The notes: generated by a model from the sequence alone, not told the origin. Shown: positions 1 to 32,898, counted from the stretch's first letter. The stretch is 32,898 nucleotides of DNA from a virus (IMGVR_UViG_3300017735_000052:1-32898); one strand, 5' to 3'. Translations and numbers: made by a program.

Positions 1-1467
1 AAGACTGGTGAAAAGCCTAACGGTGATAAAATAGATGAAGGTTCTACTGCTGAGTTAGAAGATTTTGTAAGACATCTTAGCGATAAACAATATAATAAAT
101 TAGCAACAGAATATAAAATTGACACAGGAAGCAGAAGTGATATGGAAGATTTTATAAGAAATTGCTCAGATAAAGAGTCTAAGAAAATAATCAAAAAATA
201 TAGCCAAATAAAAGAAATGGTACACATAAAGTTTACAGACTACGTTAATGAAAGTTACTTAGGAGAAGGAAGATGGACAAAAGATAAATTAATAAAAGCC
301 TTTGGGAATAGCCATGATGGTTATATTGTAGTAAAAGGTAAAAAATACATAGTTTACAATCCAAATGGAAACAATCCAGACAACGATGCAATGTGGACCG
401 ATAAAACAGTTACTGCATTAATTCCTAATGACGGTGATGATAGAGAATTTAAGTATTCTGAAATTGATGATTTTACTTTAGATGAATCAATAGAAATTAA
501 CGAAGCACTTAAAAGCTCTAAACTTAGAAATCTTTTAGGTATGAAAAAGAGTCCTAAAACGCTTTTAAAAGGAATTTATGGCCAAACAAAAATAGCATTA
601 GATAAAGTAGAAGACCACCAAATAGTTGATGTCGATCCTAAAGATGGACCAAAACAAGATGGATATGTATTCTATTATACAACTCAAGAAACAGACAATC
701 CACATGCTTCCGGAAGTTATAACCTTAAATTTCCAGCAAACTCTCTTTTAGCACTTGCTAGAGGCAAAAAGGTATTTTATGTAAGCCATCGATGGAGTAG
801 ATCAGGAGGTTACACTTATTCTTTAACATCTAACCCAACTCCCGGCAGAAATTCTAGTATTTCTGATATTGGACCAAATAAACAATATTCTGGATGGGAT
901 GCATCAGGACTTGGAAGTCTTTCAAGAGTAATATCAATCGCAGATGCTGCATTTGTTGTTAACCCAGAAGCTCTTGAAACTACAGGAAAGAAAATAATGC
1001 AAAGAAGTCAAGCTAAAGAAGGAGCAATTGCATTTAAAGATGATAAAGAATTTAAAGATGCAAACATGGCAAGATATAAAGAAATTCTTACTAAAAGGTC
1101 TAGTACTTTAGACGTAGATAAAGAAGTAGTAAAAGCTATCGAAGAAATTGCAGATATCATGAAGGACGGTATTAAAAATAAAAAGAAAGACCAATACAAC
1201 CAAATCATTATGGGTACTGGTAAAAACGGTAGAACTTTTAGAATAAATGACCTTTCTAACTTTACTAATAATTTAATGTCTGATTATGAAAGATGGGCTC
1301 AGTATACTAATGACGCAGAAAATGCAAAAGCAAGACTTGAAAAAGAAGGAGCTGACACAAAAGAAGAGCAATGGGAAGTTAGGTACAACGAAAGAGAGGC
1401 CCTAAAGTATGCTAAAGATATTAAAGACCGTTTAAAGAAACTTAAAAGCAAAAACCTTGCTTGGTAA
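1..1467 (+). CDS. Large hypothetical virion/cargo protein, 5' end outside window
   Basis: The reading frame is open from base 1, so the ATG at 142 is internal and the true start lies upstream. Two copies of a short helical repeat (ED-F-V/I-R-x-x-SDK) are visible at codons 18-40 and 47-70, about 29 codons apart. After them comes KFTDYVNES (nt 229-255), which resembles the capsid-targeting-like leader of other proteins in this window but is internal here. Counting from the Met at 142, residues 174-275 match residues 66-165 of the 13421 protein (PANSLLALARGKK against PANTIIAVCDGKK; LSRVISIADAAF against LKRIIELADVAY). The C-terminal third is lysine/glutamate-rich and probably helical. I do not recognise the family. 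The context suggests a virion-associated or ejected protein, which is inference. Confidence 0.85.
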   Translation, partial: KTGEKPNGDKIDEGSTAELEDFVRHLSDKQYNKLATEYKIDTGSRSDMEDFIRNCSDKESKKIIKKYSQIKEMVHIKFTDYVNESYLGEGRWTKDKLIKAFGNSHDGYIVVKGKKYIVYNPNGNNPDNDAMWTDKTVTALIPNDGDDREFKYSEIDDFTLDESIEINEALKSSKLRNLLGMKKSPKTLLKGIYGQTKIALDKVEDHQIVDVDPKDGPKQDGYVFYYTTQETDNPHASGSYNLKFPANSLLALARGKKVFYVSHRWSRSGGYTYSLTSNPTPGRNSSISDIGPNKQYSGWDASGLGSLSRVISIADAAFVVNPEALETTGKKIMQRSQAKEGAIAFKDDKEFKDANMARYKEILTKRSSTLDVDKEVVKAIEEIADIMKDGIKNKKKDQYNQIIMGTGKNGRTFRINDLSNFTNNLMSDYERWAQYTNDAENAKARLEKEGADTKEEQWEVRYNEREALKYAKDIKDRLKKLKSKNLAW

Positions 1468-1482
1468 AAAATAATTGTAAAA

Positions 1483-3096
1483 ATGCCAGCAACTAGTAAA
1501 GCACAACAAAGACTTTTTGGTTTAGCATATGCTATAAAAAAAGGTGACATGGAAAGATCTGATGCAGATGCAAAAGCTGCAGAGATAGCAGATTCAATGA
1601 GTCTTAAAGACCTTAAGAAATTTGCAGAAACTGACCATGAAGGACTTCCAGATAAAGTTAAAGAAAGTTTAGTTAATGAAGGAAAAGGTCTTTCAGAGGC
1701 TAGTAAATTAATTAAGAATCTAAGAGATAAAGTATATCCAAAACTTAATGACGATGAATTGTCTGAATTTAAAAAGGAAATGGTAGAACATTTAGGAGGT
1801 ACGATAGAAGAAAACTTATCTCCAGGAAATATTGGAGGTATGGGACCTGTTGGTTTTCCATCTAATTTTAATGGAGCTGCTGATGGAAGCGGAGATGTTC
1901 CAGCTGGAAGAGGAGATGCTGAAGAAGAGTATAAGAAAAAGAAGAAAAAGAGAGAAGAGGAACTTAAAAAAAATAAGAATGAGTCTATGATTTTTACAGA
2001 TTTTAATCAATTCTTAAATGAAGAATATCAGGCAAAAGGTAAATATAACACTATTGCAAAGGTTAGAAAAAAACTAGGACCTAGTCCTTCTGAAAAAGAG
2101 GTTGCTGAATTTGTAATAGCAAACCTTAAAGATGTTACAGGAATAGGACCAAAAGAACTTACAGATAGCCATAAAACTGATTTAGCCCTTGATAAAATAG
2201 CGGATATAGCAGCTTTTTATAAATTTGATGAAGTAGAATGGAATGAAGAATTTCAAGATGCTATAAACCGCGCTCCTTTCGAATGGGAAGTTGATTATAA
2301 TTTTGACGAATCAATTGATGAGCATAAAATTGAAGATTTGCATTTTGAAATGGACCCTGATAGATTAGAAGGAATGAAGATAGAATTTGGTGCAAATTTT
2401 GGAGGGGTTACAGACCATGAAAAAATAGAAGATGCTGAATATCAACTTAGAAAATTTAGGAAAAAGATTAAATACTGGACCGGTAATAAAAGAGATCAGG
2501 AATGGGCAGAAGGCGTATTTGCTGGCCCAGATCACTATCATACTGTAAAGTCAACTTTAGGAGCAGGACCACATGCAAAGAAGAAGAAAAAGATAAGATG
2601 GACTGAAAAGAAATACAATGAATGGATTGAAAGCGTTGCAGCACATGGAGGTGCAGAACATGCATTCGATATGGCTCAAAATGCTAAAAACGAACCAGGA
2701 CTTGTTGACTGGGTCAAAAAGAATTTAATTTACGATGAAACTCCATTAGAAAGAATTCAATACGACATTGAAGCACTTGCAGAATCTTTACAAGAAGCTA
2801 AATCATCTAATGCTAGAGAAGATTTAGGATATGTTTCATTTCTTAAAGAAATGTCAGACTTAAATGCTAAAGACCGTCAAAGAGCTTATCAAAGCGCTGT
2901 TAATGTTTTAGTAGATAAAGGAATGACAGAAAAACAAGCAGTTGGTTTTTTAAACTCTCCACATGGTAAATACATGGCAGAATATGTAACACCTGCTAAT
3001 GATTTTTCTCATGATGCTTTTTTAGATAAACTTGATGAATACTATAACGAAAGAATGTTGAAAAAGCTAGCTAAAGATTTTGAGAAGTTAGGATAA
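1483..3096 (+). CDS. DUF3008-like N-terminus fused to a capsid-targeted-type protein
   Basis: The first about 65 residues (MPATSKAQQRLFG..., IADSMSLKDLKKFAETDHEGLP) look like DUF3008, a short domain seen in T4-like phages. A Gly/Pro-rich linker (about 107-145) and a strongly basic/acidic stretch (KKKKKKREEELKK, about 151-163) follow. At residue 169 a Met begins MIFTDFNQFLNEEY, which matches the N-terminal leader of several other proteins here. The remaining 360 residues are unrecognised, mostly charged and helical. The internal leader with its own Met looks like a fusion of two once separate proteins. The gene starts 15 nt after its neighbour and ends at a strong terminator. Virion location is inferred; no enzymatic motif is visible. 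Confidence 0.85.
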   Translation: MPATSKAQQRLFGLAYAIKKGDMERSDADAKAAEIADSMSLKDLKKFAETDHEGLPDKVKESLVNEGKGLSEASKLIKNLRDKVYPKLNDDELSEFKKEMVEHLGGTIEENLSPGNIGGMGPVGFPSNFNGAADGSGDVPAGRGDAEEEYKKKKKKREEELKKNKNESMIFTDFNQFLNEEYQAKGKYNTIAKVRKKLGPSPSEKEVAEFVIANLKDVTGIGPKELTDSHKTDLALDKIADIAAFYKFDEVEWNEEFQDAINRAPFEWEVDYNFDESIDEHKIEDLHFEMDPDRLEGMKIEFGANFGGVTDHEKIEDAEYQLRKFRKKIKYWTGNKRDQEWAEGVFAGPDHYHTVKSTLGAGPHAKKKKKIRWTEKKYNEWIESVAAHGGAEHAFDMAQNAKNEPGLVDWVKKNLIYDETPLERIQYDIEALAESLQEAKSSNAREDLGYVSFLKEMSDLNAKDRQRAYQSAVNVLVDKGMTEKQAVGFLNSPHGKYMAEYVTPANDFSHDAFLDKLDEYYNERMLKKLAKDFEKLG

Positions 3097-3120
3097 TAGA
3101 ATAGTATTTTTATGAAAGAG

Positions 3121-3148
3121 AATCCAGGTATATCCTGGATTTTTTTTG
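3121..3148 (+). terminator. Intrinsic terminator after the 1483 gene
   Basis: A perfect 8-bp stem AATCCAGG/CCTGGATT (3121-3128 with 3134-3141) has a TATAT loop and runs into eight T residues. It sits 25 nt after the stop codon and separates the upstream unit from the ncRNA. Confidence 0.9.
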
Positions 3149-3188
3149 TAAAAAACTTTAAAAAAATGTGAAACTTTTTTAAACTAAC

Positions 3189-3196
3189 ATATATAA
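3189..3196 (+). promoter_or_regulatory. Late-promoter-like ATATATAA upstream of the ncRNA
   Basis: The octamer ATATATAA matches the motif found before structural genes at 13396, 19479, 29634 and 32804. Transcription from here would start about 30 nt before the boxA-like element and closing stem of the ncRNA. A small AT hairpin (GTTATT/AATAAC, 3202-3218) follows. Assignment as a gp55-dependent late promoter is inference from motif recurrence. Confidence 0.5.
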
Positions 3197-3220
3197 CTAT
3201 CGTTATTAAAAAAATAACAA

Positions 3221-3230
3221 CGATCTTTGA
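3221..3230 (+). promoter_or_regulatory. boxA-like antitermination element before the ncRNA
   Basis: CGATCTTTGA lies immediately 5' of the ncRNA closing stem. It is nearly identical to CGTTCTTTGA directly before the tmRNA at 6120-6129. It resembles, from memory, the CTTTGA-containing boxA in Bacteroidetes rRNA leaders, which recruits NusB-S10 and protects untranslated RNA from Rho. The match in two unrelated RNA leaders is seen in the sequence; the function is inferred. Confidence 0.45.
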
Positions 3231-3689
3231 AGTATTGAACAAACATATTTTCTCGAAAGAGAATTGAGAAGGCAACCGGAACTGACGGGTGAAGGTTGTT
3301 GATTTGTGGCTGAATAATACCTGTCCAGAAGGGTATAAAGCACATTCATCAGTCCGATGGGACACTAATCTTTTAAATGAAAGGTAGCAGAGGATAACGA
3401 CCTCAATGATGGTTCTCAGTAGAAAGCTCATAAAAAAGCTATTCTGAAATGATGTACTGGTAAGGGAAACCGAAACCCAGTTTAATGGCGGAAAAGTCCT
3501 AATGTTGGGGATAACGCATTTAAGATATGATAGTCGTTTTATTCGATGTCTAAGCCTTAGCTGGGCAAAGATAAGAATAAGTCAAAGTCATTTGATTCTT
3601 AAAGTCATCATTATAATACAACACACTGTTTTGTAGGTAACAAGCAAATCCTACCAAATCATCCTTCTCTTTTTCTAATGTTCAATACT
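3231..3689 (+). ncRNA. Large structured noncoding RNA (about 459 nt), family unrecognised
   Basis: The 640-nt gap holds no plausible plus-strand gene but has dense pairing. An 11-bp closing stem joins AGTATTGAACA (3231-3241) to TGTTCAATACT (3679-3689), and a second long-range stem joins GAGAAGG (3266-3272) to CCTTCTC (3663-3669). Internal hairpins include TTCTC-GAAA-GAGAA, a GNRA loop at 3250-3263; CAACC/GGTTG (3273-3298); TGTCC/GGACA enclosing CATC/GATG (3322-3364); GAGG/CCTC (3390-3404); ACTGG/CCAGT (3456-3481); TAAGAAT/ATTCTTA enclosing CAAA/TTTG (3572-3601); and GTAGG/CCTAC (3633-3654). GC content is visibly higher than in flanking DNA. Size, phage location and ornate architecture recall GOLLD and ROOL RNAs, but I cannot match it to either. 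It is not a tmRNA, RNase P RNA or recognisable self-splicing intron. Confidence 0.75.
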
Positions 3690-3705
3690 CTATTCCAAAA
3701 TACAG

Positions 3706-3713
3706 ATATATAC
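3706..3713 (+). promoter_or_regulatory. Late-promoter-like ATATATAC
   Basis: GATATATAC lies 31 nt before the ATG of the 3737 gene, in the same position as ATATATAA before other capsid-targeted and structural genes. One base differs from the commonest form. Confidence 0.45.
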
Positions 3714-3736
3714 TTTAAATAAAAAAACATTTAGAT

Positions 3737-3973
3737 ATGTCAGATAATGTAAAACTATTCGAAGATTTCGTAAACGAATATCAAAAAGATGTCAGTACTC
3801 CTTATTTCAGAGAACTAGTTCCTAGAATGGAAGGTATTGTTGATAGAACCCAGTATAAGAAATTTATTGCATCTATGGACAAGTTATTAGATGATTGGTA
3901 TGCAGAAGGCTTTGATAAAGGTGATGTTCTCAATTTCTTAAATGCTATCTTACCAGAAGGACCTAACGATTAA
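3737..3973 (+). CDS. Small capsid-targeted-type protein (78 aa)
   Basis: The N-terminus MSDNVKLFEDFVNEYQK carries the K-L-F-E-x-F-V-N-E leader at residues 6-14. This resembles the T4 internal-protein leader (K-T-Y-Q-E-F-I-A-E), which directs proteins into the prohead and is cut after the Glu by the gp21 protease. If that applies, the mature product would start near residue 15 and be about 64 aa. The rest is acidic and probably helical, with no recognised domain. An ATATATAC late-type motif lies 31 nt upstream, and the next gene follows 18 nt downstream with the same leader. The leader match is direct; packaging is inference. Confidence 0.8.
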   Translation: MSDNVKLFEDFVNEYQKDVSTPYFRELVPRMEGIVDRTQYKKFIASMDKLLDDWYAEGFDKGDVLNFLNAILPEGPND

Positions 3974-3991
3974 ATAAAAATAATCATAATC

Positions 3992-5203
3992 ATGAAAAAA
4001 ATAATGTTATTCGAGCAGTTTATGAACGAATATTGGAAAAGTGGCGACAAGTCATTCGTATCTAGTCATGCTGCTGAAATCGAAAAAGTAGGAGTTAATA
4101 AAAGACTCAAAACTTTTATTTTATCCAAAGGACCTGAAGATGCTCCTTTTGGAGATGCAGGAGAAGTAAACATAATGGGATGGTCCAAAAATCAAGGAAT
4201 TGCAGAGCCTTTTCTTGACGACACAAATTACGGTCCTGAGACAGATACTTTATATTACCCTATAGCAAATAAAACAAAATTAGAAGAAGTAAAAAACTGG
4301 ATGTTAACGTGGTGGGATATATCACACAAAGACTTTATAAAACAGGTAGATAAATCTAAAAATAACGATCATTGGTTTAGTATGACTGGGACTTCAGAGC
4401 CTGGTAAAACGGCAATAGCAATGGTCATGAAAGATAACTTAAAAGAACCTGGCTCATTAAAAAAATATGCTAAACACCTAGACGCAGATCTCAGACCTAC
4501 ATTTTTTAAAGACATGAATTTTAGAGTTTATCAACTAATCGGAGACTGTTATTCAATTTCCGGTAGTGCTAAAGAAATGGAAATGATATGTAAGCAAATG
4601 CGCAATGAGTTTGAAAAACAACTTGATAGTTATATTAATACAGTTATTTCAAGTAACGATGCTGGAATAAAATTCCGCGATTCTTATGCTAAAAAAGTAG
4701 GTTTTGTAAAATACCAACATGGTCCGGTTTACCCTGATCTTTTTTCATATATACCTAAATCTGATGATGCTACTAACCCAGGTCCAGACAGAGAAGCGCT
4801 GGATGCTAAAGGAATAAGAGAGCTTCCGGACGCACCTGGAATGGGTGGTGTTTTGGCCGATGACAAACTCCATCGCGAGCTTCGTGAAAAAGGAAACAGA
4901 ATCAAAAATAAACTTATAAAAAACTACTATCCTTATACTTATAGCGAAGGAAGTCCAGACGGTAAATATACAGAATTGTACGAATTTAGTTTTCTTTATG
5001 GAAAGACAAAAGACTCAAACCATAGATATGAGTACCCGGTCTGCTATGGGCGGGTTGATATGCTTAACCTTGAAATAACATTAATTGACGAATCTAACAA
5101 GCAATGGAACTCTGGAAAACTTAATAAAATCAACGCCAAAATTATTGACGAAATTATGCAAGATAAGGCACCAGAAGAAAATGATTATCAACTAAACATT
5201 TAA
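3992..5203 (+). CDS. Capsid-targeted-type protein of unknown function (403 aa)
   Basis: MKKIMLFEQFMNEYWKSGDK begins with the leader motif L-F-E-Q-F-M-N-E at residues 6-13, so cleavage after Glu13 would be the T4-like expectation. The body is a mixed alpha/beta globular protein with many aromatic residues and contains GDCYSISG (about residues 184-191) and a Pro/Gly-rich stretch around residues 260-290. I recognise no catalytic motif or family. It follows the 3737 gene by 18 nt and is closed by a strong terminator at 5221, so the two form a transcription unit. Likely a packaged or ejected cargo protein; its activity is unknown. Confidence 0.85.
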   Translation: MKKIMLFEQFMNEYWKSGDKSFVSSHAAEIEKVGVNKRLKTFILSKGPEDAPFGDAGEVNIMGWSKNQGIAEPFLDDTNYGPETDTLYYPIANKTKLEEVKNWMLTWWDISHKDFIKQVDKSKNNDHWFSMTGTSEPGKTAIAMVMKDNLKEPGSLKKYAKHLDADLRPTFFKDMNFRVYQLIGDCYSISGSAKEMEMICKQMRNEFEKQLDSYINTVISSNDAGIKFRDSYAKKVGFVKYQHGPVYPDLFSYIPKSDDATNPGPDREALDAKGIRELPDAPGMGGVLADDKLHRELREKGNRIKNKLIKNYYPYTYSEGSPDGKYTELYEFSFLYGKTKDSNHRYEYPVCYGRVDMLNLEITLIDESNKQWNSGKLNKINAKIIDEIMQDKAPEENDYQLNI

Positions 5204-5220
5204 TTGTTAATAACTTTTTA

Positions 5221-5256
5221 AAATCCGGATGAAAATAATTCACTCCGGATTTTTTT
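5221..5256 (+). terminator. Intrinsic terminator after the 3992 gene
   Basis: Stem AAATCCGGA/TCCGGATTT (5221-5229 with 5244-5252) with a 14-nt loop is followed by a T-tract. Its 3' arm is part of a repeat that reappears at 6681. Confidence 0.9.
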
Positions 5257-5259
5257 ATG

Positions 5260-5290
5260 TCGTTTTTTATTGTTATATTTATACTATAAT
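5260..5290 (+). promoter_or_regulatory. Putative promoter, copy 1 (TCGTTT-N19-TATAAT)
   Basis: TATAAT at 5285-5290 lies 19 nt after TCGTTT (5260-5265), and the whole block is repeated with identical spacing at 6700-6730. It sits between a terminator and the small-gene/RNA cluster beginning at 5306. Conservation between the copies covers TTTTTTATGTCGTTT and TTATATTTATACTATAAT. Promoter function is inferred. Confidence 0.5.
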
Positions 5291-5305
5291 TAATTAATCA
5301 AAACA

Positions 5306-5569
5306 ATGAAAGAATACAAATTTATAACTGAAGAAAAATTAAATACTTTCGTAGAAAACGTAGAAGGTAAAGAAAAGACGTCTCCTGTAGAATACATTAA
5401 AAAAACAGAAGACTTGCAATGGATATTCTATAATAGAAAATTTTCAACCAATGATGAGTTGCTTAGATTTCTAGAAATTGCCGAAATCTTTTTATATCTT
5501 TTCGAAGAAGCAGAAGAATTTGAATATTGCGCAACACTTTTAAAAACGTGGCCAGAACTCAAAAGATAA
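5306..5569 (+). CDS. Hypothetical protein (87 aa)
   Basis: A small, acidic, probably all-helical protein (MKEYKFITEEKLNTFVENVEGK...). The C-terminal half reads FLEIAEIFLYLFEEAEEFEYCATLLKTW, an amphipathic helical pair. I recognise no family. It is the first gene after the 5260 promoter, with its ATG preceded by the A-rich leader CAAAACA, and is followed 4 nt later by a 31-aa membrane peptide. It is probably an early accessory gene, judging only from its position. Confidence 0.7.
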   Translation: MKEYKFITEEKLNTFVENVEGKEKTSPVEYIKKTEDLQWIFYNRKFSTNDELLRFLEIAEIFLYLFEEAEEFEYCATLLKTWPELKR

Positions 5570-5573
5570 AGAT

Positions 5574-5669
5574 ATGATATATTTAGCAATAAGTTTAGCA
5601 ATAACCTCAATTGGACTTTTAATAGTAGCAAAAGAAATCTATGTAGATTACTTTAAAAAATGGAAATAA
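5574..5669 (+). CDS. Tiny single-pass membrane protein (31 aa)
   Basis: This short frame encodes MIYLAISLAITSIGLLIVAK followed by EIYVDYFKKWK. A hydrophobic segment of about 18 residues ends in a short charged, basic tail, the typical layout of a small inner-membrane peptide with its C-terminus in the cytoplasm. It starts 4 nt after the preceding stop, and its own stop overlaps the next ATG by one base (TAATG). That tight coupling on both sides supports it as a real gene. Function is unknown; possibilities include an antiholin-like, superinfection-exclusion or membrane-anchoring peptide. Confidence 0.6.
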   Translation: MIYLAISLAITSIGLLIVAKEIYVDYFKKWK

Positions 5670-5905
5670 TGAAAATTAAGTGGAACAAAGAAAACAAACC
5701 TAACTTCGAAGATATTAAAATTGGAGATAAATTCGTAGAAAGAGATGATAAAGATGAAGTTTTTACTGTAGTGGATGTGTTTGTCCCTGAGTTTACTATA
5801 GATGTAGAATCAATTACTTTAAAAGATAGTGATGGAATTCAAACTACTTATCCTGATGATTTTGATGATGGTGAGTTTTTTGATTGGTTTAACCCTTTAA
5901 AATAA
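5669..5905 (+). CDS. Hypothetical acidic protein, MKIKWNK family copy 1
   Basis: I place the start at the ATG at 5669 rather than the in-frame ATG at 5660. The product then begins MKIKWNKENK, matching the start of the next gene (MKIKWNKKDA), and the ATG overlaps the preceding stop by one base. The 78-residue product is strongly acidic (DDFDDGEFFDWF near the end) and has a beta-rich middle (GDKFVERDDKDEVFTVVDVF) that looks like a small KOW/SH3-like barrel. No function is recognised. Confidence 0.7.
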   Translation: MKIKWNKENKPNFEDIKIGDKFVERDDKDEVFTVVDVFVPEFTIDVESITLKDSDGIQTTYPDDFDDGEFFDWFNPLK

Positions 5906-5909
5906 AAAT

Positions 5910-6095
5910 ATGAAAATTAAGTGGAATAAAAAAGACGCAAAAGTAGATTATTTTGGAGAAACAAAGATAATCAAAAAAGATGAAATTGGAAAGGCAATAT
6001 CCTCAGGTTTTTATCCTGACCAATATTTAGTAGAGTTTCAAAATATGAGATTTTACGCAATGAATAGCCAAATTGAATTTATCAACAATAAATAA
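5910..6095 (+). CDS. Hypothetical protein, MKIKWNK family copy 2 (61 aa)
   Basis: It begins MKIKWNKKDA and shares its first seven residues with the gene immediately upstream, 4 nt away. The remainder (DYFGETKIIKKDEIGKAI...QYLVEFQNMRFYAMNSQIEFI) is basic to neutral and beta-rich, unlike its acidic neighbour. It may be a diverged tandem duplicate, or only the 5' ends may be shared. No function is recognised. The boxA-like element and tmRNA follow. Confidence 0.65.
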   Translation: MKIKWNKKDAKVDYFGETKIIKKDEIGKAISSGFYPDQYLVEFQNMRFYAMNSQIEFINNK

Positions 6096-6119
6096 AACAG
6101 ATAAATAATAAAAGAAAAA

Positions 6120-6129
6120 CGTTCTTTGA
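6120..6129 (+). promoter_or_regulatory. boxA-like element before the tmRNA
   Basis: CGTTCTTTGA ends 5 nt before the first base of the tmRNA. It differs by one base from CGATCTTTGA before the 3231 ncRNA. It may mark untranslated transcripts for NusB-S10-type antitermination; this is inferred. Confidence 0.45.
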
Positions 6130-6134
6130 TATAT

Positions 6135-6489
6135 GGGGCCGACTATGGCTTTGACAGTTCTGTTGAAGTACCAAGTTCAGGTAATGGGTGATGACCAACA
6201 TCAAAAACCTTAACTGGAGAAGTTGAGTACGCTATGGCAGCCTAATTAGATTAGATGCTAAGCACATCAGGTAGTAGAGTTTAAGAAATTGTTAGTACAC
6301 TACTAGATGTAAAACGAAACAACGTGTATGGCGATGTAGCCAAGTCGAACTGCATCCTCCCGTCCTAGTATATGCGGTGCGATAAAAATATACTTATTTT
6401 TGGAAATGTTAGAAAACATTTATCCTAAACCTGTAAAACGACTTGCTATGAATCTTTACTGGACGAGGGTTCGAAACCCTCCGGCTCCA
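6135..6489 (+). ncRNA. ssrA: tmRNA (ssrA), tag GEVEYAMAA
   Basis: The 5' end GGGGCCG (6135-6141) pairs with CGGCTCC (6482-6488), closing a tRNA-like acceptor stem with discriminator A at 6489. The T-arm is GAGGG-TTCGAAA-CCCTC (6465-6481), and the 5' strand continues with the tmRNA-typical GACTATGGCTTTGACAG. The tag reading frame at 6216-6245 reads GGA GAA GTT GAG TAC GCT ATG GCA GCC TAA, giving GEVEYAMAA. This has the conserved AA-ending degron and the Gly-Glu start I associate with Bacteroidetes tmRNAs. The resume codon is inferred to be GGA. CCA is not encoded (ACAA follows), so it must be added after transcription. At 355 nt the length is normal for a one-piece tmRNA. In infected cells it would tag peptides from stalled ribosomes with help of host SmpB, which is not seen here. 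Confidence 0.93.
6216..6245 (+). other. tmRNA tag-peptide reading frame
   Basis: Nine codons plus TAA encode GEVEYAMAA inside the tmRNA. The YAMAA end fits the ClpXP/ClpAP-type degron consensus. The exact resume codon (GGA at 6216) is inferred from Bacteroidetes tags. Confidence 0.8.
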
Positions 6490-6494
6490 CAATT

Positions 6495-6578
6495 GCTCGG
6501 GTGGTGGAATAGGTAGACACGCAAGACTTAAAATCTTGTTCCCATTTGGGAGTGCGGGTTCGATTCCCGCCCCGAGTA
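6495..6578 (+). tRNA. tRNA-Leu (anticodon UAA)
   Basis: Acceptor stem GCTCGGG/CCCGAGT. The anticodon stem-loop CAAGA-CTTAAAA-TCTTG gives anticodon TAA. A long variable arm (TCCCATTTGGGA) is typical of class II tRNA-Leu, and the T-loop is GTTCGATTC. CCA is not encoded. It starts 5 nt after the tmRNA end, so the RNAs are probably co-transcribed and processed. UUA is a heavily used leucine codon in this AT-rich genome. Confidence 0.95.
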
Positions 6579-6583
6579 CAAAT

Positions 6584-6657
6584 GGACCGGTAGCTCAGCT
6601 GGATAGAGCATCTCCCTTCTAAGGAGACGGTCGAAGGTTCGAATCCTTCCCGGTTCA
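6584..6657 (+). tRNA. tRNA-Arg (anticodon UCU)
   Basis: Acceptor GGACCGG/CCGGTTC, D-arm GCTC...GAGC, anticodon stem-loop TCTCC-CTTCTAA-GGAGA with anticodon TCT, and a T-arm containing GTTCGAATC. CCA is not encoded. It reads AGA, which supplies most arginines in the genes here, so it probably supplements the host pool. Confidence 0.95.
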
Positions 6658-6680
6658 CTAAAACTTTTTTAAAAAAAAGT

Positions 6681-6730
6681 CACTCCAGATTTTTTTATGT
6701 CGTTTAAAATGATTATATTTATACTATAAT
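6681..6730 (+). repeat. Second copy of the terminator-arm/promoter module
   Basis: CACTCC(A)GATTTTTTTATGTCGTTT through TTATATTTATACTATAAT repeats 5241-5290 with few changes. The copy begins partway through the terminator: the 3' arm and T-tract are kept but the matching 5' arm is missing, because tRNA-Arg lies there. A weak AT palindrome (ACTTTTTT/AAAAAAGT, 6663-6680) precedes it. Confidence 0.75.
6700..6730 (+). promoter_or_regulatory. Putative promoter, copy 2 (TCGTTT-N19-TATAAT)
   Basis: TATAAT at 6725-6730 lies 19 nt after TCGTTT (6700-6705), the same spacing as copy 1 at 5260-5290. It would drive the alarmone-hydrolase gene and the small genes after it. Function is inferred from duplication and position. 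Confidence 0.5.
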
Positions 6731-6746
6731 CAAAACAACAAAAGAT

Positions 6747-7232
6747 ATGACAATTAATACAAAAATTCTAGACTTCGCAACAGATGCACACAGTGGTCAA
6801 CTTCGAAAGTATACTGGAGATGCATACATTATCCACCCTATCGCAGTAGCTCAATTGGTTATTGATAACGGAGGAGACCAAAACATGGTAAATGCTGCTA
6901 TTCTTCATGATGTATTAGAAGATACTGCAGTAACTCACAGTCAATTACGAGCATTTTTGCACCAAACACTCAGTCAAGCTGATGCTGAAGATACTTTAAG
7001 TTTGGTAGTTGCTTTAACTGATGTATACACACATCAAGATTTTCCAAATCTAAACCGTAAAGCCCGTAAGCAATTAGAGGCTCAGCGTTTAGGCTTAGTA
7101 TCTCAACGTGCAAAAGCAATCAAAAAACTAGATATGGTAGATAACACAAAGTCTATTGTAGATAATGACCCTAAGTTCTCTAAAGTTTACTTAGCAGAGA
7201 AAGAAGTATTATTAACATTTTTAAATCAATAA
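6747..7232 (+). CDS. Small alarmone hydrolase (MESH1/SpoT-type HD domain)
   Basis: The 161-aa protein is a single HD hydrolase domain of the RelA/SpoT class. Visible motifs are HSGQLRKYTGDAYIIHP (residues 15-31), AAILHDVLEDT (50-60) and KKLDMVDNTKSI (126-137). Candidate Mn ligands are H30, H54, D55 and D129, with the Glu58/Asp59 pair that activates water in SpoT hydrolases. There is no synthetase, TGS or ACT domain, so it matches the small hydrolase MESH1. The expected reaction is removal of the 3'-diphosphate from (p)ppGpp, relieving the host stringent response. It is first in its unit, after the 6700 promoter. Substrate could be another nucleotide. Confidence 0.85.
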   Translation: MTINTKILDFATDAHSGQLRKYTGDAYIIHPIAVAQLVIDNGGDQNMVNAAILHDVLEDTAVTHSQLRAFLHQTLSQADAEDTLSLVVALTDVYTHQDFPNLNRKARKQLEAQRLGLVSQRAKAIKKLDMVDNTKSIVDNDPKFSKVYLAEKEVLLTFLNQ

Positions 7233-7233
7233 A

Positions 7234-7434
7234 ATGAAAGAAGCAGAAAAACAATGGTTTTTAAGTTTACCAGCAGATATGAAACTTAGCCTTTTAGGAG
7301 ATATGTTAAAAGAAGGAGAATCTGGTATGGCTTTAGCTACGGCAAAGATTTTACTAGATGCTCCTCTTTCTGAAGGAGGAATATTAACTGAAGATATTAA
7401 TAAAGTATTTGATAACAATTTAAAACAAAGATGA
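7234..7434 (+). CDS. Hypothetical protein (66 aa)
   Basis: A small helical protein (MKEAEKQWFLSLPADMKLSLLGDMLKEGESGMALATAKILLDAPLSEGG...) starting 1 nt after the hydrolase stop. It ends LKQR, and its stop overlaps the next ATG in ATGA. No domain is recognised. The 3' end is the first, imperfect copy of the repeated AAAACAAAGATGA junction. Translation is probably coupled to its neighbours. Confidence 0.7.
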   Translation: MKEAEKQWFLSLPADMKLSLLGDMLKEGESGMALATAKILLDAPLSEGGILTEDINKVFDNNLKQR

Positions 7435-7820
7435 GAGTAAAAAAACCTAAATATTACGAAGATAGATTAGTAACTAAATTCCTATGGTTTCCTAAGAGGT
7501 TCGATGGTGTTTGGGTATGGTTAGAAACCGCTACTATAAGACAAATGTATTGTCCACCTACTTGGTGTTCTGGTGCTGGATGGGAAGATGTTTGTTTATC
7601 AAACCCTGATAGTGGTTTACCTATTTCTATAGACCCAACCAAAAAAAAGATGAGTAAAGAAATATATGCAATGCTTAAAGGTGAGAAGGTGGTTCTAGGT
7701 AGTGTTAATTCAAAGAAACAATTTACCTTTCGTGAAGATATTGATATGTCAATAGTTAGTAAGAAGACTATGGAAAGACTTGAAGATGTGTATGAAATTT
7801 TAAAACCAAAACAAAGATGA
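7431..7820 (+). CDS. Hypothetical protein (129 aa)
   Basis: It begins MRVKKPKYYEDRLVTKFLWFP and is rich in aromatic residues in its first half. A Cys/Trp motif, MYCPPTWCSGAGWEDVC, lies at about residues 38-54; the three cysteines could bind a metal or be coincidental. The last 13 codons include KPKQR, encoded by the repeated junction sequence. No family is recognised. It overlaps both neighbours by 4 nt. Confidence 0.7.
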   Translation: MRVKKPKYYEDRLVTKFLWFPKRFDGVWVWLETATIRQMYCPPTWCSGAGWEDVCLSNPDSGLPISIDPTKKKMSKEIYAMLKGEKVVLGSVNSKKQFTFREDIDMSIVSKKTMERLEDVYEILKPKQR

Positions 7821-7999
7821 GTAAAGAAGAAATTAAAATAGGTGATGAAGTTTATTATGTGAAAGAATCCTATGGAATCCATACTATTTTAGACTTTAAT
7901 GAAAAGTCTGAAGTTTTACTTTCTACTCCTAAATTAATAGGTGAAGGTGTTAGTAAATTTTGGACAGATATTAATAGAATTAAACCAAAACAAAGATGA
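7817..7999 (+). CDS. Small beta-rich hypothetical protein (60 aa)
   Basis: MSKEEIKIGDEVYYVKESYGIHTILDF...FWTDINRIKPKQR looks like a small SH3/KOW-like barrel (IKIGDEVYYV followed by short strands), a design seen in many phage accessory proteins. It ends in the same KPKQR residues as the preceding gene and overlaps both neighbours by 4 nt. No function is assigned. Confidence 0.65.
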   Translation: MSKEEIKIGDEVYYVKESYGIHTILDFNEKSEVLLSTPKLIGEGVSKFWTDINRIKPKQR

Positions 8000-8193
8000 G
8001 TAAAAATAAAATAATATCAGTAGGTTATATAGGTTTACAAAAATGTTACCTAAACATAAGTGAAGAAGAAGCAATTAAACGATATTGTAAATCAGAAAAT
8101 ATAACTGTAGAAGAATTTGATAATAATTCTGATATTGATTCATATATAATAGAATTTGAAGATGAATTCGAATGTTATAGTATATCGGAATAA
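7996..8193 (+). CDS. Hypothetical acidic protein (65 aa)
   Basis: MSKNKIISVGYIGLQKCYLNISEEEAIKRYC... is a short acidic protein. Its middle part (LNISEEEAIKRYCKSENITVEEFDN) resembles a small helix-strand unit. It lacks the KPKQR end of its neighbours, because its stop codon comes before the repeated junction sequence. No function is recognised. Confidence 0.65.
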   Translation: MSKNKIISVGYIGLQKCYLNISEEEAIKRYCKSENITVEEFDNNSDIDSYIIEFEDEFECYSISE

Positions 8194-8209
8194 TTAAACC
8201 AAAACAAAG

Positions 8210-8569
8210 ATGAAGTATAAGCCCCCTACTAAAATAGAAATAAAAGAGTCTTCTAGAGGAGGACATGGCTGTTTTGCAACTGAACTTATTAAAAAAGATG
8301 AAGTTGTAGAAATATGTAAAGTTCTTCCTATAAGAGGAACTCACGTCTTTACAGATTATGCATGGCTCGATACGAGAACAATGCGTAGAGTTCTAGCTCT
8401 TGGGTGCGGTAGTTTATATAACCACTCATTTGAGCCCAATATCCAAAGACACCCACATGAAGATGTGTTTTTTAAATTTATAGCCCTTCGAGATATTAAA
8501 GAAGGTGAAGAAATTTTAGTAAGTTATGGCAAAGCATATTGGCATAATAATAAGATAAAACCAATTTAA
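8210..8569 (+). CDS. Minimal SET-domain protein (putative protein lysine methyltransferase)
   Basis: All 119 residues form a SET domain. GGHGCFATELIKKDEVVEI (17-35) is the N-terminal SAM-binding strand set. CGSLYNHSFEPNIQ (66-79) matches the NHSxxPN SAM-binding motif. IALRDIKEGEEILVSYG (91-107) matches the A-x-R-x-I-x-x-GEE-I motif ending in the catalytic-type Tyr106. No pre-SET or post-SET cysteines are present. As far as I recall, the chlorella-virus vSET protein is about the same length. The expected reaction is methyl transfer from SAM to a lysine; whether the target is host or phage protein cannot be told. Its start lies in the fourth junction repeat. Confidence 0.85.
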   Translation: MKYKPPTKIEIKESSRGGHGCFATELIKKDEVVEICKVLPIRGTHVFTDYAWLDTRTMRRVLALGCGSLYNHSFEPNIQRHPHEDVFFKFIALRDIKEGEEILVSYGKAYWHNNKIKPI

Positions 8570-8598
8570 ACTTTATCAAAAAACCTCATATAAGAATC

Positions 8599-8883
8599 AT
8601 GAAAAGTATTTTAAAAGAAGCAGAAGAAATCATTAATAATAGAAGTGAAGAAAAGGAAAGACAATATGGTCCTTTCTCAGAAGGAATGGATAGAGCTGCA
8701 TCTATTTTTAATGGAATGACAGGTTTAGAAGTAACAGGTAAAGAAATGTACATTGCACTTATAGCCCTTAAATTTTCTAGAGAAAGCTATAATCACAAAA
8801 GAGATAATTTGTTAGATGCGGTTGCATATATCGGAGCATTAGATAATTACATAAACGAAAAAGATGAAAACACCAGTAAATGA
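8599..8883 (+). CDS. DUF6378-like protein
   Basis: The 94-aa all-helical protein has ERQYGPFSEGMDRAASIFNGMTGLEVTGKEMYIALIALKFSRESYNHKRDNLLDAVAYIGALDNYI. This resembles DUF6378, small phage proteins whose pattern is RQxxYGxPxENF...W...G...xxDVAxxMxxLKxARxxxxxxxxDxxxDxAGY. These are thought to be related to MazG-like nucleotide enzymes, but no clear metal-binding ExxE is visible. It overlaps the next gene by 20 nt in another frame. Function unknown. Confidence 0.6.
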   Translation: MKSILKEAEEIINNRSEEKERQYGPFSEGMDRAASIFNGMTGLEVTGKEMYIALIALKFSRESYNHKRDNLLDAVAYIGALDNYINEKDENTSK

Positions 8884-9916
8884 TATTTTGGAATTAGGAA
8901 CATGGGCTAAAATTGCAATTGATGATGTTGTAACTACATTTAGTAATAAGAAGGCCTCACATAAATCTGCATGGACATACATGCTAAAAAACCAGTTGAA
9001 CCATGTTGGTTTAAATTGTGATGTCTTAACAAAATCAGATAATGTTCACGACTATGACGCATGGTTTATTGTACTCCCAATGGAATTCCAAGGAAGTTAT
9101 AATCTTTTTGGAGGAGCACAAGATGATACTGCAATGAGAATGCAAAGACTATTAGATTTCAAAGGTCCTATATTTTGTATTAATAGAGAAATGCCAGATA
9201 TTGGTAAATTTGCAGAAAGCAGAATGAAGTCATGTTCTCAAATGTGGTCAGAACTTGATACTAAAAAACTTTCAGAAATTTCAAACAATATAAAAACAAT
9301 AGATCTTACATTAGAATCTGATACTTTTGTATTGGGTGATAGTCACTCAGTTTCAGCATATAAACCTGGAGCAAATATCTCTAGAAATGATGGTAAAACA
9401 CTTTTTGGAGTTCTTAAAGAAGGAATGCAAAATTATATTCCAGAAGGAACAAAGCATCTTATTTCATATTTTGGAAATATAGATGTTAGACACCATCTTG
9501 GTAGACAAAAAGATCCCATGTTTTCAGCAATAACCCTTGCTGAAGATTATATTAAACATCTTGAAACTTTAGATATTCCAAAAATTACAGTTGTTGCTCT
9601 ACTACCAATTGAATATGAAGAGAGAAGAATTCCAAAAACAGGATGGCATAAAGGAACTCCATTTATTGGAACTCAAAAAGCAAGAACAGAAATCATGATA
9701 GCATTTAATCAAGTTGCTAGAAGGCTTTGTGAAGAAAAAGGTTGGGAATTTAAAGAATGGCCAAAACACTGGTACGAGACCCATCCAAAAGAATTTGCAG
9801 ACAAATATATGGAAAAACCAGGAAGTGTTCATCTTTCAAGACAATATTACCACTATGATTTTGACACAGGTGAAGACAATAGTGAATTAAAGCAAAAGAT
9901 TTTTAGTTTATTTTGA
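8864..9916 (+). CDS. SGNH-hydrolase-like protein
   Basis: The C-terminal two thirds shows SGNH features: FVLGDSHSVSAYKPG (GDSHS, the nucleophile block), LISYFGNIDVRHH (the GxND-like block) and a late GSVHLSRQYYH that could supply the catalytic His. The first about 110 residues (YMLKNQLNHVGLNCDVLT...DYDAWFIVLPMEF) look like a separate Rossmann-like domain, as in glycosyltransferase N-terminal halves. SGNH members often remove acyl groups from sugars, but the substrate is unknown and the triad is not certain. It precedes the inositol-phosphate synthase by 48 nt and contains the -35 of that gene's putative promoter at its 3' end. Confidence 0.6.
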   Translation: MKTPVNDILELGTWAKIAIDDVVTTFSNKKASHKSAWTYMLKNQLNHVGLNCDVLTKSDNVHDYDAWFIVLPMEFQGSYNLFGGAQDDTAMRMQRLLDFKGPIFCINREMPDIGKFAESRMKSCSQMWSELDTKKLSEISNNIKTIDLTLESDTFVLGDSHSVSAYKPGANISRNDGKTLFGVLKEGMQNYIPEGTKHLISYFGNIDVRHHLGRQKDPMFSAITLAEDYIKHLETLDIPKITVVALLPIEYEERRIPKTGWHKGTPFIGTQKARTEIMIAFNQVARRLCEEKGWEFKEWPKHWYETHPKEFADKYMEKPGSVHLSRQYYHYDFDTGEDNSELKQKIFSLF

Positions 9917-9942
9917 AACAAAATCAAAAAAGTTAGTATAAA
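9913..9942 (+). promoter_or_regulatory. Putative promoter TTGAAA-N18-TATAAA
   Basis: TTGAAA (9913-9918) and TATAAA (9937-9942) are 18 nt apart, upstream of the inositol synthase. The same element (TTGAAACAAAA... and TATAAT, also N18) lies before the clamp at 20721-20750. A T4-type late box TATAAATA overlaps at 9944-9951. The duplication supports a real promoter; the temporal class is inferred to be early or middle. Confidence 0.5.
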
Positions 9943-9964
9943 GTATAAATAATAAAAATAAATT

Positions 9965-11200
9965 ATGAGCAAAAGTAACAAAATTAAAGTTGGTATTATT
10001 GGTGTAGGAAATTGCGCCAAGTCCCTAGTAGAAGGAGTACAATATTACTCTGAAAAGCAGACTTCAGCAAATGGCATGATGCGAGAAGATATTGGAGGCT
10101 ATAAAGCTGAAAATATCGAATTTGTATGTGGTTTTGATATTGATGAAAGAAAAGTAAATACTCCTCTTGGAGAAGCATTAAAGCAGCGTCCAAATAGCGC
10201 TTATGATATTGTTGAAAAAATCAATTCAAAAGCGCCAGTATATGAAGCACCTGTTATTGATGGTTATGCACTTCTTATGGACTCTTATCCAGAAAAAGAC
10301 AGATTTTTAGTTTCAGAAAAACTACGAAATAGTTCTGAAATGAATAGAACTTCTTGGACAAAATCTAAAGAACAAGAATGGAAAGAAAGAATCATCAACT
10401 ATGTAAATAAACATGAAGTTGAAGTATTAATTAACTATCTTCCTGTAGGTTCTCAAAAAGCAACAGAATTTTGGGCAGAAGTTTGTCTAGCAACTGGAGT
10501 AAGTTTTGTAAATTGTATTCCTGTATTTATTGCTTCTAACCCAACATGGGAAAAGAGATTTATTGATGCTGGAATTCCAATCGTTGGAGATGATATGAGA
10601 AGCCAATTTGGTGCATCTATTCTATCACAAATGTTACAAGAACTTGCATTTGAAAGAGGACATGATGTTAAGGCACATATCCAAAGAAATGTTGGTGGTA
10701 ATACTGACTTCTTGAATATGGAAGATAAAGGAAGACTACAATCTAAGAAAATCTCTAAAGAGAACGTTATTAGAGCACAGAACGATATTAGAGGAATCTC
10801 AACAGAAGATAGTTTCTTACATGCAGGTCCTTCTGAATATATTGCATATTATGGTGATAATAAAGTAGCAAACTTTAGATTAGAACTTGAAGGATTTGGA
10901 GGAGCTCCCGTTTTATTCGATGCTCAACTATCTGTTCAAGACAGTCCAAACTCAGCAGGAGTTGTAATTGACGCATTAAGATATGTAAGAGTTGCAAGAG
11001 AAATGGGAATCGTTGGAGCCTTAAGAGGTCCATCAGCATTCACTCAAAAAACTCCACCAAAGCAAATGATGTTTGCAGATGCTGTTCAAGAATGTGAAGC
11101 TTTAGCAAATAGAAAATTAACACCTACTACTAAAAAGCAGGTTGTTGCTAATAAAGTATCGCAAATAAGAGCTGAAAAAGCAAAAGTTTCTAAAAACTAA
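9965..11200 (+). CDS. ino1: myo-inositol-1-phosphate synthase
   Basis: This enzyme converts glucose-6-phosphate to inositol-1-phosphate using NAD. Visible family motifs are the dinucleotide-binding VGIIGVGNCAKSLVEG (9-24), VLINYLPVGSQKATEFWAE (154-172), FVNCIPVFIASNP (181-193), GIPIVGDDMRSQFGAS (203-218), NVGGNTDFLNM (242-252), SKKIS (260-264) and the C-terminal DSPNSAGVVIDALRY (326-340). At 411 aa it is slightly longer than compact bacterial/archaeal enzymes, with extra length around residues 110-145. All core motifs are present, so it is probably active. The HAD-like phosphatase gene follows 3 nt later and could release free inositol. As a phage auxiliary gene it may feed lipid, glycan or DNA modification. 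Confidence 0.93.
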   Translation: MSKSNKIKVGIIGVGNCAKSLVEGVQYYSEKQTSANGMMREDIGGYKAENIEFVCGFDIDERKVNTPLGEALKQRPNSAYDIVEKINSKAPVYEAPVIDGYALLMDSYPEKDRFLVSEKLRNSSEMNRTSWTKSKEQEWKERIINYVNKHEVEVLINYLPVGSQKATEFWAEVCLATGVSFVNCIPVFIASNPTWEKRFIDAGIPIVGDDMRSQFGASILSQMLQELAFERGHDVKAHIQRNVGGNTDFLNMEDKGRLQSKKISKENVIRAQNDIRGISTEDSFLHAGPSEYIAYYGDNKVANFRLELEGFGGAPVLFDAQLSVQDSPNSAGVVIDALRYVRVAREMGIVGALRGPSAFTQKTPPKQMMFADAVQECEALANRKLTPTTKKQVVANKVSQIRAEKAKVSKN

Positions 11201-11203
11201 AAA

Positions 11204-11668
11204 ATGTATAAAATGAGTTTTAAATTTCTAAGAAAATTACTTCAAGGTGTGTCTAACAATGACCTTAAAATTGAAGATGAGTATTACGCAAATAAACACA
11301 TGGTAAAATACGCTTATGATTTTGACGGAGTTATTTCAATCGGAATAACTCCTCGAAGTTCACAAGATTTTATTATTACTGGTAGGTGTATAGACGAGAA
11401 AGATGAAGTTATGGAAGTATTAAAGGAACGTGGAATTACGAATCCTATATACTTTAACCCAATGACTTTAGAGCAGCGTGGAAACCATACACTTAAAGCG
11501 AGAAGATTTTCTGGAACTCATAAAGCAAAAACTTTAGAAAGGTTAAAAAATGATGGATATGAAATCGTTAGATTTTTTGAAGACGATCCAGTTCAGCTTA
11601 AAATTATCAAAACATCTCATCCAAAATTAGATGTAGTTCATATTAAATCAGATCTAGTACAAAAATAA
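11204..11668 (+). CDS. HAD-like phosphatase
   Basis: The core has YAYDFDGVISIG (about residues 36-47; DxDGV nucleophile motif I), DFIITGRC (about 54-61; motif II region), HKAKTLERLK (motif III lysine region) and RFFEDDPVQLKII (acidic motif IV). The arrangement fits a small capless HAD hydrolase, about 154 aa. The gene begins 3 nt after the inositol-phosphate synthase and 5 nt before the FkbM methyltransferase, so an inositol-1-phosphate phosphatase role is attractive. That is inference from neighbours; a nucleotide or DNA 3'-phosphatase is equally possible by fold. Confidence 0.7.
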   Translation: MYKMSFKFLRKLLQGVSNNDLKIEDEYYANKHMVKYAYDFDGVISIGITPRSSQDFIITGRCIDEKDEVMEVLKERGITNPIYFNPMTLEQRGNHTLKARRFSGTHKAKTLERLKNDGYEIVRFFEDDPVQLKIIKTSHPKLDVVHIKSDLVQK

Positions 11669-11673
11669 AAATT

Positions 11674-12348
11674 ATGGCACTTAACACATTACAAAGAAAC
11701 TTAAGAAAAGAATACGTAAAATACTTAAACGCTACCGAAGATGTAGATAGAAGTATGATAACAGACTGTATCAAGCACTATCAAATTCCAGAAGTAGATT
11801 ATAGAGATAAAATATGTCTCGATCTTGGTGGTAATGTTGGCGGTTTTGCTAAATTAGCAGTAGATAGCGGTGCATATAGAGTATATACTGTTGAATGTGA
11901 TTCTAGAAACTTTTTGAAAATGCAAACAAGTTTTCAAAATGAAGACAAAGTAAATGTTATTCACGGTGCGGTATCTGGAAGCAGAGCAGATTCACTTGAT
12001 ATCTATAAAGGACAGAGCAAATCAAATCACTGTTCAACCTCAATTATTAAAAGAACTGGTAGATATCAAAATTATGAAAATGTTAAAAACTTAAACATCA
12101 AAGACCTTTTACATATATGCAAACCAGATATTGTAAAAATTGATGTTGAAGGAGCAGAATATGAATTGATAGAAGATGTTTTAAATTATCATCCAGATTT
12201 CTTGTTTATAGAATTGCACATGGGTAAAATGAAAGATTTGGCACAGCCTACTCTAGATAGATTAGACGCTTTATATTCAAGTAGTAGCGTAGAACCTGTA
12301 ATTGTTTTTCAAAGCGTAGCAGGATATGACTGCTGGTACAAAAAATAA
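11674..12348 (+). CDS. FkbM-family SAM methyltransferase
   Basis: The class I methyltransferase fold is clear. KICLDLGGNVGGFAKLAVDSG (from about residue 45) is the SAM-binding loop, RVYTVECDSRNF supplies the ribose-binding Glu, and DIVKIDVEGAEYELIEDVL (about 152-170) is the diagnostic FkbM motif. FkbM enzymes usually O-methylate hydroxyls of sugars or polyketides. Here the neighbours make an inositol-derived or glycan acceptor plausible, though not shown. It sits 5 nt after the HAD gene and 6 nt before the putative base-modification enzyme, inside one operon. Full length at 224 aa, with no anomalies. Confidence 0.88.
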   Translation: MALNTLQRNLRKEYVKYLNATEDVDRSMITDCIKHYQIPEVDYRDKICLDLGGNVGGFAKLAVDSGAYRVYTVECDSRNFLKMQTSFQNEDKVNVIHGAVSGSRADSLDIYKGQSKSNHCSTSIIKRTGRYQNYENVKNLNIKDLLHICKPDIVKIDVEGAEYELIEDVLNYHPDFLFIELHMGKMKDLAQPTLDRLDALYSSSSVEPVIVFQSVAGYDCWYKK

Positions 12349-12354
12349 AAATAT

Positions 12355-13395
12355 ATGATAGACCAAGTTAATATGGAAGTAGTCAAAGATGTTGGTTACT
12401 TTTTTAATAAAGTTAATGAGAGAGCTCTTTGGCAGCTCGGTATAAATGAAACCTATAATAGCGGCGGAAATGCCGCTTTAGGGGAAACTGTAGAATACTT
12501 TCATCCTCAATTAACTTTAGATGATAGGATGAGGTATATCATGGAGAACATCGTTTATTCAGGTTTGGATATTGATAACATTATATGCAACACTATCATC
12601 TCTCACTTTTATGGAGGTAGAGGAATTCATCAGATTTTAACTAGAGAAAGAGACCCTAAAAAAGCATTAGTAGATTTTAAAAGATTGGCAGTTGACAAAG
12701 ATTATGAAAACTCAATCCGTAAAAATCTAGAAGATGCTGTAGAATTAGGCCTGCCTATTTATGGAACTACTGAATTAAGAACAAGTTTATTCGGAGCAGC
12801 AAATACTTATGTCGCTGAATCTAGAAATCAAGAACGAGATGCACATAAAATCAATATTTTATTATGGGTAGCAAGTTTTATAACTAGAGGAATAACAGGG
12901 AGAATGGCTGGTGTAAAATCACTTAAAGAGATGTATGATATTATCACAAGCATTGAAGGTGTAGGACAGTATTACGGTTATCACTGCTCAACGTCTAACT
13001 CTGTAAATCCAGCAATTGATATAAATCATGATGAAAGATTTTGTGTACCAGGACCTGGTGCTAGACTTACTTTAGATATTATGTTTGGTGAAGGCTGTAA
13101 AATTCCTTATGGAGATAGAGTAATTTGGTTTAGAGAAAACTATAAAGACCTTATTGGCGAAATCTATCTTCACCCATCAACACATAATGTCGTTGTCAAT
13201 GGAAATCGAGTTCTTGCCGAAGAGCAAAATGATTTAAAGGTTTATGGATGCGAAGTTGGCTTATGTCAATATGGAGTTTACCATAGACTTAGAAATAACC
13301 CACATTTAATTAATAGAAGAAAAGTTGCCAGGGCAGATGGGGCATTAATGGAATCTTTTTTTAATAATAATTATCAACAACAAACTCTTTTCTAG
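12355..13395 (+). CDS. Putative DNA thymine hypermodification enzyme (aGPT-PPlase/ADDT-like)
   Basis: The 346-aa protein has a helical domain ending SIEGVGQYYGYHCSTSNSVNP followed by DERFCVPGPGARLTLDIMF (about residues 200-243). This resembles the helical, glycosylase-like domain of 5-hydroxymethyl-dU DNA kinases and alpha-glutamyl/putrescinyl-thymine pyrophosphorylases (amino-acid:DNA transferases). Other features are FYGGRGIHQIL and an ELRTSLFGAANTYV segment. These families replace the pyrophosphate on hmdU in phage DNA with another group. I rank this as a likely distant relative rather than a firm assignment. No hmdU-forming enzyme is in the window. Last gene of the inositol/FkbM operon, and it ends at a late promoter. 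Confidence 0.45.
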   Translation: MIDQVNMEVVKDVGYFFNKVNERALWQLGINETYNSGGNAALGETVEYFHPQLTLDDRMRYIMENIVYSGLDIDNIICNTIISHFYGGRGIHQILTRERDPKKALVDFKRLAVDKDYENSIRKNLEDAVELGLPIYGTTELRTSLFGAANTYVAESRNQERDAHKINILLWVASFITRGITGRMAGVKSLKEMYDIITSIEGVGQYYGYHCSTSNSVNPAIDINHDERFCVPGPGARLTLDIMFGEGCKIPYGDRVIWFRENYKDLIGEIYLHPSTHNVVVNGNRVLAEEQNDLKVYGCEVGLCQYGVYHRLRNNPHLINRRKVARADGALMESFFNNNYQQQTLF

Positions 13396-13403
13396 ATATA
13401 TAA
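13396..13403 (+). promoter_or_regulatory. Late-promoter-like ATATATAA
   Basis: ATATATAAAATAAAA begins at the base after the preceding stop codon, 25 nt before the ATG of the capsid-targeted-type gene at 13421. It matches the motif at 19479, 29634 and 32804. Confidence 0.55.
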
Positions 13404-13420
13404 AATAAAATTTATTTAAA

Positions 13421-13918
13421 ATGAATCATACTAAATTATTTGAACAATTCATTAATGAGAATATTAAGAACATGACTATTGGCACACCTGCTACAAATTC
13501 ATACCAGGAAGAAAGCGTTGCATTTGAATTATGGGCTTTAAAAGAAGGTCTTAAAAACACATACGGTAAAGATTTTTCTAAAGGTAAACAAACAGATCCA
13601 AGTAGCGCAAAAGGAAAATTAGCAATATATGCGGTAACTGAAGAAAAAGAAAATCCATATACAAAAAACGATCTTCTTAGAACAATTCCAGCAAATACAA
13701 TAATTGCAGTATGCGACGGTAAAAAGCCGTTATATTTTAATAGAGAACCGATGTTCGGACCTCCATATGAAGGTGTAATTACTTTAACGCCAGAACAAAG
13801 AACTAATCACCCTAATAACAATTTTGGTTATCACGACCATGAGTCTGGAAAGTATTCTTCAGGTATTAAGAACCTTAAAAGAATTATAGAATTAGCAGAC
13901 GTTGCATATACTTTTTAA
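13421..13918 (+). CDS. Capsid-targeted-type protein (165 aa)
   Basis: MNHTKLFEQFINENIKNM carries the leader K-L-F-E-Q-F-I-N-E at residues 5-13, the copy closest to T4 K-T-Y-Q-E-F-I-A-E. Cleavage after Glu13 is predicted by analogy. Residues 66-165 are a domain shared with the partial protein at 1-1467: AIYAVTEEKENP, PANTIIAVCDGKKPLYF and a terminal LKRIIELADVAYTF. The domain has no recognised function. The gene has its own late-type promoter at 13396 and terminator at 13938, so it forms a single-gene late unit between a metabolic operon and replication genes. Confidence 0.85.
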   Translation: MNHTKLFEQFINENIKNMTIGTPATNSYQEESVAFELWALKEGLKNTYGKDFSKGKQTDPSSAKGKLAIYAVTEEKENPYTKNDLLRTIPANTIIAVCDGKKPLYFNREPMFGPPYEGVITLTPEQRTNHPNNNFGYHDHESGKYSSGIKNLKRIIELADVAYTF

Positions 13919-13937
13919 AATAAATTAAACTAATTAG

Positions 13938-13966
13938 AAGGGAACCTTAAACAGTTCCCTTTTTTT
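13938..13966 (+). terminator. Intrinsic terminator after the 13421 gene
   Basis: Stem AAGGGAAC/GTTCCCTT (13938-13945 with 13954-13961), an 8-nt loop and a seven-T tract. Confidence 0.9.
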
Positions 13967-13980
13967 ATCTATAAAAATAG

Positions 13981-14388
13981 ATGGAAAATTCAACACCAAA
14001 ACCAGATCATATTGTATTTAATGAGGAAACTGGAGAATACGATGCTAACACAAAAGCATATCCAACAACAGCAAGCGCTCCCTCATTTTCACCAGTTATT
14101 TTTGATAATCATGAAAGCGTTAAAGCTTCTAAATATTTTCAAGCAAAATTTAACGAAATCAAAAATGAGTATTTTGAACTTATTAATCATTGGGAGAATA
14201 CTAAAAGGGTTTATGATGCAGATTGTAATTTTAAACCAATAACTGGAGAAATATATCACCTTTACACAAAAGATACTGGAGACTTTTTAAGCATTATAGA
14301 ACCTTCTCAATGGAATCAAAAATATGTTGGAAGTTTTAAATTAACAACTGATGGAAAATGGGAGTCCGTAAAGGAAACAAACGATTAG
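13981..14388 (+). CDS. DUF2452 family protein
   Basis: PKPDHIVFNEETGEYD at the start, VYDADCNFKPITGEIYHLY (about residues 77-95) and GDFLSIIEPSQWNQKYVGSF (about 99-118) followed by GKWE match DUF2452. From memory, that family is common in Bacteroidetes chromosomes (pattern F.P..G..YHLY.....LS.I.P..W). The function of the family is unknown. At 135 aa it is near the usual family length. Its ATG follows the terminator closely (15 nt), with no clear promoter in between, so it may rely on read-through. It supports a Bacteroidetes host. Confidence 0.8.
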   Translation: MENSTPKPDHIVFNEETGEYDANTKAYPTTASAPSFSPVIFDNHESVKASKYFQAKFNEIKNEYFELINHWENTKRVYDADCNFKPITGEIYHLYTKDTGDFLSIIEPSQWNQKYVGSFKLTTDGKWESVKETND

Positions 14389-14392
14389 AACC

Positions 14393-14400
14393 CTATATAA
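14393..14400 (+). promoter_or_regulatory. Weak late-type motif CTATATAA
   Basis: CTATATAACTATTAAATAAAATAAATTATG lies before the dUTPase gene, with only 19 nt between motif and ATG against 25-30 at the better sites. It differs in the first base. It may be chance in AT-rich DNA. Confidence 0.25.
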
Positions 14401-14419
14401 CTATTAAATAAAATAAATT

Positions 14420-14887
14420 ATGGCAAACATTGATAACGAATGTAAAGATTTAGAAGTAAAAGACTTTTACGAAGAATCAACAACTCACTTAGCAGACATC
14501 ATGGAAAACCAAAAGAAAATGCAAGAGCAGACTTATGGTTTTAACTTTGAAGATATGACAATTAGAGAAATCATGGACTTTTGGCATTGCAATACACATG
14601 CTGTTGTAGATGAAATTCACGAAATGACAGATGCTCTTGGTGGTATCAAAGATGGTTCTGGAAATGCAGTATGGAAATATTGGAAAAAAGACTTTCCAAA
14701 ATATGAGAAGTTAAAGATTTCTGATATGACTGAAGATGATAAAAAAGAATTGTATATGGAATGGGTAGACATTCTACACTTCTTTATTAATTATGCAGCC
14801 TCTATTGGACTCGACGCAAAGACAGCATACAATTATTACTTTGCAAAAGCAGAAGAGAACGTAAATAGACAAAAAAGAGGATATTAG
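14420..14887 (+). CDS. Dimeric all-alpha dUTPase (T4 gp56-like)
   Basis: The 155-aa helical protein shows the MazG/dUTPase-2 pattern: VVDEIHEMTDALGGIKDGSG (helix with E-x-x-E and the ALGGIK loop), WKYWKKDF, then EWVDILHFFINYAASIGLDA (the ExxDxxHF metal-binding helix) and a YNYYFAKAEENVNRQKRGY tail. These are the signatures of dimeric dUTP (and dCTP) pyrophosphatases, which hydrolyse dUTP to dUMP and pyrophosphate with Mg. The role here is to keep uracil out of phage DNA and feed thymidylate synthesis. If the phage replaces dC, it could also cut dCTP, as T4 gp56 does. Immediately upstream of the polymerase N-half. Confidence 0.85.
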   Translation: MANIDNECKDLEVKDFYEESTTHLADIMENQKKMQEQTYGFNFEDMTIREIMDFWHCNTHAVVDEIHEMTDALGGIKDGSGNAVWKYWKKDFPKYEKLKISDMTEDDKKELYMEWVDILHFFINYAASIGLDAKTAYNYYFAKAEENVNRQKRGY

Positions 14888-14926
14888 TAGGTAGCTCCAT
14901 GTAACCGGGCAAGCAAAATTAAATAT

Positions 14927-16333
14927 ATGATATTAGACATTGAACAAAAAGAAAACGAAGTAATTATCAGCTACTATGATAAAGAAGGTAAGGTCGCCTT
15001 TAAAAGATACCCAATAGACAAATTTGAAAATTGGGTGGTAACACATGAAAAAGACAAACACAAAGACAAACAATTGACAAATTGGGATGGCAGACCTATT
15101 AAAAAGATTACTTCAAAAAGAGGGTTCAATAAATTTAGTTTAGTATATTTCATAGAAAGCTTGCCCAAAAAGGACCAAGAAGAACTTCTAGAAGCAAATA
15201 GCCCTAGAACCTATTTCGTAGATATTGAAACTGAAATAGTAGATGGCTTCCCAAAAGCAGAAGATGCTAAAACAAGAATACTTAATTTCTCTATCATTAC
15301 ACCAGAAAAGAAAGCAATTGTACTCGGAATAAAAGACCTTGATATGAAAGGTATTCAAGAAGATACTAATGATTATTTTAAGTCATTAGATTCTGATTGG
15401 TCAATATCTTATTATAAGTTCGATAATGAGTACGACATGGTATATAATTTCATCCATAAATTTATGCCTAAGTTTCCAATGATGTCAGGATGGAACTTTA
15501 TTAATTATGACTGGAAATACATAGTCAACAGATGTAAAAGACTTCAAATTGATATTAGTGAAATGTCAGTTACTGGTAAAGTAGACCGAGTAGATGGTAG
15601 ACCACTCCACATGGGAATTCTTGATTACATGCAGTTATATGATAAGTATGATAAGTCTGTAAAAGTTAGAGAATCAAATGCTCTTGATTTCGTTTCAGGT
15701 CAGATTGTGGGTCTTAAAAAGATTAAATACAATGGTGGCTTACAGGAACTTTACGAAAATGATTATAGAAAATATGTATACTATAACATAGTCGATTCAA
15801 TCTTGGTATATTATATAGACCAGAAAATAAAGTCAATGGATGTTCTTTTAACATTGGCAAATATTACAAAAATGCCCTTATATAAAGCAGCAAGTCCAGT
15901 TGCAATGACTGAAGCACTGATGGCTAGAAAATTAATGGATCAAAATAAGAGAATTGGAACAGAAAGAAAAGAAGATGTTCTTAAAGAAGGTAAATATGCA
16001 GGAGCATTTGTTAAAGAGCCAATTTCAGGTTTCTATTCTGGTGTAAGTGCATTTGACTTTGCATCTCTGTATCCTTCAATTATGCGACAATTTAATATTT
16101 CACCAGATTCATATATTGAGCAGATTCCAAAAGAGCAAGTATCAGAACGTAGAAAAGATAAAAACGTAATTGTTTGTGAAAATGGAGTAGTTTATAAAAA
16201 TGAACCGTCTGTATTGAAACAGATACAGAGTGACTTATATAGTCAAAGAAAGGAATATAAGGCTAAAGCTTATGAATATTTTGAGAAGGCGGCAGCAGTT
16301 CAAAAAAAAATTAATTTAAAAAAGAACCCATAA
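14927..16333 (+). CDS. 43: DNA polymerase B, N-terminal half (exonuclease and palm motif A)
   Basis: This is the first half of a T4 gp43-type family B polymerase, 468 aa. The 3'-5' exonuclease motifs are visible: YFVDIETEI (D99, E101), GWNFINYDWKYI (D195) and YYNIVDSILVYYI (D290). The first polymerase motif, SAFDFASLYPSIMRQFNISP (about 374-393, D377), is intact. The protein then enters the fingers (DLYSQRKEYKAKAYEYFEKAAAVQKKINLKKNP) and stops. The motifs B and C needed for catalysis are in a separate gene at 21518, about 5.2 kb downstream. No intein residues (terminal HN, +1 Cys/Ser/Thr) are seen, so the halves are expected to assemble without splicing. The stop is followed by the odd intergenic region 16334-16480. 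Confidence 0.92.
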   Translation: MILDIEQKENEVIISYYDKEGKVAFKRYPIDKFENWVVTHEKDKHKDKQLTNWDGRPIKKITSKRGFNKFSLVYFIESLPKKDQEELLEANSPRTYFVDIETEIVDGFPKAEDAKTRILNFSIITPEKKAIVLGIKDLDMKGIQEDTNDYFKSLDSDWSISYYKFDNEYDMVYNFIHKFMPKFPMMSGWNFINYDWKYIVNRCKRLQIDISEMSVTGKVDRVDGRPLHMGILDYMQLYDKYDKSVKVRESNALDFVSGQIVGLKKIKYNGGLQELYENDYRKYVYYNIVDSILVYYIDQKIKSMDVLLTLANITKMPLYKAASPVAMTEALMARKLMDQNKRIGTERKEDVLKEGKYAGAFVKEPISGFYSGVSAFDFASLYPSIMRQFNISPDSYIEQIPKEQVSERRKDKNVIVCENGVVYKNEPSVLKQIQSDLYSQRKEYKAKAYEYFEKAAAVQKKINLKKNP

Positions 16334-16348
16334 TTAATTTGATGTGTG

Positions 16349-16356
16349 ATATATAA
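16349..16356 (+). promoter_or_regulatory. Late-promoter-like ATATATAA at the polymerase break site
   Basis: GATATATAAC lies 16 nt after the stop of the polymerase N-half and only 27 nt before a terminator, so a transcript from here would be very short unless it reads through to nrdB at 16481. It may be the remnant of a lost gene. Confidence 0.4.
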
Positions 16357-16382
16357 CTCATCTAACAAACAAACTTACAATC

Positions 16383-16404
16383 AAAGGTCTATCGACCTTT
16401 TTTT
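16383..16404 (+). terminator. Intrinsic terminator 1 before nrdB
   Basis: Perfect 7-bp stem AAAGGTC/GACCTTT (16383-16389 with 16394-16400), TATC loop and seven T residues. Confidence 0.9.
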
Positions 16405-16414
16405 GGACAAATAA

Positions 16415-16452
16415 GGCAATATATGCTATTAATACGCTATTGTCTTTTTTTT
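16415..16452 (+). terminator. Intrinsic terminator 2 before nrdB
   Basis: Stem GGCAATA/TATTGTC (16415-16421 with 16438-16444, one G-U) with a 16-nt loop, followed by eight T residues. It lies 11 nt after terminator 1, so the two form a tandem terminator. Confidence 0.7.
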
Positions 16453-16480
16453 AGAAATTAACTAAAATTATTTTAAAAAT

Positions 16481-17479
16481 ATGAACTTATTTAAAGAAAG
16501 AATAGAATATAAACCATTTGAATATCCTGAATACTATAATGAAGGCTGGTTACCCCAGGCTCAAGCATTTTGGTTACATACTGAAATTCCAATGCAGAGT
16601 GATGTTAAAGATTGGAAAGAGAATTTAACTGCAGCTGAAAGAAATTTAGTTGGTAATATTCTTTTAGGTTTTGCACAGACTGAATGTGCAGTATCTGATT
16701 ATTGGACTACAATGGTCACGCATTGGTTTCCAAAACATGAGATAAAACAAATGGCAATGATATTTGGTAGTCAAGAAACTATTCATGCTACTGCATATTC
16801 TTATTTAAACGAAACATTAGGACTAGATAATTTTGCTGCATTTCTACACGAACCTACAATTGCTAAAAAGTTTGAACACCTTTCAAGCGTAGATGCTAAT
16901 TGGAGCCATGAAGATATTGCTACAAATGAAACTGCAAGGAATCAAGTAGCAAGAAGTTTGGCAATATTCTCAGCTTTTGCAGAAGGAGTATCTCTTTATA
17001 GTTCATTTGCAGTTTTATATAGTTTTCAAATGAGAAACTTATTAAAAGGAATTGGACAACAAATGAAGTGGTCAGTTAGAGATGAGTCTCTTCACTCTAA
17101 AATGGGTTGTAGATTATTTAATCACATGTGTGAAGAATACCCTGATTTAAGATCTGAGAATAAAGAGCATGTAATAGAAGCTGCTAAATTAATGGTAGAA
17201 ATGGAATTGGACTTTATTGATAAAATGTTTGAGTTAGGAGATTTAGAAAATCTTAAAAAAGAAGACTTAAAAAACTTTATTAAAAGAAGAGCAAACGAAA
17301 AATTAGCAGAGATTGGATATGAAACAGTATTTGAATTTGATGCAATTAGTGCAAAAGAACTAGATTGGTTCTATCATTTAACAGGAGGAGTAGAACATGC
17401 AGATTTCTTTGCAATTAGACCAACTGCTTATTCTAAAGCAGGTGAAGATGAGGTATGGGATGAAGAGGATTTATTCTAA
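16481..17479 (+). CDS. nrdB: Ribonucleotide reductase class I, beta subunit
   Basis: NrdB holds the di-iron/tyrosyl-radical cofactor that starts reduction of ribonucleotides in NrdA. Candidate ligands are E68 (FAQTECAVSDYW), E99 and H102 (SQETIHATAYSYL), E168 (FAEGVSLYSSF) and E202/H205 (RDESLHSKMG), with Y106 in the E-x-x-H-x-x-x-Y position of the radical tyrosine. The first ligand is Glu, where E. coli NrdB has Asp84. The C-terminus ends in acidic DEVWDEEDLF, the usual type of tail for docking to NrdA. At 332 aa it is a normal, compact beta chain. nrdA follows 23 nt later. The gene lies between the two polymerase halves. Confidence 0.95.
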   Translation: MNLFKERIEYKPFEYPEYYNEGWLPQAQAFWLHTEIPMQSDVKDWKENLTAAERNLVGNILLGFAQTECAVSDYWTTMVTHWFPKHEIKQMAMIFGSQETIHATAYSYLNETLGLDNFAAFLHEPTIAKKFEHLSSVDANWSHEDIATNETARNQVARSLAIFSAFAEGVSLYSSFAVLYSFQMRNLLKGIGQQMKWSVRDESLHSKMGCRLFNHMCEEYPDLRSENKEHVIEAAKLMVEMELDFIDKMFELGDLENLKKEDLKNFIKRRANEKLAEIGYETVFEFDAISAKELDWFYHLTGGVEHADFFAIRPTAYSKAGEDEVWDEEDLF

Positions 17480-17502
17480 TAAATAAACTATAATTTAATA
17501 AA

Positions 17503-19389
17503 ATGCAAAAACAAAAAGAATCTTTTAAAAAAGAACTAGATAAAAAAACTGAATTAATATCTAGACAGACTAAAACCGATATTATAGTTTCTCAATTAGG
17601 TTGGGAAAAAGGAGTCGATTATCCTGTATGGGGACATACTGAAATCTATGTCAAGACCATATCAAATGGATATTTATTAGAAGGTGAAACCCCGAAAGAT
17701 GCGTATTGGAGAGTATCTACCACAATTGCAAGAAGACTTAAAAAACCTGAAATGGCTAGTAAGTTTTTTGATTATATTTGGAAAGGCTGGTTAAATTTAG
17801 CCTCTCCTGTTTTGTCAAATACTGGAACAGAAAGAGGACTTCCTATTTCATGTTTTGGAATTGATGTTGCTGATTCAATCCATGATATTGGTAAAAAGAA
17901 CTTAGAAATGATGCTACTTGCCAAAAATGGAGGTGGAGTAGGAATTGGAGTAAATCAAATAAGACCAGCAGGCGCAGATATTACAGATAACGGTACTTCA
18001 GATGGTGTAGTTCCATTTTGTAAAATATACGATTCTACAATTCTTGCTACAAATCAAGGAGCAGTAAGAAGAGGAGCAGCATCTGTAAATATAGACATTG
18101 AACATAAAGATTTTTGGGATTGGTTAGAAATTAGAGAACCAAAGGGAGATGTAAATAGACAATGCCTTAATGTTCAACAATGCGTTGTAATTCCCGATGA
18201 CTTTATGGATAAAGTAGACAATGGTGATAAAGAATCTAGAAAAAGATATGCTGCTGTAGTTAAAAAACGTAAAGCAACTGGTCAGCCTTTTATGATGTAT
18301 AAAGGAAATATTAACAGAGCAAACCCAGAGGCTTATGTTAAAAATGGCCTTAAAGTTTATATGACTAACATTTGTAGCGAAATCGCATTGCATACTGATG
18401 AAAATCACAGTTTTGTATGTTGTTTAAGTTCTTTGAATTTAGCAAAATATGATGAGTGGAAACACACAGACGTTATTCAAACTGCAACTTGGTTTCTTGA
18501 TGGAGTTTTAGAAGAATTTATACAAAAGTCAAAATTTAGACAAGGATTTGAAAACGCAATTCGTTCTGCTGAAAAAGGTAGAGCATTGGGTCTTGGAGTT
18601 CTTGGATGGCATACATATTTACAAGAAAGAGGAATTCCATTCGAAGGGTTAGCAGCTCAATTTGAAACCCGAAAAATATTTAGTCAAATACAAATTGAAA
18701 GCGAAACAGCAAGTAGACAATTAGCAGAAGAATTTGGCGAACCTCTTTGGTGTGCTGGAACTGGAATGAGAAATACTCATTTAAGAGCTGTGGCACCAAC
18801 TGTAACCAATTCAAAACTTAGTGGAAATGTAAGTCCAGGAATAGAACCATGGGCCGCTAATGTATTTACAGAACAGACTGCAAAAGGAACCTTTATTAGA
18901 AAAAATCAGTCTCTTGTTAAATTCTTACAAAAGATAGGACATGATACTTCTCAAGTTTGGTCTAAAATTCTAGAAGACCATGGAAGTATTCAAGATGTTG
19001 GTGTATTAGATAATTATATGATGACATCTGGAGTTCATGTAGATTCTGAAAATTTTGAAGTATTAACATTAAAGCAATATAATTCTTTGTCAGATAACAT
19101 CAAAAAGGATATGTTCGTTTCACCTAAGGAAGTATTTAAAACCTTTAAAGAAATCAATCAGTTGGAATTAGTAAGACAGGCAGGAGTTAGACAGCAATAT
19201 ATCGATCAGTCAGTTAGTCTTAATTTGGCATTTCCAAATACAGCATCTCCTAAATTTATTAATAAAGTACATTTAGAAGCATACAAGCAGGGAATCAAGA
19301 CTCTTTATTATATGAGAACCGAATCAGTATTAAGAGGAGATATCGCGGCATCAGCAACTGATGAAGCTTGTTTAAGCTGCGACGGATAA
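17503..19389 (+). CDS. nrdA: Ribonucleotide reductase class I, alpha subunit, no ATP-cone
   Basis: NrdA reduces ribonucleoside diphosphates. Visible are LASPVLSNTG with SCFG (C117 of the redox pair), the active-site TNICSEI (N289, C291, E293), FVCCLSSLNL (C306/C307, partner cysteine), the radical-path TLYYMRTES (two tyrosines) and the C-terminal EACLSCDG (C623, C626, re-reduced by thioredoxin/glutaredoxin). The chain is 628 aa against about 750-800 for full NrdA, and begins directly with the ten-stranded barrel region. The N-terminal ATP-cone that lets dATP shut off the enzyme is absent. The phage enzyme may therefore not be inhibited by dATP. It ends before a hairpin-rich region and terminator. 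Confidence 0.95.
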   Translation: MQKQKESFKKELDKKTELISRQTKTDIIVSQLGWEKGVDYPVWGHTEIYVKTISNGYLLEGETPKDAYWRVSTTIARRLKKPEMASKFFDYIWKGWLNLASPVLSNTGTERGLPISCFGIDVADSIHDIGKKNLEMMLLAKNGGGVGIGVNQIRPAGADITDNGTSDGVVPFCKIYDSTILATNQGAVRRGAASVNIDIEHKDFWDWLEIREPKGDVNRQCLNVQQCVVIPDDFMDKVDNGDKESRKRYAAVVKKRKATGQPFMMYKGNINRANPEAYVKNGLKVYMTNICSEIALHTDENHSFVCCLSSLNLAKYDEWKHTDVIQTATWFLDGVLEEFIQKSKFRQGFENAIRSAEKGRALGLGVLGWHTYLQERGIPFEGLAAQFETRKIFSQIQIESETASRQLAEEFGEPLWCAGTGMRNTHLRAVAPTVTNSKLSGNVSPGIEPWAANVFTEQTAKGTFIRKNQSLVKFLQKIGHDTSQVWSKILEDHGSIQDVGVLDNYMMTSGVHVDSENFEVLTLKQYNSLSDNIKKDMFVSPKEVFKTFKEINQLELVRQAGVRQQYIDQSVSLNLAFPNTASPKFINKVHLEAYKQGIKTLYYMRTESVLRGDIAASATDEACLSCDG

Positions 19390-19394
19390 AATAT

Positions 19395-19473
19395 GCGACT
19401 CTTTGGAGTCGCCATTAGGACCGTTATAGTTACGGAACAAAAGGGAAGAGTATCGCTACGCTTCCCTTTTTTT
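19395..19473 (+). terminator. Three-hairpin region ending in a terminator after nrdA
   Basis: Hairpin 1 is perfect: GCGACTC-TTTG-GAGTCGC (19395-19412). Hairpin 2 is CCGT/ACGG (19421-19435). Hairpin 3 is AAGGGAAG/CTTCCCTT (19441-19448 with 19461-19468), extended by A-T pairs and followed by a T-tract, a strong terminator. The first two hairpins are more than a simple terminator needs and may be a 3'-UTR-derived small RNA or a stability element. Confidence 0.8.
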
Positions 19474-19478
19474 GATAG

Positions 19479-19486
19479 ATATATAA
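19479..19486 (+). promoter_or_regulatory. Late-promoter-like ATATATAA
   Basis: GATATATAAAC sits directly after the nrdA terminator and 25 nt before the ATG of the capsid-targeted-type gene at 19512. One of the clearest copies of the motif. Confidence 0.6.
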
Positions 19487-19511
19487 ACCATATTAAAAAA
19501 AATAAAATACA

Positions 19512-20714
19512 ATGATACTTAACTACGGAGAATTCTTAAACGAAAAAGAATGGGCAGTTACAGATGCTAAAATTCTTAAAACAAGAAGGACTTTTTATGC
19601 TGAAGCATTTACTCAATTTTTAAATGAAGATGAGTTGACAGAGGCTAACAATTTAATAAATGAAGGACTTTTTGATGAGTTTGGTTTTAGCAAAATAGAA
19701 AGACTAAATGAAAACGAACTTTATGAAAGTCTTATATTAGAATGGAATCTTTTACAAAAATTAAAAGATAAAGCTAAGGATGCTGTTGAAGTTGTAAAAG
19801 ACAAGGGTAAAAAAGCCCTTTCAAAAATACAACAAGGGGTAGTTGCTATAGGCGGTAAAATCGCAGGTCTTATTAAGAAAATAGTAGAGAGTATAAAAAG
19901 TGTTGCTAAAAAAGCAATAGAGGGCGCAAAAAAAGTCGCAGAAGCCGCCAAAAAGAAAATGACTGAAGCGTTTACTAAAGAACTTAATACTTTTAAAAGT
20001 GAAAATGAAAAGGTAAAATCAGAAAAAATAAAATCTATCACAAAAGATACTGCCAATGCTAAAAAAGTTGGTGGCCATGTTATAAAATGGTGTACTGGTG
20101 ATTTAGCAAAAGAAACAGCAACTGCAATCACTAAAGGTGCTAAAGAAGAGGTACCTGGTACTAAACCTATGAAAGAAAGTTTTAGTTATAGAAGTTTTGA
20201 ATTAATGATGGAAAATTCATTATATTTAAGCTGTACAGAAGCTATGAAATCTGGAGAGCTGAAATTATCAGAAGTAGAAGAACAGCTTAATATGCTAAAA
20301 GAAGGAGGAGGCCAAACGGCTCACAAACTTCCATTTATTTCAACAATAACAAAATTTATTAACAAATTCCCACCTTTCAGCATTTTAAAAATGTATAAAG
20401 AAAAAAGTGCTGAAGTAGCAGGAGGCATGATGGCTGTATTTTCAGACAAGGCAACAAAGGTAATGGGAGCTCCAGGACCTTTTAAATTTATGGCGATAGC
20501 TGCTTTTATAGGAATAGCATTTGAGCTAGCAATAAAAGATGCGGTGAAAACGTTAACCGCAAGTTTGCTTTTTCCACCCGCTGCACCCTTTATAACAATG
20601 GCATTTAACTTTGCCTATGTTTTAGTAGCTGTTGCCGCATTAGAAGTAGTGGTAGGAACGGTAATGGACCGTAGAGATGACGCAAAGGACAAAGAAGAAC
20701 CTAAAGAAGCATAA
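19512..20714 (+). CDS. Capsid-targeted-type protein with basic amphipathic helix and membrane-like C-terminus
   Basis: MILNYGEFLNEKEWAV has the leader at residues 5-11. Further candidate prohead-protease sites (hydrophobic-N-E) follow at FTQFLNE (E39), NLINE (E51) and RLNE (E67). Residues about 82-160 form a Lys/Ala-rich amphipathic helix (KDKAKDAVEVVKDKGKKALSK, KKAIEGAKKVAEAAKKK) like histone-H1 or LEA-type repeats. The C-terminal about 70 residues contain hydrophobic stretches (FMAIAAFIGIAFELAI; FITMAFNFAYVLVAVAALEVVVG) that could cross a membrane. No enzyme domain is seen. With its own late-type promoter, it looks like a packaged protein that binds DNA in the head or enters the host membrane on ejection. 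The role is inferred. Confidence 0.85.
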   Translation: MILNYGEFLNEKEWAVTDAKILKTRRTFYAEAFTQFLNEDELTEANNLINEGLFDEFGFSKIERLNENELYESLILEWNLLQKLKDKAKDAVEVVKDKGKKALSKIQQGVVAIGGKIAGLIKKIVESIKSVAKKAIEGAKKVAEAAKKKMTEAFTKELNTFKSENEKVKSEKIKSITKDTANAKKVGGHVIKWCTGDLAKETATAITKGAKEEVPGTKPMKESFSYRSFELMMENSLYLSCTEAMKSGELKLSEVEEQLNMLKEGGGQTAHKLPFISTITKFINKFPPFSILKMYKEKSAEVAGGMMAVFSDKATKVMGAPGPFKFMAIAAFIGIAFELAIKDAVKTLTASLLFPPAAPFITMAFNFAYVLVAVAALEVVVGTVMDRRDDAKDKEEPKEA

Positions 20715-20720
20715 CTATTT

Positions 20721-20750
20721 TTGAAACAAAACACTAATTTATGATATAAT
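20721..20750 (+). promoter_or_regulatory. Putative promoter TTGAAA-N18-TATAAT
   Basis: TTGAAA (20721-20726) and TATAAT (20745-20750) are separated by 18 nt, upstream of the sliding clamp. It shares TTTGAAACAAAA and its spacing with 9913-9942. It would drive the clamp, the polymerase C-half and the recombination genes. This is the best match to a sigma70-type promoter in the window. Confidence 0.55.
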
Positions 20751-20773
20751 TAACAAATAAAAATTATATCGAA

Positions 20774-21517
20774 ATGAAATTAGAAATTGACAAAATTGAC
20801 CAGCATGCTTTTATTAGCTTTATTAATCGATTAAAATTAATCGACTCTTTTATTTATTTTAAAATAAAAGATAATCAAGTTATTTCAACATGTTATTTAC
20901 CACAAAGAGATGCTGTAAAACATCATTCAGTATCAGTAGACGTATTATTTGGCGGAGCTACAACTCCTGATAATTCCAAAGAGTATAAAATAGCATTCTT
21001 TGATGCAAACAGAATTATTGATGCATTTAAGCAATTCGAACATGACTCTATCCGTTGTGAAATTGAATTTATCCAAAACGAACAAGACTTCGTAGCTTCT
21101 ACTTTTAAAATCTTTAATGATGAATTAGAAATTACACTTGCATGTTCAGAGCCTTCTCTTGGTTACCAAGATTTAACTACTGAGCAGATAGAAGGTATCT
21201 TCGAAAGAAGCCAAATGGACTTCCAATTCCCAATTGACAATCACTCAATCAACAGATTGAAATCTTTGTTTAATTTAGAGAAAGAAGAGACATTTGATAT
21301 TAACTCAAATGGAACTGGAGTACAAGTTAAAGGTAAAACGTTTAATGTTGTAATTAGTCAAAGCGCAACTGGAGATGGTACTGCAACTCTTTATAAAAAA
21401 TACTTGGCTCTTCTAGACAAAGAAGAATATAATGTACATGTATCAAATAATAAAGTTGTATTTGATTCAACTGAGTCAGAAACTCTTTTAACAATTTCAA
21501 CATGTAAAACTGCCTAA
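20774..21517 (+). CDS. 45: DNA sliding clamp (gp45-like)
   Basis: The 247-aa protein is close to the length of T4 gp45 (228 aa). Its alternating strand pattern (FIYFKIKDNQVISTCYLPQRDAV; KEYKIAFFDANRIIDAFKQF; FDINSNGTGVQVKGKTFNVVIS; YNVHVSNNKVVFDSTESETLLTIS) fits two clamp domains. FDANRIIDAFKQFE resembles the clamp helix and loop of T4-type trimeric clamps. It would tether the polymerase and, in T4-like biology, also activate late transcription with gp55. The stop is immediately followed by the ATG of the polymerase C-half, with no gap. Sequence identity to T4 is low, so the call rests on pattern and context. Confidence 0.75.
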   Translation: MKLEIDKIDQHAFISFINRLKLIDSFIYFKIKDNQVISTCYLPQRDAVKHHSVSVDVLFGGATTPDNSKEYKIAFFDANRIIDAFKQFEHDSIRCEIEFIQNEQDFVASTFKIFNDELEITLACSEPSLGYQDLTTEQIEGIFERSQMDFQFPIDNHSINRLKSLFNLEKEETFDINSNGTGVQVKGKTFNVVISQSATGDGTATLYKKYLALLDKEEYNVHVSNNKVVFDSTESETLLTISTCKTA

Positions 21518-22723
21518 ATGGAAGAAGTAATTGAGGCGGTAGATTATGACAGCATGACTGTCGAAGAGTTAGAACAGTTACAGAAAGAATATACTGTACT
21601 TGCTAATAAATACACTGCATTTGAGCAGTCAGTTAAATTATCACTTAACAGTATTTATGGTGCATTTGGTAACAAGTGGTTTCACTTCTTCGACATTCAA
21701 ATGGCTGAATCAATTACACTTCAAGGTCAAGATGCAATCCTTTACTCCGAAAGTATTCTAAACAAATACTTTACGGAGTTTTGGCATAAGGATTTAAAAT
21801 TACATGAAAGACTAGGTATAAAAGTAAAAAATAAACTTGTAAAACCTTCAGTAATTTATATTGACACTGATAGTAATTATGTTCAGTTCGGTGAAATGTA
21901 TGAATCCATTGAATGGTTAGATGAATCTAAAAAACTAGACGTAACCACGTTTACATTAGAAGTATACAATCTTAGAATCAAAGACTATATTTCAATGGCA
22001 ATGCAAAAATATGCTAAAGAAAGAAACACTGATAACTTCTTAATGTTTGAGTTAGAATCAGTAGCATATTCTGGTATTTTTATGACTAAGAAAAAATACA
22101 TACAAGATGTATCATGGGATGATAAACTTCCTGTAAATGAAAGACACCCTTCTCTTAAAAAAGTAAAAACCGTAGGATATGATACAATTCAAAGTTCTAC
22201 TCCATTATTTGCTAGAAAGAAATTAACTGAAGCATTGACTTTACTTTTTAGTAAAGGTGTTACACCTGGTCCTAATGAATTACAAGAAATTGTATCATTC
22301 ATGAAAGAATGTAAAAAAGAATTTAAACTGGTAGATTTAGATGATATTTGCTTTAATAGAAAAACAAATAACATACATAAGTATATAATAGATGACCACA
22401 AAGAATTTCAGATAGGTCTTAAATGCCCTCCAAATGTGAAGGCTGCCGGGTTTTATAATTATTTAATGAATAACAACCCAAAATACAAAAACAAATATAA
22501 AATGATAGCAAATGGTGAAAAGCTTAGAATCTATAATACTAAGCATCCTATATGCGACACATTTGCTTATTTACCAGGAGACCATCCCTATGAAATAGCT
22601 CCAGAAATAGACTATGATACACAATTTGAAAAATGTATGATTGACCCTATAAACAGAGTATTAAGAGCAACTGGCCTGCAAGAATTAGATACTAATTTAA
22701 TTTATGCATCGGCTTTATTCTAA
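21518..22723 (+). CDS. 43: DNA polymerase B, C-terminal half (motifs B and C, thumb)
   Basis: This 401-aa protein supplies the rest of the polymerase begun at 14927. It starts with a fingers helix (DYDSMTVEELEQLQKEYTVLANKYTAFEQS), then motif B KLSLNSIYGAFGNKWF (K40, N44, Y47, G48) and motif C VIYIDTDSNYV (D116, D118). The palm/thumb follows with FMTKKKYIQDV (the KKKY motif). The last residues, NLIYASALF, are an aromatic/hydrophobic tail like the clamp-binding C-termini of gp43-type enzymes. The Met start replaces the fingers tip, so the break lies between motifs A and B. It directly abuts the clamp gene, which suggests coupled translation. Neither half alone has all three catalytic motifs. 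Confidence 0.93.
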   Translation: MEEVIEAVDYDSMTVEELEQLQKEYTVLANKYTAFEQSVKLSLNSIYGAFGNKWFHFFDIQMAESITLQGQDAILYSESILNKYFTEFWHKDLKLHERLGIKVKNKLVKPSVIYIDTDSNYVQFGEMYESIEWLDESKKLDVTTFTLEVYNLRIKDYISMAMQKYAKERNTDNFLMFELESVAYSGIFMTKKKYIQDVSWDDKLPVNERHPSLKKVKTVGYDTIQSSTPLFARKKLTEALTLLFSKGVTPGPNELQEIVSFMKECKKEFKLVDLDDICFNRKTNNIHKYIIDDHKEFQIGLKCPPNVKAAGFYNYLMNNNPKYKNKYKMIANGEKLRIYNTKHPICDTFAYLPGDHPYEIAPEIDYDTQFEKCMIDPINRVLRATGLQELDTNLIYASALF

Positions 22724-22738
22724 AAAAATAAAAATAAA

Positions 22739-22900
22739 ATGTTAGAAGATTTAAACGAAGAAGAAAGAGGAAAGGTGGATCGGTACATTAAACTACATAA
22801 AGAGTTTGATGAAATTAAAACAATTATGGACACTCTAAATAAAAGGTCTAAAGAACTTTTAGAAGAATTAGAGAAACTTAGAAAATCAGAAAAAAAATAA
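22739..22900 (+). CDS. Small coiled-coil protein (53 aa)
   Basis: The frame encodes MLEDLNEEERGKVDRYIKLH followed by a highly charged helix (KEFDEIKTIMDTLNKRSKEL, LEELEKLRKSEKK) with heptad spacing of Ile, Met, Leu and Leu. It lies between the polymerase C-half and uvsX, with the A-rich leader AAAAATAAA typical of real genes here, and the next ATG is 7 nt after its stop. A short coiled-coil adaptor or oligomerisation peptide is likely, with no specific function recognised. Confidence 0.65.
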   Translation: MLEDLNEEERGKVDRYIKLHKEFDEIKTIMDTLNKRSKELLEELEKLRKSEKK

Positions 22901-22907
22901 AAATAAA

Positions 22908-24014
22908 ATGGCAAAGAAAAAAGAATTTAGTTTTAATGACTTAAACGCAGAATTAGCAGATATAAACCCATTAGGGTCCGTTATGTCAGAAAGTGATTTT
23001 AGCGAGGTAACAGAATATATCGATACTGGCAACTATCACCTTAATGCATGCGTAAGTGGTTCACTTTTTGGTGGATGGCCAAACAGCCGAACTTGCGCAC
23101 TTGCTGGACCTTCAGGTACTGGTAAAACTTATCTTATTTTAAATAGTGTTAAAAGGGCAATAGACATGGGTTACAGCGTCGTCTTCTATGACTCTGAAGC
23201 GGCTGTTGATAGACAATTAATGAAAAAGTTTGGAATTGATGTGAGTAAAGTCAATTATCAACCGATTAATACTGTTCAGGCATTTAGACATTCAGTAACT
23301 ACAATTACTACAAAGATGCAAGAAGTCAAAGCGGCTGGTGGAGAAGTTCCAAAGTTAATGATTATTCTTGATAGTGCTGGTAACTTGGCAACTCAAAAAG
23401 AAATTAATGATGCTGTTTCTGGAAGCGAAAAAGCAGATATGACAAGAGCAAAAATTCTTAAATCAATTTTTAGAATTATAATGACTCCATTGGCAGATTT
23501 GAAAATTCCTTTCTTATTCACAAACCACACATATATGTCGCAAGGTTTTATTGCGCAACAAATTGCAGGTGGTGGAACTGGACCAGAATACGCAGCTTCA
23601 ATTGTTCTTTTCTTAAATAAAGCACAATTAAAAGAAGGTACTGAAAAAACAGGAATTATTGTTACAGCAAAACCAAATAAGAACAGATTTGCAAAACCAA
23701 CCCCAATCAAATTTCACTTACACTTTACAAAAGGAATGAATAGATATGTAGGTCTAGAGCAATATGCAACTTGGGATATTTGTGGAGTAGCAAGAGGAAC
23801 TATTGTAAAAGGCGAAAAAGTACCTAAAGAAACAGCTAGAACTTGGATATGTGATCACTTAGATACTGCAGTTTCAAATGCTGACTTTTTTACTGAAAAA
23901 GTTTTTACAAAAGAAGTTTTAGAAAAAATCAATACTCATATTCAACCGATATTTAACTATAGCGATATGGTACAGGATATAAATGTTGATGAAATCTTAG
24001 AAGAAGCAGAATAA
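22908..24014 (+). CDS. uvsX: UvsX RecA-like recombinase
   Basis: The 368-aa protein shows Walker A GPSGTGKT (67-74), the RecA-type strand SVVFYDSEAAV (90-100; catalytic-type Glu98), Walker B LMIILDSAGNL (150-160) and the DNA-binding loop region around FTNHTYMSQGFIAQQIAGGGTGPEY. Length is close to T4 UvsX (about 390 aa). It forms filaments on single-stranded DNA and drives strand exchange in recombination-dependent replication, working with the gp41 helicase and gp46/47 nuclease encoded just downstream. Its stop overlaps the next start by one base (TAATG). Confidence 0.95.
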   Translation: MAKKKEFSFNDLNAELADINPLGSVMSESDFSEVTEYIDTGNYHLNACVSGSLFGGWPNSRTCALAGPSGTGKTYLILNSVKRAIDMGYSVVFYDSEAAVDRQLMKKFGIDVSKVNYQPINTVQAFRHSVTTITTKMQEVKAAGGEVPKLMIILDSAGNLATQKEINDAVSGSEKADMTRAKILKSIFRIIMTPLADLKIPFLFTNHTYMSQGFIAQQIAGGGTGPEYAASIVLFLNKAQLKEGTEKTGIIVTAKPNKNRFAKPTPIKFHLHFTKGMNRYVGLEQYATWDICGVARGTIVKGEKVPKETARTWICDHLDTAVSNADFFTEKVFTKEVLEKINTHIQPIFNYSDMVQDINVDEILEEAE

Positions 24015-24316
24015 TGATTTTAAAAATAGACGAAGATAAACTTCCCATAAAGTATATCTTAGGCGTTCATGAATCTCTTCCAGAGTATCCTGATGGCTTC
24101 GATATACTTTATGAAAAAATCAAAACACATGTTGGTCAAGAAAACAAATGGAACTTTACCAGACATGCTGTTATTAGATACTTAATAACGGAAGGCACAG
24201 ATGAAACAAAAATTGATAATTCTCTACAACAGTTAATAGATGATGGCTGGATAAGAACTATCAACGAGACCCCAGGAAAAGAATCATTTAAAATACTTAA
24301 AAACCCATTTGAATAA
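24014..24316 (+). CDS. Hypothetical protein between uvsX and helicase (100 aa)
   Basis: A compact protein in which WNFTRHAVIRYLITEGTDETKIDNSLQQLIDDGWIRTI looks like a winged-helix unit: two helices, then a turn and strand with the pattern DDGWIRT. T4 has gene 40 in the same place between uvsX and 41, but I see no similarity in sequence. It overlaps both neighbours by one base (TAATG), so it is translated with them. A DNA-binding or helicase-accessory role is possible but not shown. Confidence 0.7.
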   Translation: MILKIDEDKLPIKYILGVHESLPEYPDGFDILYEKIKTHVGQENKWNFTRHAVIRYLITEGTDETKIDNSLQQLIDDGWIRTINETPGKESFKILKNPFE

Positions 24317-25632
24317 TGAACTTCAGTCAAGATTACGAAAAAATATTCTTTAGACTTTCTTTAGAAAGAACAAAATACCTAACTACAATAAAGTCAGGTT
24401 TTTATTCTTCAGAAGAAATTGATATATTGTCAACCCTTTCCTTAAAATTCTATAATAAGTTTAATGAAACTCCAAAGAAAGAGCAACTTAAATTATTAGT
24501 AGAAAATGCTTCAGGAGCTAAAGATAGAATAAGCGACAATATAATCAATATCATATTTGATGTTGACTTAGACCAATATGATGAAGAATGGTTGTTATCT
24601 ACTGCAGAATCATGGATAAAATGGAGAAACTTCGATACCACTTTAAATGATACTATTGAATTTGTAAAAACAACTTCAGTAACTCCAGAAAATACAGACC
24701 ATATTATTTCTAAAGTAAAGACATTAATTAATGAAAGAAATAATCTTACTTTTAATAGTGATATTGGTCTTGATTTCTTCGATGTAGAATCTCATGACCA
24801 AAAAAGCACCGAAAAAATAAGTTCTGGATATAACTTCTTAGATAGAGTTTTAGAAGGTGGCTATGATAAAGGTGGTAACTTGGTAGTATATGCTGGAGAG
24901 CAAAACATTGGTAAATCAATATATTTAGCAAATGATGCTGCTGAATTCGTTAAAGAAGGTACAAATACTGCGGTAATTACAGCGGAAATGGCAGCTCATA
25001 AATTTGTAAAAAGAATAGGTTCAAATCTCTTAGGTATTCCAATCAATGAATACACTGAAAAGTCTAAGAATAAAGATTACATTAAAAGAAAATTAGAAAC
25101 TGTAGGAAATGGTTTTACACCACCAGGCCAGTTATTTATTAAGCAGATGCCAACTTCACAAGCAACTGTTTTAGATATTGAAGCACATCTTGCTCAAATT
25201 GAAGAAGAGAAAGGAATCAAATTAGGAGCTGTCGTTATTGACTATATAAATATCTTAGCGAACTATAGAAACCCTAATAGTGAGAATACTTATATGAAAA
25301 TTAAGCAAATTGCTGAAGACCTTAGAGCAATGGGTGTAAGAAACAATTGGTTGATAATTACAGCTACTCAAATTACAAGAAACGGATATAATTCAACAGA
25401 TATTACAATGAACGATATTGCTGAATCAGCAGGTCTTTCACATACCGCAGATGTTATGTTAGGAATTATACAAGATGACATTATGCGAGCAAACAATGAA
25501 TATAGATTAAAAATATTAAAAATAAGAGATGGTGAAGGTAAAGGAACCAAGTGTAAACTTGATATCAATTGGAACTATCTGAGATTAAACGAAACAGACG
25601 AAATAACAACAAGTAACATTCACGCGATATGA
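24316..25632 (+). CDS. 41: Replicative DNA helicase (gp41/DnaB-like)
   Basis: The RecA-like helicase core has Walker A AGEQNIGKS (193-201), the substrate loop VITAEMAAHKFVKRIGSNLLG, Walker B GAVVIDYINIL (about 303-313) and the DnaB-type TATQITRNGYNS sensor/loop with the downstream AESAGLSHTADVML. The N-terminal about 150 residues are helical, as expected of the collar domain. At 438 aa it is close to T4 gp41 (475). It unwinds the replication fork and needs a primase and loader not identified here. It overlaps the next gene by 4 nt (ATGA). Confidence 0.93.
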   Translation: MNFSQDYEKIFFRLSLERTKYLTTIKSGFYSSEEIDILSTLSLKFYNKFNETPKKEQLKLLVENASGAKDRISDNIINIIFDVDLDQYDEEWLLSTAESWIKWRNFDTTLNDTIEFVKTTSVTPENTDHIISKVKTLINERNNLTFNSDIGLDFFDVESHDQKSTEKISSGYNFLDRVLEGGYDKGGNLVVYAGEQNIGKSIYLANDAAEFVKEGTNTAVITAEMAAHKFVKRIGSNLLGIPINEYTEKSKNKDYIKRKLETVGNGFTPPGQLFIKQMPTSQATVLDIEAHLAQIEEEKGIKLGAVVIDYINILANYRNPNSENTYMKIKQIAEDLRAMGVRNNWLIITATQITRNGYNSTDITMNDIAESAGLSHTADVMLGIIQDDIMRANNEYRLKILKIRDGEGKGTKCKLDINWNYLRLNETDEITTSNIHAI

Positions 25633-26069
25633 GAAAAAAGACAGACAAGATATTCGATAATAATTTTGATTCCCCTGAAGGAGAATTTGGTGGCAAAATA
25701 TCTTTTAATTTAGACCCTAGTCTAGGAGGTGCAGATGAAGAAGATGTGATTTATCGAGACATGCTACAAAAAGAAATTCATGGACTTATTAATAACTCTA
25801 GATTTAAAAAATTTAACGAGATAGACGAGTTTTCAAATGCTATCAAATTAAAGAAGATGGATATTAATGAAGTTTATGGTTTTATGATGGATGAATTATT
25901 AGAAAAATATTCTAGAATAGACATATTCTCTGAAATGTCAGAGTATTTTAATGTTCACCCTACTAAATTTTACAATTCACTATCAAACATATTTAAAGAA
26001 GGTTTAATAGCTGAGTTAGATAATAGGACTGGAATTCTTTCAAAGAAAAATATAAACAAACTTTTTTAA
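25629..26069 (+). CDS. Hypothetical protein after helicase (146 aa)
   Basis: The N-terminal 50 residues are low-complexity and Asp/Gly-rich (FDNNFDSPEGEFGGKISFNL), probably disordered. The rest is helical, with FMMDELLEKYSRIDIFSEMSEYFNVHPTKFYNSLSNIFKEGLIAEL resembling a helix-turn-helix or small winged-helix module. It is fused by overlap to the helicase gene and abuts gp47. A helicase loader or fork-protein adaptor would fit the position, but no motif proves it. Confidence 0.7.
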   Translation: MRKKTDKIFDNNFDSPEGEFGGKISFNLDPSLGGADEEDVIYRDMLQKEIHGLINNSRFKKFNEIDEFSNAIKLKKMDINEVYGFMMDELLEKYSRIDIFSEMSEYFNVHPTKFYNSLSNIFKEGLIAELDNRTGILSKKNINKLF

Positions 26070-27194
26070 ATGATTAGCGAACAGGTATTAAATATGCCCG
26101 TGAAAAGGGTATGGATATTAGGCGACCTTCATTTTGGAGTAAGATCGAATTCTCTTGAATGGTTAGAAATTCAAAAAGACTTTTTTGAAAATGAATTTAT
26201 ACCTACATTAGAGAAGGAATATAAACCAGGAGACGTCTTAGTTCAAGTAGGAGACACTTTTGATAATAGACAAAGTATCAACATAAAGGTACTTAATTAT
26301 GCTATAAACTTATTCGAAAGACTTGGTAAGATATTACCTACGCATATTATTTGCGGAAACCACGATATATGGGCTAAAAAGACAAATGATATATCTTCTA
26401 TCGATAGTCTTAAATGGATCCCTAATGTGCAAGTTTACAAAGAACCTGTAGAATATAAGTGGTTAGATAAAAAAATACTTCTCATGCCTTGGAGAAGAGA
26501 TTCAGCACATGAAGCAGAAACGCTTGCTGATTTTCCATCTAGCAAAATTGTATTTTGTCATTCTGAGGTTAAAGGAATATACTTAAATTCAAAAGTGAAA
26601 AACATGCATGGTAATGAAAGCAATATTTATGATAAGTATACAAGAGTCTATAGCGGACATATTCATTATCGCCAAGAAAAGAATAAACTTTTAATGGTTG
26701 GAGTTCCCTATCAATTGACCAGATCTGATATGAATAACTCTAAAGGATTTGACCTTGTAGATTTAGAAACGATGGAAGAAACTTTTTATGAAAATGATTC
26801 TTCCCCTAAATTCTTAAGATACAATATAAAAATGTTATATGATATGAATCTAGGAGCTTTTAAAGAGCAGATCAAAAACAATTTTGTAGATTTATACGTT
26901 CCTTCAGATATTGCGTCTAATGCTTCTCTTTCGAATCTTATTAATAAAGTACAGAAGATTGGAAGAAGAATAGAGCCTAATATCTATCAAGAAGAGAACT
27001 TTATTGATAAAGACCTTTATGATTTAGATGAAATAGATGAAATGCAAAAAAATTACAGTGTTTTAGGTCTATGCGAAAAGTATGTAGATTCCTCAACATA
27101 CGACTCAGATACTAAGAAAAAAATACTAGAAAAAATAGCAAATATTTACAATAACTGTACCAACAATTACGACATAGAACATGAAAATCAATAG
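26070..27194 (+). CDS. 47: Recombination nuclease subunit gp47 (SbcD/Mre11-like)
   Basis: Metallophosphoesterase motifs are clear: WILGDLHFGVRSN (motif I, DxH), VQVGDTFDNRQS (motif II, GDxxD), HIICGNHDIW (motif III, GNHD), FCHSEVKG and YSGHIHYR (motif V, GHxH). The 374-aa length matches the T4 gp47 and SbcD families. With gp46, encoded next with a 14-nt overlap, it forms the nuclease that resects DNA ends to load UvsX and, in T4, also degrades host DNA. It starts immediately after the preceding stop. Confidence 0.95.
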   Translation: MISEQVLNMPVKRVWILGDLHFGVRSNSLEWLEIQKDFFENEFIPTLEKEYKPGDVLVQVGDTFDNRQSINIKVLNYAINLFERLGKILPTHIICGNHDIWAKKTNDISSIDSLKWIPNVQVYKEPVEYKWLDKKILLMPWRRDSAHEAETLADFPSSKIVFCHSEVKGIYLNSKVKNMHGNESNIYDKYTRVYSGHIHYRQEKNKLLMVGVPYQLTRSDMNNSKGFDLVDLETMEETFYENDSSPKFLRYNIKMLYDMNLGAFKEQIKNNFVDLYVPSDIASNASLSNLINKVQKIGRRIEPNIYQEENFIDKDLYDLDEIDEMQKNYSVLGLCEKYVDSSTYDSDTKKKILEKIANIYNNCTNNYDIEHENQ

Positions 27195-28851
27195 TATTGA
27201 ATTTAAGAATTTTGCAAGTTACGGTAATTCTATTCAAAAAATAGAATTCAAAGATGAAGCTGAACTTTATTTAACTTTAGGCAAAAATGGAAACGGAAAG
27301 ACAACTATAGCAAATAGCATCATATATGCTCTTTATGGAAAAGTAGAAGGTGTAAAACTTTCAGATTTGCCTAATAGAATTAATAAAGAATTGTGGGTAA
27401 AAATCAATCTACAATGTAAAGATATTAATGTAGTAATAGAGAGAGGTCTTTCACCAGGAAAATTTAAGGTCATGATGAATGGCGTTGAATTTGATAAAGC
27501 AGGAAAAAGATCAGTTCAAGAATATTTAGAAGAAGAAATATTTGGTATACCTTACCATGTATTTAAGAACATAATCATATTAAGTATAAATGATTTTAAG
27601 TCTTTTTTAACAATGTCATCAAGTGATAAAAAACAAATTATTGATAAGATGTTTGGTTTTTCTATTCTAAATGATATGTTCAAAAATGTTAAAGAAGATA
27701 GAAAGCAAATAAAAATGGAAGTAGATTCTTATGAATCTGAACTTAATCAAATACTAGAATCTATTTCTTCTGTAAAATATAAACTTAATAATTTAGTAGA
27801 AGAGTCTAATAAAAAAGATAAAGAAAAAATACAAGAACTTAAAGAAACTTTGCTATCTTATGGAGAAGACATTCAATCTTTAAATACTGCAAAATCTTCA
27901 ATCAATGAAAAATTAGAAGAATTTGAAAAACTTTCTATCAGTAAAACAAAAGAACAAAACGATATTGTTAGAGAAAATAGATATTTAGATGAAAAGATAG
28001 AATTGTATAAGAAAGGCTCATGTCCAACCTGTGAAACAGCGTTAGATAGTTCTTTTCATACTGCTAAATTTGCAGAATTTGAAATATCCAAGTCTTCAAA
28101 TGAAAAATCTATAGAAAGTTTGAAAAGTTCTATTAAAGATACCAATTCAAAGTTAAATGATTTAAAAGAAAAAAGAAAAAAGGTAGATAGCAGGGTAAAT
28201 AATTTAAAGTACTCAATTAAAGATATTAAAGATGAGTTGATTAAAATTAAAAATGCAACTACCAATTCTGAGCAATTTGAACACCTTGAGCAAATTATCA
28301 AAGAATTTGAAAAGACAGAAAAAGAAAAAAGTGATAAGAAAAACGAAGTAGCAAAACAAGATGCTTTCATGTCTATTTTAGAAGAAATCTTAGGAGATAA
28401 TGGAGTAAAAAACTTAGCAGTTAAAACTATTCTACCAGGTTTAAATGCAAATATAGCTGCGATGACACAGACAATGCACCTTCAATTTCACATTAGATTC
28501 GACGAGAAATTTAATTGTATTGTAAATCACTTAGGAGAAGACATTAACCCGTTAACTCTCTCAACTGGAGAGAGAAAGAAAGCTGACTTTATAGTTATTA
28601 TAGCGATAATTAAGATATTGAAGCTAAGGTTCCCTCAGTTAAATCTTATGTTCTTGGATGAGTTACTTAGTTCAGTAGATCAGGACGGAGTCTATAATAT
28701 TCTTAAAATATTAAATGAGGTTATTAAAGAGAATGGATTGAATACTTTTGTAATTAACCACACTGAATTACCACATGAAATATTTGACCAAAAAATACAA
28801 ATATATAGAGAAAACGGCTTCTCTAAATTTACAATAGAGAAGATCGATTAA
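27181..28851 (+). CDS. 46: Recombination nuclease subunit gp46 (SbcC/Rad50-like)
   Basis: ABC-type ATPase halves flank a coiled coil. Walker A TLGKNGNGKTT (32-42) is in the N-terminal lobe. A zinc hook CPTC is at residues 281-284, with heptad-rich Lys/Glu helices on either side (about 170-280 and 300-395). The C-terminal lobe has signature LSTGERKKADF (about 459-469) and Walker B LMFLDELLSSVDQDG. The 556-aa length is nearly that of T4 gp46 (560), so the coiled coil is short, as in phage members. Partner of gp47. Confidence 0.95.
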   Translation: MKINSIEFKNFASYGNSIQKIEFKDEAELYLTLGKNGNGKTTIANSIIYALYGKVEGVKLSDLPNRINKELWVKINLQCKDINVVIERGLSPGKFKVMMNGVEFDKAGKRSVQEYLEEEIFGIPYHVFKNIIILSINDFKSFLTMSSSDKKQIIDKMFGFSILNDMFKNVKEDRKQIKMEVDSYESELNQILESISSVKYKLNNLVEESNKKDKEKIQELKETLLSYGEDIQSLNTAKSSINEKLEEFEKLSISKTKEQNDIVRENRYLDEKIELYKKGSCPTCETALDSSFHTAKFAEFEISKSSNEKSIESLKSSIKDTNSKLNDLKEKRKKVDSRVNNLKYSIKDIKDELIKIKNATTNSEQFEHLEQIIKEFEKTEKEKSDKKNEVAKQDAFMSILEEILGDNGVKNLAVKTILPGLNANIAAMTQTMHLQFHIRFDEKFNCIVNHLGEDINPLTLSTGERKKADFIVIIAIIKILKLRFPQLNLMFLDELLSSVDQDGVYNILKILNEVIKENGLNTFVINHTELPHEIFDQKIQIYRENGFSKFTIEKID

Positions 28852-28859
28852 AAGATAAT

Positions 28860-29624
28860 ATGGCAACTTATAACTTAAGATTCAATAAAGACGACAGTGT
28901 TGTAAGGCATTTAATCGTAGGTTTGTTAGCAGACTTAAATAAAAAGGTAACTTTTTGGAGACAACTTGATAATGAAACAAGGTCTTTAGTTGATGTTCCA
29001 TTTTATTATTCTATAACTGGAGATGAAAACTTCTTGAAAGATAGTTTCTTATTTTCAACAGCAAACGGCTTAGATTGTGCACCTGAACCAGAAAAGGCAG
29101 ATGGTAATTACGATCCAGTCCCAAGAGGAGTAATTAATATGAACTCTCTGTCAATAGATGCTGGAAAGTTAGTTAATAAAAGAAATAGAGGTAACTTTTC
29201 TAAGATGAGCGATCAGGGAACATTAGAAGGGTATCAAGCTGAATTTGAACTTATTCCAATTACTATCGGAGTAGATGTTGAAATATTACTTTCAAGCCAA
29301 CTAGATATTTTTAAATGCAGTGAAGAAATTATCAAAAGACTTTATAAGTCAAATCAATATAATGTTGAAGTAGGACATTTAGATGAGGGTCTTTATAGAA
29401 TGGCAGCTTATTATGCGATGCCAGATGAATATTCTAATGAAAGACCTGTTGAATTTGGATTTGACGATAAAGGAAATTATAAGATAACATTTGGTTTAGA
29501 AATAAACTCATTTATGCCTTCGATAGACTTTAAAACAGAACAACATGCAGGTAATAGAGTGTTTGGTTTTACTAGTGGATTAACCGACGGTAACCAAATA
29601 GACGAAACACAAACAAATGAATAA
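28860..29624 (+). CDS. 15: Tail sheath stabiliser, gp15-like
   Basis: The pattern parallels T4 gp15 (272 aa): HLIVGLLADLNKKVTFWRQ near the start, VDVPFYYSITGDENFLKD, then PRGVINMNSLSIDAGKLVN, a central YQAEFELIPITIGVDVEILL and a C-terminal YKITFGLEINSFMPSIDF. The matching T4 features are RRYATLMGDLFSNIQIKRQ, RVPITYASKEHF and SLTFEVNGWMYP. In T4, gp15 caps the tail tube/sheath and joins head to tail. It starts 8 nt after the gp46 stop, so a structural gene directly follows the recombination block. The match is from memory of the pattern, not an alignment. Confidence 0.65.
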   Translation: MATYNLRFNKDDSVVRHLIVGLLADLNKKVTFWRQLDNETRSLVDVPFYYSITGDENFLKDSFLFSTANGLDCAPEPEKADGNYDPVPRGVINMNSLSIDAGKLVNKRNRGNFSKMSDQGTLEGYQAEFELIPITIGVDVEILLSSQLDIFKCSEEIIKRLYKSNQYNVEVGHLDEGLYRMAAYYAMPDEYSNERPVEFGFDDKGNYKITFGLEINSFMPSIDFKTEQHAGNRVFGFTSGLTDGNQIDETQTNE

Positions 29625-29633
29625 ATTTAAAAG

Positions 29634-29641
29634 ATATATAA
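29634..29641 (+). promoter_or_regulatory. Late-promoter-like ATATATAA
   Basis: GATATATAAAAAAAATAAAATAAT begins 9 nt after the gp15-like stop and lies 21 nt (end of motif) before the 29663 ATG. Confidence 0.6.
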
Positions 29642-29662
29642 AAAAAATAAAATAATATTAAA

Positions 29663-30874
29663 ATGGCAAAAGTTACACAAAACATTATCTCGCCTATTCA
29701 CGTAAATGAAGACGGATCAACTTACATCTCTTTAGATGGAAAGGCGTTTTTAGTAAAAGAAAACGAGATTACAGAAGCAGAAATTACAAAGGCACCAAAT
29801 GAGTTCAAAAACTTAGTTATAGCCCTTGACAAATTTAAAGTTACAAATGAAGGAGTTGCATGGTATCATGGAATCTCTAGATTTAGATACACTAAAGAAG
29901 ATAATAAATTCTTTATTTCTAATTCAGAAGTTTTAAGTGAAAGTTTCAAAAACCACTTATTAGCAACAGGACTTGTAAGTTATTCTTTAAATCCAATGAT
30001 TGACTTATTTGAAAATGCAGCTAAAAATCACGATAAATTTGTATCACTTGATTTTGCTACTAAAGTTTCAGCAGGCACGATTAAATGTTATGTTATGGAA
30101 CAAAATGGAGATTTCTTCGTATATAAAATTAACGAAGCAAATAAAATCTATAAATTCGAAAAGATGACAGCAGGTGAATGTTTTGATTATGTTAAAGAAC
30201 AAACAGGTCATCAATTAGTAATGGCTTCAGAATTACTTGAAGGTTATAGAGCTCAAGCAGCTGAAACTCACAAGAAAGTAGAGATTTTAGAACAAATGAT
30301 AGCATTCTTAAAAGACCAAAGAGGAATTATTGCAGAAGCTGATAAATCTATCGAAGAGATAAAAGAAGCTGATACTTTAATTAATTCAGAAATCAAAAGA
30401 TTAGAAGAAGAAATTTCTAAAATAAAAGAAGGAAACGAAGGAGAAGGAAACGAACCAGAAGAATTAGAAGATGAAACTAAAGAAGTTGATTCTGACGAGG
30501 CTAGAGAAGAAGAAGGAGAAGAAGCAGATAAAGAAGTACCTGAAGACGAAGGAGAAGAAGGTGCAAAAGAAGTAGCTGAAAAAGAAGAAGTTGAAGAAAC
30601 TGAAGAAGTTGAAGAAACTGAAGACGAAGAAGTAGCTGAAAAAAAAACTAATGAGGCAGAATTAGAAGAAGATCACGTTGACAGAGCTGATGGTTATGTA
30701 CCAGGAACTCTTAAATATGGAATTGAAAATCATGCTGAAGGAACTGAAATTAAAGTAGACGCAGAAGGTTACACAACATCAGGACAAGATGAATCTATTA
30801 CAGTTTTTATTGGAGATTCTCCGGTAAAAGTTACTAAAAGAGAAATAGCTTTAGCAGATACTGAAACAATTTAA
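29663..30874 (+). CDS. Hypothetical late protein with very acidic C-terminal region (403 aa)
   Basis: The first about 185 residues are globular alpha/beta (MAKVTQNIISPIHVNEDG..., FVSLDFATKVSAGTIKCYVMEQNGDFFVYKINE). Residues about 190-255 form a coiled coil (KKVEILEQMIAFLKDQRG; IKRLEEEISKIKEG). A Glu/Asp-dominated tract (about 255-340) follows, with repeats such as EEVEETEEVEETEDEEVAEK, then a more ordered tail. It has a strong late-type promoter and lies between tail and late-regulator genes, so a virion or assembly role (for example scaffold-like) is plausible. It lacks the F-x-x-F-x-N-E leader. Family not recognised. Confidence 0.8.
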   Translation: MAKVTQNIISPIHVNEDGSTYISLDGKAFLVKENEITEAEITKAPNEFKNLVIALDKFKVTNEGVAWYHGISRFRYTKEDNKFFISNSEVLSESFKNHLLATGLVSYSLNPMIDLFENAAKNHDKFVSLDFATKVSAGTIKCYVMEQNGDFFVYKINEANKIYKFEKMTAGECFDYVKEQTGHQLVMASELLEGYRAQAAETHKKVEILEQMIAFLKDQRGIIAEADKSIEEIKEADTLINSEIKRLEEEISKIKEGNEGEGNEPEELEDETKEVDSDEAREEEGEEADKEVPEDEGEEGAKEVAEKEEVEETEEVEETEDEEVAEKKTNEAELEEDHVDRADGYVPGTLKYGIENHAEGTEIKVDAEGYTTSGQDESITVFIGDSPVKVTKREIALADTETI

Positions 30875-30896
30875 AAAAATAGTCTATAATATACAG

Positions 30897-31265
30897 ATGA
30901 AAAATGTAAATAATTTTGAAGGTTTTATAAATGAAAATTTTGACCAAGCATTTAATATTCGAACATTAAAGGGTATTCGATTCACCTTACCACGATGGGA
31001 GCACGTAGATGATATGTTTAAAAAAGGAGATGAATTTGAAATTGCCTTTAATGACATGGCTGATACTGAAAAAATTTGGAAGGATATTAACAAAGCCCAA
31101 AAAGAACATAAATCTGTTAAGGCAATGGATATTGGTTGGATGTCAAATGAATTTCACGAAAATATTATTTCAGTTAAAGATGGAAATTACCCAGGTTTGA
31201 CATATCTTTTTAAAGCATTAGATAAACATTATGGTAAATTCGGCGCAGCGATGGGTTGGAGATAA
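30897..31265 (+). CDS. Capsid-targeted-type protein (122 aa)
   Basis: MKNVNNFEGFINENFDQAF begins with the leader (N-N-F-E-G-F-I-N-E, residues 5-13) and would be cut after Glu13 by analogy with T4 gp21 processing. The rest is a small alpha/beta protein (FTLPRWEHVDDMFKKGDEFEIAF, and a C-terminal GLTYLFKALDKHYGKFGAAMGWR) with no known domain. The ATG is 22 nt after the stop of the acidic protein. A TATAATATAC sequence ends only 2 nt before the ATG, so transcription more likely comes from the 29634 promoter. A strong terminator follows. Confidence 0.82.
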   Translation: MKNVNNFEGFINENFDQAFNIRTLKGIRFTLPRWEHVDDMFKKGDEFEIAFNDMADTEKIWKDINKAQKEHKSVKAMDIGWMSNEFHENIISVKDGNYPGLTYLFKALDKHYGKFGAAMGWR

Positions 31266-31285
31266 ACACAACATAAACTTACTAC

Positions 31286-31318
31286 AAAGGGCTAAATGAA
31301 ACATTTGGCCCTTTTTTG
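31286..31318 (+). terminator. Intrinsic terminator after the 30897 gene
   Basis: A long hairpin, AAAGGGC-T-AAATG/CATTT-G-GCCCTTT (31286-31298 with 31302-31314), has an AAA loop and one T-G pair and is followed by a T-tract. It is the strongest terminator in the window. Confidence 0.93.
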
Positions 31319-31324
31319 ATATAA
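31319..31324 (+). promoter_or_regulatory. Late-type motif GATATAAC
   Basis: GATATAAC directly follows the terminator T-tract and lies 27 nt before the gp55-like ATG. It is shorter than the full ATATATAA form. If it is used by gp55, the late sigma factor would be partly self-activated. Confidence 0.35.
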
Positions 31325-31350
31325 CAGATTAAATACACTAAAATGACACA

Positions 31351-31731
31351 ATGCCCAGAAAAAAGAATTATTTAAACAACAAGGACCTTAGAGAGCAAAT
31401 TATTATTTCTCTAGAGAACGATGAATTAACAAGAGAAGCACAAAAGATGCTACAATTATTAGCTGAAAAGGCTATTAATAAACTAAGGTACGCTAATGAA
31501 GATGACAGAAAAGACTGTCTACAATTCGCATTATTAGACCTTTTAAAGTATTGGAGAGGTTACAAGCCAAAATATCCTAATGCGTTTGCATACTACACTG
31601 AGATAGCAAAAAGAGGTTATGCAAAGGGCTGGAATAAATTACACCCACATAAATATAAAGGAACTCTTTCAATGGATAGAATCAATTCAAGCGATAGCGA
31701 TTCAGGAAATTCTGGAATGTTCAACATCTAA
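31351..31731 (+). CDS. 55: Late sigma factor (gp55-like)
   Basis: KKNYLNNKDLREQIIISLEN matches the start of T4 gp55 (YNYVNNKELLQAII), and DRKDCLQFALLDLLKYWRGY with PKYPNAFAYYTEIAKRGYAKGW matches its sigma region-2-like helices (QEMIADGIEASIKGLHNF and NPHAYITQACFNAFVQRI). gp55 binds host RNA polymerase and directs it to late promoters, tethered by the clamp. The protein is 126 aa against 185 in T4 and lacks the long C-terminal part; its last residues (SGNSGMFNI) show only a faint hydrophobic tail in place of the T4 clamp-binding SLDFLYE. It starts at the ATG at 31351; an ATG at 31343 is out of frame. Confidence 0.8.
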   Translation: MPRKKNYLNNKDLREQIIISLENDELTREAQKMLQLLAEKAINKLRYANEDDRKDCLQFALLDLLKYWRGYKPKYPNAFAYYTEIAKRGYAKGWNKLHPHKYKGTLSMDRINSSDSDSGNSGMFNI

Positions 31732-31732
31732 A

Positions 31733-32206
31733 ATGTCTATTAAAAACAATAAGCCTTCTGGCAATTCTAACTGGAATCAGGGTTACTATAACCCTGTTTA
31801 CCCAAATAAATATGTTGGTAAAGGCCCTATTATCTACAGAAGTTCATGGGAACTAAAATTCATGAAGATGTGTGATAATAGAGAAGATATTGTTTTTTGG
31901 TCAAGTGAACCAGTAGAAATAAAATATTGGAGTTCCTTAGATAATAAAGAACATTCATATTTCCCAGACTTTTATATAAAAGTTAAAAAGAATGAAGGCT
32001 TCGAAGAAACTTTAATAGAAATTAAACCAGAAGAGCAAATAAAAAAGCCACAACCCCCTACAAAAAATAGCCAGCAAGCACTTAAGAATTATAAGTTTTT
32101 GGCAGAGCAGTTTATAAAAAATAGAGATAAATATAAATATGCAAAAGAATGGGCCAAATCAAGAGGTTGGAGATTTGTAGTTATGACAGAAAAAAGTCTT
32201 AAATAA
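31733..32206 (+). CDS. 4: Head completion nuclease gp4-like
   Basis: I start the gene at 31733 (MSIKNNKPSGNSNWNQGYYN), 1 nt after the gp55 stop; an upstream in-frame ATG at 31619 would place the extra N-terminus inside gp55. The 157-aa product has IIYRSSWELKFMKMCD, VFWSSEPVEIKYW, HSYFPDFYIKV and TLIEIKPEEQ. This is the E...D...E-x-K pattern of TnsA/PD-(D/E)XK-type nucleases, typical of T4 gp4 (gp50/65-type head completion protein). In T4, gp4 acts in head completion before the tail joins. The stop overlaps the next ATG by one base. Confidence 0.8.
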   Translation: MSIKNNKPSGNSNWNQGYYNPVYPNKYVGKGPIIYRSSWELKFMKMCDNREDIVFWSSEPVEIKYWSSLDNKEHSYFPDFYIKVKKNEGFEETLIEIKPEEQIKKPQPPTKNSQQALKNYKFLAEQFIKNRDKYKYAKEWAKSRGWRFVVMTEKSLK

Positions 32207-32793
32207 TGGGTCAGGTTAAAAGCGACATACAAAAATTAATTAAAGAACAGGGAAGCTTATCAGCAGCAAGGTCTTTTTCTGAGAAATGGTTTGAAAAAGG
32301 CAGAAACGCAGTTAATGAAAAAGGCACAAGTTTTACTTCTAAAAGGTTCTTTCCTGGAAAGATATATGTTTTTAGATATTCACCCATCTCTAAAACACTT
32401 CCATGGTACGATAAAAACCCAGTAGTTTTAGCATTAGATCCGAGTGGAGCAAATGATGTTGGAATTAACTTGAACCTTTTACCAAATACAGTCAAAGAGG
32501 ATTTATTAGATAAAGTATATGGTATGTTTGCTGCTGAGATAAAAAATAACACAATGGGTGGAGCTGCTAATAATGTTAAAAAACAGAAACACCTATCTAT
32601 GACTTGGGAAAATATGAAAGGTTTTTTAAAAGGACCCGGATATGATTTTGCACTAAGACAATATATAATTGGTGGTAAATCAGGCCAGGCAGTTGTTAGT
32701 TATGAAAATTGGGCAAAAATAGTATTGTGTGATTTTGCAGATTTACAGGGAACCTCTTATGCTGAATTGGAAAGGTTATTTAAAAAGAGATAG
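32206..32793 (+). CDS. Conserved phage structural/assembly protein, unassigned
   Basis: The 195-aa protein has GKIYVFRYSPISKTLPWYDK followed by NPVVLALDPSGANDVGINLNLLP. This G-K-x-Y-x-F-x-Y...PWYD-x-x-P motif is one I associate with small virion or baseplate proteins of T4-like phages, without a secure gene number. The N-terminus (SDIQKLIKEQGSLSAARSFSEKWF) is helical. It overlaps the gp4-like gene by one base and is followed by a late-type promoter. It might correspond functionally to a T4 head-completion or baseplate gene near gene 4. Confidence 0.7.
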   Translation: MGQVKSDIQKLIKEQGSLSAARSFSEKWFEKGRNAVNEKGTSFTSKRFFPGKIYVFRYSPISKTLPWYDKNPVVLALDPSGANDVGINLNLLPNTVKEDLLDKVYGMFAAEIKNNTMGGAANNVKKQKHLSMTWENMKGFLKGPGYDFALRQYIIGGKSGQAVVSYENWAKIVLCDFADLQGTSYAELERLFKKR

Positions 32794-32803
32794 AATAAAA
32801 AGA

Positions 32804-32811
32804 ATATATAA
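32804..32811 (+). promoter_or_regulatory. Late-promoter-like ATATATAA
   Basis: GAATATATAAAC lies 22 nt (end of motif) before the ATG at 32834 and matches the copies at 13396, 19479 and 29634. Confidence 0.55.
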
Positions 32812-32833
32812 ACTGAAAAAGTATTAAAAATTA

Positions 32834-32898
32834 TGGCAGGTTTTGCAGATAAGGACCCAAGAAATGGACCTTGGAGTACCAATACTAGACCTTTTAGT
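32834..32898 (+). CDS. Start of a late gene, cut by window end
   Basis: The frame starts MAGFADKDPRNGPWSTNTRP and stays open to the last base. It has the A-rich leader AAAAATT and a late-type promoter 22 nt upstream, so it is probably a structural gene. Too short to identify. Confidence 0.6.

What the first reader, a model, noticed from the sequence alone, without database searches (positions are those of the whole stretch)
14927..22723. DNA polymerase split in the fingers, with about 5.2 kb of genes between the halves
The N-half (14927-16333) has the exonuclease and motif A (DFASLYPS), and the C-half (21518-22723) has motifs B (KLSLNSIYG) and C (YIDTDS). Neither has all catalytic residues. 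The break lies at the outer part of the fingers, a structurally tolerant spot. nrdB, nrdA, a capsid-targeted-type gene and the clamp now lie between the halves. No homing endonuclease or intein is visible, unlike known T4-like split gene 43 cases caused by mobile elements.
Basis: partly seen in the sequence, partly recalled or inferred. Interest (0 to 1): 0.85.

Follow-up and report, generated by a model that had tools for sequence, protein, structure and literature searches.

The report
Two-gene fingertip-split T4-type DNA polymerase
This phage makes its T4-type DNA copying enzyme from two separate genes that break the protein at the tip of one lobe; the split is real, but the same break is already known in other phages and is inherited by a large group of related marine and gut phages, so it is an elegant but not a new kind of thing.

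Summary
The family B DNA polymerase (T4 gp43 type) is encoded by two complementary genes: 14927-16333 (exonuclease, motif A, first fingers helix) and 21518-22723 (second fingers helix, motifs B and C, thumb), with 5.2 kb between. They join at T4 residue 506 and about 518-529, the fingertip. The T4 catalytic residues checked are all present in one half or the other and invariant in 39 deduplicated relatives. It is not damage or misassembly: all 130 IMG/VR loci carrying both halves are split with the same gene order, both halves have dN/dS near 0.05, and 14 relatives of 101-205 kb hold no intact PolB. The split is old: Lak, PAU, MA9V-1, PTm1, pT24 and huge phages LR7565xx share the break point; in Lak the halves lie 222 kb apart on opposite strands. 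Aeromonas 44RR/Aes123 break at the same place, by independent origin (AU p 4e-35); for Aeromonas phage 25 the halves co-purify and polymerise (review PMC2988022). Best explanation: two chains assemble non-covalently into an ordinary gp43; neither end has room for an intein and no intron was found. A new member of a known kind. The 'clamp' and 'capsid-targeted' labels are unproven.

The parts
14927..16333 (+). polN: N-terminal half of gp43-type PolB (N-terminal domain, 3'-5' exonuclease, palm motif A, first fingers helix), 468 aa
   Evidence: Pfam PF03104, PF00136; phrog_2062 1.9e-81; PDB RB69 gp43 E 2.8e-34; Foldseek RB69 gp43 E 9e-20
15221..15235 (+). Exo I motif DIETE; D99/E101 = T4 D112/E114
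   Evidence: mapping; invariant
16055..16078 (+). Motif A DFASLYPS; D377 = T4 D408 (metal ligand)
   Evidence: mapping; invariant
16211..16324 (+). C-terminal helix of polN (residues 429-466), first fingers helix; the chain ends at T4 residue 506
   Evidence: AF2 model; alignment
16383..16404 (+). terminator-like hairpin and T run after polN
   Evidence: also in 18 of 39 relatives, 0 of 390 shuffles, 6 of 312 coding windows; consensus match only
16481..17479 (+). nrdB between the halves
   Evidence: Pfam PF00268 1.1e-59
17503..19389 (+). nrdA between the halves
   Evidence: Pfam PF02867 2.9e-89
   Evidence: only weak matches; the slot between nrdA and the next gene is variable in relatives
20774..21517 (+). 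conserved polC-linked gene, candidate sliding clamp (unproven)
   Evidence: same family just 5' of polC in LR756500, pT24, MA9V-1, PAU; no match to known clamps
21518..22723 (+). polC: C-terminal half of gp43-type PolB (second fingers helix, palm motifs B and C, thumb), 401 aa; start codon abuts the stop of the preceding gene
   Evidence: PF00136; phrog_1918 5e-66; RB69/T4 gp43 in PDB
21560..21676 (+). long N-terminal helix of polC (residues 15-53) covering the second fingers helix
   Evidence: AF2 (low confidence); alignment
21635..21661 (+). Motif B KLSLNSIYG; K40/N44/Y47 = T4 K557/N561/Y564
   Evidence: mapping; invariant
21857..21874 (+). Motif C YIDTDS; D116/D118 = T4 D618/D620 (metal ligand)
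   Evidence: mapping; invariant
22908..24014 (+). uvsX-like recombinase downstream of polC (in P-SSM2 gene 43 is followed by uvsX and 41)
   Evidence: phrog_97 1.6e-58; P-SSM2 order

Best explanation
An obligate two-subunit replicative DNA polymerase of the T4 gp43 type. polN and polC are expressed as separate proteins (separate stop and start codons, a terminator-like hairpin after polN, and 5.2 kb between). They fold together by restoring the antiparallel fingers hairpin, one helix from each chain, which brings motif A (D377) beside motif C (D116/D118) in a shared palm. The result works as an ordinary proofreading PolB. Shown: the two complementary halves, the break site, conservation of catalytic residues, purifying selection, clade-wide fixation, correlated divergence, and relatives with halves far apart. 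Inferred: non-covalent assembly and activity, by analogy with Aeromonas phage 25 gp43A/gp43B.
For: Halves meet at 497|498 of phrog_262 and at T4 506 | about 518-529. Catalytic residues invariant in 39 deduplicated pairs. 130/130 loci split in the same order, gap 3.6-6.0 kb. dN/dS median 0.049 and 0.042 over 25 pairs. No intact PolB in 14 relatives. N-C distance correlation 0.915, above polN with clamp candidate, uvsX, nrdB (0.835, 0.798, 0.755) and not below the within-chain correlations (0.78, 0.82). In Lak the halves are about 222 kb apart on opposite strands, so a shared primary transcript is ruled out there. AF2 puts the last polN helix (429-466) at the chain end. Precedent: the split 43A and 43B products of phage 25 co-purify and polymerise (PMC2988022).
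Against: No biochemical evidence for this pair; no complex prediction could be run; the C-half alone is predicted poorly (pLDDT 62), which fits a need for its partner but may only reflect a shallow alignment. The window is a fragment, so its own genome is not fully checked, and the completeness of the 14 relatives is not given. Correlation of distances also reflects shared descent of linked genes.
Confidence: 0.88

Rival explanations
1. The halves are joined after transcription or translation, by trans-splicing RNA or a split intein.
For: Relatives carry inteins in the C-half at motif C (Lak, LR756500, PTm1) and Aes123 is annotated with N- and C-intein parts, so splicing elements do visit this gene.
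Against: polN ends only a few residues after the fingers helix and polC has only about 14 residues before its first long helix, too short for intein halves. No Rfam intron in the window. The inteins in relatives sit at motif C, not at the fingertip.
Confidence: 0.03
2. The halves do separate jobs: polN as a stand-alone exonuclease or regulator, polC as something else, with DNA replicated by another polymerase.
For: Long relatives hold a further small protein matching the PolB exonuclease region (about 240-265 aa), and some jumbo phages carry a second polymerase (PMC7824862).
Against: Metal ligands D377 and D116/D118 are invariant but on different chains; the halves diverge in step; no other PolB was found in the 14 relatives. 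Other polymerase families were not searched.
Confidence: 0.05
3. Decaying pseudogene, assembly error or frameshift artefact.
For: The window is a single fragmentary metagenomic contig.
Against: 130 loci with the same order; dN/dS about 0.05; isolates PAU, MA9V-1, PTm1 and pT24 are split too.
Confidence: 0.01
4. About origin only, compatible with the best explanation: a homing element or its remains created the break in the common ancestor and was lost, leaving RNR and other genes to move in.
For: PTm1 has a DUF7487 protein in the gap and an annotated VSR endonuclease in the C-half; an HNH-like ORF, judged by eye, lies in the gap of L082; Aes123 carries a putative VSR endonuclease in the C-half.
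Against: No endonuclease recognised in the gap of the window or of most relatives (by homology to known window genes and by eye); 44RR is split without any gene in between.
Confidence: 0.4

Closest known systems
Aeromonas phage 44RR2.8t / 25 / Aes123 gp43A + gp43B (Petrov, Ratnayaka and Karam 2010, as cited in PMC2988022)
   Same: Family B gp43 broken at the fingertip; N-half with exonuclease and motif A, C-half with motifs B and C; break maps to the same place in 44RR and Aes123; phage 25 halves reported to co-purify and polymerise
   Different: Independent origin (AU p 4e-35); halves adjacent or separated by a short untranslated stretch or mobile element, not by unrelated metabolic genes
Split PolB of Bacteroidota phages PAU, MA9V-1, PTm1, pT24
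   Same: Same clade (100/100), same break point, N-half first; same gene family just 5' of the C-half in PAU, MA9V-1 and pT24
   Different: Other genes in the gap, gaps of about 1.2-2.4 kb; the PTm1 C-half is also broken by an intein
Lak and other huge phages (MK250019, LR756500, LR756502, LR756504; N-half of LR756501)
   Same: Same break point, homologous halves; LR756500 is the nearest to the window (48% and 45% identity)
   Different: Halves far apart except in LR756500, in Lak on opposite strands; intein-like sequence at motif C in Lak and LR756500
Rhodothermus phage RM378
   Same: PolB in two distant genes
   Different: Broken between exonuclease and palm (111-336 and 379-726 of phrog_262), not in the fingers
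Pseudomonas phage MIJ3 split PolB (PMC6892783)
   Same: Split jumbo-phage PolB
   Different: The paper reports a split intein and an HNH endonuclease between the parts

Membership tests
T4-type (gp43) family B DNA polymerase | PolB exonuclease and polymerase domains homologous to T4/RB69 gp43 | tested here: met
T4-type (gp43) family B DNA polymerase | Exonuclease catalytic acids D112, E114, D219, D324 (T4 numbering) | tested here: met
   D99, E101, D195, D290
T4-type (gp43) family B DNA polymerase | Motif A, B and C residues (T4 D408, K557, N561, Y564, D618, D620) | tested here: met
   Split over two chains
T4-type (gp43) family B DNA polymerase | Single polypeptide (usual, not required: the Aeromonas gp43A/B pairs are exceptions) | tested here: not met
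   Two genes 5.2 kb apart
Fingertip-split gp43 (gp43A/gp43B type) | Break between the two fingers helices | tested here: met
   T4 506 | about 518-529; same place as 44RR and Aes123
Fingertip-split gp43 (gp43A/gp43B type) | Common descent with the Aeromonas split (needed for one family by descent, not for the kind) | tested here: not met
   AU p 4e-35
Fingertip-split gp43 (gp43A/gp43B type) | Halves associate and polymerise | not testable with these tools
   Needs co-purification and assay
Split intein / trans-spliced gene | Intein halves or intron at the ends | tested here: not met
   Ends too short; no Rfam intron
gp45 sliding clamp (for 20774-21517) | Homology to known phage clamps | tested here: inconclusive
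   No PDB, Pfam or PHROG match to a clamp; hhalign with a single gp45 (44RR) probability 0.4%; no PF02916 elsewhere in relatives

The most novel reading that the evidence does not exclude
A replicase that has been a stable heterodimer since the ancestor of a large phage group, in which translation of the C-half is tied to the gene before it (perhaps the clamp) and the N-half is made from its own transcript, so that polymerase assembly is itself a control point; and the fingertip break, reached at least twice independently, is a site where splitting is favoured rather than merely tolerated.
Probability: 0.12. Interest if true: 0.6.

Novelty: new member of a known kind. Interest (0 to 1): 0.4.

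Why it matters
It shows that a replicative polymerase split through its fingers is not a rare accident but the fixed state of a broad phage group that includes Lak, and it gives many natural pairs for testing how two chains build one PolB active site. I found no paper in the library searched that describes the trait across the group, but most subscription papers are not held.

Tried and rejected
Search for intact relatives of the MaF61 polymerase in IMG/VR gave none. Placement of intact MaF61 inside or outside the split clade is unresolved (AU p 0.305), so one gain versus later re-fusion is open. AF2 of the C-half alone was of low confidence. Clamp identity was tried by profile search, hhalign with 44RR gp45 and PF02916 in relatives, all negative. 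A first, stricter terminator scan missed the hairpin after polN; a looser one, set after seeing the hairpin, found it; the scan tool's own list lacks it. Literature searches for a published group-wide split gave none. Rejected: frameshift or assembly artefact, intein or intron joining.

Full report
Observation. The window is a whole 32,898-base IMG/VR record. Two ORFs, 14927-16333 (468 aa) and 21518-22723 (401 aa), are complementary parts of a family B DNA polymerase. Against the intact PHROG family 262 they meet at 497|498, and each has its own PHROG family (2062 and 1918), so split polymerases of this sort were already in that library.

Where the break lies. Alignment with T4-type polymerases puts the end of polN at T4 residue 506 and the start of the well-aligned part of polC at about 529, with some 11 residues before it. 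Exonuclease residues D99, E101, D195, D290 correspond to T4 D112, E114, D219, D324; D377 to D408; in polC K40, N44, Y47, D116, D118 correspond to K557, N561, Y564, D618, D620. All are invariant in 39 deduplicated pairs. AlphaFold2 makes residues 429-466 of polN one helix that ends the chain (mean pLDDT 71), and Foldseek matches RB69 gp43. The polC model is weak (pLDDT 62). That the stretch T4 470-570 is the fingers, with its tip near 505-530, is established knowledge of RB69/T4 gp43 and was not computed here.

Is it real and selected? All 130 IMG/VR loci that carry both halves are split, with the order polN-nrdB-nrdA-(variable)-clamp candidate-polC and a gap of 3.6-6.0 kb. In 12 of these the nrdB in the same slot is a divergent version of about 30% identity. 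dN/dS is about 0.05 for both halves. In 14 relatives of 101-205 kb the only polymerase-domain matches are the two halves. Distances of polN and polC correlate at 0.915, against 0.835, 0.798 and 0.755 for polN with the clamp candidate, uvsX and nrdB, and against 0.78 and 0.82 within chains. These values rest on 29 related taxa and are descriptive.

How old is it? The break is shared by LR756500, LR756502, LR756504, Lak-A2, PAU, MA9V-1, PTm1 and pT24; for LR756501 the N-half was read and a C-half located about 620 kb away in record coordinates. In Lak-A2 the halves lie about 222 kb apart on opposite strands, and in LR756504 about 281 kb apart. In a tree of joined halves and intact enzymes these form one side of a 100/100 branch together with the intact MaF61. 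One origin excluding MaF61 is not rejected (p 0.305), while a common origin with the Aeromonas split is (p 4e-35). So the fingertip was split at least twice. RM378 is split elsewhere, between exonuclease and palm.

Neighbours. The gene just before polC belongs to the same family in LR756500 (E 3e-66), pT24 (2e-6), MA9V-1 (4e-6) and PAU (2e-5), where it also lies just before polC. Its stop abuts the start of polC in the window, which suggests translational coupling (inference). A clamp is a fair guess from position but nothing shows it. After polC come uvsX and a DnaB-type helicase, the order seen after gene 43 in P-SSM2, so polC probably keeps the ancestral site and polN or the intervening genes moved; this last step is inference.

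Mechanism. There is no room for intein halves at either end, no Rfam intron, and a terminator-like hairpin follows polN, also in 18 of 39 relatives. Together with unlinked halves in Lak this argues for two proteins that assemble. The review of T4 mobile elements reports that 43A and 43B of Aeromonas phage 25 co-purify and have polymerase activity (PMC2988022); I did not read the primary paper.

Origin of the break. But PTm1 has a DUF7487 protein in the gap and an annotated VSR endonuclease within its C-half, L082 has an HNH-like ORF in the gap, and Lak-A2, LR756500 and PTm1 carry intein-like sequence at motif C. A mobile element may have made the first break; this cannot be decided here.

Verdict. 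The split is real, functional by inference, ancient in its group, and a new member of a known kind. The interest lies in its breadth, its repeated origin at the same site and the wide separation of the halves, not in a new mechanism.

Noticed in passing
window 6135-6658: A tmRNA gene (Rfam 85 bits, tag GEVEYAMAA) followed by tRNA-Leu and tRNA-Arg; none of 42 scanned relative loci showed a tmRNA, one (L102) shows the two tRNAs, though it begins too near them to hold the tmRNA.
   Followed up: partly
window 16481-19389 and relatives such as L130, L145, L146: The nrdB-nrdA cassette between the polymerase halves is replaced in place by a divergent version (about 30-38% identity) in some relatives while the two halves keep their common history.
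   Followed up: partly
window 19512-20714; relatives e.g. L030:8358-9093, L114:15005-15412: The slot between nrdA and the next gene is variable and often holds genes with a common N-terminus such as MKHVKLFEQFVNE, perhaps a capsid-targeting signal.
   Followed up: no
L082:7125-8066: An ORF with HNH-like sequence, by eye, lies between the polymerase halves of this relative.
   Followed up: no
L164 (LR756500) and L173 (Lak-A2): C-halves of the polymerase are further interrupted at motif C (DTDS) by intein-like sequence ending in VHNS or AHNS.
   Followed up: partly
records G001-G005, G007, G010, G011, G014: A separate protein of about 240-265 aa weakly matches the PolB exonuclease region, perhaps a stand-alone exonuclease.
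   Followed up: no
window 8864-13395: Genes matching phrog_13881, phrog_33138, a polynucleotide kinase-like protein, a methyltransferase and a 5-hmdU DNA kinase helical domain suggest modified DNA bases.
   Followed up: no
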